Shown: positions 1 to 64,000 of the stretch, in pieces
Numbering within the stretch: position 1 is the first letter of the stretch
Layout: every line of letters begins with the position of its first letter
Source: Motilimonas sp. E26
GTDB taxonomy: Bacteria > Pseudomonadota > Gammaproteobacteria > Enterobacterales > CBDFNC01
Assembly: GCF_021278025.1 (NCBI RefSeq)
Contig: NZ_JAIBHJ010000020.1
Location: 1 to 64,000, forward strand
Direction: 5' to 3'
DNA: 64,000 nucleotides
Position numbers and translations under genes: made by a program
Notes under the pieces: generated by a model
The model's input: only the letters and a program-made list of their open reading frames with translations
Databases searched by the model: none
Told to the model about the DNA's origin: nothing

Positions 1-115
1 TTGCGTTGCGCCTTGCGCTGTGCCGTCTCAGTGGTTGCGCATTATAGGGAGATTCGATTCTGGCGCAAGGCTTTTTTAACGAAAAATTGTAATTAAATTA
101 CACTCACAAGTTTCA
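1..115 (-). promoter_or_regulatory. rRNA operon P1-type promoter, reading leftwards out of the window
   Basis: On the minus strand a TTGCGC -35 (63-68) and a perfect TATAAT -10 (41-46) are separated by 16 bp, the short spacing typical of rRNA P1 promoters. The -10 is preceded by CTCCC and followed by a GCGC discriminator and a CCACTGA initial region, closely resembling the E. coli rrnB P1 start. An AT-rich stretch (about 71-115) lies where an UP element would be. The rRNA genes themselves would lie to the left of base 1 and are not visible. E. coli yrdA, the family of the next gene, also sits beside an rRNA operon. Expected control by ppGpp/DksA and growth rate is inferred from the family. 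Confidence 0.82.
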
Positions 116-121
116 CTCAAC

Positions 122-130
122 TTATCCACA
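122..130 (+). other. Single consensus DnaA box (TTATCCACA)
   Basis: A perfect match to the strong DnaA binding consensus lies between the rRNA-type promoter and the following gene. It is alone: no cluster of further boxes or AT-rich 13-mers is seen, so it is not an origin. It could be a chance match or a regulatory DnaA site. Confidence 0.4.
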
Positions 131-198
131 GGATTTGCAGATACTCCATCTTGTTTTGCTGTTTTTATATGCTAATGTCGGCAAAAAGGAGAACGCTT

Positions 199-750
199 AT
201 GAATCACAAATTACGCCCTTATAAAGGTATTTACCCTAAAGTATCCGATTATTGCTATATAGATGAAGCAGCCGTATTGGTTGGCGATATAGAATTAGCC
301 GAAGATGCAAGCATTTGGCCACTGGTTGCGGCACGTGGCGATGTAAACCATATAAAAATTGGCGCGCGCAGTAACGTTCAAGATGGCACTGTGTTACATG
401 TCACCCGTAAAACAGATAAAAATCCAAATGGATTTCCACTTCTCATTGGGGACGATGTCACCATTGGCCACAAGGCTATGTTACATGGATGCACTGTGGG
501 TAATAGGGTTTTGGTCGGTATGGGCGCAATTATCTTAGATAATGCAATTATTGAAGATGATGTAATTATTGGTGCTGGAGCTCTCGTCCCGCCCGGAAAA
601 ACATTAACATCAGGCTACTTATATGTAGGCTCTCCAGCCAAACAAGCGCGAAAGCTGACTCCTGCCGAATTGTCTTTTTTACCTGAATCAGCGCAAAACT
701 ATGTGCGCTTAAAAAATGAATACTTGGCCGAACATAATCAGCCAAGTTAA
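199..750 (+). CDS. yrdA: Gamma-carbonic anhydrase-like left-handed beta-helix protein (YrdA family)
   Basis: This 183-residue protein is made of hexapeptide repeats (for example IGARSNVQDGTVLHVT, IGDDVTIGHKAMLHGCTVGN, VLVGMGAIIL) that fold as a left-handed beta helix and trimerise. Histidines in the LHVT, GHKAMLHGC region correspond to the metal-binding positions of gamma-class carbonic anhydrases. The family is cytoplasmic; many members are annotated as carbonic anhydrase or carnitine-operon-like proteins, and activity varies. The ATG at 199 was chosen because AAAAAGGAG lies at proper spacing before it; upstream in-frame Met codons have no such site. It converges on ftnA with only 12 bp between stops. 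Confidence 0.85.
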   Translation: MNHKLRPYKGIYPKVSDYCYIDEAAVLVGDIELAEDASIWPLVAARGDVNHIKIGARSNVQDGTVLHVTRKTDKNPNGFPLLIGDDVTIGHKAMLHGCTVGNRVLVGMGAIILDNAIIEDDVIIGAGALVPPGKTLTSGYLYVGSPAKQARKLTPAELSFLPESAQNYVRLKNEYLAEHNQPS

Positions 751-762
751 ATACAAGGTAGC

Positions 763-1305
763 CTAAAAACCCGCTTCAGCCACTGTAGCGGAGTCAATAA
801 TACTTGGGCTGCCTGATTTAGCTAACTCTGCAAGCTCTTTGTCCATAAAATAGAGAGCTTGTTTGTCACCGCCCAGCAAGTCGATCTTATCGATAATAGT
901 TTTAAACAGCTTCTCTTCTTCATGCTGCTCAGACACATACCATTGTAAAAAATTAAATGTTGAATAATCTTGGCAGGTAAAAGCTTCATGGGCGAGAGCA
1001 TTGATTTTTTGTGTAATCATTTGCTCGTGCTCAAGGGTGGCGTGAAATACCTGAGTTAATGATTCAAAATCATGTGGTGGAGCATCAATCGCACCCAGGA
1101 TTGGTAATGCGCCTGTTTCACTAACATACGTGAATAAACGATGCATATGCTCCATTTCTTCTTTAGCGTGGCCTCGTAAAAATACCGCCGCACCTTCTAA
1201 CCCCTTATCTTCACACCAGGCGCTCATTTGCAGGTAAAGATTTGAAGAATAAAACTCTAGGTTAATTTGCTCGTTTAATTTCTCGATCATATTAGGCTTT
1301 AACAT
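763..1305 (-). CDS. ftnA: Bacterial non-heme ferritin
   Basis: A 180-residue four-helix-bundle ferritin that stores iron in a 24-subunit cytoplasmic shell. Ferroxidase-centre residues are in the expected E. coli FtnA positions: Glu17 in NLEFYSS, Glu50 and His53 in EEMEHMH, Glu94 in LEHEQ, and the SEQHEEE segment near residue 127. No heme-binding methionine pattern typical of bacterioferritin is evident. An AGGAG-type site precedes the start. Placement next to uspA recalls the ftnA-uspA neighbourhood of vibrios. No clear Fur box was identified upstream. Confidence 0.93.
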
Positions 1306-1497
1306 TACAGCTCCTTTAATCGGCTTTTATGATTAGTTACATTTTCACATAGTTAGATGGACAAATACCACCCCACTTTAAATTGCCACCATAAAGTATG
1401 AAACTGTCTCAGTGGATCGTTCATTTCTTGACATATTTCACAACCCCATCTACGGACGACTGCTAGAATAGCTAAATTATCAATAGGAGTACTCATC

Positions 1498-1569
1498 ATG
1501 GAACTATTATTCAAGGAATGGAAAATATTAAGCTTCATTATGCTACTATTTTTACTCTCTTTTATCTGA
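1498..1569 (+). CDS. Candidate 23-residue single-pass membrane micropeptide
   Basis: In the 328-bp gap between ftnA and the histidine phosphatase gene, an ATG preceded by AGGAG at about 8 bp opens a 23-codon frame. The product begins MELLFKEWK and ends in a continuous hydrophobic run rich in Leu, Ile, Met and Phe, as expected for a tiny inner-membrane protein. No homologue is recognised. The frame is short enough to occur by chance; the good ribosome site and hydrophobic tail are the only support. The rest of the gap holds nothing else recognisable. Confidence 0.35.
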   Translation: MELLFKEWKILSFIMLLFLLSFI

Positions 1570-1633
1570 TTGAAGATATCCCTTTTTAAGCTATGATGCG
1601 CACCACTTAAGAACCAACTGACAGTGGCGAACA

Positions 1634-2251
1634 TTGATAACTCTGTACTTAATTCGCCACGGCGAAACCGATGCAAATAAACACGGTATTCTACAAGGCC
1701 AACAAAACACCCTACTCAATAGCAACGGCTTATCTCAGGCTAAAACCTTAGCGGGAGCATGCCAACATCTTACGATTAACACTATTCATAGTAGTGACTT
1801 AGCAAGAGCGAGCAGTACCGCAGCTCAAATTGCCCAGCCGCATCAACTCACTCCCAAGCTCACACCACTCTTACGCGAGATCGGTTTTGGCTCTTTAGAA
1901 GGCCAGCATCTCAAATTGATGCCCGCTGAAAAACAGTATCACTTACAGCGGCTATATACTCAGCAAATCAACCTGCCGTATGCTGACGCAGAGCCGTTAG
2001 CTAAACTTGAATCTAGGCTCTCGCAATTTATCAAGCACCTTAGCGCAGAATCATCAGGCAACCACGCGATTATCGGCCACGGCTACAGCTTAAACTATTT
2101 ACTGCATCATTTATTGAACTGGCCAAAACAGAACATGCAGTTACTTGAGCTCGCCAACTGTAGCGTTACCGAAGTCATTTTTAATCGACAGCAGTGGCAA
2201 CTCGTTCGCCTTAATCAGCAGGCTAACTCCCTTAGTTCTATACTGAAGTAA
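1634..2251 (+). CDS. Histidine phosphatase family protein (phosphoglycerate mutase/CobC-like)
   Basis: The protein opens with the RHGETDAN phosphohistidine motif (catalytic His at about residue 8-9), has the LREIGFGSLEG motif near residue 75, and a second catalytic histidine in HAIIGHGYS near residue 145. This is the branch that contains CobC alpha-ribazole phosphatase and PhoE/GpmB phosphatases; no cobalamin genes lie nearby, so substrate is unknown. In-frame stops close upstream leave TTG at 1634 as the only usual start, and no strong ribosome site precedes it. It probably runs with uspA, which starts 22 bp downstream behind a strong site. Confidence 0.82.
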   Translation: MITLYLIRHGETDANKHGILQGQQNTLLNSNGLSQAKTLAGACQHLTINTIHSSDLARASSTAAQIAQPHQLTPKLTPLLREIGFGSLEGQHLKLMPAEKQYHLQRLYTQQINLPYADAEPLAKLESRLSQFIKHLSAESSGNHAIIGHGYSLNYLLHHLLNWPKQNMQLLELANCSVTEVIFNRQQWQLVRLNQQANSLSSILK

Positions 2252-2273
2252 TAGCATTATAGGAGGACAGCAT

Positions 2274-2705
2274 ATGGCTGCTTATCAACACATTTTAGTG
2301 GCACTTAGTTTGGATAAAGATAGTCGAACCTTACTAAACAAAGCCGTTGAACGTGCTCGTATCGAGCATGCAAAACTAACCCTACTACACGTAAACATGC
2401 AACTTAACCAGCTTTATACCGATATGATTGCGATGGACATAGAAGAGATAAAAAAACAACTCACTGAACAATCAATAGCTGAATTAGATACATTAATGGC
2501 TGAACTAGATTACCCATTGATAGAGCACAGAATTGTTTGTGGTGAGATGCCTGAAAGCATTTTAACCTCAGCGAAATCCTTAGAAGTTGACTTGATCATT
2601 GCCGGCCATCACCACGGACTGTGGAGCTATTTCCACACCACGGCAAAAAAATTGTTGCATCAAGCCCCCTGTGATCTGTTGATTGTGCCAATAACAAATC
2701 ACTAA
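2274..2705 (+). CDS. uspA: Universal stress protein UspA
   Basis: A single UspA domain of 143 residues with an opening like E. coli UspA (YQHILVAL), the LYTDMI segment, and a DLIIAGHHHGLWS stretch that matches the E. coli GHHQDFWS region. The C-terminal PCDLLIVPI is also typical. E. coli UspA-type proteins lack the full ATP-binding GxxGxxGS motif, and it is absent here too. UspA accumulates on growth arrest and stress and is cytoplasmic. An AGGAGG site sits 8 bp before the ATG. Its neighbours (rsmJ, prlC, gor further right) match the E. coli uspA region. Confidence 0.9.
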   Translation: MAAYQHILVALSLDKDSRTLLNKAVERARIEHAKLTLLHVNMQLNQLYTDMIAMDIEEIKKQLTEQSIAELDTLMAELDYPLIEHRIVCGEMPESILTSAKSLEVDLIIAGHHHGLWSYFHTTAKKLLHQAPCDLLIVPITNH

Positions 2706-2707
2706 CA

Positions 2708-2866
2708 TTAAAGCGGAAAAGGCTTACAAAGCACCTTTTTTGTACTCGCCACACGGGCGCATTTACGGCACACGAATTGGGGCTGAATAACCAGCTCCCT
2801 CAAGCTAGTATGATGTTTTTCAATATCAGCCCGTTTCCAATCACACAAGGTCTGGTTTTTCTTCAT
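2708..2866 (-). CDS. Small CxxC protein of unknown function, 52 residues
   Basis: A minus-strand frame of 52 codons that converges on uspA with a 2-bp gap. The product is basic and starts MKKNQTLCDWK, with a pair of cysteines in FVCRKCARVA and another in VLCKPF near the C terminus, so four cysteines that could bind zinc or another metal. The pattern C-D-W-K with later C-R-K-C-A-R-V-A resembles small conserved proteins of Shewanella and Vibrio, from memory rather than a search. No strong ribosome site was seen before the ATG. Its function is unknown. Confidence 0.6.
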   Translation of the reverse strand: MKKNQTLCDWKRADIEKHHTSLRELVIQPQFVCRKCARVASTKKVLCKPFPL

Positions 2867-2961
2867 TCATAAACTCAGTATAAAGTATTAATAGCTGTCA
2901 TATATTTGTAACCGGTAGCCACTAGCATCCGCTTTATCACAACGGCTCTAGGCAACGCATC

Positions 2962-4920
2962 ATGCGCATAAGCACCTTCTCTCTCCTATCATCACTATTA
3001 CTAATGATATTAGCAAGCATACTCGGTTACTCGATGTGGCACAGCGGCGTTCAAATCCGAACGATGCAACAACAAGCGCAACAATACCAAGCGTTAAAAC
3101 ATCAGATCAGTGTCACTTTTCAACGTACCATCCAAGCTTATTTAAATAGCGGTGACGCAGGACAACTAAATCTCGCACAGCAACAGTTAGACACCTTATC
3201 ACAACAACTTTCTGCCTTTCCCAATCGACAAGTAGCGCAAATAGATGACAAAGTAGCCGCGTTATCAGAAGGCCTTAATAATGATTATCGTGCAGCAGGT
3301 AAACTATCAGGCAACAGTCAACAACTGCTCATTTTCGCTGAGCAAGAAATGTTTGGCTCATTAAACAGCCTACAAAGCTACGCACTTGAGGGACTAAACG
3401 AGAATACAGCTTTGGCTACTGCTTATCTTACTCTTTGCCAAGAGCTAAACGAATCACTGATACAACTCAGCCAACAGCGAGCCAAGTACCTGCAGCAAAT
3501 GCAACCAGAGCAACTCGAAGCAATACACTATTACCAGCAAAAAATGCGCGTAACTTTAGATCGACTAGTAACGAAAGCGCCGTTAAACATTTATTATATT
3601 GTCGAGCGAGATCCTGATGAACTTAGCTTTGATGACGATGAAGATCCGGTTGAAAAAGGCCAAGCGGCTATTGCTGAGCTGGCTAATTTAATTAAACGTT
3701 ATCCGAAAGAGCTCGACAATACCGAGCATAATATCAATTCCACCATCAAAGCCAGCAATCAACTAAAACAAGAGGTAGATCATCTAGAAACGGCCATATT
3801 AGTGATAGAAGCAAAAATACAAGCTGAAACAGAGCAAAACTTGGCTGACATCCGCCTGGCTTTATTGCTATCACTCGCAACGCTCATTGTGTATGCCTTA
3901 ATCGCATTTGTATTTCAGCAACAGCTTGTCGTCAAGCGCCTCAAGCAATTAAAGAATGCTTTCGCACAACTGGTAGAAACCGGTCTGCCACGTCCCCTCG
4001 CCTTAGCTAATTCAAAAGGCGAGTTAGGTGAAATAGCACAGTATTTCAATCAACTGATCACTCATATTCAATCAACACAAGCATATAAAGCCGAACAATT
4101 AGTCAAAGTATCCAACGCACTGAAGCTAATGGTTGACCAAGTACAAGTGATCGAGACAGATTCTAAAGCCAACAGCCAGGCCGCCAGTCAAAGCGCAGTA
4201 ATGGTGCAGGAGCTTAATCAGCTAGCACAAGAGGTTGAACAAAGCTCTCACACTATCCTAGGACATGCTAAAAATAGTGAGGGCGCAATGCTCGACAGCC
4301 AAAAATACGCTAAGCAAGTACTTGCTGCGACAGACAACACCAGTCAGGCGGTGCAACGTTGTAATGACTCGCTCGCTTCCCTTAGCCTGTCTGTTGATGA
4401 TGTTGAAAAAATTATCGATGTCATCAGTAATATTTCTGAACAAACGAATTTATTAGCCCTCAATGCTGCTATTGAGGCAGCTCGAGCTGGCGATCATGGT
4501 AGAGGGTTTGCCGTTGTCGCCACCGAAGTCCGACAGTTGTCACTTCGCACCCAAGAATCACTTAGCCAAATATCCACTATCTTAGAGCAATTACGCCAAG
4601 CGTCATCTGGGTTAAGAAAGGATATAGACGGTATATCAGTGGCTTCAATAAAACAGAAAGAAACGGCTGACACACTGTGGATTACTGCACAAGGCGTAAG
4701 AGAAACCGCGGTCAATTCAGCAGTCGTCGCCGAGCAAGGTAGCATTAATGCCAAGCTGCAATCCGATAAGCTGGTCGATTTTGCCTCGGCAATCGAGCAG
4801 GTCAAACAGCAATCTCAACAAGTCTCGAGCTTATCGCAACGAATTGCAGAACAAATAAAGCAAGAAGCCGACACCATTATTCATGCTCTGCACAATCAAA
4901 CAGCAGAACAAGGGGCTTAA
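2962..4920 (+). CDS. Methyl-accepting chemotaxis protein
   Basis: A 652-residue transducer: an N-terminal membrane helix (about 5-27), a long, Gln-rich helical periplasmic region with an acidic insert (DDDEDP) near residue 225, a second membrane helix (about 299-319), a HAMP linker and a cytoplasmic signalling coiled coil. The hairpin tip [15 protein letters not shown] (about 495-510) and the following [14 protein letters not shown] identify the receptor class and the CheA/CheW contact site. The ligand is unknown; the sensor region is not a recognisable PAS/Cache fold by eye. There is no C-terminal CheR-binding pentapeptide. The stop overlaps that of rsmJ. Confidence 0.93.
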
Positions 4921-4934
4921 GTAAGCCCCTTGTT
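4907..4934. terminator. Perfect 13-bp inverted repeat between convergent chemoreceptor and rsmJ genes
   Basis: AACAAGGGGCTTA and its exact complement are separated by two bases across the overlapping stop codons of the two convergent genes. The A-rich and T-rich ends make it a plausible bidirectional intrinsic terminator that also forms part of both coding 3' ends. Confidence 0.75.
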
Positions 4935-5744
4935 AACATAAACATCAAAGCGATTACTTTTGGTCGTAAACGCTAGTGTGGGTTTTTGCTGGGCCAACCA
5001 AGGTGCATAGTCAGGCCGTTTAACAACCACACGATATTGAGCGGCAGACATGGCGGGAGCCAGTAAAGCATCAGCATCTAAATCAGGCCCTACTAAGTGC
5101 TGAAACACACGCATTTCTTTTTTGACTAACGCACTTTTTTTCTTATGGGGAAACATAGGATCAAGGTAAACCACATCAGCTTGAGCATGAGCTAGCCAAT
5201 CGATCCCTGAATCAAACTGTAATTGCATATTCGCTTGCATCCAAGCGCCTATTTCAGGATCGCGGTAAGCGCGCTGCAAACCATCTTCCAATAAGGCCGC
5301 CACTACTGGAGAGCGCTCAACTAAAGTCACCTGACAACCCAAAGAGGCAAATACAAAAGCATCGCGGCCCAAACCTGCGGTAGCATCAATAACCGTTAAA
5401 CCAGCCTTAGCCTTAATCCCTATCGCTTTAGCGATAGTTTGCCCTTTGCCGCCACCAAACTTGCGCCGATGGGCTGCCGCGCCAGTAACAAAATCAACAG
5501 CCACGGCACCGAGCTTAGGCTCATCTACTTTACGTAATTCAAGTTGGGTCGCCGTTAGCACCAACACCAATAAGTCATCAGGCGTTCGCTTGGCGCTAAA
5601 GCCCCATTTTTTTCGTAGCTTGTCAGCATCAGCATTAAGCTCAGGGAAATCAGCAAGAAGAGGGATCACAAGCACACTCAATAAGAAATTTTCCGCATCA
5701 TAGCAGATTAATTCATCGCAATAAAAACCAACCCACTGAGTCAC
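4917..5744 (-). CDS. rsmJ: 16S rRNA (guanine-1516 N2)-methyltransferase RsmJ
   Basis: The 275-residue protein carries the SAM-binding motif [18 protein letters not shown] and the LVERSP strand, and the catalytic-region motif [19 protein letters not shown] that is diagnostic of RsmJ (YhiQ). It methylates G1516 of 16S rRNA in the 30S subunit. The start is GTG at 5744. In E. coli rsmJ lies directly behind prlC; here the same orientation is kept, but three signalling genes lie between them. It follows the large sensor protein gene by 16 bp and may be cotranscribed with it. Confidence 0.93.
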
Positions 5745-5760
5745 AGTCGGAGATTCAATC

Positions 5761-8700
5761 TTACTCCATAGCGAGGGAAACCAGCGCCATCATCTCAATC
5801 GGCATCGGTTTACCTAAATGGTAGCCTTGCGCAAAATCGACGCCAATTTCAGCTAAGCGCATCATGACTCGCTCATCTTCAACACATTCCGCGATGGTTT
5901 GTTTCCCCATCAACTGACTGACCTCGTTGATACTGCGCACCATGGCATAATCCATCTCATCATCAGCTATATCGCGTACAAACAAGCCATCAATCTTCAA
6001 GTAGTCTACCGGCAGACGCTTCAAGTAACCAAATGACGAAAGACCAGTACCAAAGTCATCCAGCGCCAATTTACAGCCTAGTTTTTTCAACTCTTTCAGC
6101 AAGAAGGAAGCATGACTAAAGTTGGCAATAGCAACGGTTTCGGTTACCTCAAAGCAAATTTTATATAGTGGCAATTCGGAGTCAACCAAAGCCTTAACCA
6201 AGTACTCAACGAATTCTTTGTTACCAATCGACTGTCCAGAAAGGTTAATTGAACACTGATCCAATTTCGCCACATGATCTGGATGGCCTTTTAACCAAGC
6301 TAAAGTCTTATCGATAATCAGCTTGTCTAACTTATCGGCCAGATTGTAGTTTTCAGCAGCAGGAATAAATAGTCCCGGCGGAGCCAATTTGCCATTATCA
6401 TCTATCATTCGCGTCAGCACTTCGTAATGAAGATAACTTTTATCCTCGCCTTGAGTCCCTACTCGCTTGATTGGCTGGGCATAAAGACAGAATCGATGTT
6501 CTCGCAACGCCTGTTGCACCTTATTTACCCACTGCATTTCTCCGTGGCGTCGCTGCAACTCTTGATCATCTTGTTTAAACACATGAACCCGATTGCGACC
6601 TTCATCTTTTGCCGCATAACAAGCCGTATCGGCACAACTTAAAACATACTGGCGATTACCACTGCTCTCATTCATTTCCACTAAACCAATACTCACGCCT
6701 AGAGAAAAGGTTTTTTCTTCAGAAATAAAATGGTGTTCAGCAATCGCGGCTATAATGCCATGGGCGTAGGCTAGCGCATCATCAGGTAAACTATCTGCAA
6801 TTATCACCCCAAATTCATCACCCCCTAAACGCGCCAGTAATGCGTGGGATGGCAAGCTATCAGTTAATAAAGTTGCAAGCTGTTTCAATACTTCATCACC
6901 GGCACTATGACCACAGGTATCATTGATAACCTTAAACTGATCCATATCCAAGTACATTAGAGCATGCACCCGGCCGGCATCAGCGGCAGAATCAATATGC
7001 TTTTGTAACTCCGATTCAAAAAAGCTGCGGTTACCCAACCCGGTTAAAAAATCATGTGAAGCTTGATATGACAACTGCTCAGACAAATGCTTAGTTTCGG
7101 TAATGTCCTCACACACTAAAAAGAACTGCTCTTTACCTGGCACCTTGCGAGTGGTTTCATTAAGCCACAAGGTTTGCCCTAAACGGGTCTGATATTGGAT
7201 TTGACGACTCAGCAAACCATCAGGATTACTAGCACATTGATTTAAATACTTAACCTGAGTGCCAATATCATGTGCCACCGTGTGGAATAAAGTGATGTTT
7301 TTACCAACCAGCTCATCAACGGAATAACCAAGCAGTAACGCACCATAGCGATTACACGAAAGAACTAATCCCTGATTATTAATGGTTAGTAGCATAAACG
7401 GGTTTTCATCGTGCAGAACCCGATAACGCGCTTCACTTTCTCTTAATTCGACTTCTGCTCGCTTGATACTATTAATATCGCGACCTTCTAGTAGGATCAT
7501 CTCAACACCCTGACCACCACGCACGGGTTTCAATGATAAATCCACAATGACCGTCTGCTTACTGCTATTCATTTGCTGACTTTCATAGCGCACAAAATCG
7601 CCTTTTTGCGCCATTTCAATCGCAGCAACAAGCTTTTGCTGCTCCTCTAAATCATGGCGCCACCAAGGAGACTCCCAAATATACTCGCCAATTACATCAA
7701 CCTCATTCAGGCCCAGTAACTGCAACGCGGCCTTATTGGTTTGTAAAATCCGACCTTTATCATCAAGCAAGATAATAAATTGAAAAGCCTCATGAAACAG
7801 AGCACTAAAACGGGTGCGACTGGCGCGCAGCTCAAGCTCAACACGCTTTTGCTTTAATAAGTTAAATTGCAATAACGCAATAATGATGCAAAGGCTCAAC
7901 ACGATAGCCAACACGACAAAAAAATTGTCACGATAAATGTTGTATTGGTTCTCCGTTTGATTAACCACTAACGAATTTTTTGGTAGCTGATCAAAATCTA
8001 ACTGCCAATGCTTCAGCAATTCAGCATCAAACACGTATTGGTTATTTGACTTAGTTTCTATGGGTAAAGCTTCAATAGGAACAGAATGAAGAATATCTAA
8101 GGCTTTGCGCGCGGCCCGCTCACCTTGACTAAAACCGCTGACCATTTTGCCACCAACAACGACACCATAGCCTAAGGTGTAGTCCCAAGAGCCAAAGATC
8201 GGCACCTTAGCCACCTCAAATAACGATTGCAGTAAACTTTCATGCTCTAAGTATTGGCCATCTCGATCACGAGAGAAGACAGTGAACAGAATAATCGCAT
8301 CCCCGGTAATATTGGTGACCTTTTGCTTTAAGGTAAGAAATGTTTCTTCGTGTAAAACATGTACCTTAGGGTAAATCTGCCTACTTATCCTTTCTATATC
8401 GCGCTGTAATAACAGCCCAGTATTGGTATCTTCAACAATCACGTAGACATCTTTAGTGCGCGGTTTCAAACTTAAAGCTGCATTTAAGGTGTCTAACAAG
8501 TCAGGGCTCTCAACTACGCCGGTCACTTTCGCCATGCCATCAATTAAGGCGGGGGTAAAATTATTCACGCCAGCAAACACAATAGGTGTATTAGGGAAAA
8601 GACGTTGGCCATAAGTTTTTGCTAATGCGAGGGCATTATTGTCGGTAACAATAACGACATCAAAGTCACGATGAGAAAATTTTCGGGCGAAGGCTTCCGT

Positions 8701-8949
8701 CAGCAACGACATGTATTCATCGGTAAAAAACCGTTTACTGTCTAAATAAGAAACATAAAGAGAGACTTCTTGGTTTTTAAGAATTGACTCGATGCCCGCT
8801 TGTAAATCACGAGTCCACTTAAACCCTTGATGATAAGAATGAAGCACAAGTACTTCTTGTTGCTTGGCTTGAACGCCGACACTCAAAATCAACAGCGCTG
8901 CACCCAAAAAGAGGGAACAAAAAAAACGGCTTAGCCCTAATATCTGCAT
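5761..8949 (-). CDS. Periplasmic-binding-protein sensor with PAS, GGDEF and EAL domains
   Basis: A 1062-residue membrane protein for c-di-GMP turnover. After a signal/anchor helix (about 7-28) comes a periplasmic region like ABC_sub_bind proteins ([15 protein letters not shown], then [12 protein letters not shown] and PIVFAGVN), then a membrane helix (about 343-366), two PAS domains, a GGDEF domain with intact GGDEF (about residue 708) and a complete EAL domain. The EAL signature reads EVL, but the other catalytic residues are present: N in INLSGQS, E in EVTET, DD in LDDFGTG, K in LKIDG and E in AECVED. Both synthesis and hydrolysis are therefore possible. The ligand is unknown; this binding-domain class often binds small organic molecules. 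Confidence 0.9.
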
Positions 8950-9014
8950 CGGGTCTCAGTTAATCTATGGTACAAAAAGATAATCCGAGGGTACTCTGCC
9001 CATCGCATTATCGT

Positions 9015-9047
9015 CAACTTGACCACCAAGAGTTTGTGATCAAGTTG
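9015..9047 (-). terminator. Hairpin downstream of the MscS-type gene
   Basis: Twelve-base arms with one mismatch (CAACTTGACCAC / GTGATCAAGTTG) and a 9-base loop. There is no good U tract on the minus strand, so it may be a processing or weak termination hairpin. Confidence 0.35.
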
Positions 9048-9069
9048 AAAACAATCGCGTCAGCCTAGC

Positions 9070-10152
9070 TTAGCCTTCAGGGCTAATAGGCAGTTCAGGT
9101 TGAACTCCCTCGATATGTAATGTCTGTGTTGGGAAAGCAAATTCAGCATCATAAGACTCAATAATAGCCATCACTTTCAACAACACATCCTGTTTCACCT
9201 CATGAAAGTGAACCCAGTTTGTAGTCTTAGTGAAAGTATAAATGAAGAAATCCATAGAGGAGCTACCAAAACCATTAAAATTTACAATCATGGTTTGTGT
9301 CGTATCAATTTCATCATGGGCGGTTAGCATCCCTTTCACTTCTTCAACAATAGCAGCCATACTTTTACTATCAGCATAACGAATACCCAAGGTTTCATAA
9401 ATCCGACGATGGCTCATGCGTGACGGGTTTTCTACCGCAATATTAGAAAACACAGCATTAGGAACATAAAGGGGACGTTTATCAAATGTGCGAATAATAC
9501 TGACTCGCCAACCTATATGCTCAACGGTTCCTTCAATATTGCGGTCTGGCGAGCGGATCCAGTCGCCAACTTTAAAAGGGCGGTCTAAGTAAATAACGAA
9601 CGCACCAAAAAAATTTGCTAATAAATCCTTCGCGGCCATACCGACCACTAAACCGCCCACACCACCAAAAGCGAGGACCCCTGAAATACTAAAACCTAAG
9701 GTTTGAAAGATTCCTAATGCGGTAATGACTAATACCGCCGCTTTCATCAACTTGCCCAGCGCATTAACCGTAGTTTCATCTTTACCTTGGTCAATAAACT
9801 TATGTTCAGCATGAGTAATAAAACGTAGAAATGCCCATGCTATCAACCCAGTTAGCACTAAAGTCAAAGCCAGTGGAATATACTCCAGCAGGGCACTATT
9901 TTGATCTTCAGCGTAAACGCTGGCGACCATTGCCAACCCCACGGTTAATACTATCCAATTAATTGGCTTCCAAATTGACGCCCAAATGGCATCATCCCAA
10001 CCGGTTCTTGTCAGCGTGACAAGGCGCTCCATTTTTTTCGCAAAAATACGCCACAATACAAAAGCGACACTTGTGATAAGCAAAATCACACTTACATCGA
10101 ACATCCAATTATTGGTTTTATAACTGGCGACCAGATTCGAAATCCACTCCAT
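9070..10152 (-). CDS. MscS-family mechanosensitive ion channel
   Basis: A 360-residue inner-membrane protein with four to five membrane helices in the N-terminal half, followed by the pore-lining helix FGGVGGLVVGMAAKDLLAN, the hallmark Gly/Ala-rich TM3 of MscS channels. The beta domain is next (YLDRPFKVGDWI, GTVEHIGWRVS, YVPNAVFSN), then a cytoplasmic alpha/beta domain. Such channels open on membrane tension and release solutes in osmotic downshock. With more than three membrane helices it is nearer to the YbdG/YnaI branch than to MscS itself. It starts 3 bp after the stop of the GGDEF-EAL gene, so the two are likely cotranscribed. Confidence 0.92.
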   Translation of the reverse strand: MEWISNLVASYKTNNWMFDVSVILLITSVAFVLWRIFAKKMERLVTLTRTGWDDAIWASIWKPINWIVLTVGLAMVASVYAEDQNSALLEYIPLALTLVLTGLIAWAFLRFITHAEHKFIDQGKDETTVNALGKLMKAAVLVITALGIFQTLGFSISGVLAFGGVGGLVVGMAAKDLLANFFGAFVIYLDRPFKVGDWIRSPDRNIEGTVEHIGWRVSIIRTFDKRPLYVPNAVFSNIAVENPSRMSHRRIYETLGIRYADSKSMAAIVEEVKGMLTAHDEIDTTQTMIVNFNGFGSSSMDFFIYTFTKTTNWVHFHEVKQDVLLKVMAIIESYDAEFAFPTQTLHIEGVQPELPISPEG

Positions 10153-10155
10153 ATA

Positions 10156-12720
10156 CTACATTAACCCCACTGAATACTGTCGAAATTGCACCGCCAAAAA
10201 GTCCTTCAAATTATCAAATGACAACGGTTTACTTAATAAAAAACCTTGTGAAAAATCACAACCTTGCTGCTGGATATAATTCTGTTGAAGTTCAGTTTCC
10301 ACTCCCTCAACAACTACCTTCATGCCCAAATTATGTACAATATTGATAATGCCATTAAACAACAAATTATCTTGTTGATTACAGGGGATATCAGCAATAA
10401 ACGAACGGTCTATTTTAACCACATCAGCAGGTAGGCTGCGCAAATAGTTTAGTGATGAATAGCCGGTGCCAAAATCATCAATAGCAATATTGATCCCCAC
10501 CGCTTTCAGCGCGGTGATCCGCTGCATATGCTGCGAATCACTGTTCATCAGTAAACTTTCTGTTATTTCTAAAGTCACAGAAGCAGCGGGTAAACCACTG
10601 TCTTTAATCACCTTAATCCATTCACTTGCCTGTAAATCAACATTCTGGAACTCTAAGGTTGAGCGATTGATGCACACCTCTAAATGTTCATAACCTAAGT
10701 CATGTAATTGCTTTACTTGCAAACAAGCTTGTTTCAATACTTGCTGGCCTAACTGCTGAATTAATCCAACCTCCTCAGCCAAGGGAACAAATACCATAGG
10801 GGAAATGAACCCTCGCAGTGGATGCTCCCAGCGCACTAACGCCTCTAACTTAGCCACCTTGCCAGAGAAATTATCTATAATGGGCTGATAATAAACCGTT
10901 AACTGGCCACTTTTAATCGCCTCTGTTAGCTCAACTAAGAGCGCTTGTTTGTCTAGTTCAGACTGGCGCATGGCTTGCTCATAAACAATACAAGTATTGC
11001 GTCCCTGATTTTTCGCTTCTGATAACGCAAGGCCTGCTTTTTGCATCAACTCATCGCGACTAAAGCCATGCTGCGGAAACAATACACAACCAATACTCGC
11101 AGTAATATAGAGTTGTTGGTCGGTGAGCTGAAAGCCTTGAGAAAAAGAGCCGAGTAATTGCTGAGCAAACACTTTCGCCTGCCCTTTTGACACCAAGTCA
11201 GGAACAATGATTACAAACTCATCGCCCCCTAAACGAGCGATAAAATCTTGCTGACGCAAGCGCCCCTTTAAGCGCTCAGCCACTAAAGTTAACAAAGCAT
11301 CGCCCGTGGCAATTTTTTGGGTGTTGTTGATTGACTTAAATTTATCCAATCCTAATTGCAATAATGCAAAGTGTGCATTGGTTTTTATTTGTCGATCCAA
11401 TGCAGACAGAAAACCTGCTCGACTGGGTAAAGAAGTTAGGCCATCGATGTGTTCCACCTGCAGCGGGTTATCGTTGATCGGCTCAACGATTGCCAAGAAG
11501 CACGCAACATCACCCAAATCATTACGCAAAGCAACAACCGAAGCATCGCCGTGAATTACTTGGCCTAACTTAGTGACATAACGCTTACGCACTTTAGCAT
11601 GCTCTGTTTCACCACGAAATAACGAGCGATACAAGGAAGCTGACAAGGCCTTATCTTGAGGAAGAGTCAAGTCATCGATATGCTGTAGCTGTGCAGCATC
11701 AGGATAATAACCAAATAACTGTAATGCAGCCGCATTGATTCTATCAATAGAGCCATTCTTGCCTAGTTGCATCGCTGCCACTGGCAGGTGGCGAATCAAA
11801 GAGTCGAAATACTTTTCTAATAGAACATTACCCGTTAGCTTGCTCCGAGTAATATCTTGAGTGATCCCATCCAATCGCACTAAATTTTGCTGCGCATCTC
11901 GAATAGAGTTAACTTGGGCACGTAACCACCTCGATTCGTTTTTAGCGCTAACAATCCGATACTCAAAAACATGAGGCTCTGCGACGGTTCCTTCAATTAC
12001 TTTCTCTAACTCAAGCATTACCATCGCGCGATCACCCTGCACAATGAAGCGCTCTAACTCAAATAAATTTAATGAACAAGAGAAGGGCTCTAAATCAAAT
12101 AATTTAAACGTTGCTTCAGACCAAATAAGCTTGCGTGAAGGGAAATCAATGGACCAGGTGCCGATTAAACCTTTGTGCTGCATATTCTTAAGCTCGTGCT
12201 GAGAAGCGCTCAGGCCCATAGATAACCAATCAATAGGAAAGTCATTACCTAGCAAAGTCAGATCTTGTGCGATAAAGCCACTCAATAAACTCATCATATG
12301 GCTTCCATTATAGCCATCTGACAGCGGTTTTTGATACAAAGCTACGCACAGCCCAATCACATCATCAGCGTCATTAGATAATGCAACTGCAAGTAAGCCT
12401 TCAGCTTGGTATAGCTGCAATATATTAACATCAGGGAATTGTTGCGCGGCGCCACTCTCAATCATACAGGTTCGGTTTTTCAGCGCGTAAGTGAACGGTG
12501 AATCGCATAGCAACAATGTATCGCCATGTTGCTCAACGAAATCGCCCGAGCTAGCCTGCACATCAAGTAAAGATTGGGTTTTATTTAAAGTCGCCAACAG
12601 CACACAATCTGCAGCCAAATACTGGTGCAACTGCTGCACAAAAACATCACGCAATCTTTGACCAGAATACCCTGACACCGCATCTACAAGATCTGACACG
12701 GCGTGTAAAGTGTGCGGCAT
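10156..12720 (-). CDS. GAF/PAS-GGDEF-EAL c-di-GMP signalling protein
   Basis: A soluble protein of about 854 residues with no membrane helix: an N-terminal GAF-like domain (about 10-160), two PAS domains (about 180-420), GGDEF (RLGGDEFVIIV near 497) and EAL (LEALVRWEHP near 625). EAL catalytic residues are intact: ITESLLM, IDDFGTGYSSLNYL, VKIDRSF and VVEGVET. The protein should make or degrade c-di-GMP under control of an unknown cytoplasmic signal. The ATG at 12720 was preferred to GTG at 12729 because AGGTGG, a good ribosome site, includes that GTG. The next gene, an MscS-type channel, follows after 3 bp. Confidence 0.9.
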   Translation of the reverse strand: MPHTLHAVSDLVDAVSGYSGQRLRDVFVQQLHQYLAADCVLLATLNKTQSLLDVQASSGDFVEQHGDTLLLCDSPFTYALKNRTCMIESGAAQQFPDVNILQLYQAEGLLAVALSNDADDVIGLCVALYQKPLSDGYNGSHMMSLLSGFIAQDLTLLGNDFPIDWLSMGLSASQHELKNMQHKGLIGTWSIDFPSRKLIWSEATFKLFDLEPFSCSLNLFELERFIVQGDRAMVMLELEKVIEGTVAEPHVFEYRIVSAKNESRWLRAQVNSIRDAQQNLVRLDGITQDITRSKLTGNVLLEKYFDSLIRHLPVAAMQLGKNGSIDRINAAALQLFGYYPDAAQLQHIDDLTLPQDKALSASLYRSLFRGETEHAKVRKRYVTKLGQVIHGDASVVALRNDLGDVACFLAIVEPINDNPLQVEHIDGLTSLPSRAGFLSALDRQIKTNAHFALLQLGLDKFKSINNTQKIATGDALLTLVAERLKGRLRQQDFIARLGGDEFVIIVPDLVSKGQAKVFAQQLLGSFSQGFQLTDQQLYITASIGCVLFPQHGFSRDELMQKAGLALSEAKNQGRNTCIVYEQAMRQSELDKQALLVELTEAIKSGQLTVYYQPIIDNFSGKVAKLEALVRWEHPLRGFISPMVFVPLAEEVGLIQQLGQQVLKQACLQVKQLHDLGYEHLEVCINRSTLEFQNVDLQASEWIKVIKDSGLPAASVTLEITESLLMNSDSQHMQRITALKAVGINIAIDDFGTGYSSLNYLRSLPADVVKIDRSFIADIPCNQQDNLLFNGIINIVHNLGMKVVVEGVETELQQNYIQQQGCDFSQGFLLSKPLSFDNLKDFLAVQFRQYSVGLM

Positions 12721-12828
12721 AATAACCACCTGAGAAAAGAAATATAAAAACAGTTGCTTATAGTAATAAAAAAACTGGCAAAGAAGATATGGTATGAAAT
12801 AAAAAATTCAGATTCTGCCTTGTTGATA

Positions 12829-12860
12829 CAAATAAATCTCACATTAGTGAGATTTATTTG
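12829..12860 (-). terminator. Perfect 14-bp hairpin downstream of prlC
   Basis: CAAATAAATCTCAC and its exact complement flank a 4-base loop in the gap between prlC and the GGDEF-EAL gene. The arms are AT-rich and no long U tract follows, so it may terminate weakly or protect the prlC mRNA end. Confidence 0.55.
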
Positions 12861-12907
12861 ATTATAAACAAGCATTAATTCCTTACTATAAGTAAAAGAA
12901 TTATTGG

Positions 12908-14938
12908 TTAACTGACAATCCCACTATGGCGTAATAACGCATCAACTTGTGGCTCACGCCCTCTAAAAGCGGTAAACAAAGCCATCGGTGATTCTGAACC
13001 ACCTTTTTCTAATATATGCTGCATAAAGTCACGGCCAACTTGCGCATTGAAAATGCCCTCTTCCTCAAAACGAGAAAACGCGTCAGCAGACAAAACTTCA
13101 GCCCACTTGTAGCTGTAATACCCTGCCGCATAGCCACCGGCGAAAATATGGCTAAAACCGTTCTGAAAACGATTGTATGCGGGCGGAGTAACGACTGCTA
13201 CTTGGCTGCGCACCTCATCTAACTTAGCTTGTGCTTGATTAGCTTGGCCTGGAGTAAACTCTAAATGTAAACGGAAATCGAACAGAGAAAATTCCAACTG
13301 TCGCACCATCATCAATGCCGAATGATAGTTCTTTGCCGCCAGCATTTTATCTAGCATGTCCTGAGGCAAAGGCTCACCGGTTTGATAATGACCTGAAATA
13401 AAGGCCAGTGCTTCTGGCTCCCAGCACCAGTTTTCTAAAAACTGACTTGGTAGCTCAACCGCATCCCAAGGCACACCATTTATCCCCGATACGCCACTGG
13501 TTTCAACCTGCGTTAGCATATGATGGATACCATGGCCAAACTCATGGAATAGTGTGGTGACTTCATCATGGGTAAACAAGGCTGGCTTATCAGCACTTGG
13601 CTTGTTGAAGTTACAAGTCAAAAAGGCCACTGGTTTTTGCAAGCTACCATCTAAGCGACGACGACGTATTAAGCAATCGTTCATCCAAGCGCCACCACGT
13701 TTGTGCTCGCGCGCATAGAGGTCGAAATAAAAGCTACCGCGCAACTCGCCTTGTTGATCAAAAATATCGTAAAAGCGCACATCTGGGTGCCAAGTATCAA
13801 CACCTTCACGCTCAGTAATCGTTAAACCAAATAAGCGCTTAACCACTTCAAACAAACCACTTACTACCTTAGCTTCAGGAAAGTAAGGGCGCAGTGCTTC
13901 AGCAGAAATGGCGTATTTATGCTGCTTGAGTTTTTCGCCGTAATAACTCAAATCCCAAGCTTGTAGCTCGGTATCGCCAGATTGTTGCTGCGCAAATTCC
14001 CGCAACTCTGCTATTTCAGCTTGAGCTTGAGGGCGAGATTTTTCCGCTAGATCGGTTAAAAAACCCAATACTTGCTCGGGCGTTTGTGCCATTTTCGTCG
14101 CTAAACTATCCTCTGCATAATTGGCAAAACCCAGTAACTGGGATAATTCATGGCGTAGCGCTAAGGTTTCATCAATAATGCCGCTATTGTCGCGTTGTCC
14201 CGCATGAGGTCCTTGATCAGAAGCGCGCGTAACAAACGCCTGATACATTTCTTCACGCAGTGAGCGGTTGTCGGCATAGGTAAGCACAGGTAAATAACTC
14301 GGAATATCTAAGGTAAATAAATAACCGTCTAAATCCTTACTTTTTGCCAACTCTTGCGCCGCTTGAATCGCTGACTCGGGCAACCCAGATAGCTCGTTAA
14401 CGTCAGTAATCTGCTTTTGCCACGCCAAGGTTGCATCTAATACATTATTACTAAATTGCGAAGCCAACTCCGACAAACGTTTTTTAACTTCACCGTAACG
14501 GGCTTTTTTCTCCGCATCTAAACCAATACCCGACAAAGAAAAATCACGTAAAGTATCATCAATTAATTTCTGCTGCTCAGGTTGTAATCGCGCATATTCG
14601 TCGCCTTCACGAATCTCACGATAAGCTTGATAAAGGCCTTCATGCTGGCCCACAAAAGTAGCAAAATCCGATAACAATGGTAGACAACCATCATGAGCAG
14701 CGCGTAACTCATCATTACTAACCACCGCATTCATATGCGCAACCGCTTGCCATGCCTGCCCCAAAGCATCCGACACCTCATCAAGTGGCAACACAAAATT
14801 TTGCCAAGTATAAGGCCCACCAGAGGCCAGCACGCTCTCAATGGCGGCTTTATTATCAGCAATCAGCTGCGTGATATTAGCTTGAATATTTGCAGGATTA
14901 ATGGTGCTAAATTGAGGTAAAGGCTGGTCAATTGTCAT
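12908..14938 (-). CDS. prlC: Oligopeptidase A (M3 zinc metallopeptidase)
   Basis: This 676-residue cytoplasmic protein has the M3 thimet-oligopeptidase zinc motif HEFGHGIHHML (His465, Glu466, His469), with the third ligand expected in the downstream ENWCWEPEAL region. Length and N-terminal region match E. coli OpdA/PrlC, which degrades short peptides including cleaved signal peptides. An AAAGAGA ribosome site precedes the ATG. A sigma-32-like promoter lies 35 bp upstream, agreeing with known heat-shock control of E. coli prlC. The usual partner rsmJ is on the same strand but 7.2 kb downstream. Confidence 0.95.
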   Translation of the reverse strand: MTIDQPLPQFSTINPANIQANITQLIADNKAAIESVLASGGPYTWQNFVLPLDEVSDALGQAWQAVAHMNAVVSNDELRAAHDGCLPLLSDFATFVGQHEGLYQAYREIREGDEYARLQPEQQKLIDDTLRDFSLSGIGLDAEKKARYGEVKKRLSELASQFSNNVLDATLAWQKQITDVNELSGLPESAIQAAQELAKSKDLDGYLFTLDIPSYLPVLTYADNRSLREEMYQAFVTRASDQGPHAGQRDNSGIIDETLALRHELSQLLGFANYAEDSLATKMAQTPEQVLGFLTDLAEKSRPQAQAEIAELREFAQQQSGDTELQAWDLSYYGEKLKQHKYAISAEALRPYFPEAKVVSGLFEVVKRLFGLTITEREGVDTWHPDVRFYDIFDQQGELRGSFYFDLYAREHKRGGAWMNDCLIRRRRLDGSLQKPVAFLTCNFNKPSADKPALFTHDEVTTLFHEFGHGIHHMLTQVETSGVSGINGVPWDAVELPSQFLENWCWEPEALAFISGHYQTGEPLPQDMLDKMLAAKNYHSALMMVRQLEFSLFDFRLHLEFTPGQANQAQAKLDEVRSQVAVVTPPAYNRFQNGFSHIFAGGYAAGYYSYKWAEVLSADAFSRFEEEGIFNAQVGRDFMQHILEKGGSESPMALFTAFRGREPQVDALLRHSGIVS

Positions 14939-15348
14939 ATTGTTTCTCTTTATAATAAGTTAATTAAGTCAGAGATGAGGCCCAATGCCCTAAATATCAA
15001 GGTCAAGGCTTCATTAAGCGATCAGCAAAAACACACACCTTAGGAGAAACTAGAACATCATAAAAAATAGATTAAAACGACATATCACTAAATAATTAGA
15101 TGAATAGCGCGATCTAACTCGGGTTTTAGTTGGAATTAAGGGGCGATCGGCTCCCAAAAATAATGCAGCAGATGTATCCTGAATAAATAGCCGACTGCAT
15201 CAAGCCAGTCTATGCTAAATATATTAATAACGACCCCTTAGTATCGTCTCGCTTAGGTTTAATTACATTGAGCTATACCAATAGACACATAGGGTTATCG
15301 ATCGCATTATTTAGGCTGAGCTAAGCCCAGTGGATAGGTGTCACCCGA
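14939..15348. other. 410-bp divergent intergenic region between prlC and the sensor kinase
   Basis: Apart from the prlC promoter near its left end, the region has no open frame with a convincing ribosome site, no intrinsic terminator and no recognised RNA. The right part should contain the promoter of the sensor kinase gene, but no clear -10/-35 pair was fixed. Confidence 0.5.
14973..15001 (-). promoter_or_regulatory. Probable sigma-32 (heat-shock) promoter of prlC
   Basis: On the minus strand CTTGATA (6 of 7 to CTTGAAA) and CCTCATCT (one mismatch to CCCCATnT) are separated by 14 bp, within the accepted sigma-32 spacing. The element lies 35 bp before the prlC ATG. E. coli prlC is known to be transcribed by sigma-32. 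Confidence 0.55.
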
Positions 15349-17316
15349 ATGCCAAGCGTGGTTTCAAAACTTAAACGTTCTATGTCACAAAACAGTCTCT
15401 CGTTTAGACTGCTTTCTTATATTCTTCTTTGCAGTAGTGTGTTAGCTGTCGTGATCACCATAGTGCAGCTGTTATGGGACTACCGCAAAGATGTCGGCCA
15501 AATTGAAAACAGCATTACCCAAATCGAAGCCAGCTTTTTACAGCCCATCGCCGCGAGCTTGTGGAACCTTGATGAAGAGCAAGTGCAGGTACAAGTGGAA
15601 GGGATAATGAACCTTCCCAACATGCAGTACGTGCTAATAAAAGAAATATTGGGCAGCTCTGAAGTTCCTTTAATAGAAAAAGGAATGCTCAAACAAAAGT
15701 TTGATATCAGTCGTGAGTTCGACTTGGTTTATCAAGGTGAAGTGGTTGGACGGCTATTAGTAGCCGCCTCATTAGACGAGGTGTATCGGCGCTTAATCGA
15801 AAAATCCATGGTTATCTTAGTCAGCCAAACCATTAAAACCTTAGTGGTCTCTATCTGTATTTTGCTAATCATTTATTACCTAGTGATTCGTCATTTAAAT
15901 CGAATTGCTGACTACACCCGTTCCCTTAAACTTGATTCTGTTTCTCCCCCTCTCAAACTAGAAGGCCGCGACCCACACCCAGCGAACCCTGATGAACTAG
16001 ATGGCCTTGCTGCCACCTACAACCAAATGCGAGAAAAAATCTTCGCCGAATTGTCTGCCAAAGAAAAAGCTAACCAAGAGCTCGCTGGCGAACGTGACTT
16101 CTCCACTACTATCATCAACTCTTCCACCTCAGTCATTTGCTGCTTAGATCAGTCTCTTGATATAGACACGATCAACCCAGCTGGCGTGATTTTAACGGGC
16201 TACAGTCAACATGAAATGTCGGGACGTAGCTGGCTAGAGCTATTTGTAAATCCTGAGCAGCGAGAAGAAGTTTCCAAACAGCTAAAAAAATATCAAGACC
16301 AAAAAGATTTCGAAATCACCATGACCGATCAGTTAGGTGAAACCAATACGCTCATTTGGAGCTTTGTGCCTTTTTATGAAGGCGACCACTTTAAATACCT
16401 GATCGCTTTTGGTTACGACGTGTCTAGTCTAAAGCGGGTTGAAAAAGAGATTAAACGCCTAAATGACCAGCTTGAAGAGAAAGTCATCAAACGTACCGCC
16501 AGCCTAGAGCAAAGTAACAACCAACTGGTTATCGCCTTTGACGAACTTAAACGCGCGCAACAAACCTTAGTTGAGTCAGAAAAGATGGCCTCACTGGGTA
16601 GTTTAGTAGCCGGTGTTGCTCATGAAATAAATACCCCTATCGGCATCAGCGTCACAGCCTCGTCGTATCTACAAGATCAAACCAAGTCATTGCAACAACG
16701 GGTCGCAGAAGGTAAGTTGTCTCGCGCCTATATTGAAGAATTGACAGGCAATATGAATGAGTCGTGTAACTTATTAATGAGTAACTTACGCCGCGCTTCC
16801 GATCTGATAAGCAGCTTTAAGCAAGTCGCGGTCGACCAATCAAGTGAAGCTTGTTACACCTTTAATTTAGAAGAAAACCTCAACCAAGTTGTCACCTCTC
16901 TTAATCACAAGCTGAAAAAAGCACGTTGTGTCGTAGAGACCCATTGCGACGGTGATTTAAAAATGCACAGCTTTCCAGGCAGCTTCACACAAATATATTC
17001 TAACCTAATCATTAACAGTGTTAACCATGGCTTCGATGAATGGGATGGCGAGCGAAAAATTGTTATTGATGTGACTCGCCAAGATGACCGTCTGTTAATT
17101 GACTATCGCGACACTGGCCGCGGCATCGACAAAGAAATCGCACCACGTATATTCGATCCCTTTGTCACCTCTAAGCGCGGTCATGGTGGCAGTGGCTTAG
17201 GCACACATGTGATCTACAACTTAGTCGTGCAACTATTAAAAGGGAGCATAGAGCACGACACTAGCGTTGAGCAAGGCGTCTGTTTCCGTATCAACATCCC
17301 CTATCATAACGTTTAA
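15349..17316 (+). CDS. Membrane sensor histidine kinase with PAS domain (orphan)
   Basis: A 655-residue protein: membrane helix (about 20-43), periplasmic sensor (to about 160), second membrane helix (about 163-185), HAMP-like linker, PAS domain (about 250-370), coiled coil, dimerisation region with His425 in AHEINTPIG, and an ATPase domain ending with DTGRGID and GSGLGTHVIYN. Kinases of this form phosphorylate response regulators; none is encoded nearby, so the partner is unknown. A second in-frame Met twelve codons in is an alternative start; a weak AGGTG lies before the first. A strong terminator follows the gene. Confidence 0.88.
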   Translation: MPSVVSKLKRSMSQNSLSFRLLSYILLCSSVLAVVITIVQLLWDYRKDVGQIENSITQIEASFLQPIAASLWNLDEEQVQVQVEGIMNLPNMQYVLIKEILGSSEVPLIEKGMLKQKFDISREFDLVYQGEVVGRLLVAASLDEVYRRLIEKSMVILVSQTIKTLVVSICILLIIYYLVIRHLNRIADYTRSLKLDSVSPPLKLEGRDPHPANPDELDGLAATYNQMREKIFAELSAKEKANQELAGERDFSTTIINSSTSVICCLDQSLDIDTINPAGVILTGYSQHEMSGRSWLELFVNPEQREEVSKQLKKYQDQKDFEITMTDQLGETNTLIWSFVPFYEGDHFKYLIAFGYDVSSLKRVEKEIKRLNDQLEEKVIKRTASLEQSNNQLVIAFDELKRAQQTLVESEKMASLGSLVAGVAHEINTPIGISVTASSYLQDQTKSLQQRVAEGKLSRAYIEELTGNMNESCNLLMSNLRRASDLISSFKQVAVDQSSEACYTFNLEENLNQVVTSLNHKLKKARCVVETHCDGDLKMHSFPGSFTQIYSNLIINSVNHGFDEWDGERKIVIDVTRQDDRLLIDYRDTGRGIDKEIAPRIFDPFVTSKRGHGGSGLGTHVIYNLVVQLLKGSIEHDTSVEQGVCFRINIPYHNV

Positions 17317-17337
17317 GCTAAGCACATCATCCCTACA

Positions 17338-17360
17338 CCGAGGCATCCGCCTCGGTTTTT
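17338..17360 (+). terminator. Rho-independent terminator of the sensor kinase gene
   Basis: CCGAGGC-ATCC-GCCTCGG followed directly by five T. The stem is perfect. Confidence 0.9.
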
Positions 17361-17417
17361 ACTTGCCTTTCCCTACTCACTCTCTAGAATCGTGTAAAAC
17401 TCCAAGGGAAACATAAC

Positions 17418-18773
17418 ATGACTGAACATTTTGATTACATTTGTATTGGCGGTGGCAGCGGTGGTATCGCCTCAGCAAACCGTGCGGCGCGTTACGGCGC
17501 TAAAGTAGCCTTAATTGAAGCAAAAGCCCTTGGCGGCACTTGTGTCAATGTCGGCTGTGTACCAAAAAAAGTAATGTGGCACGGCGCGCAAATCGCTGAA
17601 GCCATCAAACTTTACAGCCCTGATTACGGCTTTGACGTAGAGCAAAAGGGCTTTGATTGGAGCAAGCTAGTCGCCAGTCGTGAAGCTTATATTGGCCGTA
17701 TCCACCAGTCATATGATCGCGTACTAGGCAATAACAAGGTTAATGTCATCAAAGGTTTTGCAACCTTTGTTGATGCCAAAACAGTCGAAGTTGATGGCAA
17801 GCACTATAGCGCCGATCATATCTTGATCGCCGTAGGCGGTGCGCCAACCATTCCTAATATCTCTGGCGCAGAGTACGGCATTGACTCAAATGGCTTTTTT
17901 GAACTAACCGAGCAGCCTAAACGTGTTGCAGTAATAGGCGCAGGCTACATAGCAGTTGAAATTGCTGGCGTATTGAATGCGCTGGGCAGTGAAACCCACC
18001 TATTTGTGCGCAAACATGCGCCACTGCGCAGCTTTGATACTATGCTAACCGACACCTTAGTCGAAGTAATGGCCGCGGAAGGTCCGCAATTACACACTGA
18101 AAGCACGCCCAAAGCGGTGGAAAAGAACAGCGATGGCAGCCTTACTATCAGCTTTGAAAACGGCGAAAGCTATACCGTAGACTGCCTAATTTGGGCCATT
18201 GGTCGCCACCCTGCCACCAGCAGCATTAAAATTGAAAACGCGGGCGTTAAAACAAATGCCCAAGGCTACATTCCGGTAGATGAATACCAAACAACTAATG
18301 TTCCCGGCATCTACTGCGTAGGTGACATTATGGAAGGTGGCATCGAGCTCACCCCTGTGGCAGTGAAGGCAGGACGTCAATTATCCGAGCGCTTATTTAA
18401 CGGTAAAACCAACGCCAAAATGGATTATAACTTAGTGCCAACCGTGGTATTTAGTCATCCACCTATTGGTACCATTGGTCTCACTGAAGCAGAAGCCAAT
18501 GCGCAATTTGGTGAGGAACAAGTGAAGGTTTACACCTCAGGCTTTACCGCCATGTATACCGCAGTTACCCAGCATCGCCAGCCATGTAAAATGAAACTGG
18601 TATGTGTCGGTGAAGATGAAAAAGTTGTTGGCCTACACGGTATCGGTTTTGCGGTTGATGAAATGATCCAAGGCTTTGCCGTTGCAATGAAAATGGGCGC
18701 TACCAAAGCCGATTTTGACAGCGTGGTCGCAATCCATCCAACTGGCTCGGAAGAGTTTGTTACTATGACCTAA
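17418..18773 (+). CDS. gor: Glutathione-disulfide reductase
   Basis: A 451-residue FAD/NADPH enzyme that keeps glutathione reduced in the cytoplasm. It shows the FAD-binding [14 protein letters not shown], the redox disulfide [13 protein letters not shown] (Cys42 and Cys47), an NADPH-binding [13 protein letters not shown], the second FAD motif YCVGDI, and the dimer-interface active-site segment [10 protein letters not shown] with catalytic His. Length is that of E. coli Gor. It has an AAGGGA ribosome site. Its place near prlC and rsmJ agrees with the E. coli map, although rlmJ, which lies between them in E. coli, is not present here. Confidence 0.96.
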
Positions 18774-18777
18774 CAAC

Positions 18778-18804
18778 AAAAGCCCAAGTGAGAACTTGGG
18801 CTTT
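18778..18804. terminator. Bidirectional terminator between gor and eptA
   Basis: AGCCCAAGT and ACTTGGGCT arms around a 4-base loop, with A-rich sequence on the left and TTTG on the right, between convergent gor and eptA. Confidence 0.85.
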
Positions 18805-18847
18805 GATTAACATTCTCTAAATCTGTATGTTTACCCTATGGTAAATC

Positions 18848-20488
18848 CTAACCTCGACATCCAGCGATGAAATCCAATTCCGCCTGTTTAGCTTGGGTTT
18901 CCACGCCATAAAAACCTAATAAACTGTGAAATAAATTGTCATGGGAGAAAGTGCCCGTTTTAGCAGCTTGCGCTAAGCAATCACGGTTAATCCCTTGGGC
19001 AGAAGCGTACTCTTCAGGTAACCAAATCAACCATGGCACGTGAGTTTGTTCAGTTGGCGCAAAGGCATAAGGCGTGCCATGTAGGTACAGGCCATTTTCG
19101 CCAAGTGATTCTCCATGATCCGACAAATACATCAACGCCACGTTATATTGCTCACTGTAACCTTGTAACAATTTAATAGTTTGTGCCAACACATAATCGG
19201 TATAGACCAAGGTATTGTCATACACATTTACTATCTCTTCATCGCTGCAGTTTTCAATGTCACTGCGACGACAAGCGGGCTTAAACACTTCCATGTCTTT
19301 TGGGTAACGCTGATAATAAGTAGGGCCGTGGCTACCAATAATATGCAGCGCCACTAACTGATCACTGGGCTTGTCTTTCGCGTCAACTAATTGTGCTAAC
19401 TGCTGCACTAACACTTCATCATAACAACTTAAACTTTGGCAACCATCCCAACCTTGGCTTAACGTCAGTTCATGTTTGGTGATATTTTTCGCCACATGTT
19501 TGTCACCGCCGTCATTTTCTAACCAAGTTACATCCACGCCAGCATGGGCCATAACATCGAGCACGTTATCTTGGCTATCCGCCCACTCACGCTTATAATT
19601 ATCATGACTTAAGTTTGACATCATACAAGGTAAAGAATGGGCAGTCGCCGTGCCGCAAGAAGACACACTTTGCAATGCAATTAAGTTAAGCCCTTGGGTA
19701 TAGGGATTAGTCTCCCTTTGATAGCCATTGTATTGCATGTTGTGGGCGCGTGCCGTTTCGCCAACCACTAACACCACTAAGTTTGGTTTACCGTTTTTGC
19801 TCGGCTTTACTGTCGCATCTTTACCGAGTTCGACATACTGCAAGGGAGTAGTAAAGAAAGTACGTTTGACATACTTAACCCCATAATAAACGTGCGCAGG
19901 CACAATCATCTTGGTGATATAGCGATTATTTCGTCCAACAGAAGCATAGTCTTTATAAAAAAACGCCGTTAACAAGGCGAGCATCAGGCACGCAGCAACA
20001 ACTAGACCAGCGCGAAATAATCCTGCTTTTAACCAACTCTCTCGAGATAAAATATGCGTTCGGTATAACAACAATACTGGTAAACCGCCAAACACCAAGC
20101 AATACAGCACAGAGTAAATATTCACATATGACAACGCCTCACCCGAGTTAGTCGCTAATATGTTTTCGACCATGCCGTAGTCAAACACTATCTGGTATTT
20201 CCAAATGGCGTAAGTTGCCGCAGCAGAAGATAAGGTAATAAGCGTTAATAAAGGCTTAAACAGATACGGAATCGCCAATAAACTAAAAATAATGAGAAAG
20301 CAGCAAAACAACACCAAAGTGGGTGACAAAGCAAAAGCTAAATGCCCCTCTCCGGCAAGTTGATACAGCTTTTGAGTCACGGGGAAATTCAACACGATGG
20401 CAAAATATAACGCAAGCATCACTATCACTTGCTCATAACTTAGTGTCCAAGTCGTGGTAAATAATTTAGTAGGGATTATCGATTTCAA
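18848..20488 (-). CDS. eptA: Lipid A phosphoethanolamine transferase
   Basis: A 546-residue inner-membrane enzyme with five N-terminal membrane helices and a periplasmic alkaline-phosphatase-like domain. Zinc and nucleophile motifs are present: VVGETARAHNMQYNGY, SSCGTATAHSLPCM with the nucleophilic Thr, and the DHGESLGENGLYLHG metal motif. Cysteines in the catalytic domain can form the usual disulfides. It transfers phosphoethanolamine to lipid A and so lowers the charge seen by cationic peptides and polymyxins. A near-perfect PmrA-type box lies 49 bp upstream, so PmrA/BasR-type control is likely, although no pmrAB genes are in the window. Confidence 0.93.
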   Translation of the reverse strand: MKSIIPTKLFTTTWTLSYEQVIVMLALYFAIVLNFPVTQKLYQLAGEGHLAFALSPTLVLFCCFLIIFSLLAIPYLFKPLLTLITLSSAAATYAIWKYQIVFDYGMVENILATNSGEALSYVNIYSVLYCLVFGGLPVLLLYRTHILSRESWLKAGLFRAGLVVAACLMLALLTAFFYKDYASVGRNNRYITKMIVPAHVYYGVKYVKRTFFTTPLQYVELGKDATVKPSKNGKPNLVVLVVGETARAHNMQYNGYQRETNPYTQGLNLIALQSVSSCGTATAHSLPCMMSNLSHDNYKREWADSQDNVLDVMAHAGVDVTWLENDGGDKHVAKNITKHELTLSQGWDGCQSLSCYDEVLVQQLAQLVDAKDKPSDQLVALHIIGSHGPTYYQRYPKDMEVFKPACRRSDIENCSDEEIVNVYDNTLVYTDYVLAQTIKLLQGYSEQYNVALMYLSDHGESLGENGLYLHGTPYAFAPTEQTHVPWLIWLPEEYASAQGINRDCLAQAAKTGTFSHDNLFHSLLGFYGVETQAKQAELDFIAGCRG

Positions 20489-20536
20489 ATCTAAGAGCCT
20501 AAATAATGAGACAGACTCTAAGTATGGTTATGAAAC

Positions 20537-20553
20537 CTTAAGATAACCTTAAG
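20537..20553 (-). promoter_or_regulatory. PmrA (BasR)-type binding box upstream of eptA
   Basis: CTTAAG-N5-CTTAAG, two perfect hexamer half-sites spaced by five bases, matches the PmrA direct-repeat consensus (YTTAAK-N5-YTTAAK). It sits 49-65 bp before the eptA start, in the gap between eptA and arsJ. Because CTTAAG is itself palindromic, the strand assignment rests on position. Confidence 0.65.
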
Positions 20554-20597
20554 AAGAAGGGAGAGGTAGACGTACTGATTTAGCTAAATGAACAGTT

Positions 20598-21800
20598 TCA
20601 ATGTTTCGGCAATGCCAATGATACTAAAGTGGTCACCAATAAAAATATTGCCGAAGCCCACAAACAAGCCACAAAGCCCATGGTTTGAAATAGCCAACCC
20701 GACAAAATAGTGCCAATTAAGCGCCCCATCGCATTGGCCATATAATAAAAGCCCACATCCAGTGAAGCGCCATCTTCCTGAGCGTAACTGACAATCAGAT
20801 AAGAATGTAACGACGAGTTAATCGCAAATACCGCGCCAAACACCAGTAAACCAAGCACGATGACGTATTCTGACTGCCATTCAATCTGCACACTAAGGGC
20901 AATCGCAGCCGTCACTAACGTGAGCAGCCCAGCCCAAAGCACCGCCGCCGAGCCACTGGGTACCACGCCGCGACGCTTACCCGTAAAATAAGGCGCAAAA
21001 CCTTGCACCACGCCATAGCCAATAATCCATAGCGCCAAAAAGCCACCCACTTGGCTATGGCTCCAATCAAACACACTGGCTAAATAAACCGGCAGCGCGA
21101 CTACAAACCAAATATCACGGGCGCCAAACAAACACATGCGCGCCAAGGATAAGATATTAATACTACGAGATTTTGCGAACAGCTCATTAAATTTAGGTTT
21201 GCTTTTTGCTTTACCTAAACTGGCATCCAAGCTCAGCACGCTGCCGATAAATACTAGCAACAGCACCGCTGCCATCGTTAATACAGCTAGCTGAAAGCCC
21301 AAGTAATGCAGTAGTAGTCCACCAACAAAAAAGCCCGCGCCTTTTAAAGCATTTTTAGAGCCCGTTAATAAAGCTACCCATTGATAAAGCTTTCCTTGTT
21401 GATCACTTGGTACTAAGGTTTTAATCGCGCTTTTGGCGCTCATTTTATTTAGATCTTTCGCTATGCCCGATAAGGCCTGCGCTAACATTACCCACGCCAT
21501 CACTAACCAGTCAGGCGGCACGGTCAGCATTAACAGTGCCACCACTTGCAGCAACAAACCGATATTCATGGTGCGATTCAGGCCAATACGAGCACCTAAC
21601 CAACCGCCCAATAGGTTAGTCACCACACCAAAAAATTCATAAAACAAAAATAACGAAGCGATTGCGAACGCGCCATAGCCCAAATCATAGAAGTACAACA
21701 CCACCAGCATGCGCAACGCACCATCGGTAACGGTGAAGTTCCAGTAGTTAAACGTGACCAATAAATACTGGCGAACCGATTTTGGCAAACTTGAAAGCAC
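20598..21800 (-). CDS. arsJ: Organoarsenical efflux permease ArsJ (MFS)
   Basis: A 400-residue major-facilitator protein with about eleven membrane helices. Its opening (LPKSVRQYLLVTFNYWNFTV, then TDGALRML) and the DLNKMSAKSAIK segment are typical of ArsJ. In the known pathway (Pseudomonas aeruginosa), a linked GAPDH makes 1-arseno-3-phosphoglycerate from arsenate, ArsJ exports it, and it breaks down outside, giving net arsenate efflux. Here it is the last gene of arsR-gapdh-phosphatase-arsJ, which supports the assignment strongly. No arsB, acr3 or arsC is present nearby. Confidence 0.9.
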   Translation of the reverse strand: MLSSLPKSVRQYLLVTFNYWNFTVTDGALRMLVVLYFYDLGYGAFAIASLFLFYEFFGVVTNLLGGWLGARIGLNRTMNIGLLLQVVALLMLTVPPDWLVMAWVMLAQALSGIAKDLNKMSAKSAIKTLVPSDQQGKLYQWVALLTGSKNALKGAGFFVGGLLLHYLGFQLAVLTMAAVLLLVFIGSVLSLDASLGKAKSKPKFNELFAKSRSINILSLARMCLFGARDIWFVVALPVYLASVFDWSHSQVGGFLALWIIGYGVVQGFAPYFTGKRRGVVPSGSAAVLWAGLLTLVTAAIALSVQIEWQSEYVIVLGLLVFGAVFAINSSLHSYLIVSYAQEDGASLDVGFYYMANAMGRLIGTILSGWLFQTMGFVACLWASAIFLLVTTLVSLALPKH

Positions 21801-21907
21801 GGAGGGTTCCTTTATAAAACAAAGAGTTAAATTTTTGCAATAAAGTTGGTAGAAGTAACATCTATAACGGCAGCATAATAAGCATGTTGCCGTTATAAGT
21901 CTGTTGT

Positions 21908-22405
21908 TTATGGCGTAACTAACTGATCCACATAGTCAATTTGTACCGCCTTAGTAAAGGCACCAGGACGCAACGCTTGCACGCGCTTTTTAATGGTGTC
22001 TAAATCCCAGCCTCGTTCTAATAAAATGTGCGCAGCAAGCAAACCGGTGCGGCCCGATCCCCCCATGCAATGCAGCGCCACGGCTTGATTGTTATCGAGC
22101 AATTGATGTAGCTCAGGGGACGCCTTTAGCCAATCTATTTTAAAATGGGCATCAGGCGCCTGATCATCTTCAATTGGGCAATGAAACCACTGCATGCCCA
22201 AGCTTTGCGTTAACTGACTTAACTCAGCCACTCCCGCCTTTTCCATTTCAGCCTCATTAAGGGCCGTCACTACCGCTTTTACGCCACGATCTTTTAATTG
22301 GCGCAATGAGGATTCTAAATCCGTGCCCTTAGTGCCAGGACAAGGCGTCAGTACTAGCTCTGTACCTTGGTTATTTAATGGCAGTTGCCAAGTCGGATGT
22401 GTCAT
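21908..22405 (-). CDS. Cysteine-based dual-specificity-type phosphatase in the ars operon
   Basis: A 165-residue cytoplasmic protein with the catalytic loop LHCMGGSGRTGLLA (Cx5R) and a general-acid aspartate likely in the PIEDDQAPD segment. It belongs to the protein-tyrosine/dual-specificity phosphatase fold. It lies between gapdh and arsJ on the same strand, so it probably acts in the arsenate pathway, but its substrate is unknown; it should not be confused with ArsC, whose Cx5R fold is of another type. GAGAGAT before the ATG is a usable ribosome site. Between it and gapdh is a tandem-repeat tract. Confidence 0.85.
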   Translation of the reverse strand: MTHPTWQLPLNNQGTELVLTPCPGTKGTDLESSLRQLKDRGVKAVVTALNEAEMEKAGVAELSQLTQSLGMQWFHCPIEDDQAPDAHFKIDWLKASPELHQLLDNNQAVALHCMGGSGRTGLLAAHILLERGWDLDTIKKRVQALRPGAFTKAVQIDYVDQLVTP

Positions 22406-22464
22406 CTATCTCTCCTGCGGGTTCACTATTATCTCTAACAGGTAACCCCTAATTTAAGGCCTTG

Positions 22465-22714
22465 ATAACTAGGCCAAGCCAACAATGCGAACTAACTCTG
22501 CTGCTCGGTCATGGTTGCATAACCCATTTTGTTAATCGCTCCCTATAACTAGGCCAAGCCAACAATGCGTACTAACTCAGCTGAACTTAGCTGCTCGGTC
22601 ATGGTTGCATAACCCATTTTGTTAATCGCTCTCTATAACTAGGCCAAGCCAACAATGCGAACTAACTCTGCTGCTCGGTCATGGTTGCATAACCCATTTT
22701 GTTAATCGCTCTCT
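22465..22714 (-). repeat. Three degenerate tandem copies of the gapdh 3' end
   Basis: Units of 80, 90 and 80 bp (starting at 22465, 22545 and 22635) lie directly beyond the gapdh stop and occupy the 313-bp gap before the phosphatase gene. Each repeats the last ~22 codons of gapdh, including the stop. The middle unit still reads in frame as NKMGYATMTEQ followed by AELVRIVGLA and stop, while the outer two have lost ten bases and are frameshifted. All three share substitutions (for example NKMGY for NEMGY) not found in gapdh, so they derive from one variant ancestor. No start codon with ribosome site makes them a gene. Confidence 0.92.
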
Positions 22715-22718
22715 ATAA

Positions 22719-23720
22719 CTAGGCCAAGCCAACAATGCGTACTAACTCAGCTGTGCGCGTGGCATACCCCATCTCGTTATCATACCAAGCATAAATTTTT
22801 ACCATTTTACCGCCCACGACCATAGTCGATAACGCGTCAACAATCGTTGACCTTTGGTCGCCTTTATAATCAATCGAGACCAATGGCCGCGTTTCAAAGC
22901 CAAGAATGCCCTTTAACTCACCTTCCGCGGCTTGCTGTAATAAAGCATTTACCTGCTCAGGCGTTGTCTCTTGTTTAACTTGGAAAATAATATCTGTTAA
23001 TGAAGCATTAGCTAATGGTACCCGCACCGCATGGCCATCAATTTTTCCTGCTAATTCAGGAAAAATTTCCACAATCGCTTTCGCGGATCCTGTCGTTGTT
23101 GGGATCAAGCTAACACCACATGCCCGAGCACGGCGTAAATCTTTATGGGGAGCATCCAATATGGTTTGCGTATTAGTCAGGTTATGTATGGTAGTAAAAG
23201 AAGCGTTTTCGATGCCTAGCTGCTCATGAATAACCTTAACTACGGGAGCAATACAGTTAGTAGTACAAGATGCTGCCGTCACAATGCGGTGCACATCTGG
23301 GTTAAATACTTGCTCGTTTACCCCCACCACAATATTGGCAACGGCATTGTCCTTCACCGGCGCAGACACCACCACACGTTTAACACCTTGCGCCAAGTAT
23401 TGGTTTAAAAAACGAACATCACGATGAACCCCTGTGGCCTCAATCACCACATCACAACCAGACCAATCAACGGCTGTTATATCCTGCTGTTGCGTTGCTT
23501 TTATCGTCTGCCCATCTACCACTAAAGCATCTTCTTTAACGGTGACAGGGTGGTGCCATCGCCCTTGGATTGAATCAAACTCTAATAGATGTGCATGTGT
23601 CGCGGCATCTCCAGCGACATCATTTATTTGCACAAATTCTAATTCAGGCCAGTCGAAAGCAGCGCGAAGTGCCAAACGTCCAATACGGCCAAATCCATTA
23701 ATTCCAACTTTAATCGCCAT
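22719..23720 (-). CDS. Arsenate-linked glyceraldehyde-3-phosphate dehydrogenase
   Basis: A full-length 333-residue GAPDH: NAD-binding GINGFGRIGRLALRAA at the N terminus, catalytic Cys in TAASCTTNCIAP, and the WYDNEMGY C-terminal helix. In arsJ operons such GAPDH copies use arsenate in place of phosphate to give 1-arseno-3-phosphoglycerate for export. It follows arsR by 14 bp with an AGGGAA ribosome site. Whether it also serves glycolysis cannot be judged here; its place in the operon argues for the arsenic role. Confidence 0.93.
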   Translation of the reverse strand: MAIKVGINGFGRIGRLALRAAFDWPELEFVQINDVAGDAATHAHLLEFDSIQGRWHHPVTVKEDALVVDGQTIKATQQQDITAVDWSGCDVVIEATGVHRDVRFLNQYLAQGVKRVVVSAPVKDNAVANIVVGVNEQVFNPDVHRIVTAASCTTNCIAPVVKVIHEQLGIENASFTTIHNLTNTQTILDAPHKDLRRARACGVSLIPTTTGSAKAIVEIFPELAGKIDGHAVRVPLANASLTDIIFQVKQETTPEQVNALLQQAAEGELKGILGFETRPLVSIDYKGDQRSTIVDALSTMVVGGKMVKIYAWYDNEMGYATRTAELVRIVGLA

Positions 23721-23734
23721 TGCTTAATTCCCTT

Positions 23735-24079
23735 TTAGTCACAGCACACATTCGCTGAGTTCAATTTTGTCGTATCAAGGTGATAGCTTTTTGACAGCGC
23801 ATCACTCGTAATTAACTGTTGGAGTAAATCACAAAACCAAAGGGGTAAATCTATTGCTAGTTGGTAATAAACCCACTGCCCTTTACGCTCTGTGGTCAAC
23901 ACTCCACTTTGACGCAATAATGCCAAGTGACGTGAAATTTTCGGCTGACTTAATTGCAAAGCCTCGGTTAATTCACAAACGCACATTTTTTTCTGCTGAA
24001 AAATCAATAATGTGCAACTGAGTCGAGTTTCATCGGCAAGTAATTTTAAATATTCATGCTCTAACATACGAATATCCAT
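23735..24079 (-). CDS. arsR: ArsR/SmtB-family arsenical-responsive repressor
   Basis: A winged-helix repressor of about 114 residues. LADETRLSCTLLI begins the domain, and KKMCVCELTEAL contains the Cys-x-Cys metalloid-binding motif of classical ArsR (ELCVCDL in E. coli). The recognition helix follows (LSQPKISRHLALLRQSGV). The start is uncertain; ATG at 24079 or 24067 are both possible and neither has a strong ribosome site. It is first in the operon and should repress it until trivalent arsenic binds. Confidence 0.9.
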   Translation of the reverse strand: MDIRMLEHEYLKLLADETRLSCTLLIFQQKKMCVCELTEALQLSQPKISRHLALLRQSGVLTTERKGQWVYYQLAIDLPLWFCDLLQQLITSDALSKSYHLDTTKLNSANVCCD

Positions 24080-24274
24080 ATATAAAGATGAAAGAAAAAT
24101 AACAAACAAAACCTATCACTGCAATCTCCACCATAAGACACAACGCAACCTTAATAAAAAATTCACAATAAGTTCGCCAACATATAAAAAATAAGTCAAC
24201 AAACGGCGCTGTCCGTGCAAACTGTTACCGCTACTCTATGCTTAAAAAATCAGCCATCGATGGGTCAAGGGATC

Positions 24275-26257
24275 ATGCATCTAAGTATTATTCAGCGAAC
24301 TATTGCTGGCTTTATCCTAATGTTTATTCTCCTCGCCATTTTGGGCGGCATTAGTTATTTAAACACCAAGCAAATAAATTTAAGTTTGAAAACAGTCACC
24401 GAGGAAACCACTCCTTTACTAATTTCCAATGCCGATCTCAAAGGTGCACTGCTGAAAAATAATCGCAGCTTACTCGAATATCGTACTACCTACGAAACCG
24501 CCGATCTCAGCATTCATCAGGAGCAATTTAATAAAGAAAAGAACCAATTTGAGCAAATTAGCCAACAGCTCAGTAGCAGCAAAGCCTTAGATCCAAGTAT
24601 TCAAAGTAGCTTTAACGAAGTGCAAACTGCCGCCAGTAACTATTTTGGTTTAGCTGAACAAATATTATCTGAACACAGAGATTTACTAGAAACACTTAAC
24701 GCTTTATCTGCTTTGCGAGACGATTTTGTCAAACAGGAAGATAACTTTCAGCAAGCAACGTTATTGTTACTAGGTGAAACTGCCAGTAAACGCTCACAAC
24801 GTAATAAAGCAGAACGTGTAACCAGCGGCATCGCTCGTGATTTAAAAGAAATACGTCGCGCGGGAATCAAAACAGACCTGACGGCACTACAAAAAGCCCT
24901 TTCTGCAGATATAGAGAAAGCCTTGTCTGGGGCGAAAAAAATAAAGGTGGATGAAGGTGTCATCATACGCTTTAACAGCGCAGTCAATAAACTTCGGGAT
25001 ATCAGTATTTCTGAACAAGGCTTACTACCCTTAATGCTGAAACAGCAAAAACTAGAAACAAACATAGTCAGACTCACCGAGCAAGCAAATCAACAAATGG
25101 CTCAAGTGGAGCAACTACTGACCAGTTTCACAGCACAAGCACAAACAGAGTCCGAAGCAGCAAAGAGCTCAGCAGACAAAGCAGTTAAAACTGCGGTCTT
25201 TTACATTGTTATCGTGACACTCATCTCAGCTGCGGTAGCCGCTATTATCGGCTTTACCATTGCGCGCAGCATTCACAAACCACTGTCATTGATTACCCCA
25301 GTACTAAAAGTGATGGCTGAGGGCAATATGACACAAAGGGTCGATTATCAATCCAGTGATGAGTTTGGCACCTTGTCTGAGTCCCTAAATACCCTAGTAG
25401 ATAGTATGGCTGATGTACTCAGTAAAATTAACCAAGGCTCTGTGCAACTCGTTCAAGAGGCCAATAACGCTGCAGAAATAAGCGATCGCACGATGGCACG
25501 AGTTGCCGACCAAAAAAACCAGACTGATCAAGTTGCCACTGCCATATCAGAGATGGAAGTCAGTGTTGGTGAAGTATTCCGTTCAACCGAAAATACCTTA
25601 TCAGAAGTCACCCTTGCTAACGAAGATACCGACACGGGTCGCGAGCTGGTCGCCAAAAATCGTCAGTTGACTGAACAGCTAGCCAATTCAATCAATGAGG
25701 CAGTAAGCATCACACAGAAACTAGAAGAGTTCAGCGCGAATATAGGCAGTATTCTCGATGTTATCCGTGGCATCGCCGAACAAACTAACCTACTTGCATT
25801 GAATGCTGCCATCGAAGCCGCTCGAGCCGGTGAGCAAGGCCGTGGCTTTGCGGTAGTTGCTGACGAAGTACGTACCCTCGCCACCCGTACGCAGCAATCA
25901 ACTATTGAAATTCAAGCCATGATCGAAAACCTACAAAAAAGTTCTCGTCAAGTTGCTAATGTGATGCATCAAAGCCAAGATCAAACTAACCACTGTGTTG
26001 ACCAAACGCGTCTCACCGATGAAGCCCTGCAAGCAGTCGCTACGCGAATGGAGGCCATCAAAGAAATGAGTGTTCATGTCGCCCAAGCCACTGAAGAACA
26101 AATAGCCGTCAGCCAAGACATAGCTAAAAATATTAACGGTATCACCGAAGTTGCGCTCGAAACCGAGCGAGAAGCCAGCGATTCAGCTCGGATCAGTGAA
26201 GTCTTAGCGCAATTGATTGAACAGCAACAAACCTTGATCCGACGCTTCAAAGTTTAA
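24275..26257 (+). CDS. Methyl-accepting chemotaxis protein
   Basis: A 660-residue transducer: N-terminal membrane helix (about 8-30), long helical periplasmic domain (about 35-300), second membrane helix (about 305-328), HAMP, and the signalling domain with tip motif [15 protein letters not shown] near residue 505. ATG 24275 is preferred to earlier in-frame codons because AAGGG sits just before it. A sugar-type binding protein gene follows in the same direction after 67 bp, so the binding protein may present its ligand to this receptor, as maltose-binding protein does to Tar. No C-terminal CheR pentapeptide is seen. Confidence 0.92.
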
Positions 26258-26324
26258 TCTGCCCCTCATTCTATTCAGTAACCAGTAATGAGGATATGTT
26301 AATCAACCCAAAAAGGGGTTCGTA

Positions 26325-27566
26325 ATGAAGTTAAAAACCTTGCCTTATGCTATTGGCGCATCCATTTTGTTATCGGCCTCCATTGCCCATGCCGGTAATA
26401 TTTCAATAGAGAGCTGGCGTGAAGATGCAGCTATTTGGAACGATGTCATCATTCCAGCATTTAACGCTAAACACCCAGATATAAAAGTCACCTTCGTTCA
26501 CACCAATGCCACTGACTACAATGACACCCTTAATAAAAAATTAGCCGATGGGAGTGCGGGAGACTTAATCACTTGTCGCCCATTCGACGATTCACTGAAA
26601 CTATTCCAAGCCGGATATTTAACCGATATAACCGAGCTAGACGGTATGGGAAATTTTCCAAATTTTGCCAAAGCCGCATGGCAAACAGATAATGGTGCAC
26701 AATCATTTTGCTTACCAATGGCATCGGTGATCCACGGTTTCTTTTACAATAAAACCATCTTTAAAGAACTAGGGCTAACGCCACCCAAAACCAATGCTGA
26801 ATTTTATTCAGCATTGGATAAAGTAAAAGCCAGCGGTAAATACACACCGATAGCCATGGGCACCAATGATAAATGGGAAGCCGCCACCATGGGCTTTCAA
26901 AATATAGGCCCTAACTATTGGAAAGGTGAGGACGGCCGCCTAGCTGTTATCGACGGCGATGAAAAACTCAATGCACCGCAATACGTAAAAGTATTTGAAC
27001 AACTTGCGAAGTGGGGTCCCTATATGGGTGAGGGCTATCAAACTCGTACCTATAATGACGCCATCGCGATGTTTGGTGATCAAAAGGCCGCTATTTACCC
27101 TGCAGGCTCATGGGATATAGCCGCTTTTAATACTAAGTTAGATCTTGGTGTATTTATGCCACCGGTAGAGAACACGGATGACGAATGTTACATCAGTGAC
27201 CATACCGACATAGGTGTCGGTATTAACGCCAAAAGTGCCAATAAGAAGGACGCTGAAACCTTCTTAAAATGGATGACAACAGGAGAATTCGCCGCTATTT
27301 ATACTAATGCGCTACCTGGCTTCTTCTCGTTATCAAATCATTTCATTGATGTTGACGACCCGACCGCAAAAGCCATGATAGCGTGGCGTGATACTTGTGA
27401 TTCAACCATTCGTAACTCATACCAAATTTTAAATCGCGGTGAACCTAGCTTGGAGCTAGAAATTTGGGAAACCAGTGTTGGTGTAATCAATGGCACCATG
27501 ACCCCAAAAGATGCAGCCGACCGGTTACAAAAAGGCATGGACACTTGGTATAAACCTGGCGAATAA
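26325..27566 (+). CDS. ABC-type carbohydrate-binding periplasmic protein (MalE-like), without permease genes
   Basis: A 413-residue family-1 extracellular solute-binding protein. A signal peptide ends near residue 23 (SIAHA-GN), and the body has the usual features of sugar binders: IIPAFNAKHPDIKVTFVH, FYNKTIFKELGLTPP and a late WMTTGEFAAIYTN segment. It should bind a sugar or oligosaccharide in the periplasm. The permease and ATPase genes that normally accompany it are missing, and a terminator follows, so it may serve mainly as a chemotaxis ligand carrier for the receptor gene just upstream, or share a permease encoded elsewhere. Confidence 0.88.
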   Translation: MKLKTLPYAIGASILLSASIAHAGNISIESWREDAAIWNDVIIPAFNAKHPDIKVTFVHTNATDYNDTLNKKLADGSAGDLITCRPFDDSLKLFQAGYLTDITELDGMGNFPNFAKAAWQTDNGAQSFCLPMASVIHGFFYNKTIFKELGLTPPKTNAEFYSALDKVKASGKYTPIAMGTNDKWEAATMGFQNIGPNYWKGEDGRLAVIDGDEKLNAPQYVKVFEQLAKWGPYMGEGYQTRTYNDAIAMFGDQKAAIYPAGSWDIAAFNTKLDLGVFMPPVENTDDECYISDHTDIGVGINAKSANKKDAETFLKWMTTGEFAAIYTNALPGFFSLSNHFIDVDDPTAKAMIAWRDTCDSTIRNSYQILNRGEPSLELEIWETSVGVINGTMTPKDAADRLQKGMDTWYKPGE

Positions 27567-27597
27567 CCTTTACCGCTGCATATCTACTCTTTATTAA

Positions 27598-27620
27598 GTC
27601 AGGCTCTGCCTGGCTTTTTT
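27598..27620 (+). terminator. Rho-independent terminator after the carbohydrate-binding protein gene
   Basis: AGTCAGGC-TCT-GCCTGGCT with one G-T pair, followed by TTTTT. Confidence 0.85.
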
Positions 27621-27813
27621 GTTAGCCATACCTCACCATTTTATTTCACTAGCAATGCCCGTAAAATAGAAATTTTTGACTAAAAAAGATTCAATACCTA
27701 GTGATTTAACTACAGAGTTATATAATAATTAGTTATCTAAATCTGTTTATTAATTACTTTTTAGACTTATATATAACAAAAATAACCGAAACTAGACAAA
27801 GAGGCTGCAAATC

Positions 27814-28572
27814 ATGACTACACGCTTTTCTCGCGCACTGGCTATTACCTTGGCCGCCCTAAGCTTTATCACCGCACCTGCTTTTGCCCAGGACACCATC
27901 AAAGTGGGCATGTCAGGCCGCTACTTCCCGTTTACCTTTGTGCAAAAGGATGTACTGCAAGGGTTTGAAGTTGATGTTTGGAATGAAATCGGTAAACGCG
28001 CTGATTTAAAAGTAGAATTTAAAACTGCTAACTTTTCAGGCCTATTTGGTATGTTAGAAGCTGGCCATATTGATACTATTTCAAATCAAATCACCATCAC
28101 TGATGAACGTTTAGCTAAGTATGACTTTGCCCAAGCTTACGTGATTGATGGCGCACAAATAGTGGTGAAAAAAGGCCGTACGGATATTCAAGGCATTGAC
28201 GATCTAAAAGGCAAAAAAGTCGCGGTAAATTTAGGCAGCAACTTCGAGCAACTTTTACGCAAAGCGGATCCAAACAAAGAAATTAACATCATCACTTATG
28301 ATGCCGGCTTTGAACAAGATGTCGTTCTTGGTCGCACTGATGCATTTGTGATGGATCGGGTATCATCTGCTCAACTGATTAAAAAATCGGGCTTACCACT
28401 CGAGCTAGCTGGCGAACCATTTGAAACCATCAAAAATGCGATGCCTTTTATCAAATCAGATGAAAACAAGGCGCTAATTACACGTGTCAACACAGCATTA
28501 ACTAGCATGCGAGAAGACGGAAGCCTAAGCCAAATTTCGCAAAAATGGTTTAATGCTGACATCACTAAATAA
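27814..28572 (+). CDS. Amino-acid (probably cystine) ABC transporter, periplasmic binding protein
   Basis: A 252-residue family-3 solute-binding protein with a signal peptide cut near residue 25 (APAFA-QD). Motifs such as GRYFPFTFV, GFEVDVWNEIG and DLKGKKVAVNLGSNFE are those of polar amino-acid binders of the FliY/TcyJ group. It starts an operon with a permease and ATPase gene (28587 and 29255). Cystine is the best guess from overall resemblance to TcyJ; other polar amino acids are possible. Confidence 0.88.
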   Translation: MTTRFSRALAITLAALSFITAPAFAQDTIKVGMSGRYFPFTFVQKDVLQGFEVDVWNEIGKRADLKVEFKTANFSGLFGMLEAGHIDTISNQITITDERLAKYDFAQAYVIDGAQIVVKKGRTDIQGIDDLKGKKVAVNLGSNFEQLLRKADPNKEINIITYDAGFEQDVVLGRTDAFVMDRVSSAQLIKKSGLPLELAGEPFETIKNAMPFIKSDENKALITRVNTALTSMREDGSLSQISQKWFNADITK

Positions 28573-28586
28573 AGGGAACTGAGCAG

Positions 28587-29258
28587 TTGAACTTTGATTT
28601 TATTTACACACTAGAACTATTTCCAATACTGCTAAAGTACTTGGGCGTAACCATGCAGATGGCGTTACTTGGTTTCGTATTTGCGTTGATTATTGCCTTA
28701 TGTGTAGCCGTTATCCGTGTTTTTTCTGTGCCTGTATTGAATCAAGCTTCAATTGTATTCATTTCTTTTTTTCGTGGCACACCACTACTAGTACAATTAT
28801 TTTTGCTCTACTACGGTTTGCCACAATTGATGCCATGGCTCGTCGGCATGGACGCATTTACTGCTGCGGTGATTGGCTTATCGCTGCATTTTTCTGCTTA
28901 CATGGCAGAGAGTATTCGCGCGGCTATCTTGGGTGTCGACCGCAGCCAAATGGAAGCCAGCTTAAGTATTGGAATGACCAAGCTACAGGCCATGCGTCGC
29001 ATTATTTTGCCACAAGCGGCCCGTGTGGCGTCCCCATCGCTGATGAATTACTTTATCGACATGATCAAAAGTACTTCACTCGCGTTTACCCTCGGGGTGG
29101 CAGAAATAATGTCGAAAGCACAAATGGAAGCCTCTTCTAGCTTTAAATTTTTCGAAAGTTTTGTTGCCGTAGCCATTGTTTACTGGGTTGTCGTCGTGAT
29201 CTTCACGCAACTACAACATCGCCTAGAAACGCATCTTAACCGGGCATATGTAAAATGA
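28587..29258 (+). CDS. Amino-acid (probably cystine) ABC transporter, permease
   Basis: A 223-residue inner-membrane protein with about five helices and the HisM-type permease signature [19 protein letters not shown]. The ATPase-contact EAA loop reads [17 protein letters not shown]. The usual start is TTG at 28587, with AAAGGGA some 13 bp before. It resembles E. coli TcyL (YecS) in size and arrangement. Its stop overlaps the start of the ATPase gene in an ATGA, which indicates translational coupling. Confidence 0.9.
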
Positions 29259-29989
29259 TCAAAGTAACTAACCTGAGTAAAAAGTTTGGCGAACTAGCCG
29301 TACTAAAAGGCATTGATTTTGAGGTTAAGCAAGGTGAAATCGTGGTCATTATTGGGCCATCAGGCACAGGTAAATCAACCTTATTACGTTGTTTAAATTA
29401 CCTTGAAACCCCGACTACTGGCATCATTAATATTGGGCCAGTTAAGGTTGATGTAGCGCACGCCAACAATAAAAGTATCACCCAATTGCGCCAACAAAGT
29501 AGCTTCGTATTTCAAAACTATGCACTTTTTGCTAACAAAACGGCATTAGAAAACGTCGCCGAAGGGCTGCTCACTGTTTGGAAAGAGCCAAAACAGCAAG
29601 CCTTTGCCACCAGTAAAAAAATTCTCGAACAAGTGGGCTTAGGCGATAAAATAAATCATTACCCTGTGCAGTTATCAGGCGGTCAACAACAACGAGTAGG
29701 CATTGCTCGAGCCATGGCAGCCAAAGGCGAGGTCATCTTATTTGACGAGCCCACTTCCGCCCTCGATCCAGAATGGGTAGATGAAGTCTTAGCAGTGATG
29801 AAACAACTGGCGCAAGGACAACAAACCATGATAGTGGTCACCCATGAAATGCAGTTTGCCCGTGAAATAGCCGATAAAATTATCTTTATGGAAGATGGCC
29901 ATATCGTTGAACAAGGCAGCGCCGAGCAAATGTTTACGGCACCGAAAAGCGAACGCACTCGAGCTTTTTTAGCACGCGCCACCAAGTAA
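29255..29989 (+). CDS. Amino-acid (probably cystine) ABC transporter, ATP-binding protein
   Basis: A 244-residue ATPase with Walker [11 protein letters not shown]-loop VFQNYALF, signature [14 protein letters not shown], Walker [14 protein letters not shown] and the switch His in VVTHEM. It energises uptake by the adjacent permease and resembles TcyN (YecC). The gene overlaps the permease gene by 4 bp and completes a self-sufficient transport operon. Confidence 0.94.
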
Positions 29990-30016
29990 GCGTTAGGCAA
30001 TAAAAAAGAGTCTGAT

Positions 30017-30817
30017 ATGCTAGGCAGTATGCGCCTTTCTCGACTGCACCAAACTCACTATCGCAACGGGCCTGATTATCGCAATCAGGCCGATGTTAGT
30101 TTTCAAGACATTCAGCATGCCTTTGCTTTTTCTACCATTAAAATCGGTCGCTGGGTCAGCAAAGAAGAGCAGCAAATTGCTGCCAACTTAATTTTTGATG
30201 CCCTATTCGATTTAGCCACTATTTTAAACCTACCCAGCCAAGCCCTAGGCCTTAAGGGTCAACTAAACTTGGCTTTTGGTACCGGCGGCCAAGCAGGCGT
30301 GCAAGCCCACTACGCCCCTTATAGTCGCACCTTAGCCTTAGCTAAAAATGCTGGCGCGGGCGCCCTTGCCCATGAGTTTTGGCATGCCTTTGACCACTAC
30401 ATCACAGACAAAGTCTTTACCCCTCCCCACTATAAGTTTGCTTCAGATACTTGGTTGAATAAAAATACATTAATTGCACATCCATTAAACCAAGCGCTAG
30501 CACAATGCTTTAAGATTGTGTTGCTGTCTGAATCAGGCCAAGCAGCATCAGCCTACACTCAGGCTGCCATAGCCTTAGACAAGCAACTTAACCAGCTCTA
30601 CTACAGCCGTCCAACAGAGCTAATGGCGCGCGCGTTTGAAGCCTTTGTACAAGATCACAGTTCGATCACCAATCGTTATTTGGTTGCAGGCACACAACAG
30701 ACCGAGCTAGCCAAGGCCGGAATCTATCCCCTTGCTCAACACCGGGAAGCGATTGCTCAGGAGTTTAAACTCTACTTTTATCAACTGGGATTTGCGCTTA
30801 AGAAATCGAGCCAGTAG
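30017..30817 (+). CDS. CLCA_X-like protein with HEFWHAFDH motif
   Basis: A 266-residue cytoplasmic protein, with no signal peptide or membrane helix. The N-terminal half has YRNGPDYRNQADVSFQDI and IGRWVSKEEQQIAANLIFDAL. The centre carries GAGALAHEFWHAFDHYI, which looks like a zinc-metallopeptidase helix (HExxH-related, here HEFWH). The overall pattern resembles the family called CLCA_X or polyvalent-protein domain proteins, often linked to phage or plasmid proteins, from memory only. Activity has not been established to my knowledge. It follows the ABC operon by 27 bp. Confidence 0.6.
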   Translation: MLGSMRLSRLHQTHYRNGPDYRNQADVSFQDIQHAFAFSTIKIGRWVSKEEQQIAANLIFDALFDLATILNLPSQALGLKGQLNLAFGTGGQAGVQAHYAPYSRTLALAKNAGAGALAHEFWHAFDHYITDKVFTPPHYKFASDTWLNKNTLIAHPLNQALAQCFKIVLLSESGQAASAYTQAAIALDKQLNQLYYSRPTELMARAFEAFVQDHSSITNRYLVAGTQQTELAKAGIYPLAQHREAIAQEFKLYFYQLGFALKKSSQ

Positions 30818-30872
30818 GCAATAAGCAAAGAAGATGAAGCTGAACTCAAATAGATAAATCCCCTACCTAAGC

Positions 30873-31229
30873 TCAATAAAGCTCGATCAATTTGTTCTTT
30901 TCCGGAATAGCTGTTTTATAGGGTTGCACACGCCAAATAGCGCCATGAGGTTTATTGCCCTTATAGTCACTGCACTGCAGCGAAGGCTCGTGGTAATTTG
31001 CTTGCGGCAACAGCAACGGCCGCCCCTGCTCCTTCGCAGCTAACACCATCCACACTACGTCTCGACGAAAACGTAGCTGGCAAATTAAAAAGCCCTCAAC
31101 ACGACTTTGCACCGAGACCACTAAGCCTTCTTCCTCCCGTGTTTTTTTCAAATAAACCTGATCTTTCGAGTAAATGGCAGCTGCCACCGAGCAAGAAAAC
31201 ACAATAGGAAAAAGCAATAAATATCGCAT
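30873..31229 (-). CDS. Small secreted protein of unknown function, paralogue A
   Basis: About 118 residues with a signal peptide (MRYLLLFPIVFSCSVAAA). The mature part has two cysteines (in FLICQLRF and LQCSDY), which may form a disulfide, and conserved blocks VVSVQSR, GRPLLLPQA, IWRVQPY and PEKNKLI. It is clearly paralogous to the protein encoded at 31442-31798 on the same strand. The ATG at 31229 was chosen over a preceding TTG. No known family was recognised. Confidence 0.75.
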   Translation of the reverse strand: MRYLLLFPIVFSCSVAAAIYSKDQVYLKKTREEEGLVVSVQSRVEGFLICQLRFRRDVVWMVLAAKEQGRPLLLPQANYHEPSLQCSDYKGNKPHGAIWRVQPYKTAIPEKNKLIELY

Positions 31230-31441
31230 CAAAGTTCACCCAATAATGAAGCAGACCTGAAGTAACCTCTATTAATATAATCAACCTCAGTCCGTTTTAA
31301 GGTAGTCGCAGCCAGATAAAGCATGTTTTACGGCAAAATTTCGTTTTCAGAGATGAAAATGTAAAGCTTATAAGGACATATTCACCGCGTTTTTGCAGGA
31401 AAATATACTATCTTCGCTTATCCAAGATTCGGGTTAGGTAA

Positions 31442-31798
31442 TTAAAGCACAGTAATAAGCTTATTTTTTGCAGGGATGCCGTAACGATAAGGCTGCACTC
31501 GCCACATATTACCCGGCGCTTTTTTCCCTTGGTAAGGCTTACATGCAAAAGAGCCATCATAGTATTGGGCATTTGGCAAAAGCAAAGGCCGGCTTTGGCT
31601 TTGCGCGCCCAGCACCAACCAAACCTTATCCTGTAAGTATCGCACATGGCAAAGTAGTAAATAATCTGAACGACTTTGAATAGAAACAATGACGCCTCGG
31701 GGATCAAAGCTCTTAGTAAAAGATGCTTGATCACTACTGAACGTCATCGCCACACTCGTGTGCGTAAATAAAAACAGAATAAAAATATAACGCCACAT
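31442..31798 (-). CDS. Small secreted protein of unknown function, paralogue B
   Basis: A 118-residue protein with an N-terminal signal peptide (MWRYIFILFLFTHTSVAM). It shares VVSIQSR-like, SRPLLLPNA, MWRVQPY and PAKNKLI blocks and the two cysteine positions with paralogue A, 210 bp downstream, so the pair arose by tandem duplication. Roughly half of the aligned mature residues look identical or similar by eye. Both probably act in the periplasm or outside the cell. Overlapping frames on both strands of this region are shadows. Confidence 0.75.
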   Translation of the reverse strand: MWRYIFILFLFTHTSVAMTFSSDQASFTKSFDPRGVIVSIQSRSDYLLLCHVRYLQDKVWLVLGAQSQSRPLLLPNAQYYDGSFACKPYQGKKAPGNMWRVQPYRYGIPAKNKLITVL

Positions 31799-31824
31799 TA
31801 ACTAACCGCGCTCTGAGCAAAAAT

Positions 31825-31850
31825 AAAAGGGCCTATTAATAGGCCCTTTT
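31825..31850 (-). terminator. Hairpin terminator of the DUF4397 lipoprotein gene
   Basis: AAAAGGGCCTA and TAGGCCCTTTT arms around a short loop, flanked by A and T tracts on both sides, just beyond the stop at 31880. Confidence 0.85.
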
Positions 31851-31879
31851 AAGTTTAGCTATCTGACTAGAAAAGTCGA

Positions 31880-33271
31880 TTAATCATCAAGACTCATAAC
31901 AGAAACGCCAGTCGCGGCTGCAGGATCATCAATCGCCACCAACGTCGTTAACGTACCTGCCGCTAATGGCAGCTCAGCGGGACCAATTGCAATGGTAGAT
32001 GCATCACCCGCTGGCGTAATCATCACATAAGCAGTGCCTGGCATAACCGATAACACAGTGCTATCACCCTTGTAAGGGATGTTTTTCAAAATAACATCGT
32101 CATCACTTGGGCTAGCATCGGCACTAAGGTAAATATCAACATTGCCCGCCATCGTTGACGCATGAATGGCACGTAGCTGTGCTTCGGTAGCAACACGACG
32201 AGTTTTATCTGTCACCACAAACAACTCATCGTTGTCTGCATTGTCACCGAGATTACCAATTGCCATGGCGGTATAAGTCATGCCCGCGGCCAACGTTGCT
32301 CCCTTCAAGCCTAGCGCATCTACAACAGTAACGGGATCGCTACCATTTACGCTCACCGCAAAATCATAATCGCCAGCTGCAACAGGCATGTAATCAGTCT
32401 TGGCTTTGTAAGCCAAATTATAAAGCGGGCTACCCATTGCAGGAGCTGTGCCATTGACCCAAACATCCACCGCAGGCGCATCGGAGATGGTATGGACTAC
32501 GCGAATGTCGGCGCCAGTGTTCACATCTTTAACCACCACAGGGCCAGTACCTGAATCGATTAATAGGTTGACAGGTGATTCACCCGCATCTGTATTTTTT
32601 ACCGCTGCAACCACCCAGTCAGAGCCTGCAGCTAGGTTTACCGCACCCGAGTCAAAATAAACGACGTTTGGGTCGTCAAATTTAGCTAAGCGAACTTGGT
32701 AAGTGCCCGCCGGCACTTCAACAGCCTCAGTATTGGCTTTATAAGAAACATCATCGGCAAATGGAGTGGCCGCTGATAAGTCCGCATTTGGTGCAGTAAT
32801 AAAAATATCAACTATTGGCGCATCGGGTGCAGCATGAATCGCCTGAACACGTGCGCCTTCAGGCGTCAAAGCAGCACGAGAAATAATGGCAGGCCCAAAT
32901 TCTGCAGCATCCCCACTACCAATTAACGCGGCCTTACCTAATGCAACCACGTTATATTCCATGTCCTTGGCAAGATCGAGTGTTGTCTCAGGGATCACCG
33001 TCAAGGTTTTCCCATCAGGTAAAATAGCATCCACTCGTACGGTATGAGAGCCTGCGGCTACCTTTATTGCGCCTGATGTTTGTTGATAATCAACCCCTTC
33101 TAATGCTGGCTTACCATCTAACCAAACATTAACTTTTGGAGCATCCGCAGCTGCATGTAAAACGCGCAGATATGAGTTCTCAGCCATTACCACAGGATCA
33201 TCATCGTCAATACAAGCGCTTAAACTAGCCGCAATCACTGATGTTAAAAGAATTTTGCTAAATTTTTTCAT
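31880..33271 (-). CDS. Lipoprotein with four DUF4397 repeats
   Basis: A 463-residue lipoprotein: signal peptide with lipobox SLSAC (Cys20) followed by an acidic IDDDDP, then four DUF4397 units each opening with a motif like RVLHAAADAPKVNVWLDG (about residues 35, 138, 258 and 364). The spaced Gly/Val/Asp-rich beta strands suggest tandem beta-sandwich domains on the outer membrane or cell surface. The Asp after the lipidated Cys may favour inner-membrane retention by the E. coli +2 rule, which need not hold here. Its function is unknown; such proteins are often taken to bind extracellular polymers. Confidence 0.88.
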   Translation of the reverse strand: MKKFSKILLTSVIAASLSACIDDDDPVVMAENSYLRVLHAAADAPKVNVWLDGKPALEGVDYQQTSGAIKVAAGSHTVRVDAILPDGKTLTVIPETTLDLAKDMEYNVVALGKAALIGSGDAAEFGPAIISRAALTPEGARVQAIHAAPDAPIVDIFITAPNADLSAATPFADDVSYKANTEAVEVPAGTYQVRLAKFDDPNVVYFDSGAVNLAAGSDWVVAAVKNTDAGESPVNLLIDSGTGPVVVKDVNTGADIRVVHTISDAPAVDVWVNGTAPAMGSPLYNLAYKAKTDYMPVAAGDYDFAVSVNGSDPVTVVDALGLKGATLAAGMTYTAMAIGNLGDNADNDELFVVTDKTRRVATEAQLRAIHASTMAGNVDIYLSADASPSDDDVILKNIPYKGDSTVLSVMPGTAYVMITPAGDASTIAIGPAELPLAAGTLTTLVAIDDPAAATGVSVMSLDD

Positions 33272-33524
33272 GCCACATTTCCTTAGCGTTTGTTTGTATT
33301 AATTTATTTAGCTGTGTTAACACATGGAAGTACCATTCATCCGTGAATGTTTCTGTTCTTCCTAAGCCTCTACGCCATCAATTCACAAACTGATCACAAA
33401 TAAATACAAACACACAACAATTGCGGTTGAGCTCACGTGTAAAACTCAAGTAACAGCAATCCACCTTGTCAACATTGGAAAAAATGAGCCATGCTTAATA
33501 CAAGCAAGGCCACGAGCATTGAGA

Positions 33525-34250
33525 ATGAAGTATCTATTATGTGGGCTATGGCTGCTAAGCCAGACGCTTTGGGCTGTTACGATTGAAGTGGTGACAGAAG
33601 AATACCCGCCCTATAATTATTTAGAGCAGGGGCAAGTCAAAGGAATTAGCACCGCCATTGTAGCAGCCACCTTAGAGCGAGCCGAATATGACTATAAAAT
33701 CACCATTTTACCTTGGTCTCGCGCCTATCACCAAACTCAAAAAAATCCAAACACCCTAATTTACAGTATCAGCAGGTCACAACAAAGAGAGCCTTACTTT
33801 CATTGGATCGGCGTGATTGCCGATATCCAGTATCACTTTTTTACCCTTTCTTCCCGCCAAGATATCCAACCCTTTAACCAGTTGAAAGAGGCTAAAAAAT
33901 TTAATATTGGCAGTACCAGAGACGATCACGTCGAGCAGTTTTTGGTATTACAAGGCTTTAAAAAACTACAACGCAATAACAGCCATGAAGCAAACTTAGA
34001 GAAATTATTGATGGATCGTATCGACCTTTGGCCAGTAGCGAAAGAAACAGCTTCTTATTACTTACACAAAAGAGCCTTAGACTTAAGCAACGAACTTAAA
34101 ATCGTATATACAATCAAAGATTTTAGTGATAACAAACTCTATATTGCGATGGGTTTGCAAACCGATATTGAAATTGTAAAAAAAATTCGTAAAGCGCTCA
34201 ACGAGATCAAGCAAGATGGCACTTACGACAAGTTAATCAAAGAATATTAA
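33525..34250 (+). CDS. Periplasmic solute-binding (SBP_bac_3-like) protein, stand-alone
   Basis: About 241 residues with a signal peptide ending near LSQTLWA. It has the family-3 opening IEVVTEEYPPYNYLEQGQVKG followed by TAIVAATLERA, and ends in the usual IRKALNEIKQDGTYDKLI helix. It lacks a transporter partner nearby. In Alteromonadales many such stand-alone proteins exist and may act as sensors or scavengers. ATG 33525 follows a TTG six bases upstream; neither has a strong ribosome site. Confidence 0.82.
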   Translation: MKYLLCGLWLLSQTLWAVTIEVVTEEYPPYNYLEQGQVKGISTAIVAATLERAEYDYKITILPWSRAYHQTQKNPNTLIYSISRSQQREPYFHWIGVIADIQYHFFTLSSRQDIQPFNQLKEAKKFNIGSTRDDHVEQFLVLQGFKKLQRNNSHEANLEKLLMDRIDLWPVAKETASYYLHKRALDLSNELKIVYTIKDFSDNKLYIAMGLQTDIEIVKKIRKALNEIKQDGTYDKLIKEY

Positions 34251-34428
34251 CATCAACATAAAAACCATAAAACACAACTAAAACAAATGCTTATCATAAT
34301 CTTAATGAAGTATGCTAATTCCTTGCCTAGGTGCAAATTTATTCAGTCTGGTATAAATAAATCTACAATAAACCAAATAGAAAATGCTAAGTTAGCGACA
34401 AAATAACAGTGAGCGAAAAGGAGGCTGC

Positions 34429-34833
34429 ATGCCATTATCAATAAAGCGGCTAAATGATGGCGGAGTCATCATCCAAGCCACAGGAGTGATCAATGTGAAT
34501 GATATTAGAGAAATAAAAAGCACTCTTTACACTGATAACCACAGTATAAAAAATATCCACTATCAGATTCTGGATTACAGCCAAGCCCAAGATCTTGATC
34601 TTTCTCATGAAGACATATGGAAAATGGCGTTACGCGACAAAGAAGCATTACAAATTAACCCGCACATGTTGATAGCCGTAATATCAGAAAAAGACGTTAT
34701 TTATGGCTTATCACGTATGTGGAATGCCTATACCGAAACCACCCCGCTCAACACTGGTGTATTTCGCGACTTAGCCAATGCCGAAGAGTGGGTAATGCAA
34801 AGACAAATCTCACAAGCACTTAGTATCCGTTAG
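34429..34833 (+). CDS. Small STAS-like cytoplasmic protein of unknown function
   Basis: A 134-residue protein without signal or membrane segment. It alternates predicted strands and helices: IKRLNDGGVIIQATGVIN, then HYQILDYSQAQDLDLS and HMLIAVISEKDVIYGLSRMW. The layout resembles STAS/SpoIIAA-like domains found in small signalling or lipid-binding proteins. A GGAGG ribosome site precedes the ATG. No partner is obvious; neighbours are a binding protein and metE. The fold assignment is a guess. Confidence 0.6.
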   Translation: MPLSIKRLNDGGVIIQATGVINVNDIREIKSTLYTDNHSIKNIHYQILDYSQAQDLDLSHEDIWKMALRDKEALQINPHMLIAVISEKDVIYGLSRMWNAYTETTPLNTGVFRDLANAEEWVMQRQISQALSIR

Positions 34834-34926
34834 TCAGGCCAGCAGCAAAAATCACACTATGAATTTACCTCATGATTAAAACAAAAATTGTGAGATTGAT
34901 TCAACTTAGCTTATGTAAAATACTAT

Positions 34927-35005
34927 AGCCATCTAGACCAATCGGAATTAAAGCCTCATTAGATAGGCGCAGTAGATTCTGATTGGCATAAACGTCTAAA
35001 CATAC
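34927..35005 (+). promoter_or_regulatory. Possible MetJ boxes upstream of metE
   Basis: Two tandem 8-bp blocks resembling AGACGTCT occur: AGCCATCT-AGACCAAT (34927-34942, 6/8 and 5/8) and AAACGTCT-AAACATAC (34990-35005, 7/8 and weaker). MetJ binds tandem met boxes, and metE is a standard target. The matches are imperfect, and metJ is not in the window. Confidence 0.4.
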
Positions 35006-35016
35006 AGGACTACATT

Positions 35017-37323
35017 ATGGCTTTATTATCTAACCTCGGTTATCCAAGAATTGGCGATCAACGCCAACTAAAACATGCGCTAGAAAGTTACTGGTCAGGA
35101 CAATCAAGCCAAGCTGAATTAACAAAAGTTGGTCAGCAAATCCGCTTGCACAACTGGCAAGAGCAAGCGGCCGCAGGTATCGAGCAAGTCCCTGTTGGTG
35201 ACTTTGCTTGGTACGACCACGTACTTACCCTTTCCGCTACTTTTGGCGTGATCCCAGCACGTCATCGCAACGCCGATAACAGTATAACCCTAGACACCTT
35301 GTTTGCCATGGCACGTGGCACCGATAACAGCGGCCAAGAACATGATCATAGCTGCTGTAACGGTCAGTCCGCGGCATGTGAAATGACAAAATGGTTTGAT
35401 ACCAACTATCACTATCTAGTGCCTGAATTTGAACAAAACCAACAGTTTAATATAAGTTACACACAGATACTTGATGAAACTAAAGAAGCACTTGCGGCAG
35501 GCTTTACGCCCAAACCAGTATTACTGGGTCCAATTTCTTACCTATGGTTAGGCAAAGCCCAAGGTGGCTTCAATAAGCTAGATTTACTCTCTAATTTACT
35601 GCCCGCATATCAAGATTTATTAGCGCAATTTAAGGCCCTTGGCGTTAACTGGGTACAGCTTGACGAGCCCGCACTGGTACTTGATTTACCACAAGACTGG
35701 CAAGCCGCTTATCAAACAGCATACCAAGCGCTTGAGCAAAACCGCCCTAACATTTTACTCGCCAGCTATTTTGATAGTTTGGCCGACAACCAAGCCTTAG
35801 CGCTGTCACTACCAGTTAATGGCTTACATCTAGATTTAGTGCGTGCCCCCGAGCAACTCAAACCCGTTTTACAAAATTGGCCAGCAGATTGGGTACTGTC
35901 GGCCGGCATCATTAATGGCCGTAATATTTGGAAAACCGATCTGCGCAGCGCTTTTAACAAACTTAAACCCGTGGCAGATCTACTCGGCAACAAACTCTGG
36001 CTGGCACCTTCTTGTAGTTTACTGCATAGTCCAGTGGATCTTGATTCAGAGCAGAAGCTCAGCGACGAGATCAAACCTTGGTTAGCCTTTGCGAAACAGA
36101 AGCTCCAAGAGTTACAGCAGCTAAAACAAATCATCGACGATCCGCAAGAGCCTGTCAGCCTTAGCTCATTAAGCCACAGCGATGAGATCGTGCAATTACG
36201 AGCCACATCACCATTAATCCATCGCGAAGAGGTAAAGCAACGCGTTGCCAATCTAACCAGCGCCGCCAGCCAGCGTTACAGCGACTTTGCTACGCGGATC
36301 AAGCAACAACAAGCTCATTTAAACTTGCCAGCTTACCCCACCACTACCATAGGATCATTTCCACAAACGGCAGATATTCGCCAAACCCGCAGCGCGTTTA
36401 AGCAAGGTAAAATCAAACAAGATCAATACATTCAAGCCATGCAAGCCGAAATCCGCCAAGTGGTTGCCGCGCAAGAAGCCTTGGATCTTGATGTCTTAGT
36501 TCACGGCGAGCCAGAGCGTAACGACATGGTGGAATATTTTGGTGAGCTACTCGACGGTTTTGCCTTCACCCAATACGGCTGGGTGCAAAGTTATGGCTCG
36601 CGCTGTGTTAAACCACCGATCATTTACGGTGACGTGAAACGTAGCCGCGACCTATCCGTCAGCTGGAGCGCCTTTGCGCAATCGTTAACTAAAAAACCAA
36701 TGAAAGGCATGCTCACCGGCCCCATCACCATTTTATGTTGGAGTTTTAACCGCGACGACATCAGCCGTGAAGCCTGCGCCAAGCAAATTGCCCTAGCCAT
36801 ACGTGATGAAGTAGTAGCACTTGAAGACGCGGGTATTAAAGTGATTCAAATTGACGAGCCCGCCCTACGTGAAGGGCTGCCATTAAAAGAAGCGGCAAAA
36901 GTGCCTTATCTTGATTGGGCAACCGAGGCCTTTAGAATTAGTGCCAGCGGCGTAAAAGATGAAACACAAATTCATACCCATATGTGTTATTGCGAATTCA
37001 ACGACATATTGCCGTCAATTGCTGCGATGGATGCTGACGTGATCACCATCGAAACCTCGCGCTCTAACATGGAATTACTGGACGCTTTTGAAGCCTTCCA
37101 ATACCCAAATGACATCGGCCCAGGTGTTTACGACATTCATTCACCTAATGTGCCTGAGCAGACTTGGATAATTGATTTATTAAAGTCGGCGGCCGAAAAA
37201 ATCGACCCAGAGCGTCTGTGGGTGAACCCAGACTGTGGCTTAAAAACACGTAATTGGCCTGAAACTAACGCCGCGTTAAAAAACATGGTGGACGCCGCGA
37301 AAACCCTTCGCGCCACATGTTAA
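35017..37323 (+). CDS. metE: Cobalamin-independent methionine synthase
   Basis: A full-length 768-residue enzyme that transfers the methyl group of 5-methyltetrahydropteroyltri-glutamate to homocysteine in the last step of methionine synthesis, in the cytoplasm. The C-terminal catalytic barrel has TTIGSFPQT, LVHGEPERNDMVEYF, QIDEPALREGLP, IHTHMCYCEFN (zinc ligands His and Cys) and WVNPDCGLKTRNW (third zinc Cys). The N-terminal half is the homologous non-catalytic barrel. Possible MetJ sites are upstream and a hairpin follows. No metR lies next to it. Confidence 0.97.
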   Translation: MALLSNLGYPRIGDQRQLKHALESYWSGQSSQAELTKVGQQIRLHNWQEQAAAGIEQVPVGDFAWYDHVLTLSATFGVIPARHRNADNSITLDTLFAMARGTDNSGQEHDHSCCNGQSAACEMTKWFDTNYHYLVPEFEQNQQFNISYTQILDETKEALAAGFTPKPVLLGPISYLWLGKAQGGFNKLDLLSNLLPAYQDLLAQFKALGVNWVQLDEPALVLDLPQDWQAAYQTAYQALEQNRPNILLASYFDSLADNQALALSLPVNGLHLDLVRAPEQLKPVLQNWPADWVLSAGIINGRNIWKTDLRSAFNKLKPVADLLGNKLWLAPSCSLLHSPVDLDSEQKLSDEIKPWLAFAKQKLQELQQLKQIIDDPQEPVSLSSLSHSDEIVQLRATSPLIHREEVKQRVANLTSAASQRYSDFATRIKQQQAHLNLPAYPTTTIGSFPQTADIRQTRSAFKQGKIKQDQYIQAMQAEIRQVVAAQEALDLDVLVHGEPERNDMVEYFGELLDGFAFTQYGWVQSYGSRCVKPPIIYGDVKRSRDLSVSWSAFAQSLTKKPMKGMLTGPITILCWSFNRDDISREACAKQIALAIRDEVVALEDAGIKVIQIDEPALREGLPLKEAAKVPYLDWATEAFRISASGVKDETQIHTHMCYCEFNDILPSIAAMDADVITIETSRSNMELLDAFEAFQYPNDIGPGVYDIHSPNVPEQTWIIDLLKSAAEKIDPERLWVNPDCGLKTRNWPETNAALKNMVDAAKTLRATC

Positions 37324-37351
37324 TTTACTCGCGCATTCGCTGAATAAATTT

Positions 37352-37385
37352 ATCTCCCACTATAACCTCAGTGGGAGATTTATAT
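37352..37385. terminator. Terminator hairpin between metE and yqaB
   Basis: ATCTCCCACT and AGTGGGAGAT arms around an 8-base loop, followed by TTATATT, between convergent genes. Confidence 0.75.
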
Positions 37386-37397
37386 TGCGAATACAAT

Positions 37398-38000
37398 CTA
37401 AGGCTTAGGCACAAACCGCGCTATTTTATTATTGATGACCAAATAACAATCCATGCCTGCTGCCTGTGCCGCGGCCAAACCTGTTTTAGTATCTTCAAAC
37501 ACCACACACTGTTCGGGCTTTAAACCTATTTTCTGCGCGGCTAATAAAAAGGTATCAGGCTCAGGTTTATGTCGCTCAACATCATTAGCATTCACCACCA
37601 CATCCACTAACGGCAATAAATCTAAGGTATTGAGAATAAACTCCGTGGTGCGAGCATCAGCTCCGGTGCCAATGGCTAACTTTTTTTGCCCCTGCAACTG
37701 CTGCAATAAAGCAAATGTTTCAGGAATCAGCTCAACTTGATGACGAATTTGATCAAAAAATTCTCGCTTACTAGCAACTAACGCTGACGGATCAAGGTTA
37801 CGCTGCTGTTTAGCATTAATCAGCTCGGCAATACCATAGGTTGGTGTGCCACCTTGGTTGTACAGCCATTCTTTATCATATTCAAAATCAAACTTCTCCG
37901 CCGTCAATTGCCATGCTTTTAAATGCAATGGCATTGAGTCAACTAAAGTGCCATCCATATCGAAAATAATCCCTTGATAAGCATTTAAATTTACTTGCAT
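37398..38000 (-). CDS. yqaB: HAD-family sugar phosphatase (YqaB-like)
   Basis: A 200-residue HAD hydrolase with motif I FDMDGTLVDSMPLHLKAW, motif II IGTGA, the lysine in HKPEPDTFLLAA, and motif IV VVFEDTKTGLAAAQAAGM. It aligns well over its length with E. coli YqaB, which dephosphorylates fructose-1-phosphate and 6-phosphogluconate; the beta-phosphoglucomutase relatives share the same motifs. It is monocistronic and converges on metE. Confidence 0.85.
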   Translation of the reverse strand: MQVNLNAYQGIIFDMDGTLVDSMPLHLKAWQLTAEKFDFEYDKEWLYNQGGTPTYGIAELINAKQQRNLDPSALVASKREFFDQIRHQVELIPETFALLQQLQGQKKLAIGTGADARTTEFILNTLDLLPLVDVVVNANDVERHKPEPDTFLLAAQKIGLKPEQCVVFEDTKTGLAAAQAAGMDCYLVINNKIARFVPKP

Positions 38001-38124
38001 TACGATACCTCGCTCATGACAAAATCATAAATATACGCGAACCCGATCAAAACTCACCACTTCATTTTTTTCTTTATATTTTAATCCACGCTAAGATGAG
38101 GCTTTTGCCTGGTAACAAACAACA

Positions 38125-39765
38125 ATGCGCGAACAACTCACAAAATACATGAGTGAAAAAGGTAAAAAAACCTTACCCGCTTTCAGCGCCGCTTCAGGCA
38201 CGCTCGGCACTGTTGCCGATGTTATGGAGCCGATTTCACCGTTTGCGCAATATCTGTATTTTATTTCCCTTGGCGCGTTACTCATTCTCTTTACGGGTGC
38301 TCTACTGGTCATAAAATGGCGTGAACTACTGGCTGCGCCTATCTTGTTTTTCATTATCTCAGCTAGCATCAACGGCGGGATCTACTACCTGCAAAGTCCT
38401 GAACAGCCGCAAGGGATATTAGCCACTCACATTGACTTATTTGCCAAGCTACAAGGAAGCCTAGGCATCATGGAAAAATCGTTAGCGCAAATAGATAAAA
38501 ACACTCAAGATATTGCCAGCAGTAGCAAAGACATTGCTAAGCACACCGAAAATACCGCCAAAGCAGTGGAAAAACTTAACGACAACTTAGACAAAATAAT
38601 AAAAGGCCAAAGCAGTGGCGGCATTCTTGCCGAGCCAAAAACAGCACAAGATTATTACCACAACGCGCGTTTATTTGAACTCAGCGGCGACTATCGTGGC
38701 GCACGCCAAGCCTATCTCAATTATTTCCGCTTTCAAGAAGACTATATAGATACCCATTTACGCTACCAATCTTTCCTAAAGATTCAGGAAGGAAGCTCAG
38801 GTGCACGAGAAATTTACGCCGAACAGTTTGCTGGGCAAAATAGCATTAGCGTACAATTTGCCCGATTAATGTTATTACCAATGGCACAGCGTCGCGAACG
38901 TTTAACTTCCTTCGTGGTACAACACTCTGATTATACACCGGCATGGTATGAGCTATCTCGCTTGGCTTCAGAACGACTCTTAGGCCAACAAACCAGCGCA
39001 GACAAGCTAGAAGAAAAACGCGCCTTAGAGCAAGTGATTACCTTGCACCAACAAGGGCAATGGGTTAAACACTATCTCGATCATGAACTGCTTAACAGTC
39101 AACTGGAAGACGTGAATACACGCAGCCAAGCCCTTGCGGTGATTTCAGAGCAAGGCTTAAAACAGTCATTAAGCTTTACCCCTTCGGTTAGCAACTCAGG
39201 GTTGCAAATAAACCTGCAATATACCGACACGCCAAAAGAAATTTTCTACAAGACTGTCGAAATGACTGATTATAAAAGTACCGGACAAAGTAATTGGAAA
39301 GATCCTCAAACCGGCCATACCTTACCGAACACTTTTATTATGCTGCCCACAAATACCTCATCACCACAAATTATCCAAGCCAAATACATCGATCTCAAAG
39401 GCAATGAAGTTGGCCCTTTTAACTACGCATTTAATGCCGAGCAACACGTAGCAATGGCGCAACGAGAAATGCTCAATATGACCAAAAACGCTTGGTTAAT
39501 GCTACGAGACTTCAACGATGAAACCTTAGTCTACTTCTCACAGCTCGCGACCAGCCGTTGCGCTATTCAGCGTGTTCAATACTCGCTCGACAGCGACAAG
39601 CTAGATAAAGAGTTGGTGCTGCCACCTTGTAATACGAAACAGCCATTCAATATACCAGAAAGCTTTGCTGGCTATATTCGCGCCGACAAGGCCATTCAAA
39701 CCGTCACGGTACAAGTCACCTTTTTTGATCAAACCCAATCCAGCATAGAAACCTATAGCAAATAA
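38125..39765 (+). CDS. Membrane protein with coiled coil and helical-repeat region, unknown function
   Basis: A 546-residue protein with no recognised family. An N-terminal cytoplasmic segment is followed by two membrane helices (about 45-65 and 70-90), a heptad-like coiled coil rich in DIASSSKDIAKHT-type repeats (about 105-160), a TPR-like helical region (about 175-330, starting YYHNARLFELSGDYRGARQ), and a C-terminal beta-rich region with two cysteines. It heads a group of four genes all reading rightwards (to 41958), with membrane parts or signal peptides in each. It could be a scaffold for an envelope complex. Confidence 0.7.
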   Translation: MREQLTKYMSEKGKKTLPAFSAASGTLGTVADVMEPISPFAQYLYFISLGALLILFTGALLVIKWRELLAAPILFFIISASINGGIYYLQSPEQPQGILATHIDLFAKLQGSLGIMEKSLAQIDKNTQDIASSSKDIAKHTENTAKAVEKLNDNLDKIIKGQSSGGILAEPKTAQDYYHNARLFELSGDYRGARQAYLNYFRFQEDYIDTHLRYQSFLKIQEGSSGAREIYAEQFAGQNSISVQFARLMLLPMAQRRERLTSFVVQHSDYTPAWYELSRLASERLLGQQTSADKLEEKRALEQVITLHQQGQWVKHYLDHELLNSQLEDVNTRSQALAVISEQGLKQSLSFTPSVSNSGLQINLQYTDTPKEIFYKTVEMTDYKSTGQSNWKDPQTGHTLPNTFIMLPTNTSSPQIIQAKYIDLKGNEVGPFNYAFNAEQHVAMAQREMLNMTKNAWLMLRDFNDETLVYFSQLATSRCAIQRVQYSLDSDKLDKELVLPPCNTKQPFNIPESFAGYIRADKAIQTVTVQVTFFDQTQSSIETYSK

Positions 39766-39962
39766 TTGGCCAGCAATAAGGGAACCGTATGCAAGCTCGT
39801 CCACCACTGCGACGAGCAGCTCCTTACTGTTTCTAACAGAAAAGGCATTTTTTGATTGATTGCTTTGAAACGAGAGGAAAGCTCCGTTTTGCAACGTATT
39901 AGCCAGTTACACATTGCATAAAAAGTCAAAAATAAATAACATGACTTATTTATATCAAGGAT

Positions 39963-40748
39963 ATGTCTAATCCGATGCAAACCTCAGACCTAAACATTTC
40001 CACCAGCTTCGCTAGTGTGCTTGAAAAAAGCAACCAAGCGATCACTGAAATACGAGAAAAACAAACATCTCCGATTACCACTAAAGCAAGAAATCTAGCT
40101 TTTGTAGGCCTCATGGTTGCCGGATTTTTGTTCCTTGGCTTATTTTTATTACAAATAATTCAAGGTGTTGTTGCGCTATTCATTGCCGTTGGTGCCACAC
40201 TAGCGCTATTTTATGGCCTTCGTTTTTTGAAATCTCTTGATCCATTAGTTAAACAAAAAACACAAAATTTTGTACTACAAAAGATGATTGCAGAGGCAAG
40301 AGAAAACAATACGCTACAACTCGACAACTTAGTATTAAGCTCGGCACAGCGCTTAAATCAAGCAAGGCAGTCACGAGACAAAATGGGTGGCTATGTAAAA
40401 AAGTTGCAAAGTAAATTAGCTCAATCCACCCCCGCCACTGACAATAATTACAACGTTAAAGCTGACATGCTTGAGAAAGTAGAAAATGCCTATCGAATCA
40501 TATGCGCTAACGTTGACCGCGCGGCAACATTAAACAAAGCATTCGAGAAAAAAGTAGCCTCGTACAAAGACATGGCCGAATTTACCGATATTGTTGGTGA
40601 AGCCATGAATTTTGCGGCTGCGACGTCCGGCAACAAATTGGAAGAAATGCTTGGCTTAGAAGCATTTGCCGCCATCGAAGGTGAATTTCATCAAGCGATG
40701 GTCAGTATTGAAAATTCAGTCTCTGACTATGAGATCGACCAACAATAA
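39963..40748 (+). CDS. Two-helix membrane protein with coiled coil, unknown function
   Basis: A 261-residue protein. A cytoplasmic N-terminal stretch precedes a hydrophobic hairpin (about 46-68 and 72-88); the rest is a long alpha-helical region (QSRDKMGGYVKKLQSKLAQ, VASYKDMAEFTDIVGE). A CAAGGA ribosome site sits before the ATG. The gene is spaced 12 bp before a 57-codon frame and 197 bp after the preceding membrane protein gene. No confident family was found; a resemblance to XpaC-like proteins associated with TelA was considered and not supported. Confidence 0.7.
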   Translation: MSNPMQTSDLNISTSFASVLEKSNQAITEIREKQTSPITTKARNLAFVGLMVAGFLFLGLFLLQIIQGVVALFIAVGATLALFYGLRFLKSLDPLVKQKTQNFVLQKMIAEARENNTLQLDNLVLSSAQRLNQARQSRDKMGGYVKKLQSKLAQSTPATDNNYNVKADMLEKVENAYRIICANVDRAATLNKAFEKKVASYKDMAEFTDIVGEAMNFAAATSGNKLEEMLGLEAFAAIEGEFHQAMVSIENSVSDYEIDQQ

Positions 40749-40760
40749 AGGAGTAACGCG

Positions 40761-40934
40761 TTGAAGTCCCCAGAAGTCCGTAAATCGACATTGATCATGC
40801 AAATTATAGTGGGAGTTATTTTTGCAATTGTCGTTGTTATTGGTGTAATTGCGGGTATCGCGGGCTCATCGAGTAGCGACACCGACACACCAGACATCTA
40901 CAACAGCCAATACGAAACAGAAAGCCCATTTTAG
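40761..40934 (+). CDS. 57-residue single-pass membrane protein
   Basis: A TTG-initiated frame preceded by AAAGGAG at 8 bp, in the 196-bp space between the coiled-coil membrane gene and the TAXI-type gene. The product has a short basic N terminus (KSPEVRKS), one strong membrane helix rich in Ile and Val, and an acidic C-terminal tail (SSSSDTDTPD). Its stop is 10 bp before the next ATG. The tight packing and strong ribosome site make it a likely real gene; no homologue is recognised. Confidence 0.7.
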   Translation: MKSPEVRKSTLIMQIIVGVIFAIVVVIGVIAGIAGSSSSDTDTPDIYNSQYETESPF

Positions 40935-40944
40935 GAAAATATTA

Positions 40945-41958
40945 ATGAGAAAATTAAAGAGTACTGCGTTTATCGCAATCACACTATTAGCAAGCTTATC
41001 TGTCCATGCGCAGACTGATGAAATCAAACTAGGTAGTGGGGGCCCAAAAGGCAACTATTTCTCGATGGCTAACGATATCGCTAACTATTGTAATGACAAT
41101 TTATCTGATGCGTCCCTATCCGTACTCAACTCCGGTGGCTCGGTAGACAACCTGATGGGTATGGGTAACAAAATTTATTCTGTCGGTATAGTGCAAGAGG
41201 ACGTGCTCAACTATCATGCCAAGCGCTCACCAAGAAAAGTGAATAAAAACCGTTTAAAAGTCATTTCTGGATTACATGAAGAAGCCATTCATTTATTAAT
41301 TCCTAAAGATTACCAACCAGAAAGTGCTAAAAAAGGCTGGATAGATTCACTGTTTGAAGATAAAAAAGCACCAAAGATAAGCCTAAGTATGCTTAAAGAT
41401 CAGAAAGTAGGCTCTTGGGGTGGATCGATAGTGTCGTCCGAAGCACTAAGTTACTTTTTTAAGTTAAACCTCAAAGTAATCGACATACCTGAAGACAAAC
41501 GCGCTCAAGTCAATTTACCGCTCATTTTAGTCGGTGGTCATCCTTACAAACCTGTTGAAGAATTACTCCAATCTGGCCGCTATCACCTCGTATCACTCAA
41601 CTATCATGAGATATCAGAACAAGCAGGCTTCTATTCAAAACAAGTCGTTAATTACCAAATAAATGGCAAAGTAACGGGTGTACCAACTGTTGGTGTTCGC
41701 GCTTTGTTACTGGGTAAATCATTTCGAAAAGCCAGCCGAAATACGCACATGAGCGAATTGGCAACCTGTATCAGTGACAACATTGCCGACCTTGCGGATG
41801 ATCCGGACACTAACCCACTTTGGGCGTCGGTTTATGATTTCATCGAGGATGAAGGTCAAGTTGATTGGAGCTACTTTCCATTATTAGAAGAGACAGCTGC
41901 CACGACAAAACCGCAACAGCCAGCATACCAGCAGTCAGAAGATGAGCTATCAGAATAA
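40945..41958 (+). CDS. TAXI-type (TRAP-associated) periplasmic solute-binding protein, no TRAP permease nearby
   Basis: A 337-residue protein with a signal peptide ending near LSVHA. It opens with KLGSGGPKGNYFSMANDIA, typical of the TAXI family, and has a later GSWGGSIVSSEALSYFF and GVRALLLG. The ATG at 40945 was chosen over an upstream TTG that would read through the small membrane gene. The C-terminal tail is Gln/Glu-rich (KPQQPAYQQSEDE). TAXI proteins feed fused TRAP permeases, but none is here; the neighbours are unknown membrane proteins, so this may be a sensor of their complex. A strong terminator follows. Confidence 0.82.
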   Translation: MRKLKSTAFIAITLLASLSVHAQTDEIKLGSGGPKGNYFSMANDIANYCNDNLSDASLSVLNSGGSVDNLMGMGNKIYSVGIVQEDVLNYHAKRSPRKVNKNRLKVISGLHEEAIHLLIPKDYQPESAKKGWIDSLFEDKKAPKISLSMLKDQKVGSWGGSIVSSEALSYFFKLNLKVIDIPEDKRAQVNLPLILVGGHPYKPVEELLQSGRYHLVSLNYHEISEQAGFYSKQVVNYQINGKVTGVPTVGVRALLLGKSFRKASRNTHMSELATCISDNIADLADDPDTNPLWASVYDFIEDEGQVDWSYFPLLEETAATTKPQQPAYQQSEDELSE

Positions 41959-41984
41959 GATGTTTCTCTGCTATCAAAAATAAT

Positions 41985-42012
41985 AAAACGGTGGCCTAGG
42001 CCACCGTTTTTT
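41985..42012 (+). terminator. Strong terminator closing the four-gene unknown unit
   Basis: AAAACGGTGGCC and GGCCACCGTTTT arms with a 2-base loop followed by TT, perfect and flanked by A and T tracts; works in both directions between the TAXI-type gene and the convergent tetR-like gene. Confidence 0.92.
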
Positions 42013-42065
42013 ATCTGATGTAATTGAGTTGAAGAAACTCAAAGTACAAGCAGGCGCTAAACAGC

Positions 42066-42629
42066 TTACGCTTTCAACAACCTTTCAACTAGATCACTCA
42101 TCAATAGCGCAACTTCATGATTGTTAAGATCGATAGAATGACTATGGAGCGAGTAGCCATCAAAGTATGGCAACACCAAGGCGGCGGCTTTCAACGCGTT
42201 TTCTTTTGGGTAGGCCGACCAAAAACAACATAGCTGTTCAATTGTTTGACGTTGGTATCTCACTAAAAGCGCCTCAAGCTCAGGGTCACGTAACGCATAT
42301 GCCCAAATCTCACGAAAAAATCGACAAGCATCGGTATGATCATCAAAGTGATTCAAACAAAACAAGAAAAATTCATAATTATCATACTGTTTGGATTTTG
42401 TAGTGACGGTTTTAAATTCATCGATCAAATTGGAACACAACTCAAAATAGTGTTCAACAATCGCACATACTAATACCTGCTTGTTCTTAAAATGGTGCTG
42501 CACATTACTTAGGCTGCGACCTGTTTGACTGGCCACTTTCCTCATCGTTAGCCCCTCTAAGCCTGAGCTCACCAGCAATTCTAAGGCGCTTTGAATGATT
42601 TGTGTTTTTGTGGTTACAGACTGATTCAT
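42066..42629 (-). CDS. TetR/AcrR-family transcriptional repressor
   Basis: A 187-residue regulator with the N-terminal TetR helix-turn-helix (ALELLVSSGLEGLTMRKVA, then TGRSLSNVQHHFKNK) and an effector domain of helices. It is divergent from a flavodoxin-fold oxidoreductase gene; between them lie two matching 16-bp dyads that are probable operators, so it likely represses that operon and itself. The inducer is probably an electrophile, quinone or similar, judged only from the neighbouring redox enzymes. Confidence 0.88.
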   Translation of the reverse strand: MNQSVTTKTQIIQSALELLVSSGLEGLTMRKVASQTGRSLSNVQHHFKNKQVLVCAIVEHYFELCSNLIDEFKTVTTKSKQYDNYEFFLFCLNHFDDHTDACRFFREIWAYALRDPELEALLVRYQRQTIEQLCCFWSAYPKENALKAAALVLPYFDGYSLHSHSIDLNNHEVALLMSDLVERLLKA

Positions 42630-42671
42630 AGCTATTCTGTCAGTTCCAAATAAGCCGCTAATATATCACGC

Positions 42672-42720
42672 TTGACACGGCTAGGTCTATCGACCTAACA
42701 TAACTAGGTCAACCGACCCA
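42672..42720 (+). promoter_or_regulatory. Promoter with two TetR-type operators
   Basis: A perfect TTGACA -35 (42672-42677) is followed by a TAACAT -10 candidate (42696-42701). TAGGTC-N4-GACCTA (42682-42697, perfect dyad) overlaps the promoter, and a second copy TAGGTC-N4-GACCCA (42705-42720, one mismatch) lies 23 bp further on. Two copies at about two helical turns fit TetR dimers bound in tandem. Confidence 0.78.
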
Positions 42721-42741
42721 GATTGTAATTCAGAGGTAATC

Positions 42742-43314
42742 ATGAAAAAGGTTCTTATCCTTAACGCAAACCCAAAGAGAGAAAGCTTGAATAAGGCGAT
42801 GGGTGAAGCCTATAAGGCCAGTATCATAGGTAAGCATGAAGTAGTCAGCGTCAATATTGGTGAGCTGGATTTCCAAGCAGATTTAACTGAAGGCTACGAT
42901 AAAGTACAACCACTAGAGCCCGATCTTGAGCAACTACAGCTACATATTAGCTGGGCAGATCACATAGTGATTATCTCACCAGTTTGGTGGGGAAGCATGC
43001 CTGCGAAGTTCAAAGGAGCCATCGATCGCACTTTTTTGTCTGGCTTTGCATTTTCATATGAGGAAGGAAAGTCTATCCCGAAAAAGTTACTTAAAGGTAA
43101 AACCTCAGAGCTTATTTTTACCTTAGATACCCCGGTCTTTTGGTACAAGCTGGTGCAAGGGAATGTAATCTATAAGCACCTGAAACGTACCATTTTAGAC
43201 TTTGTTGGTATTAAGACTGTTGCCACTCAATACTTTGGACCAGTGATTAGCTCTAAGCCAGAAGCACGAAATGCATGGCAAAACATCATCGCTCGTCAAG
43301 CTGCAAAGCTTTAA
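42742..43314 (+). CDS. Flavodoxin-fold NAD(P)H-dependent oxidoreductase
   Basis: A 190-residue protein of the NAD(P)H dehydrogenase (quinone)/KefF/MdaB type. It starts with the strand-and-loop VLILNANPKRESLNKAMG that binds FMN or FAD phosphate, and contains HIVIISPVWWGSMPAKFKGAIDR with the characteristic PxWWxxxPA segment. Such enzymes reduce quinones or nitro/azo compounds by two electrons. It is the first gene under the TetR-type operators and precedes an NmrA-like gene by 63 bp. Confidence 0.88.
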   Translation: MKKVLILNANPKRESLNKAMGEAYKASIIGKHEVVSVNIGELDFQADLTEGYDKVQPLEPDLEQLQLHISWADHIVIISPVWWGSMPAKFKGAIDRTFLSGFAFSYEEGKSIPKKLLKGKTSELIFTLDTPVFWYKLVQGNVIYKHLKRTILDFVGIKTVATQYFGPVISSKPEARNAWQNIIARQAAKL

Positions 43315-43377
43315 GCTGAGCCATTCGACATGCACTCACTTACATCTTCACAACAATCAAAAACCTAAGAGATATTC

Positions 43378-44271
43378 ATGGAAACTATCTTAATTATCGG
43401 TGCCTCCGGCAGGATTGCCAGTGAACTTACTGCCTCACTGGATCGTTTTGACAATGTGCATCTAAAGCTCACCACCAGTCGAACAGAGGCTGTTCCTGAA
43501 TTGCAAGCTCGATACCCACAAGCACAGGTTATCCTAGCAGACTGGCATGATAGCAACAGTTTAATTACAGCCTTTCAGGGAGTCGACCGTGTTGTGATGA
43601 TCCCGCCAGATTTTGTACTAGATGAACCACTAGCAGTTCAAAACATTGTCGCTGCTTATAAAGCAAACCCAAGCATCAAACAACTTGTGCGTCTTATTGC
43701 CATACCTGAGGGCGCAACAATTGCCGATATGGACCCTGACTACATGAAAGTACCAGCTGGCACTGCTCTTCATTTGGTTGGCAAAGCATTGCTCGAACGC
43801 ACCGATATGCCACTCACTTACTTAAATATGGTTGCATGGTTTACATCTAATATCCCTTGGTTTTTTGCCGATGACATTAAACAACAACAAAAGCTTCGCC
43901 TACCTGGGTTAGATGTTGCGCGAGCTTACCTTACCGAAGCGGACATGACAGATGCATTGGTGAAAGTCCTGACTGATGATGCCTGTATGCACATTAATAA
44001 ACAGTACAACCTCACGAGTGAGAAGCGTTTTAGTTTCAATGATATAGCCAAACAAATTAGCACATTAGTGGATAAACCAATTCAATATGAGAATTCCGAT
44101 CAGGGCCTAATCGAAAATGATCAAGCCTTTATCAGTGAATATATTCAACACGAAAGTAAAATTTGGCAGCGGTTTCCTGAACTATCAAAAAACCACATAA
44201 CAGACCTAATAGGCCGCTCACCTATGGAATTACCCGAGTGGCTTGCCCAAAACAAACACTATTTTAACTAA
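43378..44271 (+). CDS. NmrA-like NAD(P)-binding protein
   Basis: A 297-residue Rossmann protein with GASGRIASELTASL at the N terminus, DWHDSNSLITAFQGVDRVVMIPP in the dinucleotide region, and a C-terminal substrate domain. It belongs to the atypical short-chain dehydrogenases that include NmrA and QOR2, which sense NADP redox state or reduce quinones. No Tyr-x-x-x-Lys catalytic pair is evident. Probably cotranscribed with the upstream oxidoreductase and so regulated by the TetR-type protein. Confidence 0.82.
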   Translation: METILIIGASGRIASELTASLDRFDNVHLKLTTSRTEAVPELQARYPQAQVILADWHDSNSLITAFQGVDRVVMIPPDFVLDEPLAVQNIVAAYKANPSIKQLVRLIAIPEGATIADMDPDYMKVPAGTALHLVGKALLERTDMPLTYLNMVAWFTSNIPWFFADDIKQQQKLRLPGLDVARAYLTEADMTDALVKVLTDDACMHINKQYNLTSEKRFSFNDIAKQISTLVDKPIQYENSDQGLIENDQAFISEYIQHESKIWQRFPELSKNHITDLIGRSPMELPEWLAQNKHYFN

Positions 44272-44638
44272 GACCTGCTTATCTTTCGCAGCTAATTTTT
44301 GATCGAACTAACTTGGAGCGCGGCAAATCGTATGCTGCCTAGTCGCTCTACGCCAATTCAAATAATCAACAAAGAGTAAGTTGATAACAATATATACCCA
44401 ATCAACTTGAAGATGCATGTTTCAAGCATCTCTAGGTTGATCGGGTATAAGCCATCCCTATCTCACCGCTCGTAACAAGATAGGGGCGGTTCTGTGATGT
44501 TTTAACTTGTTGGCCAGTGCAGAGCTTTCACATCGATATTCCCAGTTTTTTATCCTCTCCAGCAAAACGCTAAAAATAAACTATTTTTAAAGAGCAACAA
44601 CATATCAAATGCGTATCTCCTGTAGGTGAATAAATCAT
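44272..44638. other. 367-bp intergenic region with an inverted-repeat element
   Basis: No open frame with a ribosome site is seen. A 57-bp imperfect palindrome (44393-44449, separate entry) lies in the centre, and the right part should contain the promoter of the heme-motif chemoreceptor gene, whose ATG has a weak TAGGTG site. Confidence 0.5.
44393..44449. repeat. 57-bp inverted-repeat (possible MITE- or REP-like) element
   Basis: Arms of 24 bases (TATACCCAATCAACTTGAAG... and its near complement ending TTGATCGGGTATA) enclose a 9-base loop, with about four mismatches. Elements starting TATACCC are common as dispersed intergenic palindromes in marine gammaproteobacteria, from memory. Only one copy was noticed in this window. 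It could also act as a terminator for the NmrA-like gene. Confidence 0.65.
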
Positions 44639-46249
44639 ATGTCCATTGCTACTAAGTTATTGCTAACGTTAATCAGTGTATTTGCCTTGGTATTGGCGTC
44701 GTCCACCTTTTATCAATACCGCCAAGAGAGTGCTTTACTGCATACCGTATTAAGCGAGCAATTACAGGATAAAGCCAGTAATTACTTTGACAGCCTAAAT
44801 ATGATGATGTTGACCGGCACCATGGCACAAAAAGAGCAACTGCGACAAAAAGCGCTCACCCAAAATGGCATTGAGCAAGTACGAGTAATCCGTGGCGAGG
44901 CAGTTAACAAGCTTTACGGTGCTGGTACAACAGAGCAGCAGGCCCAAGATAGCATAGACCAGCGCGCACTTGCGGGAGAAACCATAGTTGAGCCCATAAA
45001 CACCAGCTGGGGCAATGGATTAGTGATAGCTCTACCAATGAAAGCCAGTAGCGATTATCGAGGAACCAACTGTCTCGGTTGCCATCAGGCCAAAGAAGGT
45101 GAAGTACTAGGGGTCATACGTTTAGAATACAACCTTTCCCACATCAACAAATTAATGAGCCAAAGCGCACTCATTGCCGTTATCATTATGAGCGTTATCG
45201 CCATTATTGGTTTTATGGTTACCATAATGCTTATCCGCAAAATCATTATCAAACCGATTCGCCAGACGTCAAACTTCATGTCTCAGGTAAGCGAAAATAA
45301 AGAATTATCTAAACGACTCACACTGTCACAAAATGATGAAATTGGTCAGCTTGGCGTTGGCATAAACTCGCTATTAACAACCGTAGAACAAAGCTTACAA
45401 CAAGTTAAAACTACGTCTAATCAACTGGTTGACTCCGCACGCCGCCTCACTCAAGTCTCTAGCACCACAGATAATGCGGCAAGTAATCAAATGCAAGAAA
45501 CTCAGCATGTACAAAGTAATATTGCAGAAATGCAGCAACAACAGCAGCATGCAAGTGATGCCACGCAACAAGCCTCACAGCTCGTCACCGAAACCACCAA
45601 TACAATAGCAACCAGTGCCCAACAAGCTCATAGTGTCAGTGGTGAAATCAATGGCTTGGTTACACACATTGATGATGTAAAGCAACGTATCAGTCAACTT
45701 AATCAACAAACAGAACAAGTGTCATCTATTTTAGCAACCATCAAAGGTATTGCTGAACAAACCAATTTACTGGCATTGAATGCTGCCATTGAATCCGCTC
45801 GCGCTGGCGAGCAAGGCCGTGGTTTTGCCGTGGTTGCCGATGAAGTGCGAGTATTGGCAAGCCGCACCAGTGAAGCCACTGGTAACATTGAAAATATTAT
45901 TAATGAATTTCAACAAGGCAGCATAGCTTCATTACAAGCTGTCGATGATGTAAGTGATTCCGCACATCAACGTGCAACAGACATTGAAGCCCTTTCCCAA
46001 GCCATGAGTGGTGCCATGCAAGCAATGCAAGATATTCTAAATCATGCCGAGCAAATCAAGCAGCAAACGTTAACCACCTCTCAAGTAAGCGAACACGTTC
46101 AAAGCCAAATACTCATGATCACCGAACACGCCAATGACACGTCACAATCGGCCAGCGAAAGCCGTGATATTAGTTTAGAGTTAGAACAATTATCAGAGCA
46201 GCTAGAACGGCTGTTAGCACAGTTCTCTCTTTCAAAAACAGATACTTAA
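44639..46249 (+). CDS. Chemoreceptor with periplasmic c-type heme motif
   Basis: A 536-residue methyl-accepting protein: membrane helix (about 5-23), periplasmic sensor (about 25-175), second membrane helix (about 178-201), HAMP, and signalling domain with [15 protein letters not shown] near residue 375. The periplasmic part ends with [10 protein letters not shown], a CxxCH heme c attachment site (Cys145, Cys148, His149), in a domain like DUF3365/Tll0287 heme sensors. Geobacter chemoreceptors with similar heme PAS-like domains sense redox or ligands such as NO. The receptor therefore probably steers the cell by redox state or a heme ligand. Confidence 0.9.
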
Positions 46250-46295
46250 AATATATTTAGCATGATTTGTTCATTGCTAATCAGTGAAGGCCTAT

Positions 46296-46332
46296 GCATT
46301 CTATGGGAGCGAAGCTGGCACCCACAGAATGC
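46296..46332. terminator. Hairpin between convergent chemoreceptor and ydcZ-like genes
   Basis: Twelve-base arms with one mismatch (GCATTCTATGGG / CCCACAGAATGC) around a 13-base loop. No U tract follows, so termination is only probable. Confidence 0.45.
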
Positions 46333-46372
46333 GCCATACATAAGCTACATTGCAGCAAAATATTCTCTCGGC

Positions 46373-46819
46373 CTATTTTCCCACCCCATTAATTAAACAA
46401 ACGCCAACTAGTAACGCCACCACGCCCATGATTTTATAGCCATCTATCGTCGAAACTGGCAAACCAAACCAGCCAAAATGACTGATCACCATGGCAATAA
46501 TAATCTGCCCTGCCAGTGCGTAAGCCATCATATTACCAACGCCCATTTTTGGGATCAGGTAATAAAATAACGCCACACCTAGCGCACTAAGCGTGCCACC
46601 AAACCAAAGTGGTAATGGAATATTACGTAACACCTCGCTTGTAGGCCAAACCTTGTTTGACCATAACAATACACAGCTAACCAATACACTACTCAGCAGA
46701 AAGGCAACCGCAGTTGCCATCAAAGAATTCTTTAACAGCATACCAAGTTGTGCATTCATGCCACCTTGGGTGGCAATAGCCGCCCCCGCAATAAAAGCTA
46801 ATACCGGAAGATAAGCCAT
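46373..46819 (-). CDS. DMT-superfamily membrane protein (YdcZ/DUF606 family)
   Basis: A 148-residue protein with five hydrophobic helices, opening MAYLPVLAFIAGAAIATQGG and with PLPLWFGGTLSALGVALFYY in the middle. It is a half-size member of the drug/metabolite transporter superfamily, likely working as a dimer in the inner membrane; no substrate is known. It follows the nitroreductase gene by 9 bp on the same strand and probably shares its transcript. Confidence 0.82.
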   Translation of the reverse strand: MAYLPVLAFIAGAAIATQGGMNAQLGMLLKNSLMATAVAFLLSSVLVSCVLLWSNKVWPTSEVLRNIPLPLWFGGTLSALGVALFYYLIPKMGVGNMMAYALAGQIIIAMVISHFGWFGLPVSTIDGYKIMGVVALLVGVCLINGVGK

Positions 46820-46828
46820 CTTAGCCCC

Positions 46829-47461
46829 CTATTTTCTAATCACAAACTCTGCCAATGAAGGACGCACTTTAGCTTGCTGAGCATTTTTATCATCAGCATG
46901 ACGATAGCCGATCGGACAAATGGCTGTGGCTGTTAATCCGAGTTCGCCTAAACCCAGTACCTGATTAAAGCCTGCTACATCGAACCCCGTCATCGGACAG
47001 GCATCAATATTTAACAAGGCGGCGCTGGTGACTAAATTGCCCAATGCAATAAAAACTTGCTCTGCAGCCCACTGTTGTTTCTGCTGTGGCGATTTTGCCG
47101 CAAGGGCACTCGATAGGTGATCGCGATAGTTAGTCAATGCATTCGGATCGGCTTGTTGCCCATTGGCTTTAACATAATTCTCAAAATAGCGCGCAACCGT
47201 CGTCTCGCCAATATCTGTGTCGGCAGCTAGCACCAATAAGTGCGAGCAGTCAGCAACCTTATCTTGACCATAAGCATGGGCAACCAGCTGTTGTTGTAAT
47301 GCTTGATTTTTTACCACTAATACACGATAGGGCTGTAAGCCGTAGGAAGACGGGCTTAATACTATCGCGTGCAGTAATTGTTCCAGTTGATCTTCTGTGA
47401 CAACTTGATCAGAAAAACGTCTAACAGCGTAACGCCAATTTAAAGCGGTAAGTAAAGTCAT
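46829..47461 (-). CDS. Nitroreductase family protein (NfsB-like)
   Basis: A 210-residue FMN enzyme: RYAVRRFSDQVVTEDQL near the N terminus, SPSSYGLQPYRVLVV (FMN phosphate site), and NIDACPMTGFDVAGFNQVLGL, all typical of NfsB/FRP nitroreductases. It should reduce nitroaromatics, quinones or flavins with NAD(P)H in the cytoplasm. It is followed by a small membrane transporter gene in a likely two-gene operon. Confidence 0.9.
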   Translation of the reverse strand: MTLLTALNWRYAVRRFSDQVVTEDQLEQLLHAIVLSPSSYGLQPYRVLVVKNQALQQQLVAHAYGQDKVADCSHLLVLAADTDIGETTVARYFENYVKANGQQADPNALTNYRDHLSSALAAKSPQQKQQWAAEQVFIALGNLVTSAALLNIDACPMTGFDVAGFNQVLGLGELGLTATAICPIGYRHADDKNAQQAKVRPSLAEFVIRK

Positions 47462-47670
47462 CTATTTATTCCTTCTGTAAGGTTGATAAGATCATCTTAG
47501 CGAGAAGCAAGAGCGCGCTCATTTACATAGGTTGACGAAAACAAAATATTTAACTAAACCCGAAATCTGGATACATTTTCCCTAACAAGACATTCTTGTT
47601 GACGAAATGTTCAAGCTGAATGACTTTTGAATTAAAGGATTACGCAGATTTACACTTTACTCTGGGCAAG

Positions 47671-48279
47671 CTAATCTGCCGCTATTTGTTTACGGATCCG
47701 ACTTAATTGCGTAGGCGTGACCCCCAAATGTGACGCTATTTGATATTGGGTTAAACGCGCCGCCAACTGACTATGTTCGGTCAGAAAGCGTTGATAACGC
47801 TGGCTAGCATCGGTCAACACCAATTCAATCTCACGGGCATCTTTTTCTAGTAGCCAGTTTTTTTCTAAATAGGCGATCTGAAGTAAAGCCAAGTCATGAT
47901 GCCGCGCCAATAACTTGCGATAAGCAGCAAAGTCAATTTCAATGATCAGGCTCGGCTCAAGTGCAGCAATAGTGACCTGCGAAGGAGCCTTGGTTAACAA
48001 CGCGCTCATCGAACCAGGGAACTCGCCCTCGATGAAAAATTTTTTATTGTATTCCACACCTTTCTCATCAAGAGCATAAGCACGCACTAATCCTTGGTAA
48101 ACAAAAGCAAAAGTACTTGGTGTTACACCCGCCTCGTATAACACTTGCCCTTTGTTTAAACGGCTTAGCCGCACAATATTTTGCATGGCTTGCCAAGTTG
48201 TCTCTTCAAGTTTGTGATATTGATTAAGGGCTTGCTTTAATGCCGCTAGCGCCAATGTTTTATCATTTAAACTGATCAT
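47671..48279 (-). CDS. Crp/Fnr-family transcriptional regulator
   Basis: A 202-residue protein: cyclic-nucleotide-binding-like barrel (QVLYEAGVTPSTFAFVYQG, FIEGEFPGSMSALL) and a C-terminal helix-turn-helix (LTQYQIASHLGVTPTQLSRI). It lacks the four N-terminal Fnr cysteines and the cAMP-contact RE-S/T pattern, so the signal is unknown. Its ATG overlaps the stop of the upstream winged-helix regulator gene in an ATGA, so the two regulators are translationally coupled. Confidence 0.88.
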   Translation of the reverse strand: MISLNDKTLALAALKQALNQYHKLEETTWQAMQNIVRLSRLNKGQVLYEAGVTPSTFAFVYQGLVRAYALDEKGVEYNKKFFIEGEFPGSMSALLTKAPSQVTIAALEPSLIIEIDFAAYRKLLARHHDLALLQIAYLEKNWLLEKDAREIELVLTDASQRYQRFLTEHSQLAARLTQYQIASHLGVTPTQLSRIRKQIAAD

Positions 48280-48920
48280 AATGGTATTACCTGATAAACG
48301 CAGCGCCTGGCCCCTTCGATAATATGTTCGGTGCGAGTCACGGCTGCTAAATCTTGAAAAAGAGACTGGAAAATACTGAGTTCAGAGCGACAAAATCCCA
48401 TACAAGCAGTCGCCGCCGCACAGATTGGACAATGGTTTTCTAGCAACAAATATCCCTGCTCATTTTGCTCCACACTGGCCATATAACCTTCTTGCGATCT
48501 TAACTCAGCTAATTTGTCTAAACGGGCTTTAATCGTATTTAAGGGTAAGATACGCGCTTGATATAAAGCAATTGAATCCGCTTCTCGCTGCGCAATAAGT
48601 TTATCTAAGCCTTCCTCACCAAATACTTGTTTTACCGAAATAAGCAGCTGTACTGTCAGCTCTTCGTGGCGGTCTTCAAAGTGGCGCTGCGCGGCAGGTG
48701 TCAGTTGCCAAAAACGGGTTGGCCTACCACGCGGGGCTTTTTCATCATAACTGACTAATTCGCCTTCTTGCTCAAGTTGTTGCAAGTGCTGACGTACACC
48801 CATAGTGGTCATTTCCAGCTTCTCAGCCAACTGTTTCACTGTCATATCACCACACTCCTTCAGCAATTCAAGTATGGTACGACCGGCTTTTGCTAACTTA
48901 CTCATGCGACTCCACTGCAA
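48276..48920 (-). CDS. Winged-helix regulator with C-terminal cysteine cluster (COG2345-like)
   Basis: A 214-residue protein. The N-terminal wHTH (VKQLAEKLEMTTMGVRQHLQ, then GRPTRFWQLT) is followed by an effector region and a cysteine cluster ENHCPICAAATACMGFC, four Cys in about 15 residues. Related SufR-type regulators bind an iron-sulfur cluster there, so redox or iron sensing is possible. It is divergent from a VOC protein gene; a perfect TTAAGTAAA-N8-TTTACTTAA palindrome between them is a probable operator. The Crp/Fnr-type gene follows in the same operon. Confidence 0.82.
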   Translation of the reverse strand: MQWSRMSKLAKAGRTILELLKECGDMTVKQLAEKLEMTTMGVRQHLQQLEQEGELVSYDEKAPRGRPTRFWQLTPAAQRHFEDRHEELTVQLLISVKQVFGEEGLDKLIAQREADSIALYQARILPLNTIKARLDKLAELRSQEGYMASVEQNEQGYLLLENHCPICAAATACMGFCRSELSIFQSLFQDLAAVTRTEHIIEGARRCVYQVIPL

Positions 48921-48959
48921 CGGCTTGTCTATGCTAAGTATTATTTCGTGGCAATAAAA

Positions 48960-49036
48960 TTAAGTAAAGTTTTTTGTTTACTTAATTTTTATTTGCCGTT
49001 AACTTAAATATTAAATAAACAATTTACTTTACTTAA
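48960..49036. promoter_or_regulatory. Operator palindrome between divergent regulator and VOC genes
   Basis: TTAAGTAAA and TTTACTTAA arms of nine bases, spaced by eight, form a perfect 26-bp palindrome at 48960-48985. A third half-site TTTACTTAA occurs at 49028-49036 just before the VOC gene. The symmetry and position fit a dimeric winged-helix repressor. Confidence 0.65.
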
Positions 49037-49058
49037 TAACAAATGAGAGGAAGCAACA

Positions 49059-49481
49059 ATGGTAAGATTAGAGCATTTAAACTTAGTAATACGCGATATC
49101 CCGCGCGCCTTAACCTTCTATCAAGCAGCCTTTCCAGAGTGGAAAATTCGCGACAGTGGTCAGTCAGAGTGGAGTGGCAAGCCCAGAAATTGGGCACACT
49201 TTGGTTGTGATGATTTATACATCGCCTTTGCCGACAATGGTGATCAGGATGGACGTGATTTAGCTGGCCATCAAGTGGGATTGGCTCATTTTGCGTTTGA
49301 AACCAATGATATTAAAGGGGTAATAGCAAGGCTAACTGCTGCTGGGTTTGAAATTGCCAACCCAGGTGTCGTGCATCCCTATCGACAAAATGTGTACTTT
49401 ATCGATCCTGATGGCCATGAAGTCGAGTTTGTACAGTATTTTAGTGACTTAGTGGCGCAGCGTAATTCAACGGTAGAATAA
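49059..49481 (+). CDS. VOC-family (glyoxalase/dioxygenase-fold) protein
   Basis: A 140-residue protein with paired beta-alpha-beta-beta-beta modules: VRLEHLNLVIRDIPRAL at the N terminus, AHFAFETNDI in the middle, and FIDPDGHEVEFVQY near the end. His and Glu at these positions are the usual metal ligands. The family includes glyoxalases, dioxygenases and resistance proteins; the reaction here is unknown. AGAGGA lies before the ATG. It is probably controlled by the divergent cysteine-cluster regulator. Confidence 0.85.
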   Translation: MVRLEHLNLVIRDIPRALTFYQAAFPEWKIRDSGQSEWSGKPRNWAHFGCDDLYIAFADNGDQDGRDLAGHQVGLAHFAFETNDIKGVIARLTAAGFEIANPGVVHPYRQNVYFIDPDGHEVEFVQYFSDLVAQRNSTVE

Positions 49482-49525
49482 TAGCCTCAGCTTTACCAAG
49501 CCTGTTGTTAACGAATAAAATCTAT

Positions 49526-49564
49526 TTTGCTCATTACTGGATGATTAACCCAGTAATGAGCAAA
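49526..49564. terminator. Perfect 15-bp hairpin between convergent genes
   Basis: TTTGCTCATTACTGG and its exact complement around a 9-base loop, between the VOC gene and the convergent membrane gene. Short T and A tracts flank it on the arm ends. Confidence 0.75.
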
Positions 49565-49570
49565 GTCTGA

Positions 49571-50119
49571 TCAGACTCGCTCATAAGCGTAATGATCGAC
49601 ACCAAAACTAAACACCACTTTGAGCATAAATAAAATACTAACCAACATCAGCCAACTCGGCAGTGCTAGCGCGACAATCAGAATCAAGCCGTAAGCAATT
49701 AAGTTAGCGGCAATAAATAACTGATAGCGATACTGTTGTAATAAGTTAACGATAATTGCTGCTGCAATCGTGTAGGCCCAAATGTAACCCATCGCCAGTA
49801 TCGGCTCACCTAATAACCAAGCTACCGCAATGAGGTGAAAATGAATGGCGATAAACAGCCAGCGACCAGATGCGCGAGCACCATAAAACTGACTGGTACC
49901 CCGAGAAAAATTAGCAATGCAACCCGCCAAAATATCGGCTATCAATAACCAAGCAATCACACTTCGCCAAAGACTCAGCTCCGCTATAGGAGTATAAAGC
50001 AGCCCATAAATTAAGCTCGACCCCAACAATGCAAACAACACAACGCCAATCACTTCCAGCCAAGTTTGCCGCTCGCCAAAAACCTCATGTAATGATTTCG
50101 GAACAATAAATGTTTTCAT
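49571..50119 (-). CDS. Membrane protein of unknown function, about six helices
   Basis: A 182-residue integral membrane protein with hydrophobic stretches such as VIGVVLFALLGSSLIYGLL, AWLLIADILAGCIANF, IHFHLIAVAWLLGEP and LIVALALPSWLMLVSILF. A conserved-looking GARASGRWLFIAIHFH segment and a DHYAYERV C terminus stand out. The ATG at 50119 is preferred to an earlier start since the extra residues are non-conserved and carry no ribosome site. Family not recognised. Confidence 0.7.
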   Translation of the reverse strand: MKTFIVPKSLHEVFGERQTWLEVIGVVLFALLGSSLIYGLLYTPIAELSLWRSVIAWLLIADILAGCIANFSRGTSQFYGARASGRWLFIAIHFHLIAVAWLLGEPILAMGYIWAYTIAAAIIVNLLQQYRYQLFIAANLIAYGLILIVALALPSWLMLVSILFMLKVVFSFGVDHYAYERV

Positions 50120-50205
50120 GTTATCTACTCTGTGAAATGAGTCTACCGACAAAGCTGCATCTGTCTCATTAACCCTTCTCTCGGGCTACCATCAGCTGCA
50201 ACAAG

Positions 50206-50592
50206 TTAGTCATATTGATAAAGCTCTAAGGGTAAGCCATCGGGATCTTGAAAGAAGGTGAACTGCCTACCTGTGTATTCATCGATCCGGATCGGCTCAA
50301 CGACCACCTGCTGCGCCTGCAAATATTCCGCCACTGCAACAACATCATTTACCTTAAACGCCAAGTGCCTAAGCCCCTGCGCTTCTGGTCGGCTTGGTCG
50401 AACGGGTGGGTTGGGAAAAGAAAATAGCTCTAGCTGGCCACCATCAGGTAGCTGTAAATCCAATTTAAACGAGTCACGCTCTGCGCGATAGTGCTCAGCC
50501 AAAATAGGTAACTGCAACACTTTGTGATAAAAATGTTTGGAAACTTCATAGTCGGCACAAATAATCGCCACGTGATGAATACCAGCCAACAT
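50206..50592 (-). CDS. gloA2: VOC-family protein YaeR/GloA2
   Basis: A 128-residue protein very close in motif order to E. coli YaeR: HHVAIICADYEVSKHFY, ELFSFPNPPVRPSRPEA, GLRHLAFKVNDV and FFQDPDGLPLELYQ. Metal ligands are His near residue 6, His in LRHLAF and Glu in LELY. The enzyme activity is unproven, though it belongs to the glyoxalase I-like branch. It is probably single, 54 bp upstream (in transcription order) of the membrane gene. Confidence 0.87.
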   Translation of the reverse strand: MLAGIHHVAIICADYEVSKHFYHKVLQLPILAEHYRAERDSFKLDLQLPDGGQLELFSFPNPPVRPSRPEAQGLRHLAFKVNDVVAVAEYLQAQQVVVEPIRIDEYTGRQFTFFQDPDGLPLELYQYD

Positions 50593-50860
50593 GCCTTACC
50601 CCCAATCAGGAAAATTCACACCATATCATTTAGTGCACTAGTCATCTATTGACGAATCGTCACAAACTATTATAAGGTTGATGATAACAGTTTACATTTG
50701 ATTTAGATATTACAACTTAATTACTTCGCGTAAAACCAAGGCTAGGTCAATAAACAAAAATAGATTAATAAAAACAACAAATTAAACATAAGCAACACAA
50801 TGGAATATCACTTTCCACTTGATAGTTATTTACAACAAATTAAATATAAAGGCACTTTAT

Positions 50861-52618
50861 ATGTTGAAATCGACCAGCCTAACTCAGCTCTTGAAGGTAA
50901 CATTAGTGCCCTCAGTCGTTGGTATTCTATCAGCCTGTGGCGGTGGGGGTGGCGGCTCAGAACGAGAGCCTGTCACACCCGCTCCAGTCACACCCGCTCC
51001 AGTCACACCAACTGCAGCACCACTGCCCGCTCCATCAGCATTTAATTTTACTGATATCAGTGCCGTACCCGATCAAACAGGTCAATTTCTGCTTAGTTGG
51101 CAAACATCAGAATATGCCGAGCAGTACGATGTTTGCTTAAAACAAGACTCGGTAGATACCTGCCAAGTTGTGATAACCACACCAAAAAATCAAGTGAATC
51201 TAGCAGCTCATCAAACCAAAGCGATAACGACTCCCACCTACTTCATCCGTGCTAGCAATGCTACAGGCCACAGCGATTCAAATGAACTCAACATCGACCT
51301 CGCTCAGCTGATTCAGTCAAGTGTGAAAGTGCAAGCATCCAATGCCGAGCTAAAAGATACTTTTGGCCAGTACGTCAGCCTAAGTAAAGATGGCAATACA
51401 TTAGCTGTTGGCTCACCAATGGAAGATGGTGAAAATGAATCTCTCAATAATAGCGGAGCGGTTTACGTTTACACTCGACAGCCCAATGGCACTTGGCAAC
51501 AACAAGCGTACCTAAAAGCCAGTAATGCCGGAAACTGGGACTGGTTCGGTGCCAGCCTTAGTCTTAGTGATGATGGCAACACCTTGGCGATAGGCGCCAT
51601 TGGCGAAGCTTCAACTAGCGCGGATAAGCCAGAAGAGAATCTCGCGGATGTTGCAGGTGCCGTCTATATTTTTGAGCGAAATAACAACAGCTGGCAACAA
51701 ACCCAATACCTTAAGGCAAGCTCTAACATTGAGTTTAATGATAGCTTTGGTTACCGAGTTGAGCTAAGTGGTGATGGCAACACCCTAGCCATTGGCGCAA
51801 TTGGCGACGATGCCGCCAATGCTACTGAACCAGCTGATAACAGCCTAGAAGACTCGGGCGCGGTATACATATTCCGCCGCCAAGCAGACAATGGGTGGCA
51901 AGTAGCACAATATCTAAAACCTAGCACACTAAGACGTTATGCCAATTTTGGTGCGAGTATTGCGTTAAGTAATAATGGTCAAGTTTTAGCTGTGGGTGCG
52001 CCTTATGACTCTATCCCTGAGCATAGATATACTGGACGGGTGTTTATCTATCATGCCGATAGCAATGATTCTTGGCAGCTTAAAAGTGCATTTGCTTCCG
52101 CTGCACCTGGGCCAAATCAGTCATTTGGTTTAGACCTCGATCTTAATAGTCAAGGCTCAACCTTAGTCATCGGTGCTGATGGCAATTATCAGTGGGCCGA
52201 AAGTGGTGCATATGTCTACGAATACGCTGGAACAAACAATTGGCAGCATAGCCAAACGCTAAAAATAGCGGATCTCAGCACACTGAATAAGTTCGGTAGC
52301 AGTATTAGCTTGAGTGATGATGGTCAGTTTCTCGTTGTTGGCAACAAATCAGACCATTCAGGGCAGATTGAAAACCCAAGCGACACCAGTGCAGAAAATT
52401 CAGGTGCAGCCTATTTGTTTAAGCGGCAAGGTAATGGCTGGGATGCCGGCACATTATTAAAATCAAAAGAAACGCAGGCTTCTGCTTTCTTTGGTAAAAG
52501 CTTAGCACTAAGTGGTGATGGCAGCACTCTCGCTGTAGGCGCAGACGGTACCGAGAAGTATAATGAAGACACAGCCAGTGCTATTGCTGACACAGCGGGT
52601 GCAGTATACGTTTATTAA
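50861..52618 (+). CDS. FG-GAP repeat (integrin-like beta-propeller) lipoprotein
   Basis: A 585-residue lipoprotein. The signal peptide ends in LSACGGGGGG (lipid attached to Cys), then comes a flexible PVTPAPVTPAPVTP linker encoded by a short tandem DNA repeat, a fibronectin-like domain, and about seven FG-GAP-type units of the form FGxxVSLSxDGNTLAVG followed by GAVYVY, matching a beta propeller. Asp/Asn-rich loops could bind calcium. It is exposed on the surface or in the periplasm; adhesion is possible. ATG 50861 with AAAGG before it is chosen because it starts a proper lipoprotein signal; an upstream in-frame start would spoil it. Confidence 0.88.
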   Translation: MLKSTSLTQLLKVTLVPSVVGILSACGGGGGGSEREPVTPAPVTPAPVTPTAAPLPAPSAFNFTDISAVPDQTGQFLLSWQTSEYAEQYDVCLKQDSVDTCQVVITTPKNQVNLAAHQTKAITTPTYFIRASNATGHSDSNELNIDLAQLIQSSVKVQASNAELKDTFGQYVSLSKDGNTLAVGSPMEDGENESLNNSGAVYVYTRQPNGTWQQQAYLKASNAGNWDWFGASLSLSDDGNTLAIGAIGEASTSADKPEENLADVAGAVYIFERNNNSWQQTQYLKASSNIEFNDSFGYRVELSGDGNTLAIGAIGDDAANATEPADNSLEDSGAVYIFRRQADNGWQVAQYLKPSTLRRYANFGASIALSNNGQVLAVGAPYDSIPEHRYTGRVFIYHADSNDSWQLKSAFASAAPGPNQSFGLDLDLNSQGSTLVIGADGNYQWAESGAYVYEYAGTNNWQHSQTLKIADLSTLNKFGSSISLSDDGQFLVVGNKSDHSGQIENPSDTSAENSGAAYLFKRQGNGWDAGTLLKSKETQASAFFGKSLALSGDGSTLAVGADGTEKYNEDTASAIADTAGAVYVY

Positions 52619-52637
52619 TTGTAAATAAATGAAATAG

Positions 52638-52680
52638 CCTAAGCTTGGATAAATAGCTACGAGCTAGATCCAAGCTTAGG
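52638..52680. terminator. Bidirectional hairpin between FG-GAP gene and convergent gene
   Basis: CCTAAGCTTGGAT and its exact complement (13 bp) around a 17-base loop, with an inner AGCT/AGCT pairing. Confidence 0.75.
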
Positions 52681-52694
52681 TAAGCTAAATATTA

Positions 52695-53201
52695 TTAAGC
52701 TTTTTGATAAACCATCACGATGCGATCTAAATACAGCTCGTCGGTTACCACGTTCACCGTACGTACTAAACGGTTATCAATGCATTCAAGCCATTCTGCA
52801 ATAATGGTGTCGCCATCGTCATAGCGCAAAGCCACACCATAGTCATTTGCAGTTGGCTGCGCCCAGTTAGGTATTGCTTCAGCCACTAGAAAAGCTCCCT
52901 CTCCTTTTAGCACAACCGTACCATTAAAGGGCTCAACCTCTGATTCCAGCACGCCTTCTTGATCATACCAAGTAATACTAGGTTTGCCGGTTTTCACTTC
53001 CGTAAAAGCGCCATTATCAGCAATAGTTAAAGTTAAACCATTAACCGTTTTTATTTGCCCTACCAGCTCACCCGCACGACCATTTAACCAATTGCCAACC
53101 CCATTTGGGTCGGTATCCTCACCAATAAAAGCCACCTCACTATTGATCGCCACACTGCCGATTAACACCCAGCTGCCCACTAAACTTGTTAATTCCATCA
53201 C
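52695..53201 (-). CDS. Protein of unknown function, 168 residues
   Basis: A soluble protein opening MMELTSLVGSWVLIGSVAIN with later VLKGEGAFLVAEAIP and LRYDDGDTIIAEWL. It looks beta-rich, like a small barrel or lipocalin-type fold, and has no signal peptide. Its start overlaps the stop of the HAD-like gene by an ATGA, so the two are translationally coupled and may act together. No homologous family is recognised. Confidence 0.7.
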   Translation of the reverse strand: MMELTSLVGSWVLIGSVAINSEVAFIGEDTDPNGVGNWLNGRAGELVGQIKTVNGLTLTIADNGAFTEVKTGKPSITWYDQEGVLESEVEPFNGTVVLKGEGAFLVAEAIPNWAQPTANDYGVALRYDDGDTIIAEWLECIDNRLVRTVNVVTDELYLDRIVMVYQKA

Positions 53202-53668
53202 TCACCTATTAATTCATCTAATGAATAAATTTCCTTAACAGCTAACGTATTTTCCAGCTGTTTGGGGTTAAACCATACACCCTTCATCCCAACCTCAAGA
53301 GCAGGTAACACATCACGGGTTAGATTATCACCGACCATGGTTATTTCGTTGGCCGCCACGCCTAGCATAGTGGCAATAGTGCGGTAATACTGTGTTGATG
53401 ATTTAGCAAACCCCACATTATCGGGGCAAAAGTAGCCGGTGATATAAGAACTTAAACTGGTGCGCTTAAATGCAGCTTGCACCAATTCGGGACTAGTATT
53501 TTCAGCCCCCGTAGCAACATAAACTGCGGCCGTTTGCGAAATCGCAGCGAGCAACGACGCAGCCCCTGGAACTTCTGCAACTTCAGGCCAATCTTTCATG
53601 TGCCCTGGTTGACTCAGATCATCCACCATTAAGGTGTCGCCCCAATCAAATAAATAAACTTGTTTCAT
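53198..53668 (-). CDS. HAD-family hydrolase
   Basis: A 156-residue HAD protein with motif I YLFDWGDTLMVDD, where DxGDT replaces the usual DxDGT, the motif II region VYVATGAENTS, and motif IV MVGDNLTRDVLPALE. A small cap is inserted. It should be a phosphatase of a small metabolite. ATG 53668 is preferred because AGGAAG lies before it and the FDWGDT motif follows at once; the longer frame lacks support. Coupled to the gene at 52695-53201. Confidence 0.82.
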   Translation of the reverse strand: MKQVYLFDWGDTLMVDDLSQPGHMKDWPEVAEVPGAASLLAAISQTAAVYVATGAENTSPELVQAAFKRTSLSSYITGYFCPDNVGFAKSSTQYYRTIATMLGVAANEITMVGDNLTRDVLPALEVGMKGVWFNPKQLENTLAVKEIYSLDELIGE

Positions 53669-53880
53669 CACTACTTCCTGCCGTATATCCGAACCGGATA
53701 AAGGTGAAATATATATCATTGTTAAAATTTTTATTGTCAATTAATATAGACTCAAATTTTGATATTTACTTGACCTCTAAACTCATGGTCCGTTCATTAG
53801 TTGGTGAAAAAATATTTAACTAATTAATTTAACGGATTATTTTCCATATTACACCTCAGCTTTGCTGATTAGGATACTAA

Positions 53881-55575
53881 ATGTCGTCTAATGCACGCAG
53901 TAAAAAAAAGTCATCTAGCACCATTAATGAAGTTATGGAACAGGCGGTTAACACGTCTAAACGCCGTTCGACTAGCGCAAAAACAGTCAACAAAGAACAA
54001 CAGCAAGTGTCCAGCTCCAAGTTTGCTAATATTCAATCAAATACCTTTTATGGCATCATCTTAGATCCAAGCCTGACACCTACCGATAAGAAAAATGCGG
54101 TATCACAAGCACTTACATTTGCTAACAACAAAGACGATGCCAAAGAAAAGCTCGAAGAATTCAACCAGTTCAAAGAGTTTTTACAACACGAACGCAAACG
54201 TATGGCGCAGGAAATTATTGCCCTAACCGACACAGGTGCGTTTTCTGAACTTAAAACCGTATACGACGAGATCAATAACGCCCTGATCTCATTTGAAAGC
54301 AAAATCACCCCATTAACTGACATCGTTGATGCGGTTTACACCCTACGTATGAATGGCGTCACCTTTGATGTATTTAGAGAGATTGCTGAAGATAAAGAAG
54401 CCGAAGCCGAATTGGCAGTGCTGCGCGAGGCGCAAGAGCAAGAGTTAGCAAGTTTAACCAAAACCCTGCAAGAGAAAAAAAATCAAATCGCACTATTGAG
54501 CGAAGATAAATCTTGGTTTGGCTTTGGTAACATCACGCAGGCATCACGTGAGAAAATCGCATTATTGCAAGTTGAAGTGGAAAACCACAATAACGAGTTA
54601 GCCACACTAACCCAAGCCATGGCAACCACTCCAGAGCAACCACAAAAAGAATCTAAGCTAGTTGAATACGCAGAACAAAAAGCCAAGCTGCGTGAACTAT
54701 TAGATATCTCGTCTACCGAACATAAAGACCGCCAAAAGGCGTTAGTAACCGCAGCACAAGACTTTATTCAAACTACAGAAGTACGTGTCGGCACCGTATC
54801 TGAGCACTTTGACATGATGAATGGTCAAATTGATAACCTTAATGAAGCTAACTTTAGTATGCGTGAAATGTACGCCATCATTAACGACGCCACCAAAGAA
54901 GCGGACAGTCAAAATGAGGCTTTACGTGACAGCTTACAGCCAGCCGATGCAGAAGAAGGTGATATTGAACGTATGACCCGAGAGCGTCATAAACGAGACC
55001 TAGAAAATCATATTAAAGCGTTAGGTAGCTCCGCAGTTGACACCACTACAGTGCTGGCAGAATTAACCAGCTCAGGTCATCGCATTAAGTCAATGCAAGA
55101 TGCCAACGATCAACAAATTTCTAAAACTCGTCAACTGCATAGTTCCGGCGTTGCCGGCGTCGCCGACCAGTTAAGCACAGTGTTACAAGCTGTCTCGTCG
55201 GCAGCGCTCGGTGAGTCATCAGAAATGGCCCGTATGTCGCTTGAACGCATGCAGCAAACCACCACAGCATTAGGCCAAAAAGAAGTGATCCGCGTCGCGC
55301 TTGGCACGCAAGAGCAAAATAGTGAGTTAAGCAAGGCCTTGGAAGATCTAGAACAATACGGTCAAGTGATTGAAACAGCGACCAGTATTACTCGTGACGG
55401 CCTATTAGAAACTAAAGACTTATTAAGCCGCTTAGAAAACACCGCAAAAGACGTTCAGGCCAGCGTACAAGAGTCAATTTCAGTAGCCGCTGACGTTACT
55501 TCGGGAAAATATGACGACGAGCAACAAGCCGAGCAACCCCAGAAACAAGCTGAAACTAGCCCGTTCGGTTTTTAA
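53881..55575 (+). CDS. Large coiled-coil cytoplasmic protein of unknown function, operon gene 1
   Basis: A 564-residue protein without signal or membrane helices. It begins with a basic low-complexity tail (SSNARSKKKSSSTINEVMEQ), then is almost all helical, with coiled-coil stretches around 85-110, 180-260 and 280-320, and ends in a Gln-rich acidic tail with SPFGF. The length and arrangement recall TelA-like or structural coiled-coil partners, but no family was recognised. AGGAT precedes the ATG. It is followed after 66 bp by an AAA+ gene and then a membrane protein gene, all rightwards. Confidence 0.75.
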   Translation: MSSNARSKKKSSSTINEVMEQAVNTSKRRSTSAKTVNKEQQQVSSSKFANIQSNTFYGIILDPSLTPTDKKNAVSQALTFANNKDDAKEKLEEFNQFKEFLQHERKRMAQEIIALTDTGAFSELKTVYDEINNALISFESKITPLTDIVDAVYTLRMNGVTFDVFREIAEDKEAEAELAVLREAQEQELASLTKTLQEKKNQIALLSEDKSWFGFGNITQASREKIALLQVEVENHNNELATLTQAMATTPEQPQKESKLVEYAEQKAKLRELLDISSTEHKDRQKALVTAAQDFIQTTEVRVGTVSEHFDMMNGQIDNLNEANFSMREMYAIINDATKEADSQNEALRDSLQPADAEEGDIERMTRERHKRDLENHIKALGSSAVDTTTVLAELTSSGHRIKSMQDANDQQISKTRQLHSSGVAGVADQLSTVLQAVSSAALGESSEMARMSLERMQQTTTALGQKEVIRVALGTQEQNSELSKALEDLEQYGQVIETATSITRDGLLETKDLLSRLENTAKDVQASVQESISVAADVTSGKYDDEQQAEQPQKQAETSPFGF

Positions 55576-55641
55576 GCCTCAATCGCCTAATCAGTAGCTC
55601 TAATCAGGGCTACTTTCTTCCCTATATCCAAGAGGTAACCT

Positions 55642-57882
55642 ATGCCACAGAATAACCATTTAATTCGCGGGCGCGACAAACTAGCTCAACAGCCCGACTT
55701 TCAGCTTGTTGGTCGTGATAAAGAGCTCAAGCAACTGGCAGGTGTACTAATGCGCAAACAAGCCAACAGTGTACTCCTTGTTGGCACCGGTGGAGTGGGT
55801 TGCTCAGCCCTTTGCTTAGGTCTGCAAGCCAGTAAAAACGATAGCGAAGCTTCATTTGATATTATTAATAAACGCATTTATTGGCTAGACACAGATGGCT
55901 TGTTTGCATCTGGTGATCCAAGTGCTATGAATGAGCATTTTCAGAAGCTATTACGTACCCTGAGCCGCTCCAAAGAATCCATCTTGATCATAGAAGACGC
56001 ACGTGACTTTATTGAAGCGGCACGCAACAACGGTTGCACTAACTTTATTAATGCCTTGGTTCGTGAAATTCGTATGAATAAGTTTCAAGTAATTTTTGAA
56101 ACCCGTGATGATGACTTAGAAGTGGTATTAAAATGCCATTCCGACATGCGTGAATATTACACGATGCTCGATATCAAAGAGCCCGCTCATGAATCACTGA
56201 CTGAAATTATCACAGTAACCAGTAAGCGCTTAGAGCAACACCATAAAATCACCATCAGCGAAGACGCGATAGCAACTGCGATTGATTTAACCAACAAATA
56301 CCGCGTTCGTGAAATGAGCTTAAGCCGTGCCCAACCTGAGCGAAGTTTAAATCTACTTGATCGTGCGCTCACTACTTATCGCCAACGAGCCCACGCGGCA
56401 CCAGCTGAATTAACTCAACTGAATCAACAATTAAGCTTAATTGAAGCGGCTATCGCTGGCGATGAAAGCAGTGAATTTTTGCATGTCCCTACTGAACAAC
56501 TATTGAGTAAAAAATCAGAGCTACTACAGTTAATCAGCCAGCAACAAGAGCAATGGCAATCCATTCAACAGCAATTACGAAAATGCTATAAAAACCAAAG
56601 AGATGGTGAAGAAGGCTTAATTGAACTTGAAAATGCCCTGCTCAAACAACAGGAAGTTGAACAAGCCCAAGGTGACACCAAACCTGAACCAGAAACGCTT
56701 GATCAATTTCGTTCATTTTCTGCTTCATTAGCGGCAGGTTTTGAATCTGAAGCTATCAGCAAAATCCGCGCTGAAATTGCGCAAATGGAAGCTTACGTCA
56801 AAGAAAATAAACAAGCATTTGAGCAACTAACTCGTCAAGTTAATGCTAACTTGTGTCTCGATGTTGATAGCGTATTAGCAGAATTTAGCGCTATTTCTGG
56901 TATCGCAACTGACAAGCTCAATCAAGATGAGCGCAGCAAACTGCTGAAAATTCACTCCGTGCTTAACTCACGGGTTTATGGACAAGATCATGCTGTAGAC
57001 CAGCTTGCCGATGCGGTGCGCGTCGCTCGTGTGGGGTTAAAAGATCCAGAAAAGCCACAGGCTTCTTTTATGTTCTTAGGCCCCTCAGGCACAGGTAAAA
57101 CAGAGCTAGCTAAGGCCCTTGCCGCCGCGTTATTTGATGATGAACGCGCGTTGTTACGTTTCGACATGTCGGAATATATGGAAAAACATGGCGTGGCCAA
57201 GCTCATTGGCGCACCACCGGGTTATGAAGGTTACGAAGCTGGCGGTATTTTAACCAATTCAATGCGCAGCAACCCTAGAGTGATTGTATTGTTCGATGAA
57301 ATGGAAAAAGCACATCCAGATGTTTTTAATGTGTTACTGCAAGTGCTTGATGATGGAAGATTAACTGATAACCGAGGGTTAACTGTATCCTTTGGTGAAG
57401 CCATTATTTTAATGACCACCAATATTGGCCAGCCAAACTTCCTCGATGAGAACTTAAGCTTTGATGAGGCCGTGAGCGAAACCATGAAAGAGCTCGATCA
57501 GGTGTATCGCCCCGAATTCCTTAATCGCTTTAATGGCCGTGAAAACATTGTTTGTTTTAACCGCTTAGATTTAGCTGTAGTTGAAAAAATTGCCCGTCGT
57601 GAAATCGATAAGCTTAATCGCCAAATTAAAGCCAGTGGCAAAAATATCAATATTAATATCAGCGACCAAACCTTAGCTGACATTTGTCAGGATATTTACG
57701 TGCCTGCTATTGGTGCTCGTGGCTTACCAGGTTATATCACAACTCGAATCAAACCTGCAGTTGCCAATACCTTACTGCAAACGCCTGATGCTGAAGGTGA
57801 AATGCTGATCAAATACGACATTACAACCAAGCAACTCAATATTTCGGCGCCGACCAAACAAGCGGTTCTTAATCCGGCTTAA
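55642..57882 (+). CDS. ClpB/ClpA-like AAA+ protein with inactive first ATPase site, operon gene 2
   Basis: A 746-residue protein with two AAA+ modules and a coiled-coil segment (about 250-400) between. Module 1 has GTGGVGCSA (residues 48-56), where the Walker lysine is Cys54, and IIEDARD, so it should not hydrolyse ATP. Module 2 has intact GPSGTGKTEL near 480, the pore-loop GYEGYEAGG, the Walker B VIVLFDEMEKAHPD, and RPEFLNRF with the arginine finger. It lacks the Clp N-domain. The design suggests a threading or remodelling machine. It lies between a coiled-coil and a membrane protein gene in one operon. Confidence 0.85.
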   Translation: MPQNNHLIRGRDKLAQQPDFQLVGRDKELKQLAGVLMRKQANSVLLVGTGGVGCSALCLGLQASKNDSEASFDIINKRIYWLDTDGLFASGDPSAMNEHFQKLLRTLSRSKESILIIEDARDFIEAARNNGCTNFINALVREIRMNKFQVIFETRDDDLEVVLKCHSDMREYYTMLDIKEPAHESLTEIITVTSKRLEQHHKITISEDAIATAIDLTNKYRVREMSLSRAQPERSLNLLDRALTTYRQRAHAAPAELTQLNQQLSLIEAAIAGDESSEFLHVPTEQLLSKKSELLQLISQQQEQWQSIQQQLRKCYKNQRDGEEGLIELENALLKQQEVEQAQGDTKPEPETLDQFRSFSASLAAGFESEAISKIRAEIAQMEAYVKENKQAFEQLTRQVNANLCLDVDSVLAEFSAISGIATDKLNQDERSKLLKIHSVLNSRVYGQDHAVDQLADAVRVARVGLKDPEKPQASFMFLGPSGTGKTELAKALAAALFDDERALLRFDMSEYMEKHGVAKLIGAPPGYEGYEAGGILTNSMRSNPRVIVLFDEMEKAHPDVFNVLLQVLDDGRLTDNRGLTVSFGEAIILMTTNIGQPNFLDENLSFDEAVSETMKELDQVYRPEFLNRFNGRENIVCFNRLDLAVVEKIARREIDKLNRQIKASGKNININISDQTLADICQDIYVPAIGARGLPGYITTRIKPAVANTLLQTPDAEGEMLIKYDITTKQLNISAPTKQAVLNPA

Positions 57883-57912
57883 CTTTCTAATAACAAAGCA
57901 GTAGGAAACACC

Positions 57913-58668
57913 ATGAAGCAAAATAATGAGCCCCCCATGGATCGTGATGCTCTGTTACGCCAGGCGCAGCAAGCGTTGGCTGACAGCGCAGCCACTGATG
58001 CTCCTATGGATACTAATCCATCATTACTAGTTAAAGCCATCGCTGCTATTTTTTGGCTACTGGCTAAGATCCGCTTCGTGGTGTTACGCCCTTTTGTTTG
58101 GCTAGGTTATGTATTTAGCGGCCGTAACCCCGTATTTCGATTCCTAAAAAAAGCAGGAGTTTGGCTCGCCTTTGAGCCGGATAAGCAAAAACCTGATGAA
58201 GTTAACTTTTCAGCACGCCGCTTAGGTATTAACGGCTCTTGGCTGAGCGCAGTTTTACTGGTCATCTATTTTTCAATCACTGCCGCTTACTTTTACGGCA
58301 CTCAGTTTGAAGAGCTCGTCTACACCACAGGTAAGCAAGAAATTGAGGCTGGTGAGCAGTATCAATTTACCGGCTGCACCTCATTACCTTGCAGCACGCA
58401 AGCCGACAATGGCAAGTATTACAAAATTGAAGCCAGCCATTTTTTACCTGCCTTGTATTATCCCGAAGAAGACGTGTTTGCTAATATTCCGCAACAAGAT
58501 GGCGCTTGCTTGGCTAAAGGTTACGGCTTTTACTTTCGTAACTTGCGTTCGCTGTATAAATATTTTCAGTGGTATCAAAAAGTTTACGATGTTTCTTGTC
58601 GGCCATATACCGAGGCAGAAAAACAATTAGCCATAGGTACAGGTCAAATAAGTGCAGTAAGCGAATAG
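57913..58668 (+). CDS. Membrane protein with periplasmic cysteine-rich domain, operon gene 3
   Basis: A 251-residue protein. The N-terminal part is cytoplasmic; hydrophobic stretches occur at about 36-58 (SLLVKAIAAIFWLLAKI) and 112-130 (SWLSAVLLVIYFSITAAYFY), the second a clear membrane helix. The C-terminal domain, probably periplasmic, has four cysteines (TGCTSLPCST, DGACLAKG, DVSCRPY) able to form two disulfides. A TAGGA site precedes the ATG and the gap to the AAA+ gene is 30 bp, so it is part of the same unit. No family recognised. Confidence 0.72.
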   Translation: MKQNNEPPMDRDALLRQAQQALADSAATDAPMDTNPSLLVKAIAAIFWLLAKIRFVVLRPFVWLGYVFSGRNPVFRFLKKAGVWLAFEPDKQKPDEVNFSARRLGINGSWLSAVLLVIYFSITAAYFYGTQFEELVYTTGKQEIEAGEQYQFTGCTSLPCSTQADNGKYYKIEASHFLPALYYPEEDVFANIPQQDGACLAKGYGFYFRNLRSLYKYFQWYQKVYDVSCRPYTEAEKQLAIGTGQISAVSE

Positions 58669-58675
58669 ATTTACA

Positions 58676-58712
58676 CTTCAACCCTATCACCATGGCTAGG
58701 TGGGGGTTGAAG
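58676..58712. terminator. Hairpin after the AAA+ operon
   Basis: CTTCAACCC and GGGTTGAAG outer arms with further pairing inside (TATCACC / GGTG), followed by an A-rich rather than T-rich stretch. Termination is only probable. Confidence 0.42.
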
Positions 58713-58797
58713 GCACTAAAAACGATATACTATCGAAAGTCCCCAGCAAAATATGCTGTAATTACCGCTCTCAAACTAATAATAAGCAGCCAATGAT

Positions 58798-59259
58798 ATG
58801 AATTCATTAAAAGACTACCAATTACTCACTCAACAAGCACTGGCATTAATTGAAGGCGAGCCAGACCTGATTGCCAATTTGTCTAACATCAGCGCCTTAC
58901 TCAATATGAACTTAAGTAACATCAACTGGGTCGGCTTTTATCTACACAAAGGAGAGCAACTGGTATTGGGACCTTTTCAAGGCAAGGTAGCATGCGTGCG
59001 CATTGATTTAGACAAAGGTGTGTGTGGCAAAGCGTTTAGTAGCAACACGATCCAATGCATTGCCGATGTTCATGAATTTCCGGGCCATATTGCGTGTGAT
59101 GCGGCTAGCCAGTCTGAAATAGTGCTACCGGTTAATGTAAACACCCAAACGGTGGCCGTGCTCGATATCGATAGCCCAATTCTTAATCGCTTTACTGAAA
59201 TAGACCAACAAGGCTTGAGTGAGTTTGTCGAACATATTCAAGCTAAATTAGGGTTTTAG
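58798..59259 (+). CDS. msrC: Free methionine-R-sulfoxide reductase (GAF-type)
   Basis: A 153-residue GAF protein matching E. coli YebR/MsrC in motif order: VACVRIDLDKGVCGKAF, ADVHEFPGHIACDAAS and SEIVLPV. The three catalytic cysteines (in CVRI, GVCGKA and HIACDA) are all present. It reduces free methionine-R-sulfoxide in the cytoplasm using thioredoxin. The stop overlaps the end of a convergent DUF7079-like gene by 12 bp. Confidence 0.93.
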   Translation: MNSLKDYQLLTQQALALIEGEPDLIANLSNISALLNMNLSNINWVGFYLHKGEQLVLGPFQGKVACVRIDLDKGVCGKAFSSNTIQCIADVHEFPGHIACDAASQSEIVLPVNVNTQTVAVLDIDSPILNRFTEIDQQGLSEFVEHIQAKLGF

Positions 59260-59644
59260 ATCTTTATATAACGTTTTAACCCGCAGCCAATCCGCGACAA
59301 CTAAGGCTTGGCTATAACGCCGCCACGGCCAACTCGTCAGGTGTTTTAACTTACCTCGAAGACTTTGCTGTCCAGCTAAATAATCGTTTATCGCATCTTG
59401 CAAGCTGACTGCTTCAAAACTTACCCACTCTCCAGCCACGCTTAATAAATTCCAATGCAATACAGGGTGCACCTGCGAGAATAATATTTGCTCAAGCTGT
59501 ATTAAACTAAATTCAGTATCTTTCTAACCGCCGCGCTAGATGAGCACTAGCTTGCTCATCAAACTCATTATCTAAATACAGTTCAGACAACAACAACCAA
59601 ACGGGGAAGTAACGCTGATAATCCAACGGTGGGGTTTGTTTCAA
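59248..59644 (-). pseudogene. Frameshifted DUF7079-like gene
   Basis: Two minus-strand frames together give one DUF7079-like protein. The first (TTG at 59644) reads KQTPPLDYQRYFPVWLLLSE then LYLDNEFDEQASAHLARRLE and stops at 59513. The second picks up in the +1 frame at about 59530 with KDTEFSLIQLEQILFSQV and goes on through HWNLLSVAGEWVSFEAV to 59248. The order matches DUF7079 (ELFLD, SL-EL-IL, NLLSVAGEW). A single indel near 59525-59533, at an A-rich GAAAGAT, would restore the frame. It may be an inactivated gene, a sequencing error or, less likely, programmed frameshifting. Confidence 0.75.
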
Positions 59645-59889
59645 TTTTTTTCTCCATTCATCGAGTCACCAACGATAACCAGGTCAATAACTGACCAAAA
59701 AATGACCAATATTTGTTACATAATATAAACCTTCTATTGCTTCAACCCGTTACATTTCAATTTAATGTTAAAAAAGTCACATTTTCTCGAAAATAAGAAA
59801 ATATTCTGTCCTGTATGAGATCTAGCGAATAGCGCAAACGGCTTATTAAGCTATCATCAACATTCATCAGTAAGCGAGAAGGGTAACTA

Positions 59890-59958
59890 ATGATCTACTT
59901 AGCCGCATGGATGTTGTTTGTTGGTATGACGGTAGCTTTTATTAAAGGCGCCAAATAA
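59890..59958 (+). CDS. Candidate 22-residue membrane micropeptide
   Basis: ATG preceded by AGAAGGG at 6 bp opens a 22-codon frame encoding MIYLAAWMLFVGMTVAFIKG plus AK. It is a single hydrophobic helix with a basic end, like other tiny inner-membrane regulators. A strong terminator lies 71 bp beyond the stop, so a short monocistronic transcript of perhaps 150-250 nt is likely. No homologue recognised; the transcript could instead be an RNA regulator. Confidence 0.6.
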   Translation: MIYLAAWMLFVGMTVAFIKGAK

Positions 59959-60028
59959 TTCTGACACGAAAGGATGTTTATCCCCAAACAACAATAGCTT
60001 AGACACAGATTAAAGTTGTTTAGGGTTG

Positions 60029-60050
60029 TAAGGCGGCATTAGCCGCCTTA
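60029..60050 (+). terminator. Terminator of the micropeptide transcript
   Basis: TAAGGCGGC-ATTA-GCCGCCTTA, a perfect nine-bp stem with a four-base loop, followed by GTTGTT. Confidence 0.82.
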
Positions 60051-60341
60051 GTTGTTGACAAACCAAGGCCAAACCAGAGACTGCGTAATTATAAGGTCAA
60101 CCCACAGGTCAATTACGGATGATTTTTCCCGGCATTTTTGGCAAGCAGAATACGGTCACCCGCAGCCTCCCCTCCCCGAGTGAGTAGTATTGTTCTTACA
60201 GAACCATCCCAATCAACTCAGCCCTGTGCAGTCTACCCTGAGCGAATTTTGACCCAGTAAAACAATTATTTTATTGAGTTTTTTCAGTTATGCTTTAAAA
60301 ATAATATGCGACGCCAAGGAATCACCTAGCAAGGAGCCAAC

Positions 60342-60953
60342 ATGAGTCAACCTTTTATCGCCGATGACGGCTTACCACGTTGTGGTTGGTGTGCAGGTGC
60401 GCCTGAGTTTGTGCCTTATCACGACCATGAATGGGGCTTCCCGGTCGATAATGACCAACGCTTGTTTGAGAAAATTTGCCTTGAGAGTTTTCAGTCGGGT
60501 TTAAGCTGGCGCACCATATTAAATAAGCGTGACAACTTCCGCGCCGCCTTTGCTCAGTTTGATTTCAATAAAGTTGCCCAGTTTAATGACGCCGACATCG
60601 AACGTTTATTGCAAAACGCCGGCATAGTGCGCCATCGCGGTAAAATTGAAGCGGTAATCAACAACGCCAAATGTGCACAAGCATTAGTTAAAGAAGCAGG
60701 CTCTCTTGCCGCCTTTTTCTGGCAATTTGAAGCCAAACCCGATGCTGACCGTATTCCGCAAAGCCAAACCACGACAGCCGAATCAGTTGCCCTCGCCAAA
60801 GCGTTAAAAAAACGTGGTTGGAAGTTTGTTGGCCCCACCACCGCCTTCGCCTTTATTCAGGCAATGGGATTAATTAACGATCATACGCCTGAGTGTATTA
60901 GTCGCAGTAAAGCTGAACAAGCCAGAGCTGCGTTTACCCCGCCGGAAAATTAA
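60342..60953 (+). CDS. tag: DNA-3-methyladenine glycosylase I
   Basis: A 203-residue protein that removes 3-methyladenine from DNA. It shows the Tag zinc and active-site landmarks: RCGWCAGAPEF with zinc Cys, YHDHEWGFPV, LESFQSGLSWRTIL, AGIVRHRGKI, and the later LINDHTPEC with the other His/Cys ligands. Length is near the E. coli enzyme (187). AAGGAG precedes the ATG. The stop overlaps that of a small convergent gene. Confidence 0.96.
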   Translation: MSQPFIADDGLPRCGWCAGAPEFVPYHDHEWGFPVDNDQRLFEKICLESFQSGLSWRTILNKRDNFRAAFAQFDFNKVAQFNDADIERLLQNAGIVRHRGKIEAVINNAKCAQALVKEAGSLAAFFWQFEAKPDADRIPQSQTTTAESVALAKALKKRGWKFVGPTTAFAFIQAMGLINDHTPECISRSKAEQARAAFTPPEN

Positions 60954-61114
60954 CCCTCTAAATCTGGCAGCAACTCACTCGATTCATTCTTCTCATGATG
61001 CTTTGAGCCTTGCTTTTGATGCATCAACTCTATTAGCTGCTGATCTAATCGCGCAAAGTAGATATCTTCTTCTGCTTTGCCTTTACGGCGCATGGTTTCT
61101 GTAAAATCAGTCAT
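60950..61114 (-). CDS. 54-residue conserved-looking small protein
   Basis: A minus-strand frame starting ATG at 61114, product opening MTDFTETMRRKGKAEEDIYF then ARLDQQLIELMHQK, charged and mostly helical, ending SSELLPDLEG. The stop overlaps the tag stop. An AGAGGTAA-type site lies before the start. It resembles small acidic/basic hypothetical proteins seen beside tag or elsewhere in Shewanella and Vibrio (by memory). Function unknown. Confidence 0.68.
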   Translation of the reverse strand: MTDFTETMRRKGKAEEDIYFARLDQQLIELMHQKQGSKHHEKNESSELLPDLEG

Positions 61115-61176
61115 CCTCATTACCTCTGATAATTCTGATTCTACTGTAAGTTTAGTTCATGCTGGTCAATTGCCTG

Positions 61177-61815
61177 TTATTCACGCTGGGCTTGCACTTG
61201 AAGCTGCATCGCCCGGCTAAATTGGTATTGCACGAAATAGACCAACACCACCAATAGCGCAGCATGAAGTGGCCAACCAGACACAACTTTAACAGTTGCT
61301 AACGTAGCTTCTTCAATTGGATAAGCAAGCCAGAGTAATGCCGCTTTTAAACTGTAAGCAACAATCCAAATAGCGGATGCCTGTTGCCAGATTTGTTGGT
61401 AACGCGGAGTTTGGCTAAATTCCCATGCTTTAAGTTCAGGACTGCCTAGTTCGGCAAATAACCGAGGAATCGGTTTACCTAGTAGAGAAAAAATTAAAAA
61501 AACTAATGCCGATTTCACCGCGCCTGCAAGCACTTGAATAAACACGACATCAACCAGCCAGCCTGCTGGGGTAAAGGTCACTATCAGCAATTCAATTAAA
61601 CCAAACAGGGCAAATACTAATGCGATTGGCCCTAAGGATTTCAGCGTAAGGCTTATAACAATGCCATAAATTCCTGACACTAATACCGCATAAAGTAAAC
61701 CAGCATAGTGATACACGCCAAGGTATAACAGCGCGGGGAGAATCATCGACAAAAACGCGTCGCGACTGAGTAAGAGCCCTTTGAGAATCGCCAAAGGGTT
61801 TTGATTGTTAGTCAT
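61177..61815 (-). CDS. Membrane protein of unknown function (VC0807-like)
   Basis: A 212-residue inner-membrane protein with about five to six helices, for example FLSMILPALLYLGVYHYAG, GIVISLTLKSLGPIALVFALF and HAALLVVLVYFVQYQF. Layout and the LLSRDAFLSMILPALLYLG opening resemble the VC0807 family of unknown function. It is alone, 62 bp from the 54-residue gene on the same strand. Confidence 0.65.
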   Translation of the reverse strand: MTNNQNPLAILKGLLLSRDAFLSMILPALLYLGVYHYAGLLYAVLVSGIYGIVISLTLKSLGPIALVFALFGLIELLIVTFTPAGWLVDVVFIQVLAGAVKSALVFLIFSLLGKPIPRLFAELGSPELKAWEFSQTPRYQQIWQQASAIWIVAYSLKAALLWLAYPIEEATLATVKVVSGWPLHAALLVVLVYFVQYQFSRAMQLQVQAQRE

Positions 61816-61975
61816 CAGTATTACCTATTTCGTCCGAGATTAAGGCTGTGGGCTTGTTATCCATCAAGCCCCTACACTTTACTCGAATGGCAAGGAACGC
61901 GCGTTAGCTTAGATCATGGCTCTCATCAAGAGTTTTGAGTGTGGCCAAATACCCAGTTAATATACTTGATTTATA

Positions 61976-62311
61976 TTAAAAGCCTATTTGATACAGCCCT
62001 AACATAATAGCGGCTGCGGCCAGCATCATAGGTCCCCCCATAATCACCATCGAGTGCCCAGCAATAGGTGAGTCTTTTGGCTGCGGCCACCAAGAAAATT
62101 CCATTTTAAAATTGCGGTCAGCATCTTGCCCAGTAAAATAAGACGTGAACATGATGCCGCCCAGTAAGAAACCCACTAGCGCATAACAAAACAGTAACTC
62201 ATTCAGAGGTGTACTATTTGCCCAATGCCAATGTAAGAAACTTAGGCCAAACATTAACGCCGCACTAACCATAAAACTGATCAACGACGCCTTAATCATA
62301 GGAATACTCAA
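61976..62311 (-). CDS. Small membrane protein of unknown function, three helices
   Basis: A 111-residue protein with helices at about 8-26, 37-58 and 90-108; the loop between has the tryptophan-rich, polar stretch MEFSWWPQPKDSP. Its family is not recognised. AAGGAG lies before the start. Between it and the GNAT gene on the same strand is 98 bp. Confidence 0.65.
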   Translation of the reverse strand: MSIPMIKASLISFMVSAALMFGLSFLHWHWANSTPLNELLFCYALVGFLLGGIMFTSYFTGQDADRNFKMEFSWWPQPKDSPIAGHSMVIMGGPMMLAAAAIMLGLYQIGF

Positions 62312-62409
62312 CGTTTCACTCCTTTTCGGATGTAATGGTAAAAAGTCTGTGCCGTCTGATCCTAGGCCAAGACTAATTGATGAACAACGCGCAAAATAAT
62401 CGAATGAGA

Positions 62410-62814
62410 TTACAGCTGTTTGGCCATCTTAAAATAAGCTTGATCAGCTTTATAAAAACGCTCGCCCGAGATAGCCATGCCAAAACGCTGGTAAAAACCA
62501 AGGGCTGATTCTCTGGCGTCACACCAAAATAATTTATAACCTTGTTCAATTAGCTGATGCAAAATATACTCGATTAAATAACTGCCTATGCCACGACCTT
62601 GAAATTCCTGCAAGGTGGCAAATTTACGCAACCTTGCCTCATGTTGATCTACAAATATCGAAGCAACGGATACCAACTTGCCATCAATTACCACGCCATA
62701 GTGCTTTGCATCCTCGTCACCGCTCACTTGAGAAAATGATTGCGGTTGATTAGGCCACAACACCGCTTGCCGTATAGCTAGCGTTTGCTGCCAATTTAAT
62801 ACAATGATCTCCAT
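62410..62814 (-). CDS. GNAT-family N-acetyltransferase
   Basis: A 134-residue acetyltransferase with the acetyl-CoA motif LQEFQGRGIGSYLIEYIL (Q/RxxGxG/A) and a closing WCDARESALGFYQRFGM typical of the family. The opening EIIVLNWQQTLAIRQAVLWP is shared with many small GNATs, whose substrates are unknown. Confidence 0.85.
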   Translation of the reverse strand: MEIIVLNWQQTLAIRQAVLWPNQPQSFSQVSGDEDAKHYGVVIDGKLVSVASIFVDQHEARLRKFATLQEFQGRGIGSYLIEYILHQLIEQGYKLFWCDARESALGFYQRFGMAISGERFYKADQAYFKMAKQL

Positions 62815-62940
62815 CGTCTCACTCTGCTAATTAATGATCTATTCCACACCTTACCAAAGAATAAACTGTCTGTTCGTGCAAAACATGACCCATCTTCTAA
62901 TATATTGATCAATGCTCATTTAACCGCAGTTTGGAACAGC

Positions 62941-64000
62941 ATGCCACGTTTAAAACTATCAGAGCTTATTAGTTCACTCAGTTATGCCCTTGATATTACC
63001 GAGGGCCAACCTGCTGGTCATTGCATTCGCTGCTGCTGGATTGGGATGAAATTGGGTGAAACAATAGGACTCAATAAACAAGATCTGTGGAATCTATACT
63101 ATGTATTGCTGTTAAAAGATTTGGGCTGCTCTAGCAACGCATCGCGGATTTGTGAGCTGTATTTAACTGACGACCTATCATTCAAACGAGAGTTTAAGTG
63201 GGTCGACGGCAGTCTGCCGCAGGTTCTTAGGTTTGTGTTACGCCACACTGGCACTAAAGCAGGCATATTAAGTCGATTTCGGGCCATCTCAGACATTTTC
63301 GCCCATGGCGATGAAATAGCTCAAGAGTTGATTAAAACACGCTGTACCCGAGGTGCCGACATCGCCCGGCAATTACGTTTTTCCGAACAAGTTGCAGGCG
63401 GTATTCACGCCCTAGATGAACACTGGGATGGCTCGGGCAGACCGGATGCTTTGCAAGGAGAGCAAATTCCTATCTATGCTCGCATTGCATTATTTGCTCA
63501 AGTCGTCGATGTGATGCATCAAGCAGACGGTAACGAGGCGGCAATATCAGAAGCCAGCAAGCGAGCTGGTACTTGGTTTGATCCCGCCCTAAGTGCGGCA
63601 TTTGCCCACATTGCAAGTGATGCTGAATTTTGGGCAATGCTAACATCCGACAAGTTAGATCAGCATATTCTATCCTTAGAGCCAGGCGGTTTTGAACAAG
63701 AGCTCGATGAAGATTTTTACGATGACATTGCTGAAGCATATGGCCAGGTAGTTGATGCCAAAAGCCCTTTTACTGCAGGCCATAGCGCTAGAGTGGGTTT
63801 ATATTCAAGCCTATTGGCCGAGCAAATGGGTTTTACAGCAGAAAGGATCCGTTGGATCAAACGCGGTGCGCTGCTACATGATGTCGGTAAATTAGGCGTC
63901 AGTAATAGCATTTTAGATAAGCCGGGCAAGCTAACCGATGAAGAATATGACGCAATCAAGCTACATGCCGTGTACACCCAAGACATCTTGGGTCGAATTC
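62941..64000 (+). CDS. Tandem HD-GYP protein (partial, runs off the right edge)
   Basis: The frame from ATG 62941 stays open to the window end (353 codons). It holds a degenerate first HD-GYP domain: HD is replaced in LLLKDLGCSSNA, and the GYP motif reads DGSGRPDAL. Then a second HD-GYP domain begins near residue 265 with intact HSARVG, LLHDVGKLGVSNSILDKPGK, cut before its own GYP. HD-GYP domains hydrolyse c-di-GMP with a metal centre, so only the second unit looks active. No membrane or sensor domain is seen so far. The right end and any partners lie outside the window. Confidence 0.88.
   Translation, partial: MPRLKLSELISSLSYALDITEGQPAGHCIRCCWIGMKLGETIGLNKQDLWNLYYVLLLKDLGCSSNASRICELYLTDDLSFKREFKWVDGSLPQVLRFVLRHTGTKAGILSRFRAISDIFAHGDEIAQELIKTRCTRGADIARQLRFSEQVAGGIHALDEHWDGSGRPDALQGEQIPIYARIALFAQVVDVMHQADGNEAAISEASKRAGTWFDPALSAAFAHIASDAEFWAMLTSDKLDQHILSLEPGGFEQELDEDFYDDIAEAYGQVVDAKSPFTAGHSARVGLYSSLLAEQMGFTAERIRWIKRGALLHDVGKLGVSNSILDKPGKLTDEEYDAIKLHAVYTQDILGRI

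Follow-up and report, generated by a model that had tools for sequence, protein, structure and literature searches.

Three genes read in the same direction lie in the window, the whole 64,000-nucleotide stretch of Motilimonas sp. E26 DNA that was analysed. They encode a helical protein (CC), a two-module Clp/Hsp100 protein (AAA) and a membrane protein (TM), with the following features:

53881..55575, + strand: CC, an open reading frame (ORF) for a 564-aa helical protein without a named family
55558..55572, + strand: C-terminal tail of CC, SPFGF
55593..55614, + strand: RNA hairpin between CC and AAA (z -2.57)
55642..57882, + strand: AAA, an ORF for a 746-aa two-module Clp/Hsp100 protein without N-domain
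55642..56421, + strand: D1, first ATPase module of AAA, catalytically dead by motif
55801..55803, + strand: Cys54 codon at the position of the D1 Walker A lysine
56422..56856, + strand: variable region between D1 and D2, in the place of the ClpB M-domain
56929..57879, + strand: D2, second ATPase module, intact, with an aromatic pore loop
57913..58668, + strand: TM, an ORF for a 251-aa single-anchor membrane protein without a named family
58237..58293, + strand: predicted transmembrane helix of TM, about residues 109-127
58375..58599, + strand: four cysteine codons of TM (155, 160, 199, 229), after the helix

The genes are separated by 66 bp (CC-AAA) and 30 bp (AAA-TM), and the three tightly spaced ORFs lie exactly where the first-pass annotation had placed them, at 53881, 55642 and 57913. 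The GC content of the trio (0.439) is close to that of its surroundings in the window (0.435), and its composition therefore does not show recent transfer. At 50819-52618 the window also encodes a 599-aa protein that has six FG-GAP repeats and begins like a lipoprotein (LSACGGGGGG).

AAA starts at D1, its match to the ClpB profile spanning positions 175-848, and the absence of a Clp N-domain claimed earlier is thus confirmed. In an alignment with four Clp proteins of the same genome, ClpB and ClpA among them, GTGGVGCS of AAA lies gap-free under GAPGVGKT of ClpB, so that Cys54 had been correctly read as replacing the Walker lysine. Compared with ClpB, D1 has also lost the Walker B DE, including its Glu, the arginine-finger pair and the pore tyrosine, the KYRG of the ClpB pore aligning to GD-PSA. 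Among 33 AAA proteins, many of them near-copies from genus g311 of family f207 and hence not to be counted as independent cases, the Walker A lysine position is occupied by V (15), C (10), A (3), T (2), I (2) or R (1). The proposed comparison with relatives thus found a first module without lysine in every one, and this holds in each separate phage and bacterial lineage; it is the non-lysine state that is conserved (33/33) and not cysteine itself, which is seen in 10 of 33. The second module is complete and has a threading loop, as had been described: GPSGTGKT, a GYEGYE pore loop and a Walker B DE are present in this AAA, and across the family the Walker A Lys, Walker B Asp-Glu, sensor Asn, Arg finger and sensor-2 Arg occur in 33/33, with Tyr (32) or Phe (1) as the pore residue.

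Mean pairwise identity within the family is 52% for D1 and 55% for D2 but 27% for the helical region between them, where ClpB has its DnaK-docking M-domain, and dN/dS in g311 relatives is 0.044 for D1 and 0.037 for D2, indicating similar purifying selection. Pseudogene decay of D1 is ruled out by these values. Since D1 is conserved almost like D2 and is under purifying selection, these comparisons argue that it must have a role other than ATP hydrolysis; it might bind ATP weakly, though the motifs argue against this.

The best NCBIfam profile for AAA is ClpB (E 8.4e-129), yet the score of 431 bits is far below the cut-off of 1232, and ClpV/TssH (360 bits against a cut-off of 885) and ClpA are likewise far under theirs. 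A full-length match is found to phrog_4871 (E 1.9e-177, residues 12-736), and gp492 of the 490-kb Agrobacterium phage Atu_ph07 is 44% identical to AAA and has the same D1 cysteine. In the AAA tree the family is separated from the Clp proteins of the same genome (support 100/100). Thus AAA is the same kind of protein as phrog_4871 and gp492, which are annotated as ClpB or ATP-dependent protease, an annotation that overlooks the dead D1, both partner genes and the absence of a ClpP loop; by tree and alignment, what carries these names in phages is a separate Hsp100 lineage in which the first ATPase site is missing in all known members. AAA resembles ClpB/Hsp104 in its order of D1, intervening helical region and D2, and in the intact D2 with its aromatic pore loop. 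It differs in having no N-domain, a D1 dead in all members, an unconserved intervening region, and fixed CC and TM partners. A standard ClpB was rejected on the missing N-domain, the dead D1, the absent D1 pore tyrosine and the profile score. The type VI secretion ATPase TssH/ClpV was rejected on its score and because sheath or baseplate genes were not seen around the trio on inspection of four bacterial lineages. Two more long Clp-type proteins, with open frames of about 878 and 864 aa, are found on contigs C3 and C35 of G000 (L004, L005); they group with each other in the tree and are candidate type VI secretion ATPases.

The label of ATP-dependent protease implies an unfoldase that feeds ClpP. 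Beyond the annotation itself, this can draw on a ClpP-like protein encoded elsewhere in the Atu_ph07 genome (PMC6102473), but the ClpP-binding motif [LIV]G[FLV] is found after D2 sensor 1 in 0 of 28 AAA proteins and inspection revealed no recurrent protease gene beside the trio, making this reading highly improbable. With D1 dead and both the N-domain and the ClpP loop missing, general disaggregation and ClpP delivery are disfavoured as predicted functions.

The partners of AAA have no usable family match in Pfam, NCBIfam, PADLOC or PHROGs, and a Pfam search at E up to 10 gave nothing useful for either; the first-pass annotation had spoken of no named pathway, and indeed neither CC nor TM is named by the curated families or the defence library. 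The AlphaFold model of CC, of medium confidence, is all-helical with disordered ends, and a fold search returned only generic coiled coils, e.g. SMC and Rad50, with no convincing neighbour and no match hinting at a polymer. TelA of the Ter system is alike in being a helical cytoplasmic protein with a proposed near-membrane role in jumbo phages (PMC7824862), but hhalign finds no relation between the profiles of CC and TelA (probability 0, E 0.89); with no Pfam TelA match and no TelA in the genome, this identity was rejected.

At its C-terminus, after a disordered linker, CC ends in SPFGF, SPFKL, RPFNF or similar. PF occurs in the last 14 residues of 27 of 33 homologues, against 0.3 expected from shuffling of the last 60 residues, and is lacking in 6. 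The tail is retained in f207 genomes that have no TM, and is lost in both CC paralogues that are not immediately followed by an AAA gene, of which this genome and Motilimonas eburnea have one each. Such a correlation, in few cases, suggests that it is AAA that reads the tail. The second, shorter CC (L016:9275-10855 and L017:10180-11799; 44-47% identical, no PF tail) is on a different contig from the trio in this genome, whereas in M. eburnea it lies a short way upstream of it.

The hairpin between CC and AAA has counterparts of unrelated sequence at the same place in other lineages. Nine of ten CC-AAA gaps of at least 37 bp fold better than shuffles (z -1.9 to -5.9), the remaining one (L048) having z -1.3, and the hairpin is absent from members in which the two genes touch or overlap. 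The short AAA-TM gaps (window, M. eburnea, Vibrio and G040) have no folding excess (z -0.5 to 0.9), and longer stretches after AAA fold in Atu_ph07 (z -2.7) and L043 (z -2.0). The element is possibly a partial terminator or an mRNA 3´ end; its T-run is short and it was not listed in a consensus terminator scan. Maintenance of structure without sequence at a fixed place suggests a need for more CC than motor.

Two roles may be considered for CC, and the choice between them is the main one to be made. CC could be an adaptor or scaffold through which other clients reach the D2 motor at the membrane, there to be refolded, extracted or exported. The common gene unit and the CC tail fit this, TM would supply the membrane address, and helical adaptors of Hsp100 proteins are known, with MecA for ClpC and PTEX150 for HSP101 as models. 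Hsp100 adaptors usually dock on the N-domain or M-domain of the motor, however, and AAA has no docking N-domain and a poorly conserved region between D1 and D2; moreover, the excess of CC suggested by the hairpin is more natural for a client or scaffold. An adaptor is possible but on balance unlikely, and CC as client is favoured.

TM consists of a basic, aromatic-rich N-terminal part, one strong hydrophobic helix (from the hydropathy of homologues; residues 101-129 in the model) and a beta-rich domain, which agrees with its earlier description as a membrane protein with four cysteines, all of which follow the helix. Cys199 and Cys229 are present in 20 of 20 TM proteins; Cys155 and Cys160 are both present in 16, both missing in 4 and never found singly. 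Loss as a pair is consistent with a disulfide, and disulfides predict that the domain would lie outside the cytoplasm. TM is modelled with low confidence (mean pLDDT 65), and the OB-fold-like barrels returned for residues 124-235 (Z 6.4-7.8) are within the stated noise range of the tool, for which reason no OB fold is claimed.

The most telling fact about the trio, invisible in the window alone, is its link to jumbo phages. All three genes were recovered from 15 of 17 jumbo-phage records and, among bacteria, from two species of Motilimonas, one Vibrio and two further gammaproteobacterial genomes; in every lineage found, CC homologues adjoin AAA. M. eburnea is a congener of the window's genome, and its CC, AAA and TM are 88, 88 and 65% identical to those of the window. 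A search with CC matched M. eburnea and Vibrio sp. Of7-15, each with the three genes in order; the trio was also found in the gammaproteobacterial lineage G040 and in a 607-kb viral contig. In Atu_ph07, CC is gp493, AAA is gp492 and a TM homologue, gp488, is encoded four genes on (E 1e-9). The 17 phage records, which include Atu_ph07 and come from viral-contig scans with D1 and CC alignments, all have CC and AAA; a full TM is nearby in 15, it is cut by the contig end in L049, and none is found in L051. The gene for a T4-type gp23 capsid protein was detected in 6 of 13 phage records tested, the others being mostly fragments, which suggests that the trio is largely a module of T4-like jumbo phages. 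Searches for CC in plasmids, and for TM alone in phages and viral contigs, gave nothing useful, and three divergent phage CC queries against annotated phages yielded Atu_ph07 alone.

Among bacteria the module is rare and patchy. CC was matched in 2 of 369 genomes of the class, 14 of 395 of the order and, in a phylum-wide draw of 398, in the window's genome only. The co-occurrence check thus upheld the trio as a unit, with CC, AAA and TM together across phages and bacteria, but not as one widely conserved among relatives, 367 of the 369 class genomes being without a CC match. Outside Motilimonas, the order matches are all in family f207, in which CC occurs in 15 of 44 genomes; 14 of these belong to genus g311 (about 35% GC). 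In the g311 genomes that were read (L053-L055, L057-L062), CC and AAA directly follow groEL, between it and the mntP/rlmN region, and in six g311 genomes without them an mntP-like gene comes directly after groEL, leaving a clean empty site. The g311 genomes searched yielded no TM apart from one sub-threshold match full of stops; G534, the sole positive genome of a sister genus, retains TM beside AAA.

The location beside groEL, together with the intact D2 threading motifs, might be taken to indicate a general stress chaperone or disaggregase, brought by phages and with D1 activity lost, that keeps proteins soluble during infection. Such a role in protein solubility has been suggested for Atu_ph07, where gp492 is listed as ClpB (PMC6102473). 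Against it stand the missing N-domain, the lack of a conserved M-domain-like region, the fixed CC and TM partners and the normal ClpB that the Motilimonas genome already has; nor was a convincing sigma-32 site found upstream of CC in a search that gave a perfect one for groES. We consider a general chaperone rather improbable.

Several observations bear on how the trio spreads. DNA similarity of the window to M. eburnea and to the Vibrio is 76-77% over CC and AAA and 80-81% over the 3´ half of TM. It starts 25-35 bp before CC and stops about 40 bp before the end of TM, with dissimilar neighbours, and the two Motilimonas species carry the trio at different places beside different genes. Judged by these alignments, the trio is a unit that moves. 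The AAA tree divides the bacterial members into two groups, and a supported branch (96/97) places that of f207 with the phages; more than one exchange between phages and bacteria is thus likely, in a tree whose long branches leave details unsure and do not settle the direction of exchange. Divergence of the partners is correlated (Mantel r 0.77 for CC-AAA, 0 of 2000 permutations; 0.58 for CC-TM), in favour of the remodelling module preferred below. The accessory position in jumbo phages and the patchy, mobile occurrence in bacteria would also suit a competition or exclusion module, by which a phage alters the host envelope or cytoplasm against rival phages and which bacteria have captured as protection; jumbo phages carry other candidate exclusion genes (PMC7824862). 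This seems improbable, given that the weak PADLOC matches are to the shared D2 only and none are to CC or TM, that defence genes were not noticed in the neighbourhood of the bacterial copies, and that the site-stable g311 copies look like housekeeping genes. A known anti-phage system (PADLOC 2023) was rejected because AAA gave partial matches alone, with the best of them on D2.

Our preferred reading, held tentatively and at somewhat less than even confidence, is a self-contained, D2-driven remodelling module that acts on CC and is common to jumbo phages and some bacteria. AAA would form a two-tier ring of the Hsp100 type in which D1, unable to hydrolyse ATP, may serve as a fixed platform and D2 would thread polypeptide through the pore. 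CC would be dedicated to AAA as its partner and probably its client, with more CC made than motor; the short PF-containing tail on a flexible linker would offer it to AAA, so that pulling by AAA may take apart or reshape CC assemblies. TM, as an inner-membrane anchor with a disulfide-bonded outer domain, would place this work at the membrane in most versions. The combination of one working motor, a fixed helical partner seemingly in excess with its tail, and a membrane anchor is what argues for a dedicated CC remodeller at the membrane; the absence of TM from g311 and L051 counts against it in so far as the membrane step is not universal. The proposal of a dedicated remodelling machine, as opposed to a standard disaggregase, holds as the best reading after three checks aimed at refuting it; for a link to transport, also proposed, we find nothing beyond the membrane partner, which is absent from one bacterial genus.

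More specifically, and possible though doubtful, a half-dead Hsp100 may continually dismantle an abundant helical assembly at the membrane via a terminal tail, by a logic like that of Vps4/ESCRT-III with unrelated parts, in a system native to jumbo phages and traded with bacteria on more than one occasion. The likeness is in working: at a membrane, a threading AAA protein is combined with a helical partner whose short C-terminal motif is carried by a flexible linker. In contrast, AAA here is a Clp protein, and ESCRT-III is not among the Foldseek matches listed for the medium-confidence CC model. The PTEX translocon (HSP101/PTEX150/EXP2) similarly combines an Hsp100 motor with a non-enzymatic and a membrane partner. 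HSP101, however, has both ATPase sites, and TM resembles a single-helix anchor rather than a pore.

We found no description of the module in the main texts of open-licence papers, and it may have been mentioned elsewhere. The main text on Atu_ph07 has no mention of gp493 or gp488 (PMC6102473), and a survey of jumbo phages reports other Clp and AAA+ proteins in them (PMC7824862). Two partners of AAA are nameless in databases, and annotation had treated AAA as one more ClpB. The original observation was correct, and the conserved trio and its phage link make it stronger than could be seen from the window alone. The module offers a natural test of the purpose of a dead D1 ring in a two-tier threader. 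It is small and clonable, and purifying selection maintains it in some bacteria outside infection; what it does to host proteins or membranes is therefore open to direct study. In one of the phage contigs (519 kb; L040:4611-8190), the genes before the trio resemble, by eye, NAD salvage genes (nucleotidyltransferase-like and nicotinamide phosphoribosyltransferase-like).
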